The translations under genes and the position numbers were made by a program. From assembly GCF_025359345.1 (NCBI RefSeq), contig NZ_JANYGQ010000033.1, forward strand, positions 124,001 to 188,000: a stretch of 64,000 nt of DNA, read 5' to 3'. The notes beneath the pieces were generated by a model. That model made no database searches. It was given only the letters and a program-made list of their open reading frames with translations, and was not told where the DNA came from. This stretch comes from Mucilaginibacter sp. (GTDB taxonomy: Bacteria; Bacteroidota; Bacteroidia; Sphingobacteriales; Sphingobacteriaceae). Position 1 is the stretch's first letter; each line of letters begins with the position of its first letter. Below, piece after piece: positions 1 through 64,000 of the stretch.

Positions 1-3000
1 TGAACAGGCTGCCTTTATAATAACTGGCAATGTCGCCGTTCATGTAACCGGCAACAACAGCTGCCTGCTGTTCGGCGGCAGCGGTAATGCCATATAAGGT
101 GCCTTCAAATTCGGCAATCTCGCCTATCGCGTAAATATCCGGGTCACTGGTTTGCAGGCGCTCGTTTACAACCACACCACGTTTGCATTCCAAACCACAG
201 TCGCGGGCAAGCTCAAGGTTGGGCGTGGTTCCTATGGCAAGAATCATCGCATCGCAGTCGATCTTACGTCCGCTGCGCAAGGCAATACCGGTTAGTTTTG
301 ATCGCCCATAATACAATTGCACCTCGTCATCGTAGTAAATATCGCATTCCTGGTCAACCATTTCTTCGTGCAGCAATTTACTCCCCAGGGCATCTAACTG
401 CCGGTTTAAAAAACTGGAAGTCCGTTGAATAATAGTTATCCTGATTCCCATTTCGCGCAATGATGCCGCCATTTCAAGCCCGAGTAAGCCACCACCAACA
501 ATTACTACATGCCCGTTTTTTTTGATATGTTTTTTAAAATTATCAGCATCGGTACGGCTACGCATCGTGAATATACCGGGCAGTGAGGGCACATTTTTAG
601 GGATGGCTGCCCGGCTGCCGGTGGCCATAATCAGCACGTCATATGGTGTTTTAATACCCCTCGAATCGGTAACATATTTTGTTTCACGGTCTATCTTTAC
701 TACACTTACGCCCCGCAGTAAATTAATGCGATACGCAGGTTCTTCGGAGTCCTTCATCTTCACCAATTGCTCCCATTGCTGTTCGCCGCTGATATAATCA
801 GGCAGCATCACCCGGTTATAAAACGGAAAATTTTCCTTGCTGAAAATGGTAATACGGTCGGCAGAATTCAGTTCCCGGTACGATTTTACAAAACCATAAG
901 CACCTGCCCCCGCACCAATAATTACAACACGCTGAAAGGGCTTTTTATACTTGGCAATATTAACTGCGCAGTATTTAAAGTCGGGTTCTTTCGATATGGG
1001 GTCGACCGCATCATTGGTGATATTATTCACCCGGTGCAGGTCGTTACCCAGTATTTTCCCCCAGTGCATCGGTAAGAACACGACGCCCGGCTTAATTTGA
1101 GTTGTTACTTTTGCTTTCACCCGCACCTCGCCACGTCGCGAAGTTATTACCGTAACGTCACCCTCTTTTATTTGCAGGCCGGCAGCATCATAGGGGTTTA
1201 TTTCAATAAACGATTCCTTTAGGTGCTGGGTTAGCTTATTTACCTTGCCCGTTTTGCTCATGGTATGCCACTGGTCGCGGATGCGGCCGGTGGTTAATAT
1301 GAATGGATAGTCATCGTCGGGCAACTCGCTGGTAAACGCATCAGGCACGGCATGTATTATGGCATTTTGCGATGGGGTGAAGAATTTTTTATCGGCAAAA
1401 AGGCGTTCAGTGCCGCCGGGTTTGCTTTTCTTTTTATAAGGCCATTGTACCGAAGATTGCTCTTTCAGTACCTCATAACTTAATCCGCTGATATCAATAT
1501 TTGTTTTTGCCGTTAGCTTAACATGCTCAGCATAAATTTCGGAACTGTTTTTAAAGTCAAACCCATGGTAGCCCATCTTGCGGGCAAAACGGCAAATAAT
1601 TTCAGCATCGGGCAGGGCCTCGCCGGGCGGCTCAATAATTTTATTCAGGTAACTGATGCGCCTTTCAGAATTGGTCATGGTGCCCTCTTTTTCAGCCCAG
1701 GCAGCGGCGGGCAGTATCACATCGGCATAAGCCAAAGTTTCGGGTTTACTGCTCACTTCCTGCACCACTACAAATTTGGCTTTCTTTAATGCCTGCTCAG
1801 CCAAACGTACATTAGGTAAACTGGTGAGCGGGTTGGTGCACATTATCCAGATGGCTTTTAACCTGCCATCATTCAAAGCCTCAAACATTTCAGTGGCCGT
1901 TAAACCTGGTTCGGGGTTAATGCTCGTGCCCTTCCAAAACTTCTGTACCTCTTCCCGGTGCAGCGGGTTTTTTAGGTCGCGATGTGCGGGCAGCAGGTTT
2001 GCCAGGCCGCCAACTTCGCGGCCACCCATAGCGTTGGGCTGCCCGGTCAGGGATAAAGGCCCTGACCCGGGCTTGCCCACATGGCCGGTTATCAAATTCA
2101 AGTTTATAAGGCTCAGATTTTTGTTTACACCAACACTGCTTTGGTTTAGCCCCATGGTCCACATGGAGATAAAGCCTTTGGCTTCGCCGATGTATTTGGC
2201 GGCAAGCTGCATGTCGCGCTCGCTTACGCCGCATATTTTTGCCGATTCTGCAAGTGTACGCTTAAATACTAGCGCACTGTATTGCTCAAAACCTTCGGCA
2301 TGGTTACGGATAAAATCGATATCAATATCCCCGTTCTCGATCAGCAAGCGGCCTATGGCATGATTCAGCGTGATATCCGTACCCGGATTGATTTGTAAAT
2401 GCAAGTCGGCCAGGCTACAAGTGTCTGTCACCCTAGGGTCGACCACTATGATTTTAATATTAGGGTTAGCCGCCTTATGTGCCTCAACCCTGCGCCATAA
2501 TATCGGGTGGCACCAGGCCGGGTTGGCGCCGGTTACATAAAAGCAATCGGCGAGTTCAATATCATCATAACAAAGCGGCACACAGTCCTCACCCAACGCC
2601 ATTTTATAGGCAGCTACTGCGCTGCTCATGCACAGGCGCGAATTGGTATCGATATTATTACTGCCGATGAAACCCTTCATCAGCTTATTTACCACGTAAT
2701 ACTCCTCGGTTAAACATTGTCCGGAGGCATAAAATGCAACTGAATCAGGCCCGTATTTTTCGATAAACGTTTTAAAAACGGCTACTATACGGTCGAGCGC
2801 ATCATCCCAGCCCACCCTTTGCAGGGGCATGCTTTTGTTGTAGCGCATTTGAGGGTACAGCAGCCGGTCGCTTTTATCATTTACGGTATAATGCAGGTTG
2901 ATGCCTTTGCTGCACAGCATACCCTTGTTAACAGGGTAATCCTTATTCCCGATAACGGAAATATCACCGTTCTTTTCTTTATTAACCACCACGCCGCAGC

Positions 3001-3061
3001 CAACCCCGCAATAACAGCAGGTTGAGGTGAGCGATTGGATATTTTTTCCGGGTGATTGCAT
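1..3061 (-). CDS. nasA: Assimilatory nitrate reductase (molybdopterin, N-terminal 4Fe-4S) fused to a NirB-like FAD/NAD(P) oxidoreductase domain; C-terminus off the left edge
   Basis: Read by hand on the minus strand from ATG at 3061: MQSPGKNIQSLTSTCCYCGVGCGVVVNKE... (Cys cluster), then molybdopterin oxidoreductase sequence (YASGQCLTEEYYVVNKLMKGFIGSNNIDTNSRLCMSSAV, GPLSLTGQPNAMGGREVGG), then RVVIIGAGAGAYGFVKSYRELN (FAD motif) near nt 900-930 and continuing to base 1. Partial, so not in the ORF track. Confidence 0.9.
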   Translation of the reverse strand, partial: MQSPGKNIQSLTSTCCYCGVGCGVVVNKEKNGDISVIGNKDYPVNKGMLCSKGINLHYTVNDKSDRLLYPQMRYNKSMPLQRVGWDDALDRIVAVFKTFIEKYGPDSVAFYASGQCLTEEYYVVNKLMKGFIGSNNIDTNSRLCMSSAVAAYKMALGEDCVPLCYDDIELADCFYVTGANPAWCHPILWRRVEAHKAANPNIKIIVVDPRVTDTCSLADLHLQINPGTDITLNHAIGRLLIENGDIDIDFIRNHAEGFEQYSALVFKRTLAESAKICGVSERDMQLAAKYIGEAKGFISMWTMGLNQSSVGVNKNLSLINLNLITGHVGKPGSGPLSLTGQPNAMGGREVGGLANLLPAHRDLKNPLHREEVQKFWKGTSINPEPGLTATEMFEALNDGRLKAIWIMCTNPLTSLPNVRLAEQALKKAKFVVVQEVSSKPETLAYADVILPAAAWAEKEGTMTNSERRISYLNKIIEPPGEALPDAEIICRFARKMGYHGFDFKNSSEIYAEHVKLTAKTNIDISGLSYEVLKEQSSVQWPYKKKSKPGGTERLFADKKFFTPSQNAIIHAVPDAFTSELPDDDYPFILTTGRIRDQWHTMSKTGKVNKLTQHLKESFIEINPYDAAGLQIKEGDVTVITSRRGEVRVKAKVTTQIKPGVVFLPMHWGKILGNDLHRVNNITNDAVDPISKEPDFKYCAVNIAKYKKPFQRVVIIGAGAGAYGFVKSYRELNSADRITIFSKENFPFYNRVMLPDYISGEQQWEQLVKMKDSEEPAYRINLLRGVSVVKIDRETKYVTDSRGIKTPYDVLIMATGSRAAIPKNVPSLPGIFTMRSRTDADNFKKHIKKNGHVVIVGGGLLGLEMAASLREMGIRITIIQRTSSFLNRQLDALGSKLLHEEMVDQECDIYYDDEVQLYYGRSKLTGIALRSGRKIDCDAMILAIGTTPNLELARDCGLECKRGVVVNERLQTSDPDIYAIGEIAEFEGTLYGITAAAEQQAAVVAGYMNGDIASYYKGSLF

Positions 3062-3076
3062 GTGTTATATCTTAAA

Positions 3077-4366
3077 TTATACCGCCGCTGCTATGCCCGA
3101 TGCCGGTTGTTCTTCGTTGGCTGTTTGCTTGTAGAAACGGGTAACAAATACAATTGCCGCTACCACCATTACTGTGTAACCGATATAGGTAAAAGCCTGC
3201 ACATAGGTAATAGCCGATGATTTGAACAGGAAGCCAAAAAGCATCCCGCCCAGGTTACCGCCAGCCCCAACTATGCCACTTACAAGGCCAACATTCTTCT
3301 CGTTAACAAAAGGGACAATGCCATAGGTTGCCCCGTTTGACATTTTAAGGAAAAGCGCGAACGACAGCATGGAAATAATGGCAATTAACAAAGTGCCCGA
3401 TTGTGCAAACAGTACCAATCCGCAGCCTTCTAAAAGTAGTACACCAGCCAGCAATAAGCCTTTACCGCGCAATCCATGTTTTTTGCCAACTTTGTCTGAC
3501 ACAATACCACCCAATGCCCGGGCGAAAATGTTCATGAAACCGAATATCCCGGTCCAAAAGCCAGCTGAACTTTGCGACAAATGGAAATTGTCTACGAAAT
3601 GCAGTGAAGCCACGTTATCAAAAGTAACTTCCATGCCGAAGCACATTGCGTAGGCCATAGTAAGGGCCCAAATGCGCCAATCGGCCAGTACGCTCCAATC
3701 TGTTTTGGTTAATTTGGATTTGTAGCCTATCTCGTCGTAGTTACCATTGGGGGTATCTTTAGTATATTTATAATATAGCCATGCAATTACCAGCATCATT
3801 GTGCCGGGAACAATCATGGCGTAGCGCCATGCTTCGGCAGATGTGTAGCCAAAACCAACAATGGCGGCAAATATTAAAGGCATCACCATATTGGTAACCC
3901 CGCCGCCCAGGTTGCCCCAGCCGCCGGTAACCGCGTTTGCGGTGCCCTTTATATTGGGTGCAAACATCATTGAGGTGTGAAATTGGGTAATTACAAACGA
4001 TGCCCCGATAACCCCAATTGCCAGCCTGAACATTAAAAAAGTGGTATAACTATGTGCCAGCCCTACAAAAAATACGGGCAGCGAACCGATGAGCAGCAAC
4101 CTTACGGCTGTTTTACGGGGCCCCCAGGTATCGCACAGTTTGCCAATAATAAGGCGGGCAATAATAGTGGAGCCTACCGAAGCGATGATGATATTACCTA
4201 TCTGCGCCTTCGTTAAATGCAGTTCGGCACGGATGGTGGGCATTAGCGGCGCCAGGCCGAACCAGCCAAAGAAACAAACAAAGAACATAAGCCACGTAAT
4301 ATGAAACGTGCGCATTTGTATGCCCTTTGCCGAAAATATATTGAGTTTGGTGAGTTGCTTTTCCAT
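3077..4366 (-). CDS. narK: NarK/NasA-type nitrate/nitrite MFS transporter
   Basis: 429 aa, multi-TM; motifs GGWGNLGGGVTNMVMPL and GAGGNLGGMLFGF typical of the nitrate-nitrite porter family; directly upstream of the nitrate reductase. Confidence 0.9.
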   Translation of the reverse strand: MEKQLTKLNIFSAKGIQMRTFHITWLMFFVCFFGWFGLAPLMPTIRAELHLTKAQIGNIIIASVGSTIIARLIIGKLCDTWGPRKTAVRLLLIGSLPVFFVGLAHSYTTFLMFRLAIGVIGASFVITQFHTSMMFAPNIKGTANAVTGGWGNLGGGVTNMVMPLIFAAIVGFGYTSAEAWRYAMIVPGTMMLVIAWLYYKYTKDTPNGNYDEIGYKSKLTKTDWSVLADWRIWALTMAYAMCFGMEVTFDNVASLHFVDNFHLSQSSAGFWTGIFGFMNIFARALGGIVSDKVGKKHGLRGKGLLLAGVLLLEGCGLVLFAQSGTLLIAIISMLSFALFLKMSNGATYGIVPFVNEKNVGLVSGIVGAGGNLGGMLFGFLFKSSAITYVQAFTYIGYTVMVVAAIVFVTRFYKQTANEEQPASGIAAAV

Positions 4367-4388
4367 GATCTTTCTTTTTTGAGGATGA

Positions 4389-5927
4389 TTATTTATTTAG
4401 AAATTCTGGGGTGATGTTGAGTTGGAGATAGGCCCAAACAGGGTTAAGATGTGCAGTGCCCGGACTGATATTTTTGGCATACTCCATGCTTTGCGTAGCC
4501 GACATATACGACAGGCCCAACGTAGCCTGTGTAAACTTATTAAGCTTATAGCCTGTAGTGAGGTCGAATTCGGTGCCGAGGTATTTGCTGACTGCGTTGC
4601 CGGTTAAATCTTTTTGATTATCAGCCAGCATAAAATAGTGGTTAGCCAGTTCGGTGCTGAACCGTTTATTGGTCGATGTGTATTTTATTTTAAGATAAGG
4701 GTTACTTAGTCCGCCATTTGGCGACCCGCTGCCTGCATAAAAGTAATCCATCAAGCCCCAAAATTTGTGCGGCGTGCCATACAGCGGATCGAAACGATGA
4801 CTGGTTTTGGATGAAGAGAAGGCATCGTTGCCGGATAGATAATCCCAACCAATGATATAAGCCAGTTGTCCGGAGTTGTAAGCCGCCGAAAAGGTGAGCA
4901 TGGATGCATCAAGGCCCAGGCCATCCTTATCATGTCCGCCCTGGTAATAGTAACCGCCGGTTAAGGCAAACTGGTTTTTATCACCAAACACAGGATTAAC
5001 AAGCAGGCCGGTTGTGTAACGCAGGTTTACAGCCGGTTGGTTATAGCGATAGCCATATACATAGCCAACATCGGCGCCGGCGGTATTTTTAACTGAATCG
5101 AGCGCGTGTTTGCCAAACTGATCGGTGAGGAACAGGCCTGATATTTTAGTTTTGTTGAATTTTTTTGCAAAGTATAAATACTGTAATGCTTTATAATCCT
5201 GGTTCAGCCCGTTTGTACCGGGTGGGTTTAATGCTGCCAGGTTGCCGTTTTTTGCACTGATTCCAGCCCCGTTGATCAATGGAATCATCCCGGCCGGCGT
5301 GTTGACCAAATTGCCCTTGCTGTCTTTTACAGTAGCAGGCACATTGGCCGGTGTATAATAGGTGCCGTTGTAATTTATCGCGTCGGTATTTTGATTAAGG
5401 GCGCCGCCTAAATCAACCTGCCAGCCACTTTGAATAAGCTTTAGTACAATGGCATCATGACGGCGGGCTTGTTGCAGCCAGTCTGACGGGCCCAACAGGT
5501 GCTCATCGTCGTATGTAATTTCCTGGCGGCCTATTTTAATGGCAAAGTAATCGAATGGTGACGTTTTAAAAGATGTGTCTTTTTTGTTGGAGAGGATAAT
5601 TTCGGCCCAGGCTTCGTGCAAACTTAAACGGCTGCCATCGTTTACAGTTATAGTGGAAGCATCCTGCCCCCAAAGCCGCACATCCTGGATAGAAGTTTGA
5701 AAAATAAGGTGGCTCCACTTATAGTTGAGCGTCAGCCGCGTTCGCTGGGAAATAAAGGCGGCATCTTTGTTACCGAGGGTTTGCAGTGTGCCGTAACCGT
5801 CGCGCAATTCGCCCCGGGGGCGTAGCTGACCGGTGATTGTTAATTGCGCCCTGGCCGTAAGCGCGGCCAGGCTGAAGCACGACACAAAAAGAACAACCCT
5901 GCATTGTTTAAATACATTTTTGTACAT
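4389..5927 (-). CDS. Outer-membrane beta-barrel / alginate-export-like porin
   Basis: 512 aa with signal peptide (MYKNVFKQCRVVLFVSCFSLAALTARAQ), LRPRGELRDGY..., repeated aromatic beta-strand pattern; first gene of the nitrate operon. Confidence 0.75.
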   Translation of the reverse strand: MYKNVFKQCRVVLFVSCFSLAALTARAQLTITGQLRPRGELRDGYGTLQTLGNKDAAFISQRTRLTLNYKWSHLIFQTSIQDVRLWGQDASTITVNDGSRLSLHEAWAEIILSNKKDTSFKTSPFDYFAIKIGRQEITYDDEHLLGPSDWLQQARRHDAIVLKLIQSGWQVDLGGALNQNTDAINYNGTYYTPANVPATVKDSKGNLVNTPAGMIPLINGAGISAKNGNLAALNPPGTNGLNQDYKALQYLYFAKKFNKTKISGLFLTDQFGKHALDSVKNTAGADVGYVYGYRYNQPAVNLRYTTGLLVNPVFGDKNQFALTGGYYYQGGHDKDGLGLDASMLTFSAAYNSGQLAYIIGWDYLSGNDAFSSSKTSHRFDPLYGTPHKFWGLMDYFYAGSGSPNGGLSNPYLKIKYTSTNKRFSTELANHYFMLADNQKDLTGNAVSKYLGTEFDLTTGYKLNKFTQATLGLSYMSATQSMEYAKNISPGTAHLNPVWAYLQLNITPEFLNK

Positions 5928-5972
5928 TTGGTAAGGTTTTTTAATTTGTTAAAGCAATTGAAAACTGATAAC

Positions 5973-6011
5973 CCTGCCCGGGAATGCGACCTCCCGGCGG
6001 GGCTTTTTTTT
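5973..6011 (+). terminator. GC-rich hairpin followed by an 8-T tract in the divergent porin/crp intergenic region
   Basis: cctgcccgggaatgcgacctcccggcggggcTTTTTTTT; CCGGGA/TCCCGG core stem plus CC(T)/GGG outer pairs. Confidence 0.6.
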
Positions 6012-6317
6012 GAGTGATAATTCTTATTTCTCTGTCATTGTTAGTTATTTTATTAATTAGGTAACTAATACATGTTTTATTTCCATAAATATAGCCATTT
6101 TAATAAAAACCTCGAAATAAAAATCAAATTTTGAGTCTTTTTATGATTAATATTAGATAGTAGCATTTTTTTAATAAAAAATTAACAATAAATTATTTAA
6201 AACACTCAATAATTCCATTTTAATAATTTTTTTAATCTAAATAGTCTTATTTAAATCATTTATTTTTAAAAATTTGAAGATTAAATTCAATTATTTGATG
6301 ATTTATTCCATATTTGT

Positions 6318-6347
6318 TTGAAAATAACGGTTCGTTATTTGATTTTG
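6318..6347 (+). promoter_or_regulatory. Putative crp promoter with a perfect palindrome filling the -33/-7 spacer
   Basis: TTG (6318-6320), N19, TGATTTTG (6340-6347; one mismatch to TAnnTTTG); palindrome AAATAACG-GTT-CGTTATTT at 6322-6340. Confidence 0.5.
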
Positions 6348-6389
6348 TTCCTGTAAAAATTACTTTTATCCCATAAGTGATATATAAAA

Positions 6390-7100
6390 TTGAAAGAAGT
6401 TAAAAATATTAAGAAAAATACTCCACTTTGCGATGCGCGCACGTGTTTTATGTGTAAAAATTGCATGGAAGAATGGCATCCTGCTATTTGCGCCAATAAA
6501 ATCAATATCAAATTAAAAAAAGGGGAGGTGTTATTTAATGAAGGAGATCCAGTTAGCGGTATCTATTTTGTGTATAGTGGCGTTATTAAAGTTTACAAAC
6601 AATGGGACGATGATAAGGAGCTGATAATCCGCTTTGCCGAAAACGGTGCCATTTTGGGGCATCGTGGCATAGGGCCTAATCTTAATTATCCTATTTCGGC
6701 AGCGGCGCTTGAGCCATCGGTGGTTTGTTATGTGAGCATGAAGTTTTTTGAAAGCACATTAAAGGTAAATGGTGGACTTACCTACCAGCTGGTTAACTTC
6801 TTTGCCAGCGAACTGCGTAAGTCTGAACGCCGGATGCGCGACCTGGCACATATGCCTGTTAAAGGCCGTGTTGCTGGTGCATTGATAAAATTGCAGAAGC
6901 AATTTGGAACAACTACCGACGGTTTTATTAATATTACCCTGAGCCGCCAGGACCTGGCATCATTCGCCGGTGCTACTTACGAAACCGTTTTCAGGGTTAT
7001 CAATGAATTGGTGCAGGAGCAGAGTATCAGGCTATCCGGCAAAAGTATCGCTATTATTAATCCCGATGCTCTCGCTGCTTTGAGGCAACATAATAAGTGA
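6390..7100 (+). CDS. Crp/Fnr family transcriptional regulator with Cys-rich N-terminus
   Basis: 236 aa (TTG start); cNMP-binding fold (KGEVLFNEGDPVSGIYFVYSGVIKVYK) and C-terminal HTH (LSRQDLASFAGATYETVFRVINEL); N-terminal LCDARTCFMCKNCMEEWHPAIC. Confidence 0.9.
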   Translation: MKEVKNIKKNTPLCDARTCFMCKNCMEEWHPAICANKINIKLKKGEVLFNEGDPVSGIYFVYSGVIKVYKQWDDDKELIIRFAENGAILGHRGIGPNLNYPISAAALEPSVVCYVSMKFFESTLKVNGGLTYQLVNFFASELRKSERRMRDLAHMPVKGRVAGALIKLQKQFGTTTDGFINITLSRQDLASFAGATYETVFRVINELVQEQSIRLSGKSIAIINPDALAALRQHNK

Positions 7101-7102
7101 GT

Positions 7103-7453
7103 TTATGCTACTCCAACGTACACCATTCCATCGGTCACTTTAACCGGGTAGGTTTTTATTTTGTAATCATCGCCGCTTAAGCACTCGCCGCTTAGCAGTG
7201 AGAATGTTTTTTTATGAAACGGGCAGGCTACCTTGGGTTCACAAGCTTCGCCGGCGCTGCCTATCATTCCACGTGATAGCGACATTTGCTGCTTGTGCGG
7301 GCATAGGTTTTGCGTGGCATACCATTCACCGCGCCTGCTGAAATTGTATATCGCAATTTGCTCGTGGCCATGCTTCATGCAAACGCCGCCATTTTCGGGT
7401 ACATCATCAACGTAACACGCCAGTACCCATTCTATATCTATTATTGTTTCCAT
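7103..7453 (-). CDS. nirD: Nitrite reductase small subunit (Rieske-like)
   Basis: 116 aa; CPHK...CPFHKK Rieske ligand pattern; downstream of nirB. Confidence 0.9.
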   Translation of the reverse strand: METIIDIEWVLACYVDDVPENGGVCMKHGHEQIAIYNFSRRGEWYATQNLCPHKQQMSLSRGMIGSAGEACEPKVACPFHKKTFSLLSGECLSGDDYKIKTYPVKVTDGMVYVGVA

Positions 7454-7550
7454 AATTTTTTATTTTTAGTCCGAAAGTCCGCATAGGTCGGGAAATTCGG
7501 AAGATTTAGCTTTTTATAACTGTTACATAAATTCAACTTCCGGACTCCTC

Positions 7551-10040
7551 TTACCACACGGCTTTTACCTGTTCGCGCATTCCCTCAAACTTTACTGTAG
7601 GGTCTTTTTCGCCGGGTGCGTTTACGAAGTGGGTAAAACGGCTGCGTAGTGCCGGATTGTTTACAACTTCTTTCCATTCACAATGGAAGCTGTCAACCAG
7701 CAATTGCATTTCTTCTTCCAACTGCTCCGCTATGCCCAAGCTGTCATTTATTATTACATTTTTCAGGTAGCTCATGCCGCCTTCCATTTTATTTAACCAC
7801 GTAGCAGTACGTGTAAGCGGGTCAGCGGTTTTAATATAAAACATCAGGAAGCGGTCGAGGTATTTGATCAGTGTTTTGCTGTCGATATCGGCTGCCAATA
7901 GTTGTGCGTGTTGTGGTTTGGAGCCGCCGTTGCCGCATATGTAAAGGTTCCAGCCCTTTTCGGTGGCTATAATGCCAAAATCTTTGCTTTGTGCCTCGGC
8001 GCATTCGCGGATACAGCCACTTACCCCGCCTTTTAACTTATGCGGAGATCGTAAACCTTTATACCGTTCTTCTATCTCAATTGCAAATGATACACTATCG
8101 TGCAAGCCGAACCTGCACCAGGTGCTGCCCACGCAGCTTTTAACTGTACGCAGGGCTTTGCCATAAGCATGGCCGCTTTCAAATCCTGCATCAATCAACT
8201 CCTCCCAAATCAGCGGCAGATCGCTTACGTGTGCGCCGAACAGGTCGATACGCTGGCCGCCGGTTATTTTAGTGTAAAGTCCGTATTTCTGGGCTACCTG
8301 GCCTATTGTTATTAATTTTTCAGGTGTAATTTCGCCGCCGGGTATCCGCGGCACTACTGAATAAGTGCCACCCTTTTGAATGTTGGCCAGGTACCGGTCG
8401 TTGCTGTCCTGGATAGTATCCTGCTTAACAATCAGGTCGTTCCACAGGCTTGAGAGGATGCTGGCCACTAATGGTTTGCAGGTTTCGCAGCCATCGCCTT
8501 TGCCAAAATGGTCGAGTACAAGATCATAGTTTTTTAGTTTGTTGATCTTCACCAAATCATACAGCTCCTGCCGCGAGTAATCGAAGTGCTCGCACACCAC
8601 ATTTTTAATATACTGACCGTTGGCTTTCATGGTGCCCGCAAGTAAATCTTTCACCATTGGCATGCAGCCACCGCAGCCTGTGCCGGCTTTTGTGCATTTC
8701 TTTATGGTATCCAAACTCGTTGCGCCATCGTTAACCACGCCACAGATCGTGCCTTTGCTCACTGCCTCGCACGAGCATATTAATGCATCATCGGGCAAAC
8801 TCATCACGCCGGCACCCTCGCTTTGTTCGCCACCGCGCAATCCCAGTATCATATCTTCGGGGTTAGGCGGCAGGGCGATTTTATTATTTACTGTTTGCAG
8901 CAGCATGTTATAGGCATCGGCATCGCCAACCAGGATGCCGCCCAAAAGGAGTTTGCCGTCATTGCTGATATTAATGCGTTTGTAAACACCCTTGTGTGTA
9001 TCCTCAAACACAATGGTGCGGCAAGCCGGTTCAGCAATAAAGGCATCCCCAAAACTAGCTACATCTACGCCTATCAGCTTTAGCTTGGTACTCATATCGA
9101 AACTATGGAAAGCCTTGTCAGTACCAATTAATTGCGCGACTACTACTTCAGCCATTTCATAGCCGGGGGCAACAAGTCCATAAATCATATCGTCAAACAG
9201 CGCGCATTCGCCTATTGAAAAAATGGAGTCGTCGCTGGTTTGCATGCGTTCATTCACCATAATGCCGCCACGGGTGCCTACCTGTAGGCCGGCCAGCTTT
9301 GCCAGTTCATCACGAGGGCGGATGCCCGCCGATATCACCAGCATGTCTACAGCCAATAACGTATCGTCATTAAATTGGAGCGCTTCTATTTTATGGTCGC
9401 CGGCAATGCGAGCGGTGCTTTTATTTAAGTGGATGTTTAAGCCCAGGGCGCTCAGCTTCGACTGCAGCATGGCGCTGCCCGCAGCGTCAATTTGCCGGGG
9501 CATTAAGCGGGGGGCAAATTCAATTACGTGTGTTTGTTTGATGTCAAGGTCAATTAATGCTTTAGCTGCTTCCAGGCCCAAAAGCCCGCCGCCCATCACC
9601 GCTCCATTTTTAGCGTTGAAAGCATAAGCTTTTATCAGCTCGAGATCTTCGATGGTGCGATAAACAAACACGCCTTCTTTTTCGATGCCCGGAATGTCGG
9701 GCACAAAGGCCGACGAGCCAGTGGCCAGTACCAGGTAATCGTATCCGAGGGTTACACCTTTTAAAGAGTGGATAGTTTTGTTTGCGCGATTTATTTCCTG
9801 GATAGGATCGTCGAGGTGCAGTTGAATATCGTGATCGGCATACCATGATGCGGATGACATGGATAAGTCGTCTGCGGATTTACCGGCGAAATATTCGCTC
9901 AGGTGCACACGGTCGTAGGCGCGGCGCGGTTCTTCGCCAAAAACAATAATATTAAAGGCTGACGATTTAGCTACCAGTTTTTCGCAAAACTTGTATCCTA
10001 CCATACCGTTGCCAACAACTATAATGGTTGGTTTTGACAT
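7551..10040 (-). CDS. nirB: NAD(P)H nitrite reductase large subunit
   Basis: 829 aa; VVGNGMVGYKFCEKL, BFD-like CSCEAVSKGTI...CTKAGTGCGGC, sulfite/nitrite reductase siroheme region (CVGSTWCRFG, GVSGCIRECAEAQSKDFGI). Confidence 0.97.
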   Translation of the reverse strand: MSKPTIIVVGNGMVGYKFCEKLVAKSSAFNIIVFGEEPRRAYDRVHLSEYFAGKSADDLSMSSASWYADHDIQLHLDDPIQEINRANKTIHSLKGVTLGYDYLVLATGSSAFVPDIPGIEKEGVFVYRTIEDLELIKAYAFNAKNGAVMGGGLLGLEAAKALIDLDIKQTHVIEFAPRLMPRQIDAAGSAMLQSKLSALGLNIHLNKSTARIAGDHKIEALQFNDDTLLAVDMLVISAGIRPRDELAKLAGLQVGTRGGIMVNERMQTSDDSIFSIGECALFDDMIYGLVAPGYEMAEVVVAQLIGTDKAFHSFDMSTKLKLIGVDVASFGDAFIAEPACRTIVFEDTHKGVYKRINISNDGKLLLGGILVGDADAYNMLLQTVNNKIALPPNPEDMILGLRGGEQSEGAGVMSLPDDALICSCEAVSKGTICGVVNDGATSLDTIKKCTKAGTGCGGCMPMVKDLLAGTMKANGQYIKNVVCEHFDYSRQELYDLVKINKLKNYDLVLDHFGKGDGCETCKPLVASILSSLWNDLIVKQDTIQDSNDRYLANIQKGGTYSVVPRIPGGEITPEKLITIGQVAQKYGLYTKITGGQRIDLFGAHVSDLPLIWEELIDAGFESGHAYGKALRTVKSCVGSTWCRFGLHDSVSFAIEIEERYKGLRSPHKLKGGVSGCIRECAEAQSKDFGIIATEKGWNLYICGNGGSKPQHAQLLAADIDSKTLIKYLDRFLMFYIKTADPLTRTATWLNKMEGGMSYLKNVIINDSLGIAEQLEEEMQLLVDSFHCEWKEVVNNPALRSRFTHFVNAPGEKDPTVKFEGMREQVKAVW

Positions 10041-10347
10041 AACAGATCTTTTAAATGTTTAAGCAATTTTCTAACATAAACACATCTAATTTGCGACCAA
10101 ATGTATTTATAGTAACAATTATAACCATTTATCTGATTAAAATAACAACAGGCGATGTTAAATTTTAACTTTTTTCTTAATTGTTATGATATTTACAATA
10201 TTATATGGATATAAAACACAATTTTTATCAAATTTTTATTAAAAAAATCAGTTATAAATCCGAAATTTGATATCAACTATAAAAAATAGCTTTATATAAT
10301 TAATACAAAAGCTTTATTTATTTAATTTTTGACTTTTAACTACAAAA

Positions 10348-11091
10348 ATGGCCGATAATCCCATAGTTCCTGAGTTGATTGTAATGGGCGCAGGTCCCGG
10401 TGATCCGGAATTGATAACTGTTAAAGGTCAGCGCATATTACGGCAGGCCGATGTGGTGCTTTACGACAACCTGGCCAATAAAGAGCTATTAAGCCTCACC
10501 AAAGCCGACTGCGAAACGATATATGTAGGTAAGCAGCCTTACGGCGAGTATACTACGCAAGAAGCTATACACGAAATGATAGCTCATTACGCTTTTGCAA
10601 AAGGCAGGGTAGTGAGGTTGAAGGGTGGCGACCCTTTTATATTTGGGCGGGGATATGAGGAGATTATTTATGCACGGAGTTTAGGCATTAAAACACAGTT
10701 TATCCCCGGTATCAGCAGTATGCAGGCAGTTGGGTTGGAAGATATACCGCTTACACACCGCTCGGTTAGTGAAGGGATATGGATAGTTACAGGGACAAAA
10801 AAAGACGGCGCCTTGTCGGCCGACCTGAAGCTGGCCATACAAAGCAAAGCGACGGTAGTGATCTATATGGGCATGAAAAAGCTCCAGGATATAGCACATA
10901 CTTATATTGAGTCCGGAAACGGCAATATCCCTGCCGCAATTATTCAACACGCTTCGCTTCCAAACCAAAAATCGGTGCGGGGGCTTGTTAAAGATTTGCC
11001 GGAAATGGCTGAAAGTAAGCATTTAACCTACCCTGCAATTATTATAATAGGAGAAGTAACCAACTTATACGAATTAAAAACAGAACAATGA
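10348..11091 (+). CDS. cobA: Uroporphyrinogen-III C-methyltransferase (SUMT, siroheme synthesis)
   Basis: 247 aa; VMGAGPGDPELITVKGQRILRQADVVLYDNL, RLKGGDPFIFGRGYEE, GISSMQAVG. Confidence 0.95.
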   Translation: MADNPIVPELIVMGAGPGDPELITVKGQRILRQADVVLYDNLANKELLSLTKADCETIYVGKQPYGEYTTQEAIHEMIAHYAFAKGRVVRLKGGDPFIFGRGYEEIIYARSLGIKTQFIPGISSMQAVGLEDIPLTHRSVSEGIWIVTGTKKDGALSADLKLAIQSKATVVIYMGMKKLQDIAHTYIESGNGNIPAAIIQHASLPNQKSVRGLVKDLPEMAESKHLTYPAIIIIGEVTNLYELKTEQ

Positions 11092-11447
11092 AAATCAGGA
11101 TAAAAGGAAACTCGCTGCGGTACAGGCTCACGAGGAGTGATGTGGACAAATTTTTAACAGACGGATATATCGCAGAAACAACCGATTTTGGAATGCAAAC
11201 GCTTGAATATGCGCTTCAGCAAAACCGGCTTAATAATTTATCAGCGATTTTTGAAGGCAATAAAATAACGGTATTTATGCCTAAAACGATGGCGCAGGAA
11301 TGGTATGTAACTGATAGGGTAGGCTTCGAATGGAAGGACAACGGCTTGAATCTTTTAGTTGAAAAGGATTTTAAATGTTTAGACGAGGTGGCTGAGGATC
11401 AGAGCGATAATTATCCAAACCCGTTAGCAAAATTCAGTAAAGTATAA
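11088..11447 (+). CDS. Small conserved hypothetical protein (DUF7009-like), translationally coupled to cobA
   Basis: 119 aa; start overlaps the cobA stop (ATGA at 11088-11091). Confidence 0.75.
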   Translation: MKIRIKGNSLRYRLTRSDVDKFLTDGYIAETTDFGMQTLEYALQQNRLNNLSAIFEGNKITVFMPKTMAQEWYVTDRVGFEWKDNGLNLLVEKDFKCLDEVAEDQSDNYPNPLAKFSKV

Positions 11448-11502
11448 AATTGCGATAATGAATTATTTTATCGTGCAAAAAAGACTCCTTGTTATAGTTT
11501 GA

Positions 11503-11868
11503 CTATTTGCCTGAATAATGGGCTCTGACAGCGGTGATTTTACCTTCGGCGGTAAGCTGCATAAATTCGGCGCTCATGGTATTGTTCACGCTTTCATAAA
11601 ACAAAACAACCGAACCGTGTCCCACCAGCACGTGGTGTAATTTAAACTCCAGGTCGGGGTAGGCAGCCAGTCCCTTGGTGAAATATTCCTTTAAAGTTTG
11701 CTTATCGGTTATCCGGCCTTCCGGATTGATATTTAGCTTCACAATAAGCGGTGAATAAAATTCTATCGCATCAGCATAATGGCTCATAATCACATTAAGG
11801 TTATGGCTGTTCCACGCAGTTACCCATTCGCGGGCAAAATCCTGGTAAAAGTTTTCGGGTGTTGTCAT
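11503..11868 (-). CDS. SnoaL-like / nuclear transport factor 2-like protein
   Basis: 121 aa; FAREWVTAWNSHNLNVIMSHYADAIEFYSPLI...YFTKGLAAYPDLEFKL. Confidence 0.8.
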   Translation of the reverse strand: MTTPENFYQDFAREWVTAWNSHNLNVIMSHYADAIEFYSPLIVKLNINPEGRITDKQTLKEYFTKGLAAYPDLEFKLHHVLVGHGSVVLFYESVNNTMSAEFMQLTAEGKITAVRAHYSGK

Positions 11869-11966
11869 CGGGCATTGGCATTTACATATATCAATACATA
11901 AAGAAAAGGAAATTTATATATATAACGATGATGCTTTTTTATGCTAACTTTTGGCGCTGAAAGCGA

Positions 11967-12788
11967 ATGGAAAATTTAAAGTTTCGAAAAGGTAGTGTAA
12001 AGTCGATCGACGGGGCGGAAATTGGGTATTATAGCCTTGGCAGTGGTCCCGGGTTGGTTGTAGTTCATGGATCATTACGCTCAGCTGCTGATTACGAAGT
12101 GCTTGGCGAAAGTTTAGCCGATACGTTCACAGTCCATATCGTTAACCGTCGTGGCAGGGGCAACAGCGGGCCGCAGGGTAATGATTACTCTTTTGAAAAG
12201 GAAGTTGCCGATGTTACCGCCGTATTAAAAGAGACAGGTTCATCATTATTATTTGGGCATAGCTATGGGGGCACCGTGGCATTGGAAGTTGCTTTAAATA
12301 ATTACCCACTGCAAAAACTGGCAGTTTATGAACCGGCAATATCGATTGAAAACTCCATCCCCATAAATACATTACCCAAAATTGAACAGGCTTTAAATTC
12401 GAAAGATTATAAAAAGGCGTTTGCCGGCATTATGAATGTAGTAAGTAATGGCACCATTCCTGAAAACCAGCTGCCTGATTTTGCGCTGGCAATGAGCCGT
12501 TACCCGATATGGCCCTACATTTGCTCGCTGCTTGAAACAGCTCCCGCTGAAATTATTGCTGTACACAACGCCGACAATAGCTATCTTAAATACAGCGCCA
12601 TCAAAATCCCCACATTGTTCTTAAATGGCAGCAAAAGCCCCCCTCAGCTTGCGATGCAAACAGCTATGTTTGCAGGTGAACTGCCCAATAGTAAGATAAT
12701 ACAAATTGAAGGTGCAAGACATAGCGGGCCTGACATAGATGCGCCGCTGGAGATAGCAAATGAGTTAAAGGGGGGGTTTAGGCACTAA
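11967..12788 (+). CDS. Alpha/beta hydrolase
   Basis: 273 aa; LVVVHGSLRSAADY, GHSYGG nucleophile elbow, C-terminal GARHSGPD. Confidence 0.88.
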   Translation: MENLKFRKGSVKSIDGAEIGYYSLGSGPGLVVVHGSLRSAADYEVLGESLADTFTVHIVNRRGRGNSGPQGNDYSFEKEVADVTAVLKETGSSLLFGHSYGGTVALEVALNNYPLQKLAVYEPAISIENSIPINTLPKIEQALNSKDYKKAFAGIMNVVSNGTIPENQLPDFALAMSRYPIWPYICSLLETAPAEIIAVHNADNSYLKYSAIKIPTLFLNGSKSPPQLAMQTAMFAGELPNSKIIQIEGARHSGPDIDAPLEIANELKGGFRH

Positions 12789-12848
12789 CCTGAGTTGACG
12801 GAACGCAGCTAAAAATAAGTGTGCTACTAAAACAACTAAGCAGCTTAC

Positions 12849-13400
12849 CTATAACAAGCCTTTCTCAATAATCTCTATCGCCGTTTTCCACAAACTCTTA
12901 TCTCCGTCAACCATTCCTTTAAGCAGTAATTTCTTTTTTCTAAGATATTCTATTGCGTGCTCCTGGTCGTACTTTATCACCAATGGCATGTTATCAATCA
13001 GGTCGCAATATTTAACCGTTTGTGCGCCGGGGCTAATGGTCATCAATCGACGTGCTTCTTTTTCTTTACGCTCTATCCGGCTTAAGTCAGGATATGTGGA
13101 CGATTTGAAAATATCGGTAAGTTCCACAACGCGTACGGTAATATAATTCGCCTCCATATCGTTATACCCAAACCCCAGCAGGGCTTCGAATAGTTCATTA
13201 TGGGTTACTTGCGTATCTTCTAAAATATCATGGCAAAGACCAATTTCATAACCCATAAGGGTGACGGGCTTTGCCATTGCTGCCACAGCTTCCAGGTGAA
13301 TAAAGTAAGGGTCGCCGGTGTATCTCTTCGTTTGCCTCTTATGTTTTTTTGCAACCCATTGCGTGAGTAACTGAGCCGGCTCTTTTGTGCGATTGGTCAT
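12849..13400 (-). CDS. HD-domain protein resembling small (p)ppGpp hydrolases (MESH1/SpoT HD-like)
   Basis: 183 aa; RYTGDPYFIHLEAVA, GLCHDILEDT, VKYCDLIDN - H...HD...D pattern. Confidence 0.65.
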   Translation of the reverse strand: MTNRTKEPAQLLTQWVAKKHKRQTKRYTGDPYFIHLEAVAAMAKPVTLMGYEIGLCHDILEDTQVTHNELFEALLGFGYNDMEANYITVRVVELTDIFKSSTYPDLSRIERKEKEARRLMTISPGAQTVKYCDLIDNMPLVIKYDQEHAIEYLRKKKLLLKGMVDGDKSLWKTAIEIIEKGLL

Positions 13401-13414
13401 ATCTTTTTTAATAT

Positions 13415-14002
13415 TTAACCGGCGTTTTCAATTTTATCCAGTTTAAAATAACCAAGATGAATCCGGTCTTCCTCCAAACCCGTAGCGGGTGTTAGCAAAA
13501 TATTGTAATTTTCTTTTAAACCAGGTGCCAGTATATCTTCCACACGGTAAATGTCGTCAACATCAATGCCATACTTTTCATCGATATGTGAACCGGCACC
13601 TTTAATAGTGTTGGTTTTAAAGAATACCGTTTTCTTTGCATGCTGAATTGCATGGGTCCGCTCTTCGTGAACGCTCAAAACAGTATAGTGCTGTTCCTCC
13701 AGTTTGCCAGACTGATATCCGCCCAGGTTGATAAAGAATAATTTTTTCTGCGATACTGCGAGATTCTCCTGCTTCAAAACCACTTTAACCGAGTGACCAT
13801 CTACCTGGGTTATTTCGCGCCACCCATCCAGGTGAATACTGTTTCCTGCTTCAGGCCAGAAAGCGCGGATTGAGGGCACAAGTTCTTTTAAACTCCCCGC
13901 AATACCAAAAAAATAATCATGTTGCTCTACATTCCTGTTTGGTGCTTTTGAGCCCAGCAACAACATGTACAATTTATATTCAGGCGGCTGTTGATGATTC
14001 AT
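13415..14002 (-). CDS. DUF1543-like protein
   Basis: 195 aa; LYMLLLGSKAPNRNVEQHDYFFGIAGSLKELVPSIRAFWPE. Confidence 0.7.
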   Translation of the reverse strand: MNHQQPPEYKLYMLLLGSKAPNRNVEQHDYFFGIAGSLKELVPSIRAFWPEAGNSIHLDGWREITQVDGHSVKVVLKQENLAVSQKKLFFINLGGYQSGKLEEQHYTVLSVHEERTHAIQHAKKTVFFKTNTIKGAGSHIDEKYGIDVDDIYRVEDILAPGLKENYNILLTPATGLEEDRIHLGYFKLDKIENAG

Positions 14003-15728
14003 TTAGTGGTAATAGTGTTTTAGCAATGGTAGCCGATGCTTCTTCGCAAAAATCAAGACCCGAATAATCTGGGTTGTAACCCCCTATATACGGTACGGCC
14101 ATTATGTACACACGGTTATTAAAAGCGCCGTACCTGTCAACAACCTGGAAGTTGTCATTGATGGTTATACCGGGTACGTTTAAATAATACGCCCCGTCGA
14201 TATCCAATAACACATTCTTTCCATCGGCCATGGCTTTACGGCCTTCATCAGCCGATCTAAATTTAAGACGCGCCGGGCTAACGGTATCTTTGCTGATAAG
14301 CCCTTTAAACGGGAACTCTTCGAACGACAGATGAGGCTGGCCCACGCAATCAACAAAGGTATTAAAGTAAACTGATTGATTTTGCCCGGTTTCGTCTGAA
14401 TAATGATAAGTGGCGCCGCCTTTTTCTTCAGCTGTTACGCTGCTATCCTCGCCCACCTGGATAAGGTCAAGTACACCCGCCTGGTGCAGGGCCATTAGTT
14501 CCTCGCTGGAGCTTTGGGGGATATAGGCGATCACTATAGAAATTAATGGTATTAATGATTTTTGCAGCCGCTGCATATCCTCAGCAGATAAGTGTTTGGC
14601 CGGGTAATTTAAAGCGAAACTCAACACACCCAGCATTTCTTTCCAGTAAACTGACTCCCGTCGCCTGATTGATTTTTCCGCTTCAGCATATTCTGCCTTT
14701 AATAATTGGAAAGCATCCAGTCGTTCGCGCAGTTCCATCATGGAATCTACAAACTCCTCAACCCGCATATCTTTTATCTGTTGATAAAACTCAGGGTCTT
14801 TATTGCGGAATATCGCCTTAAAGTCGTTTTCAAAGATATAATCTAATGATAAAAAACCGTTGTTACCGGCTATGTGTGCCGCTATCTCTTCCCGGGTAAG
14901 CAACTTATCGTTCGACAAATGCGAATCTTCCAGATGAAAGCGCACTGCAGGGAGCATACCGTTACGGGTGTGCAATACCATTTTAAAATTTTGGCTATCT
15001 TCAGCAAGCTTATAAAAGAGCCGGCCGTTTTTATCCTTGTCAAATATTCCGTTATGGCGGGCCAGTGTGCGGATGGCATCTACAGCGGTGAGTGATGACC
15101 CCTTAATTGCAACCGGATGATTAAGCTTTAGCGCCAGCTTAACAGGAGGATAGGGTGAATCGAAATAGTTGGGCACCGTGCGTTCGTGTTTAACCGGCCA
15201 ATTATGGCCAGTACAAATTATTACCTTGTCGAATTCGAACCGGTCTTTCCGGCCAATTTCTACATAAGTGACTTCCTGGGCCGGGTAATCGATAATATCA
15301 GTTACCTCGCTTTTGTAATGCACCGTGAATTCAATTCCGGCCTCTTTTGCCTGCTTTTGCAGTACATCAAACTGCGCAGTAAGGTATTGCCCGAATAACA
15401 GCCGTGGTAAAACTTTGTATTCATTAAACCGTCCGGCGTCCATATGAAATTTGTTGAGTGTGTCTTTAGGTGCGGTTTTTATCCAATCGGCCAGTGGGGT
15501 AACCAGCGACGGAATTTCGTTGCCAGATACATTGGTGATGTGCTCGTCGTTGGCACCTTCGGCACTGTATGGCATACCAGCTCCCAGGCGTTGTTTTTTT
15601 TCAAATATGTCGATGGTGATGTCCGTCCTCCCGGATTCTACCAATCGTTTAAACATGAACAAGCCGCCAGGCCCCCCACCCAGTATGGCAATACGCTGTT
15701 TATTTTTCAAGCTTTTTAGAATATGCAC
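13980..15728 (-). CDS. FAD/NAD(P)-binding protein
   Basis: 582 aa; RIAILGGGPGGLFMFKRLVESG Rossmann motif; second dinucleotide region; overlaps DUF1543 gene by 23 nt. Confidence 0.85.
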   Translation of the reverse strand: MHILKSLKNKQRIAILGGGPGGLFMFKRLVESGRTDITIDIFEKKQRLGAGMPYSAEGANDEHITNVSGNEIPSLVTPLADWIKTAPKDTLNKFHMDAGRFNEYKVLPRLLFGQYLTAQFDVLQKQAKEAGIEFTVHYKSEVTDIIDYPAQEVTYVEIGRKDRFEFDKVIICTGHNWPVKHERTVPNYFDSPYPPVKLALKLNHPVAIKGSSLTAVDAIRTLARHNGIFDKDKNGRLFYKLAEDSQNFKMVLHTRNGMLPAVRFHLEDSHLSNDKLLTREEIAAHIAGNNGFLSLDYIFENDFKAIFRNKDPEFYQQIKDMRVEEFVDSMMELRERLDAFQLLKAEYAEAEKSIRRRESVYWKEMLGVLSFALNYPAKHLSAEDMQRLQKSLIPLISIVIAYIPQSSSEELMALHQAGVLDLIQVGEDSSVTAEEKGGATYHYSDETGQNQSVYFNTFVDCVGQPHLSFEEFPFKGLISKDTVSPARLKFRSADEGRKAMADGKNVLLDIDGAYYLNVPGITINDNFQVVDRYGAFNNRVYIMAVPYIGGYNPDYSGLDFCEEASATIAKTLLPLNESSTAA

Positions 15729-15907
15729 CTATAACTTCTCGACGGGTACTTTTGTTTATAAAAATTGTCTGTCCTGAATTGTGTTCTCATTCCTGTTAAT
15801 TGAGACAGTATTTGACCTATATTGCGGTTAAAAGTCGCTTAGAATATCGTTTGGTATTGGATTTGTATTCCACCTGTCACATCTATTTAAAAACTAAAAC
15901 ATCAACC

Positions 15908-16063
15908 ATGAGATCACTACTGTACATTTTAGCTGTTATTCTTATAATAGGATGGGCTATCGGAACTTTTGCTTACGCAGCAGGTGGTATAATCCACATT
16001 TTATTGGTAATAGCGGTTATTTCGCTAATCCTGGGATTTTTGAGGCGGGATACTGTTGTATAA
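15908..16063 (+). CDS. Small membrane protein (lmo0937-type)
   Basis: 51 aa MRSLLYILAVILIIGWAIGTFAYAAGGIIHILLVIAVISLILGFLRRDTVV from the internal ATG; two TM segments. Confidence 0.75.
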   Translation: MRSLLYILAVILIIGWAIGTFAYAAGGIIHILLVIAVISLILGFLRRDTVV

Positions 16064-16100
16064 GCCCCAAAATATCCGGATAGATAAGTGAGGTGGAATA

Positions 16101-16136
16101 AAGCCCGGTCTGCAAATGCAGGCCGGGCTTATTTTA
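16101..16136 (+). terminator. Intrinsic terminator
   Basis: AAGCCCGGTCTGCA-AA-TGCAGGCCGGGCTT then ATTTTAT. Confidence 0.85.
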
Positions 16137-16201
16137 TAGTAATCAGGTTATAACAGACGCCGTTTGAAAACAACGCATTGTTCTTGTTTCAAATAAAGCA
16201 A

Positions 16202-16882
16202 CTATCGATATCCTATCATTTGCTCAAAAAAACCACCGATGCCCTTCGCTTTATCTACAAAGTGTATTTCCAAAATCCAGTGGCGGTCGTTACCCTGCGG
16301 GTCTTTACCAAGGATATCGGCATGGTTATCGGGATGTATATCAAGGCCCAGGTTGCCATCGCCCAACTGCTCGTGAGGGTAGGGCCCTACAATATGTCCA
16401 CCAATATCGCCTACGTATTCCCAGCCGTATTTGCGGGCCAGGTCGTGTAAATAAATAAAGAACTCTGCGCCGGTAAGGGAGCTTTGCGCATCATGCCAGG
16501 CTTTGGCATCATGCCAGGCGTCTTCAATATCTCTAAGTAACTTCAGCTTCAAGGGGTCGCTACCTATAATGTAGGTGCGGCCCAGGTCGGCCTCATAGCC
16601 TTCAAATATGGGGCCGAAGTCAACTATTACCAGGTCATTTTCCTGTATAACCAGGTCTGGTGGGTTGCCGCTGTAAGGCTGCATTGTGTTGATGCCGGCC
16701 CGCACAATTTTCTTATGCCAAAAGCTTTCAGTCCCGAAAAGCTCCTTTGCCAGTTTAACCACATCCTCAATCAATTCGCTTTCGCGTTTTCCCGGTCTTA
16801 TCAGGCCGCGTTTTTCGAGCGTGGCAAACAGTTCCTTTGCTTTTTGCTCGGCGATAGCCATTTTTTGTTTTACTTCGTTCAT
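16202..16882 (-). CDS. M24-family metallopeptidase (Xaa-Pro aminopeptidase-like)
   Basis: 226 aa; DLVIVDFGPIFEGYEADLGRTYIIG, GHIVGPYPHEQLG, WILEIHFVD. Confidence 0.85.
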   Translation of the reverse strand: MNEVKQKMAIAEQKAKELFATLEKRGLIRPGKRESELIEDVVKLAKELFGTESFWHKKIVRAGINTMQPYSGNPPDLVIQENDLVIVDFGPIFEGYEADLGRTYIIGSDPLKLKLLRDIEDAWHDAKAWHDAQSSLTGAEFFIYLHDLARKYGWEYVGDIGGHIVGPYPHEQLGDGNLGLDIHPDNHADILGKDPQGNDRHWILEIHFVDKAKGIGGFFEQMIGYR

Positions 16883-16932
16883 TGCTTTTATGTTGGTCTG
16901 TTTGTTTTTAAAAATTGATTTTAAATATTACG

Positions 16933-17550
16933 TCACCAGGTAGCCTGTATGCTTTGTTTTACAAAATCGCTGCTGACTACTGTGGCGAATTCATTATTGA
17001 GGCTTGCCAGTGCTGTTTCGTGGATAAGTTCGGCGGAGTAGTTTCGCCCGTTTGTTCCTTTTTTATTGAAGGTGGCAGTAGCATCGGCAACCAAAAAGGT
17101 CTCATAACCTAAATTGCCAGCCATGCGTGTAGTTGTTGAAACGCAATGGTCGGTAGTTAGCCCAACAATTACCAGCGTCGTTATTTTAGCATCATCAAGC
17201 CTGGCTTTTAAATCGGTGCCGATGAAGGCACTGTTTACATTTTTTTGTATTACCGGCTCGCCTTCGGCCGGAGTAACCATTTCATTAAACCGGTTGCCGG
17301 GATTTGTTTCATGCAGCGGAGAAGTTAATGTTGATGAGCAGTGCTGTATGTGAAAGAGTGGCAGCCCATGCTCCCGCCATAATTGTAGAAGTTCACTTGC
17401 GCGTAACACAGCGTCCGGGTTGTTTCGCTGACCGCCCCAGTATTCAATATCGTCAAATGCCTGTTGAATGTCGACGAGGATTAATGCCGGGCGGGCTGCT
17501 TTAGTTATGATGGTTGATTCTTTTGGTTTATTGCTATCTGTATTTTCCAT
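16933..17550 (-). CDS. Isochorismatase-family cysteine hydrolase
   Basis: 205 aa; ALILVDIQQAFDD, VNSAFIGTDLKARLDDAKITTLVIVGLTTDHCVSTTTRMAGNLGY. Confidence 0.93.
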   Translation of the reverse strand: MENTDSNKPKESTIITKAARPALILVDIQQAFDDIEYWGGQRNNPDAVLRASELLQLWREHGLPLFHIQHCSSTLTSPLHETNPGNRFNEMVTPAEGEPVIQKNVNSAFIGTDLKARLDDAKITTLVIVGLTTDHCVSTTTRMAGNLGYETFLVADATATFNKKGTNGRNYSAELIHETALASLNNEFATVVSSDFVKQSIQATW

Positions 17551-17704
17551 TCTTTATAACGTTATTCAGGGCGGCGTTCGAAAGTCAAAATGAAATTATT
17601 CCGATTTGCCATAGATTTCTTTCGCCGTTTGTTTAAACAAAGCAACACCCTTTTATTGATAAAATAAAATACTTAATTTTGATTGATTAATAACTTATTT
17701 TGAT

Positions 17705-18574
17705 TTGAATGTGGATATTCAGCAGCTGAAAAATTTTCTTATTTTATGTGATACCCTCAATTACAGGAAAGCAGCCGAACAGATAAATATTGTACAGCCC
17801 GCATTGAGCAGGCAAATACAACTGCTGGAGATCGAGATTGGCGCCCTGTTGTTTAACCGTAGTAACCGGGCGGTTACTTTAACCGATGCCGGTGTGTTTT
17901 TCAAAAAGGAAGCCGACAGGATTTTGCAGGATTTGAACAAAACAATTGTTCATACCGCACGGCTGCATAATGGCGAAGCGGGCGAGGTGAGGGTTACTCA
18001 TTCAAGCTCGGCTATGAATACCGTCGTGCCATCCTTTTTGGTTAAGGTGAAACAAAAATGGCCGCAACTTAAAACCATTGCCCAGGAAACCTCGAACCAC
18101 CAGCAAATGGAGATGTTGCTGGCACGGAAATCAGACATGGGTGTAGCGCCAAATATCGGCCTTCCGGCTGAGGTAAACTCCAGAGTTTTGTACCGCGAGA
18201 ATTTTGCATTGATTTTACCGGTTAACCACCCGCTGGCTGGTAAGGAGTTAACAGACTTATCCATATTAAGAGACGAACCGTTTATTTTACCGCAGGCAAC
18301 CACCTGTGTTAATTATATGGCTACCATATTGCAGTTGTGCCAGGGTTTTGGCTTCAAGCCAAATGTGGCGCACGAGTCGGCGCACTCAACAGGAGTATTG
18401 CGGTTGGTTGAGGCTGGCCTTGGTATTTCTATTGAGCCTGTATCTTCGGTAAAAGGTACGGATATGAATGTAAGATTGATCGAATTAAAAAACGTGCCGC
18501 AAAAGGCGGAGATGATTCTTTTCTGGTTAAAGGAACGCGAGACAGAGTTGGGCCGGTTTATTGAGATGTTTTGA
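17705..18574 (+). CDS. LysR family transcriptional regulator
   Basis: 289 aa; VDIQQLKNFLILCDTLNYRKAAEQINIVQPALSRQIQLLEIEIGALLFNRSNRAVTLTDAG. Confidence 0.95.
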   Translation: MNVDIQQLKNFLILCDTLNYRKAAEQINIVQPALSRQIQLLEIEIGALLFNRSNRAVTLTDAGVFFKKEADRILQDLNKTIVHTARLHNGEAGEVRVTHSSSAMNTVVPSFLVKVKQKWPQLKTIAQETSNHQQMEMLLARKSDMGVAPNIGLPAEVNSRVLYRENFALILPVNHPLAGKELTDLSILRDEPFILPQATTCVNYMATILQLCQGFGFKPNVAHESAHSTGVLRLVEAGLGISIEPVSSVKGTDMNVRLIELKNVPQKAEMILFWLKERETELGRFIEMF

Positions 18575-18655
18575 TGGATATGCGCCGGGTTTGCAATTAC
18601 GCTGCCAATGGTTACCTTAGAGCATAATTTAATTACCCAATTCTAAACCTTACCC

Positions 18656-19201
18656 ATGGACAGAACCCTAAAAATCTACACCAAAACCGACCACCTTTTT
18701 GCTGAATTTGTATTTAGCTACAACCACCCGCGACAGGCCACGGCACACTATACCCAATACCACCGCCTGTATAACGATGACGAGGAAGATGAAAACAAAT
18801 CGGTTTACCCGGGTTTTGATACGGAAACATACCTTGATTTCAGGCAGTTCGACTCAATAGAACAAATTAAAAACTATGATATTGAAGTAGCGAAAAAGGA
18901 ATTGGGGCGTGATATGACTGATCCGCGCGGGTACAATTATGTATATGACGCCACCCCGGTGCTGCTGCGTTATATTGTTACTAACCGCATTGGCGGTATG
19001 GTAAACATTTTGTTCAGCTTTGCAGGAAATACCAAAGAGGTGAAATTTTTGTCGGCTGTTCATCCCAGGTTTGATTTTGATATTTCTTCAAACAGCCTGG
19101 AAACCAACATCAATTGCATAACCCGGATTCCGTTGTATGTCGACCGCGATGTTTGGGAGATAAGCAGCCGCGATTTGAAACGGTTGGAGCCGTGGTATTG
19201 A
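18656..19201 (+). CDS. Hypothetical protein
   Basis: 181-aa ORF with no competing frame; no family recognised. Confidence 0.65.
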   Translation: MDRTLKIYTKTDHLFAEFVFSYNHPRQATAHYTQYHRLYNDDEEDENKSVYPGFDTETYLDFRQFDSIEQIKNYDIEVAKKELGRDMTDPRGYNYVYDATPVLLRYIVTNRIGGMVNILFSFAGNTKEVKFLSAVHPRFDFDISSNSLETNINCITRIPLYVDRDVWEISSRDLKRLEPWY

Positions 19202-19213
19202 CAAATTTTTCAA

Positions 19214-19299
19214 TGTAGAGACGCAATATTTTTCGTCTCCCACAGATAGGTAATTAACAATTGTTTACTGGGAATAATGATAACCTATGCGCGGGAGAC
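19214..19299. repeat. Degenerate GTAGAGACGCAA..CGTCTC palindrome nested with a second GTCTCCC...GGGAGAC inverted repeat
   Basis: TGTAGAGACGcaatatttttCGTCTCccACA (19214-19244) and GTCTCCC (from 19235) pairing with GGGAGAC (19293-19299), between convergent genes. Confidence 0.6.
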
Positions 19300-19715
19300 T
19301 AAATCTTGTCCCTAAAATATAATGCCGCCAACGTACACACCCCCGCAAGGGCAGAAAATGCCGCAGCAAACGCAAAAAAGTAAACATATTCTAAAACGGC
19401 CATTGCCAGTAAAAACACGCTCAGTAACCCTACAAATCTGCCAAATAAGTTGTTCGCGGCATCCCCGGACAAAAACCATAGCAATGCGCTAATCAGCAAT
19501 AATACGCCAATCATTATAAAGCCATAACCATTAAAAAACAAAGCCAGCGTTACCTGCCTGCCCATAAATCCAAAATGCACTGTTTCCATTCCTTTAACAA
19601 CTTGTGCAACGGCCGCGTTGGGGGCATCGTTCCAGGTAAGTGCACCCATTGTGTGCCCTGCGGTATGTAAAAGCATTAGTATTGATGCAATACGCAATAA
19701 TATTTTTGGTTTCAT
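19299..19715 (-). CDS. Four-TM hypothetical membrane protein
   Basis: 138 aa; hydrophobic segments; stop-to-start adjacency with the SRPBCC gene. Confidence 0.75.
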   Translation of the reverse strand: MKPKILLRIASILMLLHTAGHTMGALTWNDAPNAAVAQVVKGMETVHFGFMGRQVTLALFFNGYGFIMIGVLLLISALLWFLSGDAANNLFGRFVGLLSVFLLAMAVLEYVYFFAFAAAFSALAGVCTLAALYFRDKI

Positions 19716-19716
19716 T

Positions 19717-20190
19717 TTACAAAGTGTTGGCTTGTTCAGTAACGTTTTTATACAGATTTATAATTAGGCCCCAGCCCTCGTCCATACTCTCGAAAGTTTT
19801 GCCGCCACTGCCGAGCCTGTCGAGGTTTCTGTGCTCAAATTTCACCATGGTCTTTTTAGGGCCGTCCGGTATAAAATTTACTTCAACTTCGGTCATTAGT
19901 TCCGGGTCGAACTGAAATTCACCATTTATTTGCCAGGCCAAACCGAGAAAGCTATTCGGGTCCCAGTTCAACACATAGCCAATATTGGCTTCGCTACCGT
20001 CTTCATGGCGGGTGTACCAGCGACCGTTCAAGCCGGGTTCCACCACCATTTCAATCATCGGTGCTTTGCCGATATGATGTGTGCGTGGCCACCATAAATC
20101 CATCTTTTCGCTAAAAACTTTAAAAGCCGTGGCTTGCGAGGCTTCAACAATAACCTCCTTTTTTATTGTTGCGATTTCTACATTATTCAT
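19717..20190 (-). CDS. SRPBCC/AHSA1-type protein
   Basis: 157 aa; IKKEVIVEASQATAFKVFSEKMDLWWPRTHHIGKAPM...; overlaps the arsR gene. Confidence 0.85.
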   Translation of the reverse strand: MNNVEIATIKKEVIVEASQATAFKVFSEKMDLWWPRTHHIGKAPMIEMVVEPGLNGRWYTRHEDGSEANIGYVLNWDPNSFLGLAWQINGEFQFDPELMTEVEVNFIPDGPKKTMVKFEHRNLDRLGSGGKTFESMDEGWGLIINLYKNVTEQANTL

Positions 20191-20500
20191 TTTCTTTTTC
20201 AGTTTGTTCTGCTGCTAATTTGAATGCGGCCAGCGCTGTATCCCAAAACTTGTCTAAATAGTTACGCATGGCTAAAATCCCTTCCTGGTTAATTTGATAA
20301 ATGTTTTTTGTGCCCTGCTGATTTATGCTTATCAGCTTTGCCTCGCGCAACACTTTTAAATGTTGTGACACCGCAGGCCGGCTAACTTGTAATCCTTCGG
20401 CTATATGTACCACTGCCAGCGGCCGGTCGCGGAGTTTTTCAAAAATCATTCTCCGGGTAGGGTCGCCCAATGCGTTAAATGCTCTCTCACTGTTGCTCAT
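20183..20500 (-). CDS. ArsR family transcriptional regulator
   Basis: 105 aa; FNALGDPTRRMIFEKLRDRPLAVVHIAEGLQVSRPAVSQHLKVLREAKLI. Confidence 0.93.
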   Translation of the reverse strand: MSNSERAFNALGDPTRRMIFEKLRDRPLAVVHIAEGLQVSRPAVSQHLKVLREAKLISINQQGTKNIYQINQEGILAMRNYLDKFWDTALAAFKLAAEQTEKENE

Positions 20501-20516
20501 ATATTCAAAATTAAAA

Positions 20517-20570
20517 GTAAGTATTAACTTACCGTTAGTACAAACTTACCAATAGTATTTTAAAATGCAA
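20517..20570 (-). promoter_or_regulatory. ArsR promoter/operator
   Basis: Minus strand TTG (20568-20570) - N19 - TAAGTTTG (20541-20548); inverted repeat GTAAGT-ATTA-ACTTAC (20517-20532) and direct repeat ACTTACCGTTAGTA / ACTTACCAATAGTA (20527-20540, 20544-20557). Confidence 0.65.
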
Positions 20571-20771
20571 GAGAAAATTAAAAAAAAATGATCGGCTGCC
20601 AACCTGGGTGCTTCTCGCTGTATCTCCATTAATTTAATGTTAATATTAAATTGGCCAGTATTAACAATTAAAGACCTGCCTCCACTAAATATTATCGGCA
20701 GATTATTATTGCGTTAAGGAATTATTGGAGGCGCGCTAATTCAGAATTTACACAGAATTCGGGCGGTTCCT

Positions 20772-23621
20772 TTGAGGAAAATACCCTTAATGAAACTAAC
20801 GTATACTTGCTTATTCGTCCTCTTTTCCGTTTCTTTTTCTTTCGCATCTACCATTTCAGGCTATATTTTTGATAAAAGCGCTAATGAACAACTGGTAGGG
20901 GCTACAGTAACCCTGGCGCCCGGTAATTTCAAAGCATCCTCCATGCTTAATGGCAAATACCAGGTAAATAATGTTACGCCCGGCAGTTATAGAATTAAGG
21001 TGTCTTTTATAGGCTACCGGCCTATTGATACCACATTGGTGGTTAGCGCCGGCTCGGATATCAGGCTTAACTTTTACATGGTTTCTGCAAATTCAAGCTT
21101 GAACGAAGTCGTTGTAACCGCAAAAAGCAATAAGGAATCTGATCAATATTCAAAACGGGCAGAGCAGCGTGCAAATAATGTGATGAACATTGTTTCGGCC
21201 AACTCGATCGCTATTTCGCCTGATATTACAGTGGCTAACGTAATGGCCCGTGTTTCGGGTGTTTCGGTGGAACGCGGCAATACCGGCGATGGGCAATTTG
21301 CCATTATACGGGGCATGGACCCACGCTATAATACCACCCTGATAAATGGTGTAAAAATACCGAGCCCGGATAACAAGCAACGGTATGTGCCCCTGGATAT
21401 ATTCCCTTCGGATTTAATAGAGCGTATTGAGGTATCAAAATCGCTAACACCCGATATGGAAGGTGATGCATCGGGCGGGGTAATAAATATGGTGATGAAA
21501 ACTGCCCCCGACCAATTACGTATCGAGGGAAATTTGGGTGCCGGTTACAGCCAGTTGTTTTCGATGCGGCCGTTCCAGGGCTTTAACAATTCAACGGTAA
21601 ACTCAAAATCGCCTGCGGAGATATTGGGGATTGGAGTGCCTGCTGCAATTAGCGATTTCCCCTATCAAAACCTGATTACTTCATCAACAAAGACGCCAGT
21701 CAACAGCAATTTTAGTTTAACAGTAGGCGACAGGTTTTTAAATAAAAAACTGGGCGTTATTTTCTCAGGCAGCTATCAGAATACTTACGCCGGGAACAAC
21801 ACATCACGCCTGGTTGAAAACGCAACGTTGGGCCCTGCGCATGGTCCGGATGCAGAAATGACTCAAGTTTTCCCCGATTACCTGAATCGGCAGTATTCGT
21901 CGTTAACCAACAGACTGGGGTTGGTTTCAAATATCGATTATAAGTTTAATAAGGATAACTCGATAAGCTTGTTTGGCATATACGCGCAACTGAATGAAAA
22001 CAGGGTGAGGATTACCGATGACCTGCTTTTAGGCAATTATTCGTACCATGGATATACAGGGGGCTTCCAGGAAAGTTATGAAACACAAACCAGGAAGCAA
22101 TTGCAAAGCATTTACAGTGCCATACTGCATGGGGATAATAAACTCGCCGATTCATTTACTGCAAATTGGTCGGTTGCCTTCTCGCAGGCTAAGCAGGAGT
22201 TACCAGACATGGCAACTTTCGAAACTACGCAGCAAATTAGCCCCAATACATCAGGAACGGCCACGTCACTTACTTATGGTCCCCTGGCTGTTCGGCCTGA
22301 AAGTCGCCAATGGTCGCACAATACAGATAAGGATATATCAGGTTACCTGAATCTGAAATATGATACTAAAATAAACGACCATAAAACCCTATTTCTTTTA
22401 GGAGGAATGGTTAGGCATAAAACGCGCGACAATTTTGATAATACCTATCATTTGAACGCTCCGCCCGATCAGGATTCAACCTACCAAAAATATGTTTCGA
22501 TACCCGCTTCAAAATTTGCATTTATTCCAACTTCGGATGCTGTAGGTAATGCGGCGAGCAACGCTGGCGTGTACACGTTTACCGAAAATGTGGAAGCTGG
22601 CTACGCGGGGGCAAAGTATTTCATAAACGACCGGTTTGATGTGTTATTTGGCCTGAGGGTGGAGAGTACCAGCCAGGTTTACGATTCGTCGCTGCCGGCT
22701 ACTATTGCAGGAAAAACAGCCAACATCAGTTACCTGGATTTTTTACCGAGCCTGAATGCTAAATACGGTTTGAGCAAAAACCAGGCACTGCGTTTGTCTT
22801 ATTTTCGATCGATACTGCGCCCGGGTTTTTCTGACCTGATCCCTTACCTGGATAACACAGGCTTTGGTCAGGATAATTTCCCTACCCAGGGTAACCCTGC
22901 GCTGCAGCATTCGGTGATCGACAATTTTGATTTCAGGTACGAGGTATTCCCGAGTGGGCTTGATCAATTTATGGTTGGGGCATTTTACAAAAACATAGCG
23001 AACCCTATCGAGTACGCCCTGGTGCAGACAAATTTTTCGGCCGATTTGACGCTTAGCCCATACAATTTTGGTACCGCGCATAATTATGGGGTGGAAATGG
23101 TTTTCAGGAAATTTTTTGGCGACGTTGGTGTATCCGGTAATTATACCTACACCCATTCGCTCATCAATTCGACCAAAGAATTTGATTACAACGACCCGGC
23201 CGATAACACATTTCACAAAACGTTTGTGAACCAGCCCAGGCCGCTGCAAGGGCAGGCTGCCCATATAGGCAACGTATCGCTTTTATATAAAAACACCAAA
23301 AACGGATTGGATGCCCAACTTGCCTTTGTTTACACCGGCGAAAGGATCAATACACTCTCGCTTTACAAAGACCTTGATAACTGGGAACGCCCCACACTCA
23401 ATCTCGATTTTTCGGCTCAAAAAGAGTTTAGCCAACATTACATCATCTACATAAAAGTAAACAACCTGTTAAATACGCCGTACCGGTTAGTAGTTAAGCA
23501 GCAAAACAAAGCATACAGCGGCGACAATAAACTGCCCATACAGGATAGCCCTAACTATGCAACTATCGAAAACGATAAATTTTACTCAAGGTACCTGCTT
23601 GGCTTCAGGTTCAAGTTTTAA
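20772..23621 (+). CDS. TonB-dependent receptor with carboxypeptidase-regulatory-like N-domain
   Basis: 949 aa; ISGYIFDKSANEQLVGATVTLAPGNFKASS..., plug domain VSVERGNTGDGQFAIIRGMDPRYNTTLINGVKIPSPD, C-terminal barrel ending YSRYLLGFRFKF. Confidence 0.95.
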   Translation: MRKIPLMKLTYTCLFVLFSVSFSFASTISGYIFDKSANEQLVGATVTLAPGNFKASSMLNGKYQVNNVTPGSYRIKVSFIGYRPIDTTLVVSAGSDIRLNFYMVSANSSLNEVVVTAKSNKESDQYSKRAEQRANNVMNIVSANSIAISPDITVANVMARVSGVSVERGNTGDGQFAIIRGMDPRYNTTLINGVKIPSPDNKQRYVPLDIFPSDLIERIEVSKSLTPDMEGDASGGVINMVMKTAPDQLRIEGNLGAGYSQLFSMRPFQGFNNSTVNSKSPAEILGIGVPAAISDFPYQNLITSSTKTPVNSNFSLTVGDRFLNKKLGVIFSGSYQNTYAGNNTSRLVENATLGPAHGPDAEMTQVFPDYLNRQYSSLTNRLGLVSNIDYKFNKDNSISLFGIYAQLNENRVRITDDLLLGNYSYHGYTGGFQESYETQTRKQLQSIYSAILHGDNKLADSFTANWSVAFSQAKQELPDMATFETTQQISPNTSGTATSLTYGPLAVRPESRQWSHNTDKDISGYLNLKYDTKINDHKTLFLLGGMVRHKTRDNFDNTYHLNAPPDQDSTYQKYVSIPASKFAFIPTSDAVGNAASNAGVYTFTENVEAGYAGAKYFINDRFDVLFGLRVESTSQVYDSSLPATIAGKTANISYLDFLPSLNAKYGLSKNQALRLSYFRSILRPGFSDLIPYLDNTGFGQDNFPTQGNPALQHSVIDNFDFRYEVFPSGLDQFMVGAFYKNIANPIEYALVQTNFSADLTLSPYNFGTAHNYGVEMVFRKFFGDVGVSGNYTYTHSLINSTKEFDYNDPADNTFHKTFVNQPRPLQGQAAHIGNVSLLYKNTKNGLDAQLAFVYTGERINTLSLYKDLDNWERPTLNLDFSAQKEFSQHYIIYIKVNNLLNTPYRLVVKQQNKAYSGDNKLPIQDSPNYATIENDKFYSRYLLGFRFKF

Positions 23622-23679
23622 TAAACAATCAATTAACAACAAATAGTATATCAATTAAAATTTAACAACCCCACTAAAC

Positions 23680-25107
23680 ATGAAAAACTTAAGAAATGCT
23701 TTTTATCTGCTTTCTTTGCTTGCATTTGCATCATGCAGCAAGAAGGATAAGGCAGTAATTTCGGTGCCGCTATTGCAGGTAGGCAAGCCGGTTAGCAATG
23801 CTGCGCCACTATCGGGCGCAATTAAAGGCACAATGCTAGCTAGCCAAACTTATACAGTATCGGGCGACGTAACTATCAATGCAGGCGATACACTTTTAAT
23901 ACAAAAGGGCGTAAAGGTTAATATGACCAATGCAGCAAATTTTATTGTTAAAGGAACGCTTATAAGCCTTGGGACAAAGGACGCGCCGATAACAATTTCC
24001 GATCCTACTAAAACAAAAACTACCGGTAATTCTTCAGCCGCTACCGATCCTGCTTATGTAGGTGGATGGGGCGGAATTTATTGCGATGTAACCTGTCCGT
24101 TGCTGGTAATTAAGTGGACGCACCTTGATTTTGGAGGTGCAGGCCTTGCCGCTCCGCCTTTCAATGGCCCATCAACCGGCGATCAGTATATTGTGTACTG
24201 GCAAAACCCTAACGGTGTGTTTGTTTTGGAAGATTCATGGTTATATGGCTCGCCGGATGATGCAGTACGTTTCTATGGTGGCCACATTAATATGATGAGG
24301 AACACGCTTGAAAAGTGCGGTGGCACAGGAGGCGACGGGTTTAATGCTAAAGGCGGAACCCAGGGCAACATGGCTTACAACCTGATTATCGGTGGCGCAA
24401 CCAACGGAACCAAATCAGCAAATGATGGTGCTAAAGGCTCAATTCAAACCCAGATAGCCATGTACAATAATACCTATGTGAATGATGGTTTCAGGAATAC
24501 GGGTACTTATGGCGCACGCAGCGGTTCTATCGAGGTGGAAAATAACTCACGGGCTTATGCATATAACAACCTTATTGTTGACTGTAACTTTGGTGTAAGA
24601 ATAGCCGGTGGTAATAACGTAACAGCTAAGGTATACCTTGCTGACACATTAAACCATGCCGACGGCCCTATCAACAAAACTTCGTACGGTTACAATTTCT
24701 ATTATGCTGACAACACGGCGCAGGCTAACCAGATCGTGCCGACTAACGTAGCCCAAGCTGTTGTTACTCATCCGCAATCAACTGATATCCCTAATATGGC
24801 ATCGTTCCTGGGCGCAACTTATACTTTTGGTTTTAAATATGACGGTACCTCGCTGGTGGGCAAAAACAATCCTATGTTTGTTAATTACCCGCTTCCAAAC
24901 CTCAATTTTGCAAACCAGGCATCTGTTGATGGCTTTAATTTCCACCTGCAACCTGGCTCTCCTGCAGCAGGCAAAGGTACAACTACTGCGTTTTCGCCTA
25001 TTACCAGTGGAATCCCTATCAGCGATAATTTCGGATCAAGCGGTATCACTCCTCCGGGAAAAGATATCGGTTGCTTCCAATTAGACGGTACCGGTAATCA
25101 CCACTAA
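23680..25107 (+). CDS. Lipoprotein with right-handed beta-helix-like repeats
   Basis: 475 aa; lipobox LAFASCSKKD; INAGDTLLIQKGVKVNMTNAANFIVKGTLISLGTKDAPITISD. Confidence 0.75.
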   Translation: MKNLRNAFYLLSLLAFASCSKKDKAVISVPLLQVGKPVSNAAPLSGAIKGTMLASQTYTVSGDVTINAGDTLLIQKGVKVNMTNAANFIVKGTLISLGTKDAPITISDPTKTKTTGNSSAATDPAYVGGWGGIYCDVTCPLLVIKWTHLDFGGAGLAAPPFNGPSTGDQYIVYWQNPNGVFVLEDSWLYGSPDDAVRFYGGHINMMRNTLEKCGGTGGDGFNAKGGTQGNMAYNLIIGGATNGTKSANDGAKGSIQTQIAMYNNTYVNDGFRNTGTYGARSGSIEVENNSRAYAYNNLIVDCNFGVRIAGGNNVTAKVYLADTLNHADGPINKTSYGYNFYYADNTAQANQIVPTNVAQAVVTHPQSTDIPNMASFLGATYTFGFKYDGTSLVGKNNPMFVNYPLPNLNFANQASVDGFNFHLQPGSPAAGKGTTTAFSPITSGIPISDNFGSSGITPPGKDIGCFQLDGTGNHH

Positions 25108-25129
25108 TCAATAATTAAACATAATTAAC

Positions 25130-26140
25130 ATGACAACCCGCTTTTATAAAAATATCATCACAAGTTTTATTAAAAGCGGGTTGTTCTGCTTTTTGCTGTT
25201 GTTCTTGTTTTCATGCAAAAAGGGCGGTATTGCCGGTAACAATTCCTCTGATACCATTCCGGTTAAAACGCAGCCTGTAGTATTTTTAACGCCTACCTAC
25301 GACCCGTTGTCCCTTGATACGACAACGGCATTTAATAGTGCACCTGTAGTTAAAAATCTGTCACGTACCGACCTTGTAGAAATTTCGGGCGTAGCGGCAA
25401 GCCGTGTTAATCCCGGAATATTGTACATTCATAACGATAGCGGTAACCTAAACCAGGTTTACCTTACCGACGGTACGGGTGCCGACAAAGGCACATTAAA
25501 CTTAGTACCGGTAAGCAACCGCGATTGGGAAGACATTGCTGTAGGCCCCGGCCCGGTTGGCGGCAAAAGTTATGTATACGTGGCTGATATTGGCGATAAT
25601 GATTCAAAATACAAATCAATATTTATTTACCGTTTCGTGGAACCTGATCTGGCTGGTAAGATAAAGCCTGTGCTAAACATTGATACCGTTGATAAAATTG
25701 AACTAAAATACCCGGATGGGCCGCGCAACGCTGAAACCCTGATGGTTGACCCGCAGACTAAGGATATTTATATTGCCAGTAAAGAAAGCAACACATCAAA
25801 AATATATGTGGCCCATTACCCGCAAAATACTTCCGCAGGTACGGTAATGACACCTGTTGTGAAATTACTATTCAATAAAGCCACCGGCGGAGATATTTCG
25901 CCGGATGGGACGGAGATATTGCTGAGAAGTAAAGAACTTGTGTGGTACTGGAAACTTTCGGACGGAACAGGCATTAGTGCCGGGCTATTAACAAAACCAG
26001 ATCACGCACCTTACGCTAGCAATGAGCCACAGGGCGAAGGTATTGGCTTTGCTGCCGACGGTTCTGGTTATTTTACAACTACTGAAGTAAGAGACTACCC
26101 CGGAAACCCGGCTACGATTTCATTTTATAAAAGAAAATAA
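25130..26140 (+). CDS. Lipoprotein with beta-propeller-like domain
   Basis: 336 aa; lipobox LFLFSCKKGG; EISGVAASRVNPGILYIHNDSGNLNQVYLTDGTG, NRDWEDIAVGPG, YVADIGDND. Confidence 0.65.
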   Translation: MTTRFYKNIITSFIKSGLFCFLLLFLFSCKKGGIAGNNSSDTIPVKTQPVVFLTPTYDPLSLDTTTAFNSAPVVKNLSRTDLVEISGVAASRVNPGILYIHNDSGNLNQVYLTDGTGADKGTLNLVPVSNRDWEDIAVGPGPVGGKSYVYVADIGDNDSKYKSIFIYRFVEPDLAGKIKPVLNIDTVDKIELKYPDGPRNAETLMVDPQTKDIYIASKESNTSKIYVAHYPQNTSAGTVMTPVVKLLFNKATGGDISPDGTEILLRSKELVWYWKLSDGTGISAGLLTKPDHAPYASNEPQGEGIGFAADGSGYFTTTEVRDYPGNPATISFYKRK

Positions 26141-26154
26141 TTAATAAGCCCGGT

Positions 26155-27330
26155 ATGTATAAATACAGGATAGCATGTTGTTTAGTTATATGTATTAACT
26201 TCTTTTTGTGTCTGCAAACAGGTTACAGCCAAACAGCCGCCTCCGAAGTTATCAATATGGTTTTCTCGTCCGATGCACATTACGGCATTAGCCGCAAAAC
26301 TTTCCGTGGCGATAGCAACGTTACTGGTACCGTTGTTAATGCAGCAATGATTAAGGAAGTTAACAGCCTGCCTAATGTTCAAATTCCGAAAGATGGCGGC
26401 GTTAATGGCGGAAATACTGTGGGCCCGATTGATTTTATGGTTCAAACCGGTGATATAGCAAACCGTATGGAGCCGCCGGTTCAATCTGCAGCGGTATCGT
26501 GGGCCCAATTTGAGAATGATTACATGAGAGGCTTAAAAGTTAAAGGCCATAATGGTTTGCCGGCAAAATTATTGCTCGCGCCGGGCAATCATGACATATC
26601 AAACGCCATAGGTTTTCCCCGGCAAATGCAGCCATTGACAGACCCAGCGTCAATGGTGGGTATCTACAACGTGATGATGAGGCCGGCTGTACCGCTAACC
26701 AGCCAGACTTTTGATTATGCCAGGGATAAAGTAAACTACTCGTTTAATTTGAAAGGCATACATGTAATGTTTATCACTCTTTGGCCCGACTCTGCCGAGC
26801 GCATTTGGATGACAAAGGACCTCGATACGGTAAATGCAAAAACTCCGGTAGTCGTCTTTACGCATGACCAGCCAACGAGCGAAGCCAAACACTTTACCAA
26901 CCCAAAATTGCCATACAAAATAGCTGCTGACAATACATTCGAAGACCTTGTTTCGGAGCACTATAAAGAAGGGTATAATGCTGCAAAGGATGATGGCGCT
27001 ACCGATATGGAGCAGCGTGGCTTTGCGGCGTTTTTAAAAATTCATCCAAACATAAAAGCCTATTTTCATGGTAACAGCAACTGGAATGAATACTACACCT
27101 ACACAGGGCCGGACAAAGACGTTAAATTACCTGTTTTTCGGGTAGACTCCCCGATGAAAGGCAAATTTTCAGCAAAGGATGAAAAGCAACTTTCTTTTCA
27201 ATTGATAACACTCGACCCCCAAGCGCAAAATGTTACCGTACGCGAGTGCTTGTGGAATACTATGCCAGCGGATCCCAATCAAAATATAGTTTTTGGACAA
27301 AGTATAACTGTATCGCTTAAGGTGAATTAA
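26155..27330 (+). CDS. Secreted metallophosphoesterase (calcineurin-like)
   Basis: 391 aa; signal peptide; VFSSDAHYG, QTGDIANR, LAPGNHDISN, FTHDQP, FHGNSN metal-ligand blocks in the expected order. Confidence 0.88.
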   Translation: MYKYRIACCLVICINFFLCLQTGYSQTAASEVINMVFSSDAHYGISRKTFRGDSNVTGTVVNAAMIKEVNSLPNVQIPKDGGVNGGNTVGPIDFMVQTGDIANRMEPPVQSAAVSWAQFENDYMRGLKVKGHNGLPAKLLLAPGNHDISNAIGFPRQMQPLTDPASMVGIYNVMMRPAVPLTSQTFDYARDKVNYSFNLKGIHVMFITLWPDSAERIWMTKDLDTVNAKTPVVVFTHDQPTSEAKHFTNPKLPYKIAADNTFEDLVSEHYKEGYNAAKDDGATDMEQRGFAAFLKIHPNIKAYFHGNSNWNEYYTYTGPDKDVKLPVFRVDSPMKGKFSAKDEKQLSFQLITLDPQAQNVTVRECLWNTMPADPNQNIVFGQSITVSLKVN

Positions 27331-27541
27331 TGCAGAATAAATAAAACGCCTTAGCAATTTAATTACTAAATCTTCAAAAACAGAGTCACCTTTTTAGGTA
27401 TTTGCGGCACTAAAGAGTAAGATTTGTAATAATTACCACCGTATAAAGTTACAAACTTTACCACCTTGTATCATTCATTGATACCAAGCGCCTTTGCTTT
27501 TTACCAGGCTAAATCCATTTAAAAATAAATTTTACAAGCTA

Positions 27542-27588
27542 TTGCGCAGGTGATTGCTTGCGTATATATTTGCAAGTAGTTACTTGCA
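27542..27588 (+). promoter_or_regulatory. ArsR promoter with palindromic operator
   Basis: TTG (27542-27544) - N20 - TATATTTG (27565-27572); perfect palindrome TGCAAGTA-GT-TACTTGCA (27571-27588) just 5' of the ATG at 27593. Confidence 0.75.
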
Positions 27589-27592
27589 TATT

Positions 27593-27925
27593 ATGAAAGC
27601 CAGAAGAGACGTATACCAGGCCATAGCCGACCCCACCCGCAGGGCAATCATCAGCATGATTGCCAATCAACCCCAAAACGTGAACGCTATTGCCGAGAAT
27701 TTCGATATCAGCCGACAGGCTATATCGCTGCAGCTTAAAATTTTAACCGACTGCGGCCTGGTGAAGATGAAACAGCGCGGCCGCGACAGGGTTTGTGAGG
27801 CGCAGCTGGATAAATTGAGCGAAGTATCGGTTTGGGTTGACCAGTACCGCCAGCATTGGGAAAGAAAACTAGACGCAATGGAAACATATATTGAAAAACT
27901 AAAAAAAGAACGCGATGGAAAATAA
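27593..27925 (+). CDS. ArsR family transcriptional regulator
   Basis: MKARRDVYQAIADPTRRAIISMIANQPQNVNAIAENFDISRQAISLQLKILTDCGLV; start refined from 27554 to the ATG after the palindrome. Confidence 0.93.
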   Translation: MKARRDVYQAIADPTRRAIISMIANQPQNVNAIAENFDISRQAISLQLKILTDCGLVKMKQRGRDRVCEAQLDKLSEVSVWVDQYRQHWERKLDAMETYIEKLKKERDGK

Positions 27926-28376
27926 AAGCAGCACACACGACAGGGAACTTTTAATATCGAGAACGTTAAACGCGCCCGTTGAACTGGTTTGGGAAGTATG
28001 GACCAAACCTGAACATATTGCCCAATGGTGGGGACCGGATGGGTTTACCAATACCATAAACACCATGAATGTGGAGCCCGAAGGCATATGGGAATTTATT
28101 ATGCACAGCCCCAACGGCGCAAATTTCAAAAACAGGAGCATATTTAAAGAGGTGGTGCCATTTAAAAAGATTGTGTATGAGCATGTGGTGCACCCATGGA
28201 TACGGGCTACTATAACTTTTGAAGAGCGCGGGGAGCAAACTCACCTAACATGGCACATGCTTTTCGAATCGGCAGAGGAGTTTATAAAAGTAATAAAGGC
28301 ACACAACGCAGCAGAGGGCCAAAAACAGAACGTTGTAAAGTTAGCTGCTTATTTGGAAGGATTGAAAAATAAATGA
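27915..28376 (+). CDS. SRPBCC/AHSA1-type protein
   Basis: 153 aa; LLISRTLNAPVELVWEVWTKPEHIAQWWGPDGFTNTINTM; overlaps arsR. Confidence 0.92.
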   Translation: MENKSSTHDRELLISRTLNAPVELVWEVWTKPEHIAQWWGPDGFTNTINTMNVEPEGIWEFIMHSPNGANFKNRSIFKEVVPFKKIVYEHVVHPWIRATITFEERGEQTHLTWHMLFESAEEFIKVIKAHNAAEGQKQNVVKLAAYLEGLKNK

Positions 28377-29248
28377 AAGCGTTAATTATCAAATTGAAAA
28401 CTTTAGTGTCGGCTGTTTTTTTGCTATTTGCAACCACAGCCGGCGCTCAACAAACAAACCATATGGAAACTTTAAAAAAATCAGGACACGCACCGATAAA
28501 TGGTATCAGCATGTATTACGAAATACATGGTACAGGTAGCATACCATTGGTATTGATACATGGTGGCGGGTCAACGTTCGAAACGTCTTTTGGCAATATT
28601 TTGCCACTATTTGCTGCCGATAATGAAGTGATAGTGATGGACCTGCAGGCGCACGGCCGCACGACAGACAGGGATGCACCCGAAAGCTTTGCCCAGGATG
28701 CCGATGATGTAGCAGGGTTGCTTAAATATTTAAAAGTTGATCAGGCCAATATTTTAGGCTTCAGCAATGGCGGTAGCACAACTATGCAAATAGCCACACG
28801 CCATCCTGAGGTGGTTAATAAAATAGTTGTTATTGCAGGCGCTTACAAGCGGGATGGTTTTATGCCCGGCTTTTTTGACTTTATGCCAAAGGCTACCTTA
28901 GCCAACATGCCCCAGCAATTGCAGGATGCGTTTTTAAAGGTAACGCCCGACAAAAGCCGCCTGCAAACCATGTTTGAGAAAGACAAGGCCCGCATGGTAA
29001 CATTTAAAGATTGGAGTGATGATGATTTGCGCGGCATAAAAGCACCCGCTTTGTTTATGACAGCCGACCATGATGTGATAACCGTTGAACATACCCAGCA
29101 AATGTCGCGACTGGTGCAGAGCGGGCAATTGATCGTTTTACCGGGCGTACACGGCGGTTTCTTCGGCGCATTAGAATCAGGTGCAAAAAAGGGAGACAAG
29201 TTGACTGGTGTAACCGCGACGCTGGTTGAGGAGTTTTTGACCAAATAA
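28373..29248 (+). CDS. Secreted alpha/beta hydrolase
   Basis: 291 aa; signal peptide; GTGSIPLVLIHGGGSTFETSFGN, GFSNGGS, ATGA overlap with the SRPBCC gene. Confidence 0.9.
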   Translation: MKALIIKLKTLVSAVFLLFATTAGAQQTNHMETLKKSGHAPINGISMYYEIHGTGSIPLVLIHGGGSTFETSFGNILPLFAADNEVIVMDLQAHGRTTDRDAPESFAQDADDVAGLLKYLKVDQANILGFSNGGSTTMQIATRHPEVVNKIVVIAGAYKRDGFMPGFFDFMPKATLANMPQQLQDAFLKVTPDKSRLQTMFEKDKARMVTFKDWSDDDLRGIKAPALFMTADHDVITVEHTQQMSRLVQSGQLIVLPGVHGGFFGALESGAKKGDKLTGVTATLVEEFLTK

Positions 29249-29267
29249 CTGCAGGGTAAAATGCTAT

Positions 29268-29312
29268 CAGCCAGGTTTGCCGCATTGTGCAATAACTGGG
29301 CACACCTGGCTG
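29268..29312. terminator. Convergent-gene hairpin (no U tract)
   Basis: Perfect 9-bp arms CAGCCAGGT (29268-29276) / ACCTGGCTG (29304-29312) between convergent genes. Confidence 0.4.
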
Positions 29313-29326
29313 CACAGTGTAATGTT

Positions 29327-32300
29327 TTAAGTCGCCTTACCGCCGTCGCTCCCAAAAAACGTTGACAGCTTTAATACCATTGGCACGCCAACTGTAATAA
29401 CCGTTAAATATTTAATCAGCGTTGTGTAGGCTTCCTTCTGCGAGGTGAAAAGAAAGGCCAGCAATGCAATAATTAATATAATAAGCGGCACTTTTAATTT
29501 GCTCCAGTTGCCGTTATCCTTTATCTGTTGCTGTATCTGGTTAGCTTCTGAACTGCCTATAGCGGTTAGAATAAAATTCCGGAACCCGTTATTAAATATT
29601 TTCAATATGCCATCTTCGCGTATTACCAGCCCTTTGCTGATCAGCAGTATAAGGTTATAGTCGTCGAAAGGGTTTACAAGCCCGTCTTCAGCAAGGTCAT
29701 ATAGCAGGAATTTTTCTTCTTTGGTTAATGATTGCCACATGTACATATAAAAGTAATGCGACGTGATGCCTAATTTTAGCGCTAATCCGTCCGGGCCAAT
29801 TGTTGTTTGGTCAACATCGGGTTGCTTTAGCCTGTTTTCTAATGGCGCCTTCATCCCTTTTAGGAAGTGGCCGTTCCGGGTTTCATAAAGCAGCGTTTTT
29901 TCCCAGTCGGGCGTGTTTATATTAACCGGAGGATTGCTGCTGTCCAGTTTTGCAACTGCAATTTTAAAGTGACCGAGCAAAACATGCCATCTCTCCAAAT
30001 CGTGCTCGGGTGAACGGTCTGACGCTGCAGCGCCCTGGCTGGCCTGCAGTTGATTGAGCGAGTCGAGAAAGTTAATAGGATGTACAGTTGAAATAATAAT
30101 AACCTTGCTTAAGTTTTTCTGCAACAGGTCTTCCAAAAAAGTAAGCTTTAGCCGATTGGATGCAGGGTTCTTGATATCGTACTCGAAATGGTTAACTATA
30201 ACAAGCTTATACTTGTCATTTTGAGCTTCGCTTTTCATATTATCCCAATCGGTTTTACTATTGGCATCCGAAGGCTCGTTTGGGATAAGAATCATATCGG
30301 CCACAAAGTAATTTATCTCTTTTGGCTTTCTTTTGTCGAAAATTATAGGGGTTTCATTTATCCCTTTTATCATTTTCTTTTTAACCAGGCTAATCACTTT
30401 GGTTAATTTTCCAGAGCCGGGAGCCCCAATCAAAAAAACAAGGGTGTTTAATTTGCCGTTACGGAGCAGCAGTTCGTCAATTTTTTCCCAATAACTATCC
30501 GATGGCAGGTTTAAGGCAAAAAGCCGCCGCAATACATTGTATAGCAGATACCAAAAACCGGCCATGGCAATTATAAACAATACCCAGTAAGCCACACCTT
30601 TGTACCAGTTACTATCGGCAGTAAAAAACGGCAGGGTATATTTAAGCGGCAACGATTGCACTTTGAAATAATGCTGGTCGGCAAGGCGATGGTAAGTTAT
30701 TCCTAAGTTACCAGCTGAATTTTCAGTATTAAATAAACTGCTATACAACCACGAGCCGTCCTTAGGTGTTCGGTCAAGCTCAGTAAGTCCGGTAATCAAT
30801 TTGTCGTTGTCTATGGTTAATAACCCGAATAAGGTGGCCGTACGGTGCTCGTCCTCGTGCAGGGCAATTTTTGGTTTGTCAGTAATAAAGGTATCTCTGT
30901 TAACCCAAACGCCATCCTGGTACAGGTTTGCTGCGTTTATACTATCAGGCGTTAGTGCATATTGCTGTTTAATGGCTTTGGTAAACAAGGTGTGGCGATA
31001 GCGGCCACTTAGCCTAACCTCGTAATTAAAGCTGGATATATAAAATAGCAGTACCGGCAGGCCGCTGGTAATAATAAGGCGGGTAAATGTCATTATCGAA
31101 AAACTTTTGCAAAAGTCGCGGGCGGATTGGCGGTAAACCCATTGCTTAAGCGCGGTGCGCTCATAAACCATCCAGAGCACACCAAGAACGCCAATCAAAA
31201 TTATCTCAAAAAATACAAGATGCCGGATATTGGTAAGTATTGCCGCTATAATATTAACTATAATAACAATTGCAGCTAATGCTACAATGGCATTGCGCTT
31301 GGCGGTATATTGGTCGCTGCCTGCGTTTTTATATGCACGGGCATATAGCAAATTCAGCACCAGGTATGACAGACTTGATGCTGCAAGCAACATAAACAAA
31401 CCTTCGAAGAAGGATAAGCGGGCAAACCCCAGGAATAAACATATCAGCAGGATTGTTACCAGGTTGCCGAACAAAGCTAGATTATATTCGTGGTTGAATT
31501 TTTTATTCGGCCCTATCCATGAGAGATCGAAATAGTGCTTTTTATACGATTGCTTTTTTATCGACACTATAAAAACAATCAATAATTCGGCAGCAAGTGC
31601 AACAAAAAATGCAAAAAGCATGGAAAAGCTAAAAACAAAATTATTTGTGGCCCGCACACTGGTGAAGGATTGATCTTCCATTATTACTACCTGGTAAGGA
31701 AGGGTTGAAAATGGGCTTACATAGGCAGTATACTTTTTACCCGAGTAATTGGTTAAAAAAAGCTTGTCGGTATGGGCGTCAATTGCGGCTTTAAGTGTTT
31801 CATGTTCCGAAAACTCGATAAAGAGATTCTCGTTTAATTGCTTTGTGGTATCTGAATGATAAAGCACTTTTCCCTGGCCATCAATAATGCTATATAAAAA
31901 GCCGGGCGTGAGAATAGGGTGGTATAGCGCTTTAATATTAAAAGATATTGCTGTGTAAGGAGCCGTGTTGTTTGCCGAGGGGACAGACAGTACAGTAGTA
32001 AAGGTATTGGTAGTACGCGAAGTTACAGGTTCCAGATAAAAAGGTTGCCGGCGGTCGCCATGCATATAAAACGGCTTTTGTGTTTTTAACCTTATAAAAT
32101 AATCGCGGGTAGAGTAATTACCCGGTGGCGGCGCTTCCGCGCCGGGCGTCCAGTTTTCAATTTCGATACCTTTTTGGTCGAGCTGGTATACCTGGTTTAC
32201 ACTAAGGCCGTTAGTGATAGTTTTTAGTTTTGTGGTATCCCAGGCTCTGATTATTTTATCCACGTTAGGCTGGCCCGGCCGTACCTGTTTTTCCGGGATT

Positions 32301-33355
32301 TTTCTTGGGGCGCAGGCCGCCGCAGCTTTTGTATGTACGAGGTAAGTGTTTTCTATTTCGGCGCTGAATCTGCCTTTAATGCTGTCAGCGAGGTTTTTAG
32401 CCATAATTTCTGAAGCTGGTGTACCATACCGGAATAATGTATTGTACGAAAGGAAGGCAAATACAAGGATTGACATTAGCAGCATAGGCACAGTGAGCGA
32501 AAACAGGCCGTCGGCAGCTGTCATCCGGTCGTTGCTGCCCATTTGATATAGTTTAATCCAGGGCAGTGCCAGTATTCCCGAAATAGCCAGCATCAATAAA
32601 AATAATACTGCCTGCTCGGGTAATTTGTTCCTTTCTTCGCCGTAGTGTTCTTTGGTAAGCAGGCCCACTATTGTAATTGGAGCCGCTGCCTTAAGATTTA
32701 GTTGCTGAGAAAAAAATTTATAGGTGGTACCGCTAAGCGAGATGTCTTTTACTTGTTCGGCATTAAAAGCGCTTTTGTCTTTTTTTAGTGAGTCGGATAC
32801 CAGTTGTGTAATGCCGCTTTGAAAACTCTGGTAAATCAAATCAGATTCGCGAAAAACAATGTATTCATCAAAAATTTTTTGCGGCAATAAAGGTTCTATG
32901 AACTGCTTAAATGTATAGGTGATTCCTATACAAGCATTTTTTTTAACGATGTGGATGGAAAGGGTTCGCTCATTAAAAATAATGGATGTATCACTGATTG
33001 TTCCGGGAGCCGGTTCGGGGTTGGTTTTTACCCGTACATAATTGGTATCGATGGTTAAGGTAAAGTTTTTGGTGGGATAATTTTTGATGTAGGCCAGCAA
33101 TTTGGCATTGTTATGAGCTTTTGAGAATGGCTGGTAATTGCTCAATAAATTATTGAGGGTGGCCAGCGAATTGTCGATTTTATCAGATATGTTTTGCGCT
33201 GCGTTTTGGAGGCACCTGAATTGCTTTTCTTCGAGCGCACGCTGATTGTTGGGTACGAAAACAAAAAAATACGCGGCGCCAAGCGTTATTATCACCAAAA
33301 GAGTTGCAAAAATTACCCCCCGGTTACGGCCGAATGAAAAAAGGTTCCTGATCAT
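29327..33355 (-). CDS. Multi-TM protein with large extracytoplasmic Cache-like region(s) and a C-terminal P-loop NTPase domain
   Basis: 1342 aa; N-terminal TM, extracytoplasmic stretch, TM pair, Cache-like FSAEIENTYLVHTK...YSTRDYFIRLK...YSIIDGQGKVLYHSD, several TMs, then FLIGAPGSGKLTKVISL (Walker A, nt 30401-30427), KYKLVIVNHFEYD, KVIIISTVHPINFLDSL, two C-terminal TMs. Confidence 0.85.
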   Translation of the reverse strand: MIRNLFSFGRNRGVIFATLLVIITLGAAYFFVFVPNNQRALEEKQFRCLQNAAQNISDKIDNSLATLNNLLSNYQPFSKAHNNAKLLAYIKNYPTKNFTLTIDTNYVRVKTNPEPAPGTISDTSIIFNERTLSIHIVKKNACIGITYTFKQFIEPLLPQKIFDEYIVFRESDLIYQSFQSGITQLVSDSLKKDKSAFNAEQVKDISLSGTTYKFFSQQLNLKAAAPITIVGLLTKEHYGEERNKLPEQAVLFLLMLAISGILALPWIKLYQMGSNDRMTAADGLFSLTVPMLLMSILVFAFLSYNTLFRYGTPASEIMAKNLADSIKGRFSAEIENTYLVHTKAAAACAPRKIPEKQVRPGQPNVDKIIRAWDTTKLKTITNGLSVNQVYQLDQKGIEIENWTPGAEAPPPGNYSTRDYFIRLKTQKPFYMHGDRRQPFYLEPVTSRTTNTFTTVLSVPSANNTAPYTAISFNIKALYHPILTPGFLYSIIDGQGKVLYHSDTTKQLNENLFIEFSEHETLKAAIDAHTDKLFLTNYSGKKYTAYVSPFSTLPYQVVIMEDQSFTSVRATNNFVFSFSMLFAFFVALAAELLIVFIVSIKKQSYKKHYFDLSWIGPNKKFNHEYNLALFGNLVTILLICLFLGFARLSFFEGLFMLLAASSLSYLVLNLLYARAYKNAGSDQYTAKRNAIVALAAIVIIVNIIAAILTNIRHLVFFEIILIGVLGVLWMVYERTALKQWVYRQSARDFCKSFSIMTFTRLIITSGLPVLLFYISSFNYEVRLSGRYRHTLFTKAIKQQYALTPDSINAANLYQDGVWVNRDTFITDKPKIALHEDEHRTATLFGLLTIDNDKLITGLTELDRTPKDGSWLYSSLFNTENSAGNLGITYHRLADQHYFKVQSLPLKYTLPFFTADSNWYKGVAYWVLFIIAMAGFWYLLYNVLRRLFALNLPSDSYWEKIDELLLRNGKLNTLVFLIGAPGSGKLTKVISLVKKKMIKGINETPIIFDKRKPKEINYFVADMILIPNEPSDANSKTDWDNMKSEAQNDKYKLVIVNHFEYDIKNPASNRLKLTFLEDLLQKNLSKVIIISTVHPINFLDSLNQLQASQGAAASDRSPEHDLERWHVLLGHFKIAVAKLDSSNPPVNINTPDWEKTLLYETRNGHFLKGMKAPLENRLKQPDVDQTTIGPDGLALKLGITSHYFYMYMWQSLTKEEKFLLYDLAEDGLVNPFDDYNLILLISKGLVIREDGILKIFNNGFRNFILTAIGSSEANQIQQQIKDNGNWSKLKVPLIILIIALLAFLFTSQKEAYTTLIKYLTVITVGVPMVLKLSTFFGSDGGKAT

Positions 33356-33639
33356 GTGATTGTACTTCCATAAGATGTGCGGTGGAGGTTAGTTGGGTAA
33401 TTGCCCGGGGAAGGCTTATTATGTTATAAATATAAAAATATATATTTATAAATATTGCCTGTGTGCTTAAAAAAAATAATTTTTACGCACAAGTTTGCTG
33501 ATATTAAACTGAAGGTTTATTGTTAACGTAATGTGACCAATTGATTAACGTTTTGAATAAGCTTGCCGGAACGACGGGAAGTGTAAACCCAATTTGTTGA
33601 GTGTTTTTATTTAAATAATTGATTTATAGATATTTATAC

Positions 33640-33667
33640 ATGGTTTACACCGGAATATGTAAACCAT
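33640..33667. promoter_or_regulatory. Perfect inverted repeat, putative operator or terminator
   Basis: ATGGTTTACA-ccggaata-TGTAAACCAT, with an additional half-site TGTAAACCCA around 33583-33592. Confidence 0.45.
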
Positions 33668-33741
33668 ACAACGTGTACCCAACTTATGCTCTGAAACTAT
33701 CACCCAACTGATGATGAACATGCCGTCGGTAAGAAAGTGCT

Positions 33742-34245
33742 TTAATCCTCTTCTTTAAACTGCAATAATATAAGCACCATAACTAAAAAGGTGACAATCC
33801 GTTCGGCGCTGCCCAGCCCGTTCCAAATGCGGCTCTGCCACATGGCAAACCATTCGCCGCCAATTACTTCAAAACCAAGAAACCAGATTACTATGCCGGT
33901 AAGTATGCCGGCCACGCCCCAGTTTTTTGAAGCATGAAACACCATACCACTGTTTTTTAAGTTTTTAAATAACTGCCAGCCACCTTTAATGCAGCAAAAT
34001 GCCATAAAGGCTTCCATTGCTATGATGAAAATATAACCTGCATGATACAGAAATGTGCTATGGATACTTCGGTAATGAATGTTGCTATCAGGAAAAGTTG
34101 TATCCATCTTTAGTACATGCTCAACAAAATGGTAGTTTGTAAAATAATCGGTTGTATTGCCGATAACTACCAGTAAAGCCATTAAACCAATTGCCGCTAC
34201 CGAAATTGTTTTAGTAAGGCGAAGGAGGAATTGAGTTGAATACAT
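33742..34245 (-). CDS. DUF2165-type membrane protein
   Basis: 167 aa; VVIGNTTDYFTNYHFVEHVLKMDTTFPDSNIHYRSI...GGEWFAMWQSRIWNG. Confidence 0.85.
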   Translation of the reverse strand: MYSTQFLLRLTKTISVAAIGLMALLVVIGNTTDYFTNYHFVEHVLKMDTTFPDSNIHYRSIHSTFLYHAGYIFIIAMEAFMAFCCIKGGWQLFKNLKNSGMVFHASKNWGVAGILTGIVIWFLGFEVIGGEWFAMWQSRIWNGLGSAERIVTFLVMVLILLQFKEED

Positions 34246-34460
34246 GGTTGCGATGGTTTAATAAACAAATATCTAACTATCCGGACGTAAAACCAACGAT
34301 GTGGCAACAAACGTTTGGCGATTAATAATTTATACGATATATGTCGGTTGGGATTCATAAGTCTTTAATCAATCAAATAGTGTTCGCCGCATATAATCTT
34401 TACCACAAAAAGCTTTATTTAGATGCATAAACATACAGTTGGTATACCAATAGCTGTTTT

Positions 34461-35972
34461 ATGTATACGCCGGGAAATTTTAAAGTCCGATTGCTTTTAT
34501 TTGGCGGGAAATATTTGATGATGAAGAAACTATTTTTATTAATGTGTGGCCTTGTCAGCGGCTACAACATGTTTGCACAAACATGCTCCTGTTCATCCCT
34601 TTTAAACCAGGTTATTACAAAAACCGAAAGCAATTATGCCGGCTATATCCACAATGTAAAGGAAAAGGACAGTTCGCAATATGTGCAGTTAAAAGGAATG
34701 CTAAGAGAAAAGGCAGTTAAAACCTCGTTTATAGATTGCTATGGCGTGCTGCAACAATATGTCGGCTTTTTTCACGATGGGCACCTGGATATTTTTGAGT
34801 CGCCGCCAAAACAACCCGACAGTTTAGCAGCCACTGTTAAAACCCATCCCCTGCCGGCAAATTACAAAGAACTAATTGCTAAAAAAACCGACAGGGATTC
34901 GATAGAGGGTATTTGGCGGGCGGCCGGAAACCTGCAATTAGGCATTGTAAAAACAGGGAAAAATACCTTTTCGGGGGTGGTACAGCAAACATCGACCCCT
35001 AAATGGGCACCGGGTATGGTGAAAATGGAAATTGAAAAAACAGGAAAAAACACTTATAACGTAGCCGTTTACCGGGGCGATTTTGCCCGGTTGCGTTTCG
35101 AGAATGTGCATATTTTTAAAAATGTTTTTTTGGCGATGGGGCTTTATCGTTTAGCAAAGGCCTGGCCGTTAAACGCTGAGTATAGCTATATAAATACAGT
35201 TGACCCACAGCTGCCAATATTAAAGGTCATTGATAAAAACAATGTGCTGCTTACAGTCCCCTCGGCATTAATTGATGGCCGTTACCTGGATAGCGTGCTG
35301 ATAAAAAACGAGGCACTGATTACATCAACCCCTAACTTGATAATTGATGTACGCGGCAATGGCGGCGGCAATTACATATGGGGCGGCATTTACAAAATAG
35401 CCAATACTATTGTACACCCCGAGCCGAAAAAGCCGGGCACCGACGACCTGCTGCTGATGGCTTCTGAAGACGATGCCGCCTATCTGTACAACCAGAGCAC
35501 GTATTACCGGCAAAAGAAAGATAGCCTGGCAATCAAATATTACGATGATATTATCGGCAAAATCAGGGCCAATCCAGGTAAAATAATCGGATTCTCGTTT
35601 TATCGCGCGTGGCCAGATACCGGCAAAAGGGTGGTATACAAATACCCTGCACATATTGCTGTTATTACCGACAAAGCAGTGGCAAGCGCCGGCGAAGCAT
35701 TTATTAATGGCTTAAAGGAAACCAGCTCGAAAGTTACTTTGTACGGGGATAACACTTATGGGATGATTGACTACAGCAGTGTTAATGCCCTGCCAATTGG
35801 GGACAAAAGTTGTAAATGGTATTACTGGGGGTACCCTGTATTTTTCTCGACAGATATAAAAACAAAACCCATTAATCCTACCGGTATAAAGCCTGATATC
35901 TATATTCCTGCGCAAGAAAAGGACTGGGTGCAATGGGTAGCTGACGACTTAAACAAAAAGTCTATAAAATAA
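34461..35972 (+). CDS. S41-family peptidase (tail-specific protease fold)
   Basis: 503 aa; signal peptide after MMKKLFLLMCGLVSGYNMFAQ (likely start 34518/34521); LIIDVRGNGGGNYIWGG, KAVASAGEAFINGLKET. Confidence 0.85.
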   Translation: MYTPGNFKVRLLLFGGKYLMMKKLFLLMCGLVSGYNMFAQTCSCSSLLNQVITKTESNYAGYIHNVKEKDSSQYVQLKGMLREKAVKTSFIDCYGVLQQYVGFFHDGHLDIFESPPKQPDSLAATVKTHPLPANYKELIAKKTDRDSIEGIWRAAGNLQLGIVKTGKNTFSGVVQQTSTPKWAPGMVKMEIEKTGKNTYNVAVYRGDFARLRFENVHIFKNVFLAMGLYRLAKAWPLNAEYSYINTVDPQLPILKVIDKNNVLLTVPSALIDGRYLDSVLIKNEALITSTPNLIIDVRGNGGGNYIWGGIYKIANTIVHPEPKKPGTDDLLLMASEDDAAYLYNQSTYYRQKKDSLAIKYYDDIIGKIRANPGKIIGFSFYRAWPDTGKRVVYKYPAHIAVITDKAVASAGEAFINGLKETSSKVTLYGDNTYGMIDYSSVNALPIGDKSCKWYYWGYPVFFSTDIKTKPINPTGIKPDIYIPAQEKDWVQWVADDLNKKSIK

Positions 35973-36025
35973 CGTTACCATTTCCACAACCCCAACCGTG
36001 GTGTTATTGAAATGTTTGCGCGTGT

Positions 36026-36289
36026 TTACAACGCTGTTGCCTGTGGTGTTTTTGTGTTGGTAAACGTCTGGCGGCGTGTTATTCTGCTGATTTGTTTTCC
36101 TATTGTTAAAAGTTGCTGAGCCGGTAACTTTATTCCGGATGTTTGTTGCCAGTGGCCCTGCAGCATTACACTGGCAAAAATAACGCTATTATAGGCCAAA
36201 TTGAAACACGCATCACCAGGCACTGCCTCGTAATAAGTTATTATTTCATCGTTTATAACTTTTACGTGGAACGAGGTATCTGTTAACAT
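36026..36289 (-). CDS. Small hypothetical protein
   Basis: 87-aa ORF filling an otherwise empty gap; no family recognised. Confidence 0.35.
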   Translation of the reverse strand: MLTDTSFHVKVINDEIITYYEAVPGDACFNLAYNSVIFASVMLQGHWQQTSGIKLPAQQLLTIGKQISRITRRQTFTNTKTPQATAL

Positions 36290-36570
36290 TGGGCTGGTAA
36301 GTAAGTGTTAGTTCAATAGATATGTGGATGAAGTATTTGACAACAGCAGACTGAAGACAATAATATATATAAAAACATAGGACTAATCAGTTTGTTTTGT
36401 TTTAAAGATTTAATTCTGCCAGGTTAAATTTACCGCGTATTCCAGTAGGAAGTTTGTGGAGCGGCCATTCCTGAACACGGCGGTTAACTGATATAATTCT
36501 CATCCACAAGCACCAAAATATTTGTAATTTGCCCAACGTCATATCATTCAACACTACTTAATAAAACGCC

Positions 36571-38256
36571 ATGAATAAAAAGCTGTTGGCCCTTGCAGCA
36601 TTTGGAATTGCGGTTACAGGTTTGCTTTGCTCGTTCAATTACGGTAGTAAACCTATTGTACCGATAATAAAAAGCAGTCGCCCCAAAATTGTAAATATTG
36701 TAAATTTTATCCGCCTGCTGGAACCGCGCGACCCTGCAATTACCGAAGATGTGCTTTACCAGACCGTGGTAAAACAGGTGGAAATAATGAAAAAATATAA
36801 GCTGGGCGGCACTTTTTTATTGCAGTATGATGCGTTGATGGATTCACGTTATCAAATGTTGCTCAAAAGTCTGCCGCGCAACTCGTTCGAAATTGGGGGC
36901 TGGTGGGAAATACCGCAGCCGCTGGTTGAAAAGGCAGGGTTAAAATGGCGTGGCCGTTATCCCTGGGACTGGCGGGCAAACATCGGCTTCGCAACAGGTT
37001 ACACACCTCATGAGCGCGAATTGCTGACTGATGTTTACATGAAGGATTTTAAGAAGATATTCGGCTACTATCCAAAGTCGGTTGCATCGTGGTTTATTGA
37101 TGCGCATACGCTAAATTATATGTACCAAAAGTACCACATTGTGGCATCGGCTAATTGTAAAGATCAATATGGCACCGATGGTTATACGCTTTGGGGAGGC
37201 TATTGGAACCAGGCTTATTATCCCAGTAAAATAAATTCTTACATGCCCGCGCAGCACGAAGCAAACCAGGTGCCCGTGCCCATTTTCAGGATGCTTGGTA
37301 GCGACCCGGTAAGGCAGTATGATAACGGCCTTGGCACAAACAGGCAGGGCGTAGTAACCCTTGAGCCTGTTTACAAATTTGGCGGCGGCGATTCTACCTG
37401 GGTAAACTGGTATTTTAAGCAGTTTGTTGAAGGTCAGGACATGGAATTTGCTTATACCCAAGCCGGACAGGAAAACTCATTTACCTGGGATGCAATGGCT
37501 AAAGGGTTTGAAATACAAATGCCATTAATAGCAAAACTGCGCAATGAGCACAAAATAAAGGTGGAAACCCTTGCCGAATCGGGCGCGTGGTTTAAGGCGA
37601 AATACAAGGTTACGCCAGCGACATCGGTTACCGTTAATGAAGATATACCTGGTAGTGACCGCAAAACCGTTTGGTTCAACAGTCGTTTTTACCGGGTGAA
37701 CTTGTTGTGGGAGAACGGCACGCTGCGTTTCCGCGATATTCATTTATTTAATGAGAAGCTGCCTTCGGTTTACGAAACAAAAGTGGCAACGTCGAACGAG
37801 TGCACGTTTTTCACGCTACCGGTTGTTGATGGTTACATTTGGAGCAAAGCCCAAAAACTGGCAGGCTTAAGGTTTATGACTGCTGTCGACGGAAAATCGG
37901 TTAGCTTAACCGGTGGCAACCCGAGCATAACAAATCCAGCTCCTGGGAGGTTACACATAAGCTGGCCACTGACAACCACAAACGGAACCCTTGTTATGGA
38001 TATGGACGAGCGAACCTTAAAAATCAAAATCGATGGTGATATCCCCGGCAACTGGTACCTTGATTTGACAACTGCGGACGGTATAAAATTGCCGTTCACC
38101 AGCATAAATAATAACAGTATCAATTGTAAATTTGAAGGGATGAACTATGCTGTAAAAGCGGTCAAGGGAAGATTTACTAAACCGGCAGATGGTGCTGTGT
38201 TCAGGATTTCACCATCTGGCGATTCAATAGTATTAAATCTTTCGGGTAATAACTAA
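36571..38256 (+). CDS. Exported protein, polysaccharide-deacetylase/glycosidase-like
   Basis: 561 aa; N-terminal hydrophobic segment; EIGGWWEIPQPLVEKAG, SVASWFIDAHTLNYMYQKYHIVASANCKDQYGTDGYTLWGGYWNQAYYPS. Confidence 0.6.
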   Translation: MNKKLLALAAFGIAVTGLLCSFNYGSKPIVPIIKSSRPKIVNIVNFIRLLEPRDPAITEDVLYQTVVKQVEIMKKYKLGGTFLLQYDALMDSRYQMLLKSLPRNSFEIGGWWEIPQPLVEKAGLKWRGRYPWDWRANIGFATGYTPHERELLTDVYMKDFKKIFGYYPKSVASWFIDAHTLNYMYQKYHIVASANCKDQYGTDGYTLWGGYWNQAYYPSKINSYMPAQHEANQVPVPIFRMLGSDPVRQYDNGLGTNRQGVVTLEPVYKFGGGDSTWVNWYFKQFVEGQDMEFAYTQAGQENSFTWDAMAKGFEIQMPLIAKLRNEHKIKVETLAESGAWFKAKYKVTPATSVTVNEDIPGSDRKTVWFNSRFYRVNLLWENGTLRFRDIHLFNEKLPSVYETKVATSNECTFFTLPVVDGYIWSKAQKLAGLRFMTAVDGKSVSLTGGNPSITNPAPGRLHISWPLTTTNGTLVMDMDERTLKIKIDGDIPGNWYLDLTTADGIKLPFTSINNNSINCKFEGMNYAVKAVKGRFTKPADGAVFRISPSGDSIVLNLSGNN

Positions 38257-38268
38257 TAAAGCAATGTT

Positions 38269-39045
38269 ATGAAAATAGCAACCTATAACGTAAATGGTGT
38301 AAACGGGCGCCTGCCTGTATTACTGCGCTGGCTGGAAGAAACAACGCCTGATGTGGTTTGCCTGCAGGAATTGAAGGCCCCGCAGGATAAATTCCCGGAA
38401 CAAGCGATACTCGATGCTGGCTATAATGTAATATGGCATGGCCAAAAAAGCTGGAACGGCGTGGCCATACTGACGCGCGGGATGGATATTACTGAAGTGC
38501 GCCGCGCTTTGCCCGGCGACCCTGACGATGAGCACAGCCGTTACATTGAGGCTGTTATAAACGGCATTACCATTGGCTGCCTCTACCTGCCAAACGGCAA
38601 CCCGGCGCCCGGTCCTAAATTTGACTATAAACTGCGCTGGTTTGAAAGGCTGACGCTGCATGCAGCTGAATTACTTGCGTCGGGTATGCCGGTAGTACTA
38701 ACCGGCGATTATAACGTTATGCCCACTGAGATTGACGCTTACAAAGCCGAGCGTTGGGTTGATGATGCACTGTTTCGCCCCGAAACACGCCAGGCCTTTA
38801 AAACACTGGTTGAACAAGGCTGGACGGATGCCATTCGAACGTTATATCCCAACCAGGTTATCTATACATTTTTTGATTACTTCCGCGATGCTTACGGCCG
38901 TAATGCCGGGTTGCGTATCGACCATTTTTTGTTGAGCCCTAATCTTGCCAGTCGACTTAAAGCCGGTGCGGTTGACCACAACGTGCGCGGCTGGGAAAAA
39001 TCAAGCGACCATTGCCCGGTTTGGATTGAGCTGGCAGATGAATGA
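38269..39045 (+). CDS. xth: Exodeoxyribonuclease III
   Basis: 258 aa; MKIATYNVNGVNGRLPVLLRWLEETTPDVVCLQELKAPQDKFP, TGDYNVMPTEID, RIDHFLLS, SDHCPVW. Confidence 0.96.
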   Translation: MKIATYNVNGVNGRLPVLLRWLEETTPDVVCLQELKAPQDKFPEQAILDAGYNVIWHGQKSWNGVAILTRGMDITEVRRALPGDPDDEHSRYIEAVINGITIGCLYLPNGNPAPGPKFDYKLRWFERLTLHAAELLASGMPVVLTGDYNVMPTEIDAYKAERWVDDALFRPETRQAFKTLVEQGWTDAIRTLYPNQVIYTFFDYFRDAYGRNAGLRIDHFLLSPNLASRLKAGAVDHNVRGWEKSSDHCPVWIELADE

Positions 39046-39064
39046 TATTTATTTAAATGGGAAA

Positions 39065-39451
39065 ATGAATATTTCGCTAAACAGGATAATAATTTTCGGT
39101 AAAGATGTAGAAGGGCTTAAGGACTTTTACATGCAGCATTTTAATTTTAAGTTGCTTGAAGAAATTAGCAGCGAGTGGGTTGTATTAAGCGTCGGGCAAA
39201 CAGAAATTGCCTTTCACAAAATCGGAATTGACTTTATAAATGAAAGTGATAATCCGTTCAGGGTGGACAGCAATGCCAAATTAGTTTTTAATGTCGACAG
39301 TGATTTGACCGCATTTTGCGCCGGTTTAATGCAGCAGGGCGTGGTGTTAAGGGATATAAAATCTTTCCCTGGATTTAATTATTTGCTTTGCGATGGAGAA
39401 GACCCGGAGGGTAATGTATTTCAGCTTTCGCAAAAACTAAACAATATCTAA
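39065..39451 (+). CDS. VOC/glyoxalase-like protein
   Basis: MNISLNRIIIFGKDVEGLKDFYMQHFNFKLLEEISSEWVVLSVGQTEIAFHKIG...DPEGNVFQLSQK; start refined from 38945. Confidence 0.85.
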   Translation: MNISLNRIIIFGKDVEGLKDFYMQHFNFKLLEEISSEWVVLSVGQTEIAFHKIGIDFINESDNPFRVDSNAKLVFNVDSDLTAFCAGLMQQGVVLRDIKSFPGFNYLLCDGEDPEGNVFQLSQKLNNI

Positions 39452-39994
39452 CGGTTTTCGTAAATGGATGTCCTGCGCCTTGAATTGTGTGGGTGTAAGC
39501 CCGGTGACTTTTTTAAATTGAGCTGATAAATGCGCAACGCTGCTGTAGCCTAACTTATAAGAGATCTCGTTAAGGTTCATCTCGTTATAAGCAAGCAGTT
39601 CCTTAACCCGCTCTATCTTTTGCAGGATTACATAGTGTTCAATCGTCACGCCTTCTGTTTCCGAAAATAACTTACTTAATTGAGAGTATTCTTTGGCAAG
39701 TTCGTTTGAAAGCACTTTCGAAAAATTGAACTTTTCATCTTCCTTGTAATGAATGTGATCAATTATTATGGCTTTTATTTTCTCAATTTGCCGCCCGCGC
39801 TGATCATCCAGCAATTCAAATCCGACACTTTTTAAACTGGTTTTAAATTGTGCGACTTCTTCTGCCACGAGTGGCCTTTTCAACAGCACTTCGCCCAGGT
39901 GCACATAAACTACCTCAGCATTCATGTTTTCCAACAAAAGCGCGACTGCCTTAACGCAGCGCATGCAAACCATATTTTTTATGTAATACTTCAA
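39437..39994 (-). CDS. AraC-type regulator with N-terminal heavy-metal-associated-like CMRC segment
   Basis: KYYIKNMVCMRCVKAVALLLENMNAEVVYVHLGEVLLKRP + C-terminal HTH_18 (YNEMNLNEISYKLGYSSVAHLSAQFKKVTGLTPTQFK). Probable TTG start at 39994; the ORF track extends to 40069. Confidence 0.85.
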   Translation of the reverse strand: MKYYIKNMVCMRCVKAVALLLENMNAEVVYVHLGEVLLKRPLVAEEVAQFKTSLKSVGFELLDDQRGRQIEKIKAIIIDHIHYKEDEKFNFSKVLSNELAKEYSQLSKLFSETEGVTIEHYVILQKIERVKELLAYNEMNLNEISYKLGYSSVAHLSAQFKKVTGLTPTQFKAQDIHLRKPLDIV

Positions 39995-40108
39995 GGTGAT
40001 TATAATGGAGATGAATTTAAAAGCGGTTTTTTGTTTTAGTAGCCCGGCCAATAAAACAAAGATAGCCACTTAAATTAAATGGCTATCTTGTTTTGAAAAA
40101 TGGAATTA

Positions 40109-40231
40109 TTACAGGCAATTTGAGCAGGTGCAATTGTCGCCACATGTGCAGTTTTGACAGGTACAATTTGGGTTGCTGCATTTTTGAGATTTGTTTTTGA
40201 TTGTATTAATCAATTTGAATAATGATTTCAT
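40109..40231 (-). CDS. 40-aa Cys-rich metallothionein-like protein (not in the supplied ORF track)
   Basis: Minus-strand translation MKSLFKLINTIKNKSQKCSNPNCTCQNCTCGDNCTCSNCL*; 8 Cys in the last 23 residues as C-x4-C-x-C-x2-C-x-C-x3-C-x-C-x2-C. Confidence 0.75.
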   Translation of the reverse strand: MKSLFKLINTIKNKSQKCSNPNCTCQNCTCGDNCTCSNCL

Positions 40232-40260
40232 GATTTTATTTTTTTAATTATTTAATGATA

Positions 40261-40268
40261 CAAATGTA
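40261..40268 (-). promoter_or_regulatory. -7 element (TACATTTG on minus strand) upstream of the Cys-rich ORF
   Basis: caaatgta at 40261-40268 matches TAnnTTTG on the minus strand; no TTG at the -33 spacing. Confidence 0.5.
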
Positions 40269-40381
40269 GCCTGGCGATGACCGGCGACCGTTACATTATT
40301 TGGGGAAAGATTTACATAATTAAGCGGCTATTTGAAAAAATAACAACCTTATATTTTAGAAGCTAAAACACATATTGTATT

Positions 40382-41284
40382 TTGGTTGATTACATCCCGT
40401 CGCGCCAAGAAATGATAACCCACGACAAGTATTTTAACAAAACCCGCATTGCACCAACACCAAGTGGTTTTCTGCATGTTGGTAATATATTGTCATTCAG
40501 CATTACGGCAGCGGTGGCCCGGAAAACAGGGGCTAAAATTTTATTACGGATTGACGATATTGACCAGGCGAGGGCCAACAAGCAATATGTGCAGGATATT
40601 TTTGACACCCTTGATTTTTTAGAGATACCCTGGGACGAGGGGCCTCGCAATGTTAAAGAATTTGAGGATAGTTACTCGCAGGTGCATCGCCTCGGTCTTT
40701 ACAATGAAGCGTTTGAAAAATTGCGTGACGACGGTGCTGTGTACGCATGCACGTGTTCGCGCAGTCAACTGAATGCCTCGGTGTGTAATTGCAAAAATAG
40801 GATTGTAACCGGCGATATAATTGATGCTAGCTGGCGTTTGGATACCAGCGGCAACCTGCCACTATCGGTAAAAAGCTATAACGGGGAAACAGTAACGGCG
40901 GCTTTGCCCGCAGAAATGGAAAACTTTGTGATAAAACGCAAAGATGGCTTACCCGCCTACCAACTCACATCGGTAATTGATGACCTTTTTTATGACGTTG
41001 ACCTGGTGGTGCGCGGTGAAGACCTTTGGCCGTCCACGCTTGCCCAACATCGACTGTCGCTTGCATTAGGCGAGGAGAAATTTGCCGAAATTGCTTTTTA
41101 TCATCACCCGCTGCTGATGGAGGCGCCGGGCAAAAAACTATCGAAATCTGCCGGCTCAACATCAGTAAATTACTTACGCGGACAGGGAAAAAAACCGGCC
41201 GATATATTTATGCTTATAGCTAAAATGCTGGGCATAAAAGAACCGGTTGGTAACTGGGAGCAACTTGCGGGACAAATTCTGTAG
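40382..41284 (+). CDS. gluQ: Glutamyl-Q tRNA(Asp) synthetase-like (GluQ-RS)
   Basis: 300 aa; RIAPTPSGFLHVGNILSF, LLRIDDIDQARA, CTCSRSQLNASVCNC, KLSKSAGSTSV; lacks a tRNA anticodon-binding domain. Likely ATG start at MITHDKYFNK. Confidence 0.85.
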   Translation: MVDYIPSRQEMITHDKYFNKTRIAPTPSGFLHVGNILSFSITAAVARKTGAKILLRIDDIDQARANKQYVQDIFDTLDFLEIPWDEGPRNVKEFEDSYSQVHRLGLYNEAFEKLRDDGAVYACTCSRSQLNASVCNCKNRIVTGDIIDASWRLDTSGNLPLSVKSYNGETVTAALPAEMENFVIKRKDGLPAYQLTSVIDDLFYDVDLVVRGEDLWPSTLAQHRLSLALGEEKFAEIAFYHHPLLMEAPGKKLSKSAGSTSVNYLRGQGKKPADIFMLIAKMLGIKEPVGNWEQLAGQIL

Positions 41285-41305
41285 TATTAGCAATAGGCAC
41301 AAGGC

Positions 41306-42106
41306 CTATTCAAATATTTTCAAATATCTTTCCATCGAAAATTCCAAACATTTTTTTGCATCACTTAAAATATAACGCCCAAATGCGCCATACATGGCAT
41401 CAAACGGTTTGTCAATTACAGACGCCTTTATTTGTAATATCTCTTTTTTGGGCAGTGGCACCAAATTGGGGTAGCTATACATAAACGAAACTGTTTTTTG
41501 GTCGGGGCTAACTTGTATGGTATCGCCAACCAGCAACATGCCTTTGTTTTGCGGGCAAAATAAAACACTTGCACCGGGGAAATGCCCGCCGCAGCGAATG
41601 AGCTGTATGTCGTCCCATAAATTGAGCGTGTCCTGGTCCCATAATTTAATATTGGCGTCGGCGCGTGCGAGCCATTTTTTGTCAAACGCGTTTATGTATA
41701 TGGGTACATTGCCAAAAACCCGGCCCCATACCACAATTGAGGAGAAATAATGAGGGTGTGAAATTGCCATAGCCTGTACGCCTCCTAACGCACTGATAGC
41801 CTCAATAGTTTCGGTGTCAACCAGGCTGATACAGTCCCATAAAATGTTACCGCCAGGGCTTATTAACAGGTGCGCGCGCTGGCCAATTCCAAAAGCCGGC
41901 TCAGTATAAATGGCGTACAAATTGGGGGCAACCTGCTCAATTTTATTTTTATGCCCTTGTTGTAATTCGCTAAGTGTTGTCCAGCTTTGGCCGGCGGGAT
42001 TTACATATTGGCGGTCGTCTTCGCAAATTTTGCAGTTTTCGGGTGGCGTGCTTAATGACGCATATTGAACACCGCAGGTGGTACAGATATAATGTATCGA
42101 GCTCAT
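41306..42106 (-). CDS. MBL-fold metallo-hydrolase with N-terminal zinc-ribbon-like Cys pairs
   Basis: 266 aa; CTTCGVQYASLSTPPENCKICEDD; AISHPHYFSS, CGGHFPGASVLF, LLVGDTIQV. Confidence 0.85.
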   Translation of the reverse strand: MSSIHYICTTCGVQYASLSTPPENCKICEDDRQYVNPAGQSWTTLSELQQGHKNKIEQVAPNLYAIYTEPAFGIGQRAHLLISPGGNILWDCISLVDTETIEAISALGGVQAMAISHPHYFSSIVVWGRVFGNVPIYINAFDKKWLARADANIKLWDQDTLNLWDDIQLIRCGGHFPGASVLFCPQNKGMLLVGDTIQVSPDQKTVSFMYSYPNLVPLPKKEILQIKASVIDKPFDAMYGAFGRYILSDAKKCLEFSMERYLKIFE

Positions 42107-42201
42107 GTTGGTTTATTATTTTACAAGTTTATAAAACGGATTTTAATCGGGTAAAAAAATGATTAGTTTGGACTAACCAATTACATAAAGCCGACAAAAA
42201 G

Positions 42202-42567
42202 ATGGAAACACCTAATAGCAGAAACGATAAAATTGCATTGTACGATAAATTAGTGGCGTTGCATCCTGATGTGGTTAGAAAAGGAGACACCATGCCTTAT
42301 ACTTCGCTAAATGGCAATATGTACAGCTATTTTACAAAAGACGATTATTTAGCGCTAAAGCTACCGGCACAAAAGCGCGAGGAATTTATACTGAAATACG
42401 ATACCGGCCTGGTATTTCAATATGGTATTGTACAAAAGGAGTACGTGCAAGTACCCAATTCTCTTTTGCAGAAAACTGAAGAATTGAAAACCTGGTTTTT
42501 TGACAGCTACGATTACGCAACAACATTAAAACCTAAACCAAGCGCAAAGGGCAAAAAGAAAGAATAA
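42202..42567 (+). CDS. TfoX/Sxy N-terminal-like small protein
   Basis: 121 aa; MPYTSLNGNMYSYFTKDDYLALKLPAQKREEFILKY. Confidence 0.55.
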   Translation: METPNSRNDKIALYDKLVALHPDVVRKGDTMPYTSLNGNMYSYFTKDDYLALKLPAQKREEFILKYDTGLVFQYGIVQKEYVQVPNSLLQKTEELKTWFFDSYDYATTLKPKPSAKGKKKE

Positions 42568-42646
42568 GCGAACTGCTTTTGCATAGCTTATAAAAACCCT
42601 AACTTGACCGTCAATTATAAATCGGCTTTCCTGTTACAAAACATTC

Positions 42647-44077
42647 ATGAAAAAAGGATTAATCTGCATGCTTATCGCCTTGTTATTTGCTTTCATGGCA
42701 TCTGCACAAAAAAATACCGTTGGGCATAAACCAAACCCCGGCAACTCGATAGCGCCTGTAGGGATCATCAAAAATATCAGCGATTCAGCGCTGCTTGACA
42801 TTGTACAACGGCAAACTTTCAGGTACTTCTGGCATTTTGCCCACCCGGTTAGCGGGCTGGCCCGTGAGCGCGACAATACTGTAAAAGCCGAATATTACTG
42901 GGATTATATTAACGAAGCCGACGACGAGCCGAACCTGAGCAAACACACCTTCGGCCCCGAAGCCTGCGCCATTGGCGGTACGGGGATGGGCGTGCTATCA
43001 ACCGTGGTAGCCGTAAATCGTGGTTGGATTGGCAGAGATACCGCCTTAAGGCGATTGATAAAGATTGTTGACTTTTTAATAAAGGCCGATTGTTACCATG
43101 GTATTTACCCGCATTTTATGAATGGTGTAACCGGCAAGACGATCCCGTTTGGCAGGCTGGACGATGGCGCAGATATAGTTGAAACATCGTACCTGATGAT
43201 GGGGCTGCTTACTGCTAAGGCCTACTTCAATGGCAACACGCTGCCCGAAAGATATTTCCAAAAACGGGTACAGCAAATGTGGGACGCTGCCGACTGGAAC
43301 TGGCACAGCGCGGGTGGCAATAAAACTTTGTTTTGGCATTGGAGCCCCCGTAATGATTTTGACATGAATTTCCCGGTATTCGGGTATGATGAGGCACTGA
43401 TTACCTATATTATTTCGGCATCATCGCCGGTACACCCTATATCGAAGGAACTTTATGAAAACAGCTGGGTAAAAAGCACACCCTGGAAAAATGGCAAATC
43501 GTATTTTGGCTACAAACTACCGCTGGGTGATTTTGATATGGGCGGGCCGCTGTTTTTTGAACAATACACCTACATGGGCATTGATCCTGCCGGACTAACT
43601 GACGATAACGGCATTGATTATGCCGAACAAACAAAAAATCATACCCTTATCAACAGAGCATATTGTATAGCCAACCCTAAACACTTTAAAGGCTACGGCG
43701 AAAACTGCTGGGGACTTACAGCCGGCGACAGCTGGAAGGGCTATGTAGCCCATTGTCCGCAAGACGACCGGGGCGTAATACAACCAACGGCCGCGCTATC
43801 ATCGTTTCCATACACGCCAGAATACTCCATGAAAGCGCTTAAACATTTTTATTATGATTTGGGAGATAAGATATGGGGTCCATACGGTTTTGCCGATGGC
43901 TTTAGCGAAACCCATAACTGGTACGCCAAAACCCATTTGGCGATTGACCAGGGGCCGATTGTAGTCATGATTGAAAATTACCGCAGCGGTTTGATATGGA
44001 AGCTGTTTATGAGTAATCCGGACATACAAAAGGGGCTGAAGACGTTAGGGTTTAAAAGTAAGTGGGTGAAGGAATAA
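42647..44077 (+). CDS. Glucoamylase-family protein (GH144-like, beta-1,2-glucanase)
   Basis: 476 aa; LLDIVQRQTFRYFWHFAHPVSGLARERDN, GTGMGVLSTVVAVNRGWI, GLTAGDSWKGY, DGFSETHNWYAKTHLAIDQGPIVVMIENYRSGLIWKLFM. Confidence 0.9.
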   Translation: MKKGLICMLIALLFAFMASAQKNTVGHKPNPGNSIAPVGIIKNISDSALLDIVQRQTFRYFWHFAHPVSGLARERDNTVKAEYYWDYINEADDEPNLSKHTFGPEACAIGGTGMGVLSTVVAVNRGWIGRDTALRRLIKIVDFLIKADCYHGIYPHFMNGVTGKTIPFGRLDDGADIVETSYLMMGLLTAKAYFNGNTLPERYFQKRVQQMWDAADWNWHSAGGNKTLFWHWSPRNDFDMNFPVFGYDEALITYIISASSPVHPISKELYENSWVKSTPWKNGKSYFGYKLPLGDFDMGGPLFFEQYTYMGIDPAGLTDDNGIDYAEQTKNHTLINRAYCIANPKHFKGYGENCWGLTAGDSWKGYVAHCPQDDRGVIQPTAALSSFPYTPEYSMKALKHFYYDLGDKIWGPYGFADGFSETHNWYAKTHLAIDQGPIVVMIENYRSGLIWKLFMSNPDIQKGLKTLGFKSKWVKE

Positions 44078-44107
44078 AAATAACAGTCGTTCCTAATTGC
44101 TGTTTTT

Positions 44108-44155
44108 TTGTTTTCTATTAGAAAACCATCTATCTTTGTTTGCCACTAGAAAACC
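44108..44155 (+). promoter_or_regulatory. higBA promoter and operator
   Basis: TTG (44108-44110) - N20 - TATCTTTG (44131-44138); perfect palindrome GTTTTCTA-T-TAGAAAAC (44110-44126) and second half-site TAGAAAACC (44147-44155). Confidence 0.75.
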
Positions 44156-44164
44156 TTATGGGTA

Positions 44165-44473
44165 ATGTTTAATATCATTAACAGGAAAACACTTTTGGTT
44201 TACGGGGAAAAGTACCCGGAGGCTAAAAACGCTTTATTTGAATGGTACCATGAGTTTTTGTCGGCTGATTTTAAAAATTTCCAAGAACTAAAGGCTACTA
44301 ATGGGAGTGCGAGTTTAGTAGGAGATAATCGTGTTGTGATTAATATAAAGGGAAATCATTATAGGCTTGTCATCCGTGTTATATTTATTTATAAGACTAT
44401 ACAAATAAAATGGTTCGGCACCCACAAAGAGTATGGTATGATTGATGTAGCCACGATTAAATTTAAAGATTAA
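44165..44473 (+). CDS. higB: HigB-family mRNA interferase toxin
   Basis: 102 aa; KNALFEWYHEFLSADFKNFQELKATNGSASLVGDNRVVINIKGNHYRLVIRVIFIYKTIQIKWFGTHKEYGMID. Confidence 0.92.
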   Translation: MFNIINRKTLLVYGEKYPEAKNALFEWYHEFLSADFKNFQELKATNGSASLVGDNRVVINIKGNHYRLVIRVIFIYKTIQIKWFGTHKEYGMIDVATIKFKD

Positions 44474-44477
44474 CAAT

Positions 44478-44834
44478 ATGGATTTACAAATCATAAAGAA
44501 CGATAAAGAGTACCAAAATTTACTAGAGTGGATTGACAGTCAATTTGATTTAGAAGTGGCTCCTGAAAGCAAGACTGGCCAAAAGCTGCAAATTGCTTTG
44601 TTACTTATAAAACAATATGAAGATGTGCATTATCCTGTTCCCTATCCCGACCCTATCGCAGTTGTAAAACAAAAAATGGATGAAAAAGGGCTTATGAACA
44701 AAGACCTTGTTGATTGGATAGGAAGCAAGGGATACGTGTCTGCGTTGCTTAGCGGGAAAAAACCGCTTACATTACGAATTGCAAAAGTACTTCATCAGAA
44801 GTTGGGTATCCCAGCAAACGTATTGCTTGCTTAG
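44478..44834 (+). CDS. higA: HigA-family antitoxin (XRE HTH)
   Basis: 118 aa; VVKQKMDEKGLMNKDLVDWIGSKGYVSALLSGKKPLTLRIAKVLHQKLGIPANVLL. Confidence 0.92.
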   Translation: MDLQIIKNDKEYQNLLEWIDSQFDLEVAPESKTGQKLQIALLLIKQYEDVHYPVPYPDPIAVVKQKMDEKGLMNKDLVDWIGSKGYVSALLSGKKPLTLRIAKVLHQKLGIPANVLLA

Positions 44835-44986
44835 AAACTCTAATTTGTTCCTTTTTTAAGAACCATCGGCTCGACCCATATTCAACCCGGCATTGTGGAA
44901 AATTGCCGCGTCATCCTCATCAAACGAAATATACATCCCCCTTTGTAAATTGTATCTTTTCTGTTACCTTTAGCAAGCAAGCTAAT

Positions 44987-45013
44987 TTGCTGCCGTAATC
45001 CGCACGGCAGCAA
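44987..45013 (+). promoter_or_regulatory. Perfect 10-bp inverted repeat (terminator or 5' UTR element)
   Basis: TTGCTGCCGT-AATCCGC-ACGGCAGCAA followed by CCTTTTAATTT, 48 nt before the sensor-kinase start. Confidence 0.5.
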
Positions 45014-45061
45014 CCTTTTAATTTAAACTATTCAGGTACGCATGATAATCCTTGTAAAGTA

Positions 45062-48000
45062 ATGCGTTTTAAACTCGCACTTATCGGCATGTTGATCAGC
45101 CTGGCTGGCTGGTCGCAGCGTATTATTCCCCGTTTCGAAACGCTTAGCAGTAATGATGGCCTGCCTCATAGCTCGGTTTATGGGATTCGCCAGGATAAGA
45201 AAGGCTTTATGTGGTTTGGCACGCCTGATGGACTTTGCCGCTACGATGGCAGTTCACTACGCACTTTCAGGTACCAGGCAAAAAGCGATACCGATGCGGT
45301 AAATAATTTTATCCGCGGCAGTTTTTTTGAAGACAAACAAGGCAACATTTGGTACAGTAACGAGAGCGGTATTTTTAAGTGGAATGTATTTACCGAGAAT
45401 GTTGACAGGGTAAAGGCCTTCGGCAAAGACGATTTTGGCAATAGTAATTTCATTTGCCAGTTTATGGATGAGCACGACAATCTTATCATACTAAATATAA
45501 TTAAAGGTGTTTTTGAATTCGACACCCATACCTATAAACTAAAACTGTACCCGCTTCCTTATAAAATAGACTTCTCGCAGGTGTCATTTGCTCAAAACAG
45601 CGCCGATGATGAAGGGAATGTTTGGGTGCGGCTGGTCGGCAAAAACGACCCCTATATATTTTTTAACCGTAAAACCCATCGCTATACTTACCGGCTTCAA
45701 AAATATCCGCCACAAAGTGTGTTCTTTGAGAAAAACCGCCACATCTTAGCTTTTGATGACCGCATAATTTTTCGTGATTTAAAAACCGGGCGCGATACAA
45801 CCATTGTTAAAACGATAGATGGAAAGCCTGCGCCTTTTTATTCGGTTCAAAATACAAGGGACAAGTACGGTCGGGAGTGGTTTACATCAAGGGGCAACGG
45901 CCTGTTTTATTATAATGAAAAAACCGGGCAGTTTTATAACTACCACCACGATAACTCGAAGCTGAAATCGTTGCCATTTGATATATCAACATGTTTGTAT
46001 ATTGATAGGGGCGATAACCTGTGGATAGGAATTGACGGTGGCGGGGTTTCGCGGCTTGATTTAAAGGAGCCCAAGTTTAATTTATTCCCCTTGTCCGAAG
46101 GAGATTACCCCATATTGAAGGACTATTTTACCAAATGCTTTTTTGAGGACGATGCAGGCAATATTTGGTTTGGCACGCACAACAGCGGTCTTAACATTTA
46201 TAACCAGCTTACAGGTGCCCTAAAAAACTTTCAGCATAAAGACGGAGATGATACCACTTTGCCCGGTAATATTGTAAGCAGTTTTTTAAAGGATAAAGAT
46301 GGGAATATGTGGGTGGGCAGCAGCGGAGGCATCAGCTTGTTCGATATGAAAAAGCAAACTTTTAGAACCATACCTATTATACATCAGCCTAAAATATTCC
46401 CAAAGCTTAATGTTTTTATTTTTAAACTGATACAACTGCATGACGGAGATATTTTGGCAGCTACACTTTTAGGTTTAGTAAGATTACACAAGGATGAGCA
46501 AGGCAATTTCACGGCAAGGTATCTTGACAAGGACCCGTATTTGCAAAGCAATATTATAGATGTGGTTGAAATGCCTGATAATAGTATTTACGCGGCCATA
46601 TCAAGCATTGGGCTGTTTCACGCAAAACCCGATGGCGAAATGTATGGGCCTTTTGAAACGCTGCTACCCGGGATTGACTTGCGGAGTGTTCGGCATGATG
46701 AAAAAGATGCCGGCTGGCTTTGGATCGGTAGCGGGATGGGCTTAATACATTTCAACACTGCCACCAACAAATACCAGGTTTGGGGCGAAAAAAGTAAGCT
46801 GCCAAACACTTATGTATACGGCTCGCTGGAAGATGAAAATCATAATCTTTGGATTAGCACCAACAAGGGGTTGAGTTTTTTCAACCGGACTGATAATACC
46901 TTTGAAAACTATTCGTTTCTGGATGGCCTGCAAAGTAATGAGTTCAACACACAATCATTTTACAAAAGCAAAACGGGCACTTTTTATTTTGGCGGGATAA
47001 AAGGCTTTAACTGGTTTAAGCCGGTAAACAGCGTGAAAAATTTATTGAAGCCGGGTGCGGCAATAACGCGTATTGAAATTAATGGCGAGGCATTCCTGAA
47101 AACCAGCCCCCATTTTAAAAACCAGGAAATCACCGTACCGTATAGTAAAAACGATTTTAACATACAGTTTGCGGCCCTTGATTATACACGGCCCGAGGCT
47201 AATAAGGTTCAATATATTTTGCAGAACTGGGACAGTAAACCGGTAATTACATACGGTAAATCGGCACGGTACTCGCATTTGTTGCCAGGCAATTATGTTT
47301 TCAAATTAAAATCGGCCAATACCTATGGCGTTTGGAGCGACGAGGAAAGAGTATTCATACATATAACGGCGCCTTATTGGCAGCGCGCCTGGTTTTATAT
47401 TGCCGGAGTGTTGCTGGTGCTGGCTATCATAGTGTATATCACCTATATGCTGTCGCAGGTGAAAATTAAACGCCGTTTAAATGAGCTCGAAAAAATACAG
47501 GCCATAGATGCGGAACGTAACCGCATTAGCCGCGATATGCACGATGAAATAGGCAGCGGGCTAACGCATATTGCCCTGCTAAGTGAATTGATACAAACGC
47601 ACCAGGAGGCCGAACTATCTATTAAAACGGATGTAAACAGCATATCGGCAGCGGCAAGGCGCTTGCTGGAGAGCATAAATGAAATTATTTGGGCGCTTAA
47701 CCCGCAAAACGATACCCTGGAAAGCCTGCTTGCTTACACCCGCGAACAAATGCAGCAGTATTTTGAGCCATTTGCGCTTAAACTGCAAATTGACTTTCCG
47801 GATGAGGTGCCGTATATAAAACTTACCAATGAACAACGCCGCAACCTTTACCTGGTTACCAAGGAAGCATTAAATAATGTGATGAAGCACGCAAATGCAA
47901 CCAGCGCAGAACTAGGCTGCAGGGTTAACGGTGGCAAAATTGAATTCACTGTAAAAGACAACGGCGGAGGTTTGCCTGAAACGGCAGCAAAGGTAACTTG

Positions 48001-48109
48001 CAACGGCTTGAAAAATATGCTAAAAAGGATGGAAGATATTGGTGGTGATGTAAAATGGCTAAGTGATAAACAGGGAGTTACGGTAATTTATACGTTTACT
48101 GCCGGGTAA
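45062..48109 (+). CDS. Two-component-propeller sensor histidine kinase (HisKA_3)
   Basis: 1015 aa; repeated propeller blades (FMWFGTPDGLCRYDG, NIWFGTHNSGLNIYN), YYY-like domain, TM, RNRISRDMHDEIGSGLTHIALLSELIQ, HATPase. Confidence 0.95.
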   Translation: MRFKLALIGMLISLAGWSQRIIPRFETLSSNDGLPHSSVYGIRQDKKGFMWFGTPDGLCRYDGSSLRTFRYQAKSDTDAVNNFIRGSFFEDKQGNIWYSNESGIFKWNVFTENVDRVKAFGKDDFGNSNFICQFMDEHDNLIILNIIKGVFEFDTHTYKLKLYPLPYKIDFSQVSFAQNSADDEGNVWVRLVGKNDPYIFFNRKTHRYTYRLQKYPPQSVFFEKNRHILAFDDRIIFRDLKTGRDTTIVKTIDGKPAPFYSVQNTRDKYGREWFTSRGNGLFYYNEKTGQFYNYHHDNSKLKSLPFDISTCLYIDRGDNLWIGIDGGGVSRLDLKEPKFNLFPLSEGDYPILKDYFTKCFFEDDAGNIWFGTHNSGLNIYNQLTGALKNFQHKDGDDTTLPGNIVSSFLKDKDGNMWVGSSGGISLFDMKKQTFRTIPIIHQPKIFPKLNVFIFKLIQLHDGDILAATLLGLVRLHKDEQGNFTARYLDKDPYLQSNIIDVVEMPDNSIYAAISSIGLFHAKPDGEMYGPFETLLPGIDLRSVRHDEKDAGWLWIGSGMGLIHFNTATNKYQVWGEKSKLPNTYVYGSLEDENHNLWISTNKGLSFFNRTDNTFENYSFLDGLQSNEFNTQSFYKSKTGTFYFGGIKGFNWFKPVNSVKNLLKPGAAITRIEINGEAFLKTSPHFKNQEITVPYSKNDFNIQFAALDYTRPEANKVQYILQNWDSKPVITYGKSARYSHLLPGNYVFKLKSANTYGVWSDEERVFIHITAPYWQRAWFYIAGVLLVLAIIVYITYMLSQVKIKRRLNELEKIQAIDAERNRISRDMHDEIGSGLTHIALLSELIQTHQEAELSIKTDVNSISAAARRLLESINEIIWALNPQNDTLESLLAYTREQMQQYFEPFALKLQIDFPDEVPYIKLTNEQRRNLYLVTKEALNNVMKHANATSAELGCRVNGGKIEFTVKDNGGGLPETAAKVTCNGLKNMLKRMEDIGGDVKWLSDKQGVTVIYTFTAG

Positions 48110-48166
48110 AGCCTACTACTTTTTTCACATTTATAAACCGGTAATAAAAGGTTATTTTCACAACTT

Positions 48167-48799
48167 ATGACGCCTATTGTAATTATAGAAGACGACGAAA
48201 AAATCCGCAACTACCTGTCGGCCTTGCTGGCAGGGTCGGGCGAGTTTAATTTGCGTGCATCTTTTGTAAGTGCTGAGGAAGCTATAAACTATTTTGAATG
48301 CGGTCTGGGCGATGATATTGAACTGGTGCTTACCGACATTCAGCTACCCGGTAAGTCGGGCATAGAGCTTATTGCATGGTTAAAACCGTACCGGCCCAAT
48401 GTGCAATTGATGGTACTGAGCGTGTACGACGATGCCGACCGTGTATTTAAAGCGTTGCAGGCCGGTGCCACCGGCTACGTGCTTAAAAATATGCCGGCCA
48501 CCAAGCTCATCGAATCATTGATTGAGCTGCGCAAAGGCGGCAGCCCCATGAGTAGCCAGATTGCCCGCAAGGTGGTAATGGCTTTTCAGCAGCAAACGCC
48601 TTATGTTGATGCCAAAGATGTTTTAAGCGACCGCGAGAACGAGGTATTGCTTTGGCTAAGCAAAGGGTTCAGCTACCAGGAAATAGCCGACAAGCTTTTT
48701 ATATCGATAGATACCGTGCGTACCCATATCCGCAACACCTACGAAAAGCTACACGTGCGTAATAAAAAGGAAGCATTAAGGAAAACGGGGTATCGGTAG
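48167..48799 (+). CDS. NarL/FixJ-type response regulator
   Basis: 210 aa; receiver ELVLTDIQLPGKSGIEL; LuxR HTH LSDRENEVLLWLSKGFSYQEIADKLFISIDTVRTHIRN. Confidence 0.95.
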   Translation: MTPIVIIEDDEKIRNYLSALLAGSGEFNLRASFVSAEEAINYFECGLGDDIELVLTDIQLPGKSGIELIAWLKPYRPNVQLMVLSVYDDADRVFKALQAGATGYVLKNMPATKLIESLIELRKGGSPMSSQIARKVVMAFQQQTPYVDAKDVLSDRENEVLLWLSKGFSYQEIADKLFISIDTVRTHIRNTYEKLHVRNKKEALRKTGYR

Positions 48800-48888
48800 T
48801 CATTGGTCATTTCGCTTCGCTGTCATTAGTCATTGGCTACTGTACGAAAGTTGACGGCGTTCAGACCATGAACTATCAACCATGAACT
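48798..48888. repeat. Short-period intergenic repeats
   Basis: AGTCATTGGTCATT (48798-48811), GTCATTAGTCATTGG (48822-48836), and ACCATGAACT x2 at 14-bp period (48865-48874, 48879-48888). Confidence 0.75.
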
Positions 48889-48965
48889 TCTTCTCACATT
48901 ACTACTTATCTCATATTTTTTATGCAGCCGGGGCGGGATAGCTTTACTCCCAAACCCTAATGTAT

Positions 48966-50573
48966 ATGAAACGAATATTATTATTGTCCGTAGTGCTGCT
49001 GCTGGCTGCCGGCACCCAAGCCCAGGAAACCATCCAGGACCTTTCAAAAAAAGCAGGTAAAGGTTTTTTATACAAAGCCGTAAACGCCGATGGAACCTAC
49101 ACCATCACCTACAAAATTCCCGGCGATAAAAAAGCAAACGAGATATTTTACGAAAACTACAGCTTTGATAATAACATTAAGTTTTTAAAAAACGAGGAAA
49201 TATCGGAGCCCAAACAAACCCAGGAGGACAAACCCGACAGAACAGTGAGCGGTTTTTACGCCAGTGTTGGCGGCTGCAGTTCGTTCGAGATTTTAAGCAT
49301 GAAGCTGAAATTTAGCAAGTACACTGAACTGCAAACCTGGGACTATAAAAAGCAACGCTACATCACCAAAAAAACCATTTCGACAGAAACTATTAAACCT
49401 AAAAACGAGGATGGCAAATACTACGGCTTCGCTGCCTTTACCAATACCGACCAAACCTTATTTGTGCTGGCGGGAGTTGACAGCAAGGTAAACAAGAAGG
49501 GAACGGATTTTTTGATAATGGGCATAAATTCCGATTTGGCGATTAGCTCGAAGCCCGTTGATATAAGCGGTTCGCAATCGCTGGTATATTCTGCACAACT
49601 GGAGGATGGGGATATCGTGCTGGTATTTGCACCTAAAAAGGGGGAGCCTGATTTATCGGCCTACACCTATTTGCGGTACTCGCCCGACGGCGGGTTGAAA
49701 AACAAAGTAGCTTTTAAAAGCCCTTCAAATAATATGCTGATTATCGATATGGCTGAAAAGGATGGCTCGGTGTTTTTCTGCGCTACCTCAACAAAGTCAA
49801 AAGACCCCTACGATGAAGTTTTTGAAAATTATACAGCATCTATATCAAACCCATGTTATACCGATGCAAAAAACAAAACTGATTTTAACTGGGAGAAAAA
49901 GGCGAATGAGAAAATGGATAATTTTCACCTGCTAAAATTTACCGGTGGCAACCTTGATTTTGCTTCAACTGCGCCAGTGAGCGACTTTAAGTCGAAATTT
50001 AAAACTTCGCCTGCTGATAAAGGCGCCGACCCTTATAAGGGCAAGAAGTTCAGCGTGCAGGACTTTAAGGTTACAGCCAATGGCGAATACCTGATTGCCG
50101 GACAGCTTAACGGTAAAACAAACCTTGGCATGGGTAATCCTGTAAAGACCTACGAGGATATTGTGTGCTTCCACTTCGACAAGGGCGGCCAATTAAAAGC
50201 TCAGTACGGTGTTGAAAAAATGAATACCGACAAGAAAAGCGAAATATTCCCGGTATCACAATCATTTATTCCTTCCAAGGATGGTTCATCGCTGTATTGG
50301 GTTGTGCTTGAGGTTAAGGGCTTTAAAGGCTATGCCGACTTTTTTGATGCCTATAACGGACGCGCAACTTTCTTCCCGCGCTTTTTTCCCCGGATTGCAA
50401 AGCTTGATGTACAAAACGCAAATGTTGGCGGCTTTACTGTGCTTGGCAAGGAGAAATTTTATATGACCAAAAGCTTCGAACCCATATATGATACAAAGGA
50501 GAACAGTGTAGTATTTGTCGGCAGCGATGAGGATTACAAAAAGCTATGGGTCAACAAATTTGTATTTCAGTAA
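48966..50573 (+). CDS. Secreted hypothetical protein
   Basis: MKRILLLSVVLLLAAGTQAQETIQ signal peptide; long open frame. Confidence 0.8.
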   Translation: MKRILLLSVVLLLAAGTQAQETIQDLSKKAGKGFLYKAVNADGTYTITYKIPGDKKANEIFYENYSFDNNIKFLKNEEISEPKQTQEDKPDRTVSGFYASVGGCSSFEILSMKLKFSKYTELQTWDYKKQRYITKKTISTETIKPKNEDGKYYGFAAFTNTDQTLFVLAGVDSKVNKKGTDFLIMGINSDLAISSKPVDISGSQSLVYSAQLEDGDIVLVFAPKKGEPDLSAYTYLRYSPDGGLKNKVAFKSPSNNMLIIDMAEKDGSVFFCATSTKSKDPYDEVFENYTASISNPCYTDAKNKTDFNWEKKANEKMDNFHLLKFTGGNLDFASTAPVSDFKSKFKTSPADKGADPYKGKKFSVQDFKVTANGEYLIAGQLNGKTNLGMGNPVKTYEDIVCFHFDKGGQLKAQYGVEKMNTDKKSEIFPVSQSFIPSKDGSSLYWVVLEVKGFKGYADFFDAYNGRATFFPRFFPRIAKLDVQNANVGGFTVLGKEKFYMTKSFEPIYDTKENSVVFVGSDEDYKKLWVNKFVFQ

Positions 50574-50653
50574 GCCGGCTAACTGGCTTTTAAAATAAAC
50601 TTCTTTCCCCGCGGTGGTAAAAAATGAATATTAACCTTCAAAAATCTATAAAA

Positions 50654-51391
50654 ATGAAAAACGTGCTTTACTATGTTGTTGCCCTGGCGCTGATTGTCAC
50701 GGTAACCTTCAGCTGCTCCAAAAGTAAGGACAGTAACAAAGCCCCGGCCTATACCTGTGCTACCTGCAAAGCCACGCCCGATGCCGTTGCCGCAAATGAC
50801 ACCAAAAACAAGGGGGTTTATAAAGGAATAATAATAGGCTCCAGCGGTACCATTATGTTTAACCTTGCAAATAGTGGAACAACCATTACTGCGGTTTTGG
50901 TTATCGATGGCGTTACTGCAAACCTTACCGCCAGCGTTAGTGTGGTTGATGGCGCTACTTACATTGCGCCTTTTACCGGCACATTAAGCGGAACGGCAGT
51001 GAGTATTACTTTCTCGGTTGATGCCAATGGTGGCTCGCCAACGGTTACATCGTTTAATATACCCGGGCATGCCAGCGCCACATTCACTATCGCAAAAGAA
51101 ACGTCAAACGCACTTATTGAATGCTTTGAAGGTACTTATGATAGCACCAGGCCGGAGACAGGTACATTTAATTTGTTGCTGTCGCGCAGTCTGAAATTAT
51201 TTGGGGGAGCATCCCGTAAAACTGGGTCGTCAGAAAGCCACTCATTTCATGGGGTAATTAATGCAAACAGCGAGCTGGTGGATTCTGATGGGGGTAAAGT
51301 AATTGCCAAACTCACCGCGGATGCTTTAGCAGCAACATTTGTTGACGGCAATAATGCAACTGTTACAGTTACCGGTAAACGGACTTTTTAA
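50654..51391 (+). CDS. Hypothetical lipoprotein
   Basis: MKNVLYYVVALALIVTVTFSCSKSKDS lipobox; start refined from 50624. Confidence 0.8.
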   Translation: MKNVLYYVVALALIVTVTFSCSKSKDSNKAPAYTCATCKATPDAVAANDTKNKGVYKGIIIGSSGTIMFNLANSGTTITAVLVIDGVTANLTASVSVVDGATYIAPFTGTLSGTAVSITFSVDANGGSPTVTSFNIPGHASATFTIAKETSNALIECFEGTYDSTRPETGTFNLLLSRSLKLFGGASRKTGSSESHSFHGVINANSELVDSDGGKVIAKLTADALAATFVDGNNATVTVTGKRTF

Positions 51392-51436
51392 TCAACTGTG
51401 AATGTAGGTCCTGTAGGGGGGACTACATTAACGAGG

Positions 51437-51466
51437 GGCTCCGGACGAATGTCCGGGGCTTTTTTT
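51437..51466 (+). terminator. Intrinsic terminator
   Basis: GGGCTCCGGAC-GAAT-GTCCGGGGCTTTTTTT; preceded by a second hairpin AATGTAGgTCC...GGACTACATT. Confidence 0.85.
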
Positions 51467-51682
51467 GTATTTTAAATTAAAGGTAAGGCGGTGTGCTAAA
51501 TAAATAGCGTCTCCCCTGTAACAAAACAAGTGTTTAATTGTTGTACAAACGGACACTTCATAGCATAGCTCTTCGCAGAATTCAAAGAATATCCATTATC
51601 CTCTGTCTTTTCCCGATCAATAGGCCGTGTCTTCATCAAAATGATGATGAAAAGGTGCGTCATTTATATTTAGCTGTTTCCC

Positions 51683-52414
51683 ATGATTATACTTATCTTC
51701 TTTATCGCGCACTGGTTCCTGTCGTTGTTTTTTCAAACATTTTTCCAGCACCGCTATGCTTCGCACCGCATGTTTACTACAAGCAAAGGCTGGGAGCGGG
51801 TATTTTATTTAATGGCCTATTTTTTTGAGGGAGCCTCGTTTTTAAATCCCCGGGCCTACGCCACCATGCACCGCGAGCATCATGCCTATAGTGATACCGC
51901 GAAAGACCCGCATTCGCCGCATTTTTTTACCGATATTTTTCAAATGATGAAAGCTACCATACTAACTTTTGGTGATCATTTGAAAAAAACAAAAGATATT
52001 GAAGCCAGGTTTGCCGGGAATTACCCGGAATGGCCATTTATAGACAGGATTGGTTCATCATTGCTTTCGAGGCTGCTTTTTAGCGTGGCTTACACTTGCT
52101 TTTATATTGCGTTTGCTACACACTGGTGGATGTTCCTTTTGCTGCCAATTCATTTTATGATGGGCCCTATCCATGGCGCTATTGTTAACTGGTGCGGACA
52201 TAAATATGGCTACACAAATTTTGATAATAAGGATAAATCAAAAAATACCACGCCGTTTGATTTCCTGATGCTTGGCGAATTGTTCCAGAATAATCACCAC
52301 AAACATCCCAACAGCGCCAATTTTGGCAAACGATGGTTTGAAATTGACCCGGTTTACCCGGTTATGAAACTGATGCACTGGATGCGGATAATTAAGCTGC
52401 GCAAAGCTTATTAA
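51683..52414 (+). CDS. Fatty-acid/acyl-CoA desaturase
   Basis: 243 aa; histidine boxes HRYASH, HREHH, NNHHKHP. Confidence 0.9.
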   Translation: MIILIFFIAHWFLSLFFQTFFQHRYASHRMFTTSKGWERVFYLMAYFFEGASFLNPRAYATMHREHHAYSDTAKDPHSPHFFTDIFQMMKATILTFGDHLKKTKDIEARFAGNYPEWPFIDRIGSSLLSRLLFSVAYTCFYIAFATHWWMFLLLPIHFMMGPIHGAIVNWCGHKYGYTNFDNKDKSKNTTPFDFLMLGELFQNNHHKHPNSANFGKRWFEIDPVYPVMKLMHWMRIIKLRKAY

Positions 52415-52446
52415 TCCAGTGTCATGTCACTCAAAAATTTACGGTT

Positions 52447-52478
52447 AGTCTTGAGTCGAAAGTCTTGAGTTCTAAGTC
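52447..52478. repeat. 14-bp tandem repeat
   Basis: AGTCTTGAGTCGAA / AGTCTTGAGTTCTA / AGTC. Confidence 0.7.
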
Positions 52479-52571
52479 AGAAAAGGCAGGAATTCGACTT
52501 AACACTAGTGCCACTACTGCTTACCGGCCTTTTTACAAACCGGCAGGTATTGACTTTAAGAAATAAATAAT

Positions 52572-52895
52572 ATGAAAAACCCAACCATAGAAAAAGAAAC
52601 CAGGATGTATTTGTTCGATTTAACAAATACGGCGCTGGAAAACGGCTTCAAAGCCGATGATAGCTGGGAACTGGTACTTGGTACCGAGGCCCAAAAAACA
52701 AAAATTCAAAAAGATTATTACCCTGCGGTTACTGCAAAGATATTTGGCGAAATAGCCTTGCCGGTGTATTACACAATTAAATCGAGGCTGCACCAGCCAT
52801 TAAATACAATTGAACAAGGCCTCGACGTAAAAACTGTTTTAAAAGATCATCTTAACTACGTAATTGCTTATAACCCGAAACGGCAACGCAGGTAG
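52572..52895 (+). CDS. Hypothetical protein
   Basis: 107-aa ORF with ATG start. Confidence 0.65.
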   Translation: MKNPTIEKETRMYLFDLTNTALENGFKADDSWELVLGTEAQKTKIQKDYYPAVTAKIFGEIALPVYYTIKSRLHQPLNTIEQGLDVKTVLKDHLNYVIAYNPKRQRR

Positions 52896-52942
52896 TTGCG
52901 GGGATTTAGTAAACATGCAACCAGGTTCAGAATTGTCAGTCC

Positions 52943-54547
52943 CTATTTCAAAACCGCTGCCACTGTTGGCGATGGCTCACTTTCGTTCTTCAGCCTGTCC
53001 AATGCCGTTACTACGTACAAATATGTTTTGCCACGTTTCACATCGTTATCAATAAAATAAGTGTTGCTGTTATATTGAATATGAAGGATATGCCTGGGGT
53101 CGTTTAAATTCACCTTTTCATTGCCGTCGAATTTGTAAACCACATAACCATACACAGGTTCTTTGTCCTGTGCAAGTTCAGGTGTGGTCCATTTTAGTTC
53201 AACACCTCGTGGTGTTTGCGTTGTAGTGAAGTTTACCGGCGGTTTTGGCGCTACAGAATCCAGCCAAAGCATAACCGGTGGCAGCGCCGGGTATTTATAA
53301 TAATTTTGTCTTAACGAATCGGCAATACCCAGTGGATTGTTTATCAGTGATTTTGAACTAAAATAAACGCTGCCCTGCACCCTTGGGTTTTTGCGCAGGT
53401 AGCGTATTTGCTCAGGCATTTGGCCCGGGTTTTTGAACTTGTTTACTTTTCGCTCGTTTATGCGGTACGCAGCCATCCCGATGTACAGGTGCCTGCCGTA
53501 GGTGTTATTGCTCCACCAGTCGAGCAGCGTGTTAAACGCTGCGTTACGGTCGTCCATGGGCCAGTATAGCTGGGGATTAATATAGTCAACCCAGCCCTCT
53601 TTAACCCATTTGCGCGAGTCGGCGAACAATTCGTAATATGATGAGCCGCCGTGCGTTGCAGAACCATCGGGATTTTGACGGGTGTTCGCCCAAATTCCAA
53701 AGGGGCTAATGCCAAATTTTACGCGGGGCTTATGCGCCTGGATGCTGTCGCTTAGCATTTCAATCAGCGTATCTACATTGTGCCGCCGCCAATCCTTTAT
53801 ATCCAGGTAACCCGCGCCATAAGTGGCAAATGCCTGCGCGTCGTCAATATGCTGGCCATCTATCTGGTACGGGTAGAAATAATCGTCCAGGTGTACGCCA
53901 TCTATGTCGTAATTATCTACCACATCTAAAAATACCTTAACAATATAGTCGCGTACCTCTGGTATCCCGGGGTTAAAAAGCTTGATGCCGCCATAGGTAA
54001 AAAACCACTCCGGTTTTATCCGGGTAATGTGCGAAGGGGCCAGTAGCGAAAATTTGCCATCGTTTGTTGCCCGGTAAGGGTTAAACCAGGCGTGTAGTTC
54101 CATCCCACGTTTATGGGCTTCATTTATTGCAAACTCCAGTGGGTCGTAAGCAGGGTCGGGGGCTTTACCCTGTTTGCCGGTAAGCCATTTAGACCATGGT
54201 TCGCGGCTCTTAGCGTAAAAGGCATCGGCTGCGGGCCGTATCTGGAACATTATTTCATTTATGCCCTGGCGCTGGTGGGCATTCAGCCTGTCAATCATCT
54301 CCTGCTTCTGTTCGCTAACGGGCAGGCCCGGTTTGCTTGGCCAATCAATGTTTTCAACGGTGGCTATCCAAACGCCCCTAAACTCGCGTTTTGGCGGGGT
54401 GGTGTCGCTATCTGCGTTTTTTGCGTTTAATATAGAATCGACATTTTGTACCGGCTGGGCGCGTGCCTTTAAACAAATGGTAAATATTAACAAAAAGAAA
54501 ATCAATAGCCGGTAGATGCGCATCAAACAAATTATTAAAAGCTGCAA
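52943..54547 (-). CDS. GHL10 family glycoside-hydrolase-like protein
   Basis: 534 aa; KREFRGVWIATVENIDWPSKPG, FQIRPAADAFY, ELHAWFNPYRA, YDIDGVHLDDYFYPY, C-terminal Fn3-like region. Confidence 0.92.
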   Translation of the reverse strand: MQLLIICLMRIYRLLIFFLLIFTICLKARAQPVQNVDSILNAKNADSDTTPPKREFRGVWIATVENIDWPSKPGLPVSEQKQEMIDRLNAHQRQGINEIMFQIRPAADAFYAKSREPWSKWLTGKQGKAPDPAYDPLEFAINEAHKRGMELHAWFNPYRATNDGKFSLLAPSHITRIKPEWFFTYGGIKLFNPGIPEVRDYIVKVFLDVVDNYDIDGVHLDDYFYPYQIDGQHIDDAQAFATYGAGYLDIKDWRRHNVDTLIEMLSDSIQAHKPRVKFGISPFGIWANTRQNPDGSATHGGSSYYELFADSRKWVKEGWVDYINPQLYWPMDDRNAAFNTLLDWWSNNTYGRHLYIGMAAYRINERKVNKFKNPGQMPEQIRYLRKNPRVQGSVYFSSKSLINNPLGIADSLRQNYYKYPALPPVMLWLDSVAPKPPVNFTTTQTPRGVELKWTTPELAQDKEPVYGYVVYKFDGNEKVNLNDPRHILHIQYNSNTYFIDNDVKRGKTYLYVVTALDRLKNESEPSPTVAAVLK

Positions 54548-54835
54548 AGATATAAACTCAATGCCAAGCCGTTTTAGTATATGTATAATAATTGCCCGTA
54601 TTTTGTGTTTTAATCATATTGTATTTACTTTTAACAAGCCGTAAAACACGTGTTATAACATTTAGGGCAAAATTTGCGTTATATTTTTCACACATTTACA
54701 AAATTTTAATGGGATAGAATCAATAATTATACCGGGAATTAATGCTGAAGCGCCAAAACAAATAAGTTGTAACATTTATTATTATAAAACCGGCTTACTT
54801 TAATTATTATTGAACACTTAAAAAATCTAACTGCT

Positions 54836-55747
54836 ATGGAAAACCAAACAAGCCAGCAACCAAAGAAAAATTCAAATGTCATTTACTTCCTGATTGTGGT
54901 TGTATTGGCTTTGCTTGCTACGGATGTGTACTTGTACATGCAAAAAAACAAATCGGACACTAAAATAGTTTACCAAAACGACGAAAAAAGCAGACTGCAA
55001 ACCGAGCTCGACAGCCTCGAGGCCCAAATTGAACAGGTAAATGCAGGTAAAACCCGCATGTCGTCGACACTGATGGCCAAAAATGATTCGCTAAAGGCTA
55101 AGATAAAGGTGTTAAGGGCCGAACTGGCAAAAGGCAAAATGACTGTTGCCGAACTAGCTAAAGCACAGGAAGACGTAAAACAACTAAGGTATTTTGTAAC
55201 CAGCTATACAGCCCAAATTGAAGAGCTTAAAAAACAAAATGCAACATTGGCTGTAGAAAGGGATACGCTAAAAACCAATTTAGCTACTGCTGCAAAAAAA
55301 GACAGTGACCTTACTAAACAAAACAAGGATTTAGGCACCAAAGTTAAAGTAGCATCGGCCCTTAAAGTGGCCACTGTAGATGTTGTTGCCTACAAAATAA
55401 GGGGCAGCGGCAAAGAGGTCGACACCAAGCGATCGAGCGTTGCCAAGAAAATTAAAATAAACTTTACTATAGCCAGCAACGCCGTGGCTGAGAAAAACAT
55501 GCACGACGTTTATATGCGGGTAATTGACCCAACCGGCAACCTGGTAACCGGTGCCGATGCGGGCACTTTTAATGCCGACGGCCAAGACTTGCAATACACC
55601 TATAAAACATCAATTGAATTTAAAGATGATGGCAGCGGATTTACTATTGATTGGGTAAACCCGGTTGCTTTTCAAAAAGGCTCGTATACCGTGTTAATGT
55701 ATGCTGATGGGTATACCATGGGAAAAACAAGTTTTGATTTGAAATAA
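54836..55747 (+). CDS. Coiled-coil membrane-anchored hypothetical protein
   Basis: 303 aa; N-terminal TM, extended coiled coil. Confidence 0.8.
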   Translation: MENQTSQQPKKNSNVIYFLIVVVLALLATDVYLYMQKNKSDTKIVYQNDEKSRLQTELDSLEAQIEQVNAGKTRMSSTLMAKNDSLKAKIKVLRAELAKGKMTVAELAKAQEDVKQLRYFVTSYTAQIEELKKQNATLAVERDTLKTNLATAAKKDSDLTKQNKDLGTKVKVASALKVATVDVVAYKIRGSGKEVDTKRSSVAKKIKINFTIASNAVAEKNMHDVYMRVIDPTGNLVTGADAGTFNADGQDLQYTYKTSIEFKDDGSGFTIDWVNPVAFQKGSYTVLMYADGYTMGKTSFDLK

Positions 55748-55784
55748 GTCCGGAAAGACGGAAAAGTCGGTAAAGTCGAAAAAG
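55746..55784. repeat. 9-bp-period tandem repeat starting inside the stop codon
   Basis: AGTCCGGAA/AGACGGAAA/AGTCGGTAA/AGTCGAAAA. Confidence 0.65.
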
Positions 55785-55786
55785 AT

Positions 55787-55825
55787 AAAAGCGCCGTTGT
55801 TGATGAAACAGCGGCGCTTTTTCTT
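55787..55825. terminator. Bidirectional intrinsic terminator
   Basis: AAAAGCGCCGTTGTT-GATGA-AACAGCGGCGCTTTTTC between convergent genes. Confidence 0.88.
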
Positions 55826-55836
55826 TTGAAATTTAG

Positions 55837-57246
55837 CTAATCCTGTTTTAGCAGCTTAAGGGCGTAATCCATTTGTACATCTTTATGCTCAATATAGTCC
55901 GTAATTGTTGGCGTAACCGGGTAATCAGGGATAATCCCCCTGTCTCTATATTTAAGTGGTTTCACGGCAGTGTTGTACTTCCATAAAGGGATATTTACCT
56001 TTATTTGAGTGTTAGGCAGATACAGAGTTGTCCTTGCGCCTGAAGTGTTGCCATAATAGCCGCCGCCGGTTTCTTCGCCAATAAATTTTACGTTTGCAAA
56101 TTGCCGGGCAATACCACAAACATCGGTAGTTGCCGAAAAGCTTTTGCCGTTAATCAGCAAAAAAACAGGGCCTTTGAAATTATCTTCGTGCGGTTGTTGT
56201 ATTGCAAGCTGGTCGTGATCCTTCGTCTCAAATTTCCTGGTGGTGGTTTCTATTGATGAATAATAGCGAAATGGCTTAGCGGTTAGGTATGATATTAACA
56301 GCGCACCATTACCATCATTGCCCCCTGTGTTGTCCCGCAAATCGATAATCAGCTTTTTAATGTGTTTTTCATCCAGTTCTTTAAAGCTTTTTTGCAGAAA
56401 GTCGGTGAGGTTTTCGCGTGTTATATCTAACTTTTCATTAAAAAAGCTTTTAATGGTCATTATCGCTACATCGCCGGGCTGATAAGCCAGCTTTAGGTAT
56501 TGGGTTACCGGGACTGGTGTTGGGTGGCACGCAATATCCTTAAATTGTTTTGCATCAATATGCGTATTCTCAATCTTGCCGTCTGCGGCCTTAAACCATA
56601 TATCGAACGCTGACTTTTCCCCATAAACCAAGTAATATAAATACAGTAAAGGGCTATCCCCGTTGTTCAGTTCGGCGTATTTTCCGCCCTGCGATTGCCC
56701 GTCAGATTGTATATAGGTAAAAAGTTCTTTCCGAAGTTGATTTATCGGGTGAGCATCTATGGCGGTAATTTCCGTTCCCGCAGCCAATCCCTCACTATCG
56801 CACGTTGTATAGGCTTTTGAGCCAATAAAACGTACAATTAAAGGGAATAATTTAACATTATTAATTAGGTTTCTATTAAAATCTGGTGGGAGAAAAGCAG
56901 AAGTATGGCCATCCTCTATGCCGCTGACTAAATATCGTACTAAGCTGTAAAATTTTGTTAAAGTCATTGGAGCATTCAGCTTCGCTTCGCAGTTGTTAAA
57001 CAGTTCCGCCATTTGCTCCTTAGTTTTATAGGTATTTAAACCGGCGTGCAGTTTTTGCAGCGAGTCTTTTAATATTTTGAAGTCCTGCCGCAAAAGCCCG
57101 GGGGCGATCAATTTTGATTCGCTGGCCGTTTGGGCAAATAAATTGATACTCAATGTAGATACCAATACAAGTGCCGCCAATATTTTCCAAAAGTTAAGGC
57201 AATAGTATGCCGGGGCCGCTATCGGGCCGGTTTTAAGTTTTTTCAT
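55837..57246 (-). CDS. S41-family peptidase
   Basis: 469 aa; LIIDLRDNTGGNDGNGALL, INGKSFSATTDVCGIARQF, GEETGGGYYGNTSG. Confidence 0.85.
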   Translation of the reverse strand: MKKLKTGPIAAPAYYCLNFWKILAALVLVSTLSINLFAQTASESKLIAPGLLRQDFKILKDSLQKLHAGLNTYKTKEQMAELFNNCEAKLNAPMTLTKFYSLVRYLVSGIEDGHTSAFLPPDFNRNLINNVKLFPLIVRFIGSKAYTTCDSEGLAAGTEITAIDAHPINQLRKELFTYIQSDGQSQGGKYAELNNGDSPLLYLYYLVYGEKSAFDIWFKAADGKIENTHIDAKQFKDIACHPTPVPVTQYLKLAYQPGDVAIMTIKSFFNEKLDITRENLTDFLQKSFKELDEKHIKKLIIDLRDNTGGNDGNGALLISYLTAKPFRYYSSIETTTRKFETKDHDQLAIQQPHEDNFKGPVFLLINGKSFSATTDVCGIARQFANVKFIGEETGGGYYGNTSGARTTLYLPNTQIKVNIPLWKYNTAVKPLKYRDRGIIPDYPVTPTITDYIEHKDVQMDYALKLLKQD

Positions 57247-57259
57247 AAAAATTAATTGT

Positions 57260-57685
57260 TTACTTCGATGTCGTCTTTATATAAATGAAGAAGGCAAGAA
57301 AACTGCCGGCTATACAGAAGCTCATTATTGCCGCCATAGAGATAAACGGTGGATTATAATATCCGATAAAAGAGAGCCCAACTCCCAAACTCATAAGAAT
57401 GAAAAACCATTTTATTGTTTGATTTTTGGTATCATCGGCCGGCGTTTTCAGAAACTGTTCTACAACTGAATCAGGCACACCCTTTTCAATCATTTTATCT
57501 TTAAGTCGATAATCATGAAAGGATTTAACCGCTTTCAATATAAACGACGATGCCAAATAAATAACGACTAGTGCCGTGACATTTAATACCATTTGTCTTA
57601 TGCCCTCATCGGTTAGGTTACCGTCCGCAGCATTTGCTGCAAATGATATACCTGTAAGGCCGGCAAGTAAGCTTGTCTTTTTCAT
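57260..57685 (-). CDS. Small membrane protein
   Basis: 141 aa with about 3-4 TM segments. Confidence 0.7.
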   Translation of the reverse strand: MKKTSLLAGLTGISFAANAADGNLTDEGIRQMVLNVTALVVIYLASSFILKAVKSFHDYRLKDKMIEKGVPDSVVEQFLKTPADDTKNQTIKWFFILMSLGVGLSFIGYYNPPFISMAAIMSFCIAGSFLAFFIYIKTTSK

Positions 57686-57723
57686 TTTTGCTGAAATATG
57701 GTTGATTAGACCGGTATGATAAA

Positions 57724-58185
57724 TTAATGTTGCAAATTATCAATCATGCTTAAAGTGCTCATTTGTCTTTTGAATTTTTTGCTCAGGCTTGTGCTTTGGT
57801 ACACTACGACAGTCAGGGCAACTACGATTGCGGTACACAAAACATCAACCTGGGTTTGTTTAACAATACCTGCGAGAACGTCCCGATAAAAATATAACGG
57901 GAAAGCCAATAAAATAACTGTAACAAACAGCGGTAAATATTTAGCAAATACCCATCCCGTACGCGCTTGTTCAACTACCTGTAGCTGGCCTAAAACCACT
58001 TCGCTTAAGTTAAAATTAAAAGCCGGTACAGGGCTGTTTTTAATCTCGCTAAACAACAATCGGTACTGAACTACCTTGTTTTTACAACTTTCGCAGCTTT
58101 CAATATGACTAACCACGCCTTCACTATTTTTTGCATCGGTTGCATAATCCTGGATTTCAAGCTCCGTTAAATGCGTAATGTTCAT
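57724..58185 (-). CDS. Anti-sigma-factor-like membrane protein
   Basis: 153 aa; SHIESCESCKNKV zinc-finger-like H-x3-C-x2-C, two TMs; ATGA overlap with the sigma factor. Confidence 0.75.
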   Translation of the reverse strand: MNITHLTELEIQDYATDAKNSEGVVSHIESCESCKNKVVQYRLLFSEIKNSPVPAFNFNLSEVVLGQLQVVEQARTGWVFAKYLPLFVTVILLAFPLYFYRDVLAGIVKQTQVDVLCTAIVVALTVVVYQSTSLSKKFKRQMSTLSMIDNLQH

Positions 58186-58784
58186 AAGTCATCCTTTTTA
58201 TAACTGCCCAATATGTTTTCCTTTAATAATTTTCGCGCCCTAAAAAGGTAGTTTTTTACAGTCCCCGCTGGCAACCCGGTAATTTGGTTTATTTCATCGT
58301 AACTCAACTCCTGCTGATGATAAAGTGAAACCAGGGTTTTGTAAACAGGCGGCAGCTTTTCGATTTCATCCCGCAAAATACCCGACAGTTCTTTTTTGAA
58401 AACGGTTGTTTCGGCGTCATGGGCAAACGCGCCCTTTAATCTGTTGTGATAAGTATTCAATGTTTCACCTTCCTCGCCGTTATTGCCAGGTAAAACCAGT
58501 TTCTTTTTTTCCAGGTAGTGCAAACAGGTATTATAAGCAATTTGCCCAATCCATGTTGATAGTTTGCATTGAAACCTAAACCCGCTTAACCTGTTAAATA
58601 CTTTTAAGTAAATATCCTGCGCAATGTCCTTACGGTCGTAGGCGTTGGGTATCATTTTAAACACAATCATGGCAACCAGGCCCTCGGTGTTTTTTATGAT
58701 TATCCCGAAAGCATAGTTATCACCGCCCAGCACCTTAGTAACCAAGCTTCTATCTTCAAGATAATTTTCAGTTTCACTATTCAC
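58182..58784 (-). CDS. ECF RNA polymerase sigma factor
   Basis: 200 aa; AYDRKDIAQDIYLKVFNRLSGFRFQCKLSTWIGQIAYNTCLHYLEKKK; LSYDEINQITGLPAGTVKNYLFRARKLLKE. Confidence 0.93.
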   Translation of the reverse strand: MNSETENYLEDRSLVTKVLGGDNYAFGIIIKNTEGLVAMIVFKMIPNAYDRKDIAQDIYLKVFNRLSGFRFQCKLSTWIGQIAYNTCLHYLEKKKLVLPGNNGEEGETLNTYHNRLKGAFAHDAETTVFKKELSGILRDEIEKLPPVYKTLVSLYHQQELSYDEINQITGLPAGTVKNYLFRARKLLKENILGSYKKDDL

Positions 58785-58867
58785 CTGGATGATTTGACCG
58801 GCAAGTTAAAATAATGTTGCAGGCCACCGGTAAAAAATTGGCCTAACCGACCTTAACCTGCTTCGTC

Positions 58868-60343
58868 TTATTTCTCATACAATGTTTTCCACGCCCCTTC
58901 ATATACATCCTTCGCTGTCCATTGCGGCTGTATGGGGTCATCGGCAACGTATTTGGCGGCAAGAATATAGGAACCGATAAACTTCATTACATAATTCATA
59001 TCCATATTGCCGGCTTCGTCGCTTAGCTGGTGGTAGCGATTGGTAATGGTTCCATCAAACGTTTTCATGCCGAGGCTAAACGTTGGAGCGGGTATGCCTT
59101 TGCCGGCAAGCGGGTAATTGTCGCTTCCAGAAAATAGTTCGCCACCGGTTGGGTCGCCGCCAACATGCAGCCCGTAAGCCTGGCAAGCTTTAACAATAAG
59201 CGGGTCGGCACTGGTGCGGCCAATTCCGACTAACGATATTAAGGTAGTATCGTTGTAGCTGGCGTTATCAATGTTTAAATTATAAACGGTTTGTTTTAAC
59301 GGCGTAACCGGGTGTGCAGCATAGTAAATGCTGCCCAGCAGGCCTTCTTCTTCGGCGGTGTAGGCAATAAACAATATAGAACGTTTAGCCGGATGTTTAC
59401 CGAAATATCTTGCGGCGGCAATTATAGCGGTGGTGCCCGAAGCGTTATCCCTGGCGCCATTATAAATACTATCCAGTTTGCCTTCTTCCATCCTGGGTAC
59501 TGCGGCTACACCCAAATGGTCGTAATGCGAGGACAACAGTAAGTATTGTTTGCTAAGCTGCGCATCGGTACCAGGGATGTAAGCCATTACATTTTTCAGG
59601 GCGATGTCTTTTACCCCGGTGCCCGAAATATTGATGCTGGCTTTGGCGCCGGCAGTTTTTACGCCATCATCCAGCTTTGCTGCATTAATAATAAGTGTTG
59701 GCAATTGATTTTCATCTGCCGGGCCGGCTGGTTTACTGCCGCCAAGATAGCCCGCTACTTCGCCCCAAAATGTTGCGTCGGTATTCCAGCGTTCAATTAA
59801 TGCAGCCGCGCCTTTTTCGGTGAGTGTTTTTTGAAGTGCCGCCATTCCGCGGAAATATTGTGAGCCGTTGCTTTGATTAACCTTTCCCATATCAACCAGT
59901 ACCACTTTGCCTTTTACATCGGCAGCCGGCAGTCCGGCAGCTATATCTTTATCAGCGTAAATAACAGGGGCATCAAGTTTAATATCTTTTGCTTCAGGCT
60001 GCAATGCGTCAATTGTCGTTTTAAAAGTCATCGAACCAAGAGATACAGTACCGGTTGCAGAGGGCGTAACAAACCTCAGGCTGAACAGTTGAAAATAACC
60101 GGTAGCACCGTCTACCGGCTTTGCGCCGGCCGCTTTAAATTGGTCGGCAATATATTGGGCGGCGGTGTTTATTTCGGGGCGCTCAATGTTACGGCCTTTC
60201 AATTCGTCGGACGCTAAATAACGTAAGGGCGCTAAAGCAACATCAGGCGGGTTGGTTGCCGCAATGTTTTTCATATCGTTTTGCTGTGCAAAGGCAAAGC
60301 CGCTACCAACAAGCAGACATGCTAAGGTGAGTTTAAGTTTCAT
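58868..60343 (-). CDS. M28-family metallopeptidase with PA domain
   Basis: MKLKLTLACLLVGSGFAFAQ start (refined from 60391); SSHYDHLG, NGARDNASGT, AYTAEEEGLLGS, NYPLAGKGIPAP. Confidence 0.93.
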   Translation of the reverse strand: MKLKLTLACLLVGSGFAFAQQNDMKNIAATNPPDVALAPLRYLASDELKGRNIERPEINTAAQYIADQFKAAGAKPVDGATGYFQLFSLRFVTPSATGTVSLGSMTFKTTIDALQPEAKDIKLDAPVIYADKDIAAGLPAADVKGKVVLVDMGKVNQSNGSQYFRGMAALQKTLTEKGAAALIERWNTDATFWGEVAGYLGGSKPAGPADENQLPTLIINAAKLDDGVKTAGAKASINISGTGVKDIALKNVMAYIPGTDAQLSKQYLLLSSHYDHLGVAAVPRMEEGKLDSIYNGARDNASGTTAIIAAARYFGKHPAKRSILFIAYTAEEEGLLGSIYYAAHPVTPLKQTVYNLNIDNASYNDTTLISLVGIGRTSADPLIVKACQAYGLHVGGDPTGGELFSGSDNYPLAGKGIPAPTFSLGMKTFDGTITNRYHQLSDEAGNMDMNYVMKFIGSYILAAKYVADDPIQPQWTAKDVYEGAWKTLYEK

Positions 60344-60373
60344 GGGTTTAAAGATAGGGAATAGGATGAATGG

Positions 60374-60413
60374 TTTTTTGTAGAAACGCAATACTTTGCG
60401 TCTCTATAAAAAA
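60374..60413. repeat. GTAGAGACG-type palindromic element, copy A
   Basis: TTTTTTgTAGAAACGCAAtacTTTGCGTCTCTAtAAAAAA; imperfect stem flanked by T6/A6. Confidence 0.75.
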
Positions 60414-60443
60414 TCGAGAAATATAAATGCGGGTTACCTGTCA

Positions 60444-60474
60444 GCGTAGAGACGCAAGTATTGCGTCTCTACGC
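60444..60474. repeat. GTAGAGACG-type palindromic element, copy B (perfect 14-bp arms)
   Basis: GCGTAGAGACGCAA-GTA-TTGCGTCTCTACGC. Confidence 0.85.
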
Positions 60475-61311
60475 GAATACTTCAACCTCATCATCATACG
60501 ATGCCCACACCATATAAGGGTGCGTATCCGCATGATAAATTTCGCCGGTGGCAGATATGCCGATGATGCCGGCAAAGCCATCGTAGGGTTTCAGTTCGTT
60601 CAAGGTTTTTTCGGTTGCAAGGGCTAATGGCATGGCATCGGTAACGCGGGTTACTATATTTGATGCGACTGCACCACTAACAATGTCCTCGCCTACACCA
60701 GTACATGATATTGCTGCAAAAGCATTGGCGTAATTACCGGCCGTAGTTGCCGAATCACTTACGCGGCCGGGTATTTCAAAGCCTTTGCCGCCCGTTGAGG
60801 TGGCGGCTGCCAGGTTGCCGTAAACATCGAGCGCCACACAGCCCACAGTGCCAAGGCGGATGGAATCGCTTAGTTTCTTTTCATATTCTTTACGGCGCTG
60901 CGGTGTTTCGGGGTTGTAATATTTAAAGCCGTTTTCGCGGGCGAAATTAAGGGCGCCCCTGCCGCTCAATACGCGGTCGTCATAAGGTAAAAGTTTCTCG
61001 GCAATGCAGATAGGGTTTTTTACATCTTCGATATTTATCACGCCCGAAAAACGCATGGTTTTGCCATCCATCAACGAGGCGCTTAAGCGTATCTTACCAT
61101 CACTTTGTATTTGTGAGCCCGTGCCTGCGTTAAACAGTTCGCAATTTTCGAGCAGGCAGGTAGTATAAACCACGGTTTCGACAGCGGTATGGCTTTGCAG
61201 GTACTTATGGCCCAACTGCACTATTTCGGCAAGCGCATCCTGCTTGGCTTTTTTTACTTTCTGGTTAGTTTGCGATTCGCTAAAAAAACCACCGTGGATT
61301 ATTATTTTCAT
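60469..61311 (-). CDS. iaaA: Isoaspartyl peptidase / type-2 L-asparaginase (Ntn hydrolase)
   Basis: MKIIIHGGFFSESQT start (refined from 61356); GTGSQIQSDGKIRLSASLMDG; Thr nucleophile region LGTVGCVALDVYGNLAAATSTGG. Confidence 0.9.
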   Translation of the reverse strand: MKIIIHGGFFSESQTNQKVKKAKQDALAEIVQLGHKYLQSHTAVETVVYTTCLLENCELFNAGTGSQIQSDGKIRLSASLMDGKTMRFSGVINIEDVKNPICIAEKLLPYDDRVLSGRGALNFARENGFKYYNPETPQRRKEYEKKLSDSIRLGTVGCVALDVYGNLAAATSTGGKGFEIPGRVSDSATTAGNYANAFAAISCTGVGEDIVSGAVASNIVTRVTDAMPLALATEKTLNELKPYDGFAGIIGISATGEIYHADTHPYMVWASYDDEVEVFA

Positions 61312-61337
61312 TGGTAAACACGTATTATGGTAGAGAA

Positions 61338-61456
61338 TTAAGAAGTCAAGAATCAAGAGCCAAGATGAAAAACGTGGCGCGGCGATTTTCTCTCAAATTT
61401 CGAAATTTCTTGGTTCTTGACTTCTTGGTTCTTGCCTTCTTGATTCTTGACTCTCT
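61338..61456. repeat. 15-bp repeats in inverted and tandem arrangement
   Basis: TCTTGGTTCTTGACT / TCTTGGTTCTTGCCT / TCTTGATTCTTGACT (61408-61452) and inverted copy AGTCAAGAATCAAGA (61344-61358). Confidence 0.8.
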
Positions 61457-61458
61457 TC

Positions 61459-62370
61459 TTAGCTTCCTATACCCGGCACATGCGCTACGGTATCTTCGGC
61501 CTTCACGCTTTTCTTTATCATTAACTGGTTGGTCAATAAATCGTATTTGTCAAAAATCGACATCACACTTACCCGCATATTTTTTATGGATACCGGCGAG
61601 CCCATTTCCACGTCATAAATATTGGTTTCGGCCATTTTGCGGCCATTAACCAAAATAGTAAGGCCTGAACCGATTGCTTCCATCATGGTGCCTTCGGTTA
61701 TCAGCAAACCGGCATCCTCGCCCAAGCCGATACCCAGCATGCCCGGATTACTGGCTACCGCATATAACAGCCTGCCGATACGGCCGCGCTGCACAAAGTG
61801 AGTATCAATAATAACAGAATCAATAAAACCAAGTCCTGCGGTTATCTGCACCTCGCCTTTAATCAGCGCCTTGTTGCTTTGGCCGCGATAAATCATATTG
61901 GTTGATGCCGCTGCTGCCCCGGCTGATGTGCCTGCTATAACAAAATGCTCTTTTTCGTAACGGCTCTTCATGATCTGCAAAAATTCCGTGCCGCCAAAAA
62001 TCGAACTTAATCTTAACTGGTCGCCGCCGCTAAACATCACCACATCGCATTTGCGTATGCGCTCCAGGTATTCAGGGTTTGACGCATCCTCGCGCTTGCG
62101 GATATCCATCACCCCAATAGGGTTTGCCAGCAAATAATTAAAGGCCTCGGTATATTCCTCGCCCACAAGGTCGGGGATTTGCGATGCCGTAGTAATAACT
62201 TCAACAATTGAACCTGATTGCTTTGCCGATTCGGTAATTATCCGCCTCAATATTCCCTGTTCAAAAAATTTAAGGTGATCAGGTTTTATCAATTGCTCCT
62301 GTGCGCCCAAATTTGTGTTCATGTCAACGGCGCCGCCAATAATTATTAATTTACCTTTCGGGACAGTCAT
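61459..62370 (-). CDS. cphB: Cyanophycinase
   Basis: 303 aa; GKLIIIGGAVDMN, FSGGDQLRLSSIFGGTEFLQ, VIAGTSAGAAAAS, TAGLGFIDSVIIDTHFVQRGRIGRLL. Confidence 0.95.
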   Translation of the reverse strand: MTVPKGKLIIIGGAVDMNTNLGAQEQLIKPDHLKFFEQGILRRIITESAKQSGSIVEVITTASQIPDLVGEEYTEAFNYLLANPIGVMDIRKREDASNPEYLERIRKCDVVMFSGGDQLRLSSIFGGTEFLQIMKSRYEKEHFVIAGTSAGAAAASTNMIYRGQSNKALIKGEVQITAGLGFIDSVIIDTHFVQRGRIGRLLYAVASNPGMLGIGLGEDAGLLITEGTMMEAIGSGLTILVNGRKMAETNIYDVEMGSPVSIKNMRVSVMSIFDKYDLLTNQLMIKKSVKAEDTVAHVPGIGS

Positions 62371-62635
62371 TTTTAGTTAATTAAGTTAGATTAGGCTGAA
62401 TGATTGCTTCAGTTGACAATGTTCATTAAGTTTAACTATATTAACTCAATTCAACGTAATCAACTTACTCACGTAATCAACCTTCGCCTATCGCACTACA
62501 AATTAAAATAAAAACCGCCATAAACACAGGTTGTTGTAAATAATAATGCCTTTTTTGTGGCAAAAGTTTTATTAAACGCTTAAGTTATTTAGTTTTAAAA
62601 GAAAATTACCCCCAAACATTGATAGCATCATCTTT

Positions 62636-64000
62636 ATGAAGATAGAAAATATACAAGTATTGCGCGGCCCGAACATCTGGAGTGTTAGTCGTAAAAAATT
62701 AATACAAATGCGGCTGAACCTGGAGGACATGGAAGATCGCCCAACTAATACTATTGAGGGTTTTTATGATCGACTGGAGAAACTGATGCCCAGCCTTTAT
62801 ACGCATCGTTGTTCGCCGGGTGTTGAGGGGGGCTTTTTTCAGCGGGTTATTGCCGGTACCTGGATGGGGCATGTAATTGAGCATATTGCGTTGGAGATAC
62901 AATCGCTTGCCGGTATGGAAACCGGTTTTGGCCGCACCCGCGAAACAAAAACAAAAGGGGTTTACAATGTTGTATTCACCTACCTCGAGGAAAAGGTGGG
63001 CATTTTTGCTGCCGAAAGCGCTGTGGCCATTGCCGATGCTGTTATTAATGGTGAAGATTATGACCTTGACCGCGACATACAGAAAATGCGCGAAATACGC
63101 GAAAATACCCGCCTGGGCCCAAGTACCGGCTCGATAGTGGAAGAGGCCATAGCAAGGGATATCCCCTGGATTAGGCTGAACAACCAGTCGCTGGTGCAAT
63201 TGGGCTACGGCAAAAACCAGGTGCGTTTCCGCGCGACCATGACGGAGAAAACCAGCAGCATTGCCGTTGATATTGCCAGTAATAAGGACGAAACCAAGCG
63301 TTTGCTTTTGGAGCAGGCCATACCCGTTGCCAAGGGGATTACTATATCATCGCTTGAAGGTGTGGACGAAGCTATCCGCAAAGTTGGCTTTCCGCTGGTA
63401 TTTAAACCATTGGATGGGAATCACGGTCGCGGTATCTCCATCAATATCCGCACCCGCGAAGATGCTGTTGCCGCTTACGAGTTTGCAGCCAAAATATCGC
63501 GCCGGGTAATTGTGGAGCGATTTATAACCGGGTACGATTTTAGGGTATTAGTGATTGATAACAAAATGGTAGCTGCCGCTCTGCGCGATCCTGCTCACGT
63601 TAAAGGTGATGGTGTATCGACAATACAACAGCTTATCGACAAAGAAAATACCGACCCGCGCCGTGGTTACGGTCACGAGAATGTGCTTACCTTAATCTCG
63701 ATAGACCGGGACACACTGGATTTGCTGGAAAAGAAAGGCTATACTTTAGAAACTGTGCCAAAAAAAGGCGAAAAGGTTTTTGTAAAGTCGACCGCTAATT
63801 TGAGCACCGGCGGCACATCCGTTGATGTTACCGACCATGTGCACCCGCAAAACATATTTATCTGCGAACGTATCTCCAAAATCATCGGGCTGGATATTTG
63901 CGGCATCGATATTATGGCCGAAAACCTTACCGAACCGCTTACCGAAAATGGGGGTGTGGTTTTAGAGGTGAATGCCGCGCCTGGCTTCCGGATGCACATC
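62636..64000 (+). CDS. cphA: Cyanophycin synthetase, 3' end off the window
   Basis: ATG at 62636, open for 455 codons: MKIENIQVLRGPNIWSVSRKKLIQMRLNLEDMEDRPTNTIEGFYDRLEKLMPSLYTHRCSPGVEGGFF...FKPLDGNHGRGISINI...LEVNAAPGFRMHI. Not in the ORF track because it is truncated. Confidence 0.97.
   Translation, partial: MKIENIQVLRGPNIWSVSRKKLIQMRLNLEDMEDRPTNTIEGFYDRLEKLMPSLYTHRCSPGVEGGFFQRVIAGTWMGHVIEHIALEIQSLAGMETGFGRTRETKTKGVYNVVFTYLEEKVGIFAAESAVAIADAVINGEDYDLDRDIQKMREIRENTRLGPSTGSIVEEAIARDIPWIRLNNQSLVQLGYGKNQVRFRATMTEKTSSIAVDIASNKDETKRLLLEQAIPVAKGITISSLEGVDEAIRKVGFPLVFKPLDGNHGRGISINIRTREDAVAAYEFAAKISRRVIVERFITGYDFRVLVIDNKMVAAALRDPAHVKGDGVSTIQQLIDKENTDPRRGYGHENVLTLISIDRDTLDLLEKKGYTLETVPKKGEKVFVKSTANLSTGGTSVDVTDHVHPQNIFICERISKIIGLDICGIDIMAENLTEPLTENGGVVLEVNAAPGFRMHI

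Follow-up and report, generated by a model that had tools for sequence, protein, structure and literature searches.

The window, the whole stretch of 64,000 nucleotides of DNA from Mucilaginibacter sp., a soil-type bacterium, that was analysed, carries on its minus strand a very small cysteine-rich gene followed by the gene of an AraC-type regulator, together with the promoter, operator and terminator elements compiled in Table 1. The small gene encodes the peptide MKSLFKLINTIKNKSQKCSNPNCTCQNCTCGDNCTCSNCL, whose eight cysteines all fall within residues 18–39, and this exact translation agrees with the sequence-only reading, which had pointed to an ORF with eight cysteines and three CxC units. 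It is the single ORF of 30–120 aa in the window that contains at least eight cysteines in 25 residues, and no such ORF was found in 40 dinucleotide-preserving shuffles of the window DNA.

Table 1. Features of the metallothionein–regulator locus (positions refer to the window).
Feature	Position	Strand	Basis or remark
HMA-AraC regulator, 185 aa from TTG	39437..39994	(-)	PF12833, alignments, AF2 pLDDT 88
N-terminal HMA-like beta-alpha-beta-beta-alpha-beta domain, NMVCMRC motif	39785..39991, approximate	(-)	Profile and Foldseek matches
Intrinsic terminator hairpin, between metallothionein and regulator	40058..40090	(-)	MFE -20.6 kcal/mol (71-nt stretch), z -5.4
40-aa Cys-rich mini-metallothionein ORF	40109..40231	(-)	ATG start; 8 Cys, three CxC; translated ORF and orthologues
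-7 promoter box TACATTTG, Bacteroidota type, without -33 box	40261..40268	(-)	Sequence and phylum-wide comparison
Operator half-site 2 CCCCAAATAATGTAA	40291..40305	(-)	Ends 22 bp upstream of -7 box
Operator half-site 1 CGCTTAATTATGTAA	40312..40326	(-)	21 bp upstream of half-site 2

Comparison with the copy of a genus relative (G076, locus L013) has revealed purifying selection on the cysteine core (dN 0.19, dS 1.35), in which four Cys codons differ synonymously, and an N-terminal half that has drifted. The shuffles and this selection rule out a chance origin, and the 40-aa, eight-cysteine ORF is real and conserved. A loss of cysteine spacing in homologues, named beforehand as an argument against a metallothionein, is not seen, as the spacing is kept and the changes in Cys codons are synonymous. 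The peptide has no match among the families of Pfam or NCBIfam, 27 members of its family gave only weak matches to family models, all of them eukaryotic metallothionein models, and no solved structure matching it was found. Since it lacks a match to any curated metallothionein model, and also contains neither histidine nor a zinc-finger-like insert, it does not belong to the SmtA/BmtA-type prokaryotic metallothioneins. It nevertheless has the build of a metallothionein in the broad functional sense, being short and Cys-rich, with CxC/CxxC repeats and a conserved cysteine array, and its family has no curated name.

The regulator ORF was listed as 39437-40069 on the minus strand, with 210 aa from a GTG at 40069. 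Its start is most likely the TTG at 39994, because the same start, just before KYYIKNMVC, is found in all three closest orthologues. The PF12833 (HTH_18) domain is present above the cutoff (E 5e-17), as it is in all 27 relatives, which places the protein in the AraC/XylS family and in no other; PF02583 and a MerR fold are absent, so that it is not a member of the CsoR or CueR families. The neighbouring regulator had been proposed to join a CMRC-containing N-terminus to an AraC HTH, and both parts are indeed present. The Pfam HMA model (PF00403) gives no gathering-level match to the window regulator, and 7 of 27 relatives match it at E<=1, with a best value of 5e-4. A profile of the regulator family, searched against the PDB, recovers the copper HMA domains of ATP7B (3e-5), CopA and CopZ (0.009). 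In the AlphaFold2 model, two HTH units come after a beta-alpha-beta-beta-alpha-beta domain that is predicted with confidence, and Foldseek relates the model to AraC/MarA-type DNA-binding domains and its N-terminus to Atx1 and GolB (TMt 0.61-0.70), these last matches having high probability and weak E-values. The domain therefore has the ferredoxin-like fold with an N-terminal CxxC that defines HMA domains, and N-M-V-C-x-R-C is invariant across the 27-sequence regulator set. The family is found in 204 of 390 genomes of the class, and the source genome encodes three HMA-AraC paralogues. The paralogues L183 and L185 (G000, contig C1 near 59.6 kb and contig C30 near 238.6 kb) are each followed by the operator described below and by a gene for a secreted ice-binding-like (PF11999) lipoprotein; one of them carries MVGPRC, in which the first cysteine is lost. 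Expression of the window regulator itself could depend on read-through or on a weak promoter of its own.

Upstream of the peptide gene, the -7 box and the lack of a TTG at -33 are as the sequence-only reading had reported them, and its proposal of an activator-type promoter is in keeping with the same architecture across the phylum. Its choice of activator site was mistaken: the GC-rich near-repeat GGCGATGACC/GGCGACC lies in the spacer and is absent from the G076 orthologue, and the conserved element is found further upstream (40291-40326). The single 14-mer TGTAAATCTTTCCC was also rejected as operator, being too weak, with 81 places at <=2 mismatches vs 46 for the reversed control. The consensus is a direct repeat, CCCAAAATTnTGTAA-N6-CCCAAAGTnaTGTAA, which has a 21-bp period and precedes nearly every Bacteroidota peptide gene. 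The distance from the second repeat to TAnnTTTG is exactly 21–22 bp in 30 of 33 promoters, and a near-match stands at the same distance in two more. AraC-family dimers bind direct repeats that overlap the -33 region, and such spacing is established for AraC. The candidate operator has this layout, a direct repeat overlapping the -35 region, and its spacing in the window appears to be that expected for an AraC-family dimer. At the other end of the gene, the stable hairpin 3' of the ORF is followed by a U-run, and an intrinsic terminator just past the stop codon is found in 33 of 38 members of the peptide family. With its own promoter and terminator, the peptide gene is thus a self-contained mini-unit, whatever its neighbour.

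In two genus relatives the peptide gene lies directly upstream of the orthologous regulator, which is 95% (L012) and 73% (L013) identical to that of the window, and a locus of M. flavidus (L105) is near-identical to the window locus. Few genomes of the genus have the peptide, however: at E<=0.001, it is present in 3 of 150. A profile of the peptide only, in which the regulator formed no part of the query, gave four matches in 395 class genomes, which belong to four families and all lie directly beside a CxRC-AraC gene. A degenerate DNA pattern, scanned over 84,980 species genomes, found 86 stretches (loci L045-L124); as this pattern fixes CxNxNCTCxxCxCG, part of the peptide conservation in them is forced by the scan, and the independent evidence that they provide lies in the cysteines outside this block and in the neighbourhood. 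About 32 are from Bacteroidota, including Flavobacteriaceae, Chitinophagaceae, Mucilaginibacter and others, and the remainder are mostly from Actinobacteria, with a few from Alphaproteobacteria. The regulator is on the same strand, at most 165 bp away, in 24 of the 32 Bacteroidota loci, and several of the other eight are truncated at contig ends or have the operator only. Searching from the regulator side added further Cys-rich ORFs, more divergent than these and missed by the pattern (L204, L206, L207, L221). The pair is thus present in other genomes, genera and families, and the objection that CMRC-AraC genes elsewhere might have no small ORF beside them falls away.

The metallothionein gene comes first in the window and in Flavobacterium, and the regulator comes first elsewhere. 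In a tree of 84 regulators, one well-supported clade of 28 is entirely metallothionein-linked, a figure inflated by members that were found through the metallothionein pattern, and both the window's Mucilaginibacter-type clade (three sequences) and the L043 lineage are separate from it. Given this separation, the starred branches of the tree require at least three changes of the metallothionein-linked label. On this tree the pairing would have arisen at least three times, in both gene orders, although a single gain with two losses would, in principle, also account for three changes. The recurrence of the pair in both gene orders favours a functional link over inherited synteny.

Further copies differ in number and setting. 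Flavobacterium soyangense (L095:856-1324) has two tandem identical peptide genes, both with an operator and a terminator of their own, and in Flavobacterium agri (L070:5960-6290) a second Cys-rich ORF lies between an operator-like region and the peptide gene. Cys-rich homologues in Actinobacteria (within L045-L124, and L044 on NZ_LR134461) come from Tsukamurella, Mycolicibacterium, Mycobacteroides and others; their upstream regions showed no clear copper operator, and a search there for a RicR-type box gave no convincing palindrome. Plasmids searched with the peptide returned a match in Tsukamurella only, the T. tyrosinosolvens copy having no annotated gene in the annotation table, and viral contigs scanned with the peptide motif returned none. 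In the alphaproteobacterial loci L047, L094 and L107, some of which have extended Cys arrays, a gene for a CsoR-family repressor (PF02583) lies directly after the homologue or within ~500 bp.

The combined operator and -7 pattern occurs in 98 of the 150 genomes of the genus (its reversed control has a handful of matches), and its presence tracks that of the regulator (93 of 127 genomes with the regulator vs 5 of 23 without; Fisher p = 4e-6). Reading 24 cases by hand places the site 10–39 bp from a regulator gene, or ~265 bp when an ORF intervenes. The genes downstream encode CopA-type ATPases, one of which (L191) scores above the TIGR01511 cutoff, HMA-MauE fusions, a permease and an orphan metallothionein of G001. 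An operator-linked operon of the source genome encodes a small His/Cys-rich exported protein, then DUF3347, a multicopper oxidase and a CPH-type copper ATPase (CopB). In most class loci examined the regulator adjoins CopA, HMA-MauE, a multicopper oxidase or a metallothionein, and its closest relatives without a metallothionein (L015-L018) precede HMA-MauE, some with DUF3347. As the operator is shared with CopA, CopB/multicopper oxidase and HMA-MauE genes, this genomic context suggests that the metal is most likely Cu(I); of the Cu, Cd, Zn and Ag proposed by the sequence-only reading, copper is the one to which the operator-linked genes and the neighbours of the regulator point.

The operator also marks more than copper genes, since it is shared with the ice-binding-like genes beside the paralogous regulators. 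A subtype containing GTATTGGTTTGAATG lies upstream of a short-chain dehydrogenase gene (L186, G000 C31:92445) and in many genus genomes, and also in genomes without a detected HMA-AraC gene; it is probably the site of another regulator. The class member G419 has 12 operator-like promoters, on contig C24 (7504-13163) and on other contigs, five of them within 6 kb, and no HMA-AraC was detected in it at the threshold used. Copper operons with the same operator (L184:5704-6096, L191, L201) encode a small exported protein that has no name and carries Cys-His motifs of the HCC/CDCC type; its L184 copy has no match in Pfam.

It is proposed that the peptide is a cytosolic copper metallothionein encoded in its own unit, with the HMA-AraC protein next to it serving as one-component sensor of Cu(I). 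This assignment is considered highly likely, although the rarity of the peptide in the genus, the missing Pfam HMA match of the window regulator and the operators at ice-binding-like genes weigh against it, and its functional steps would be the following. Cu(I) would bind to the two cysteines of the chaperone-like N-terminal domain of the regulator, whose AraC domain would occupy the direct repeat of 21-bp spacing found in place of a -33 box and, as a class II activator, recruit RNA polymerase to the -7-only promoter. The peptide would then be made in bulk from a transcript that stops at the terminator and would enclose several Cu(I) ions in a cluster of thiolates, and the genes that share its operator (CopA/CopB ATPases, multicopper oxidase, HMA-MauE) would export or oxidise the remaining copper. 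The regulator acting at the peptide promoter could be any of the three HMA-AraC paralogues, among which there may be cross-regulation. The core of the sequence-only reading, a thiophilic-metal HMA-AraC sensor that activates a mini-metallothionein, is supported and has survived each of the refutations named in that reading that could be run.

The tight and recurrent pairing of the peptide with the regulator, its only constant partner, could also mean that it is a copper carrier, which delivers copper to the HMA domain or strips it from there as a feedback partner rather than a bulk store. This is unlikely, given that the dedicated promoter and terminator and the tandem copies suggest high dosage, and that orphan peptides occur without an adjacent regulator. 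The identity of the metal is a different matter, as thiolate peptides can also bind Zn and Cd, and bacterial metallothioneins of the SmtA/BmtA type are Zn/Cd proteins. That the peptide is a Zn or Cd metallothionein or a general buffer of thiophilic metals, and that the regulator senses those metals, is decidedly improbable: the operator and the gene neighbours mark copper genes (CopA/CopB above the TIGR01511 cutoff, multicopper oxidase, HMA-MauE), the N-terminal profile of the regulator matches Cu HMA proteins, the peptide has no histidine, unlike SmtA, and CsoR-family genes are its neighbours in Alphaproteobacteria.

It could be argued as well that the Cys-rich ORF is a leader peptide, and that stalling on its Cys codons, or stalling caused by the metal, controls the terminator and hence the regulator. 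The order of ORF, terminator and regulator in the window does resemble an attenuator, and regulatory upstream ORFs with Cys motifs are known for copper genes elsewhere. In most loci, however, the regulator lies upstream and what follows the terminator is an unrelated gene, on one strand or the other, conservation extends beyond the Cys codons to other amino acids (CxNPNCTC, CG), and orphan copies of the peptide have an operator of their own, all of which leaves attenuation with very little probability.

The proposed copper metallothionein with its HMA-AraC sensor has its closest counterpart in MymT of Mycobacterium tuberculosis, a copper metallothionein under the copper sensor RicR (PMC10141476). 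Both comprise a very small Cys-rich copper-type metallothionein, a one-component copper sensor and a wider copper regulon, a likeness set by the description of the system and not by comparison of metallothionein sequences; RicR is a CsoR-family repressor, whereas HMA-AraC is a probable activator that would use a 21-bp direct repeat. Dedicated metallothionein genes beside or under their own metal regulator are also found in the cyanobacterial NmtA, with the ArsR-family repressor AzuR (PMC8790569), in SmtA/SmtB, which is of the same type, and in Pseudomonas (PMC7387436); the window peptide differs by having no Pfam/NCBIfam match and no histidine, and its regulator by another fold and probable activation. 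With AraC/XylS activators (AraC on araI1-I2, SoxS, MarA) the regulator shares the PF12833 double HTH and half-sites 21 bp apart that overlap the -35/-33 region, but where those have a cupin or other sugar-binding domain for the ligand, it has a small ferredoxin fold of HMA type with CxxC. This domain resembles Atx1, CopZ and GolB of the HMA family in fold and CxxC placement, and differs from them in its fusion to a transcription activator domain and in its CxRC motif. Cytosolic Cu(I) sensing over CopA and related genes, as proposed here, is also the role of CueR, CsoR and CopY, whose folds are unrelated to HMA-AraC.

As MymT under RicR, SmtA/SmtB and NmtA/AzuR exist, this kind of system is already known; HMA-AraC as a class of sensor may be new. 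No description of a Bacteroidota metallothionein, nor of a copper-responsive HMA-AraC or other copper AraC regulator, was found in the open-access literature. The copper systems that a 2023 survey reported from the Bacteroidota sampled were all of the two-component or ECF type, with no sensor of the CueR, CsoR or CopY type (PMC10141476), and in Bizionia, studied in 2024, no protein resembling CueR or CopY was found to have a conserved copper site (PMC11213822). It seems rather probable that Bacteroidota have their missing cytosolic Cu(I) sensor of the one-component kind in HMA-AraC fusions. As activators present in more than half of the genomes of the class, these fusions would act through the 21-bp direct-repeat operator on CopA, CopB, HMA-MauE and a mini-metallothionein cassette of an unnamed family, which is portable and has its own terminator. 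HMA-AraC is in any case a concrete candidate sensor, beside copper genes and with a copper-chaperone fold. Its operator predicts a regulon and, if the assignment is true, the regulator with its promoter would give biosensors in Bacteroidota an activation system that responds to copper. As small Cys-rich genes fall below ORF cutoffs, copper storage in these bacteria has been largely invisible, and the regulator also gives an annotation rule for a missed metallothionein family. Across the phylum, the pair of regulator and peptide may thus explain how excess copper is sensed and stored.
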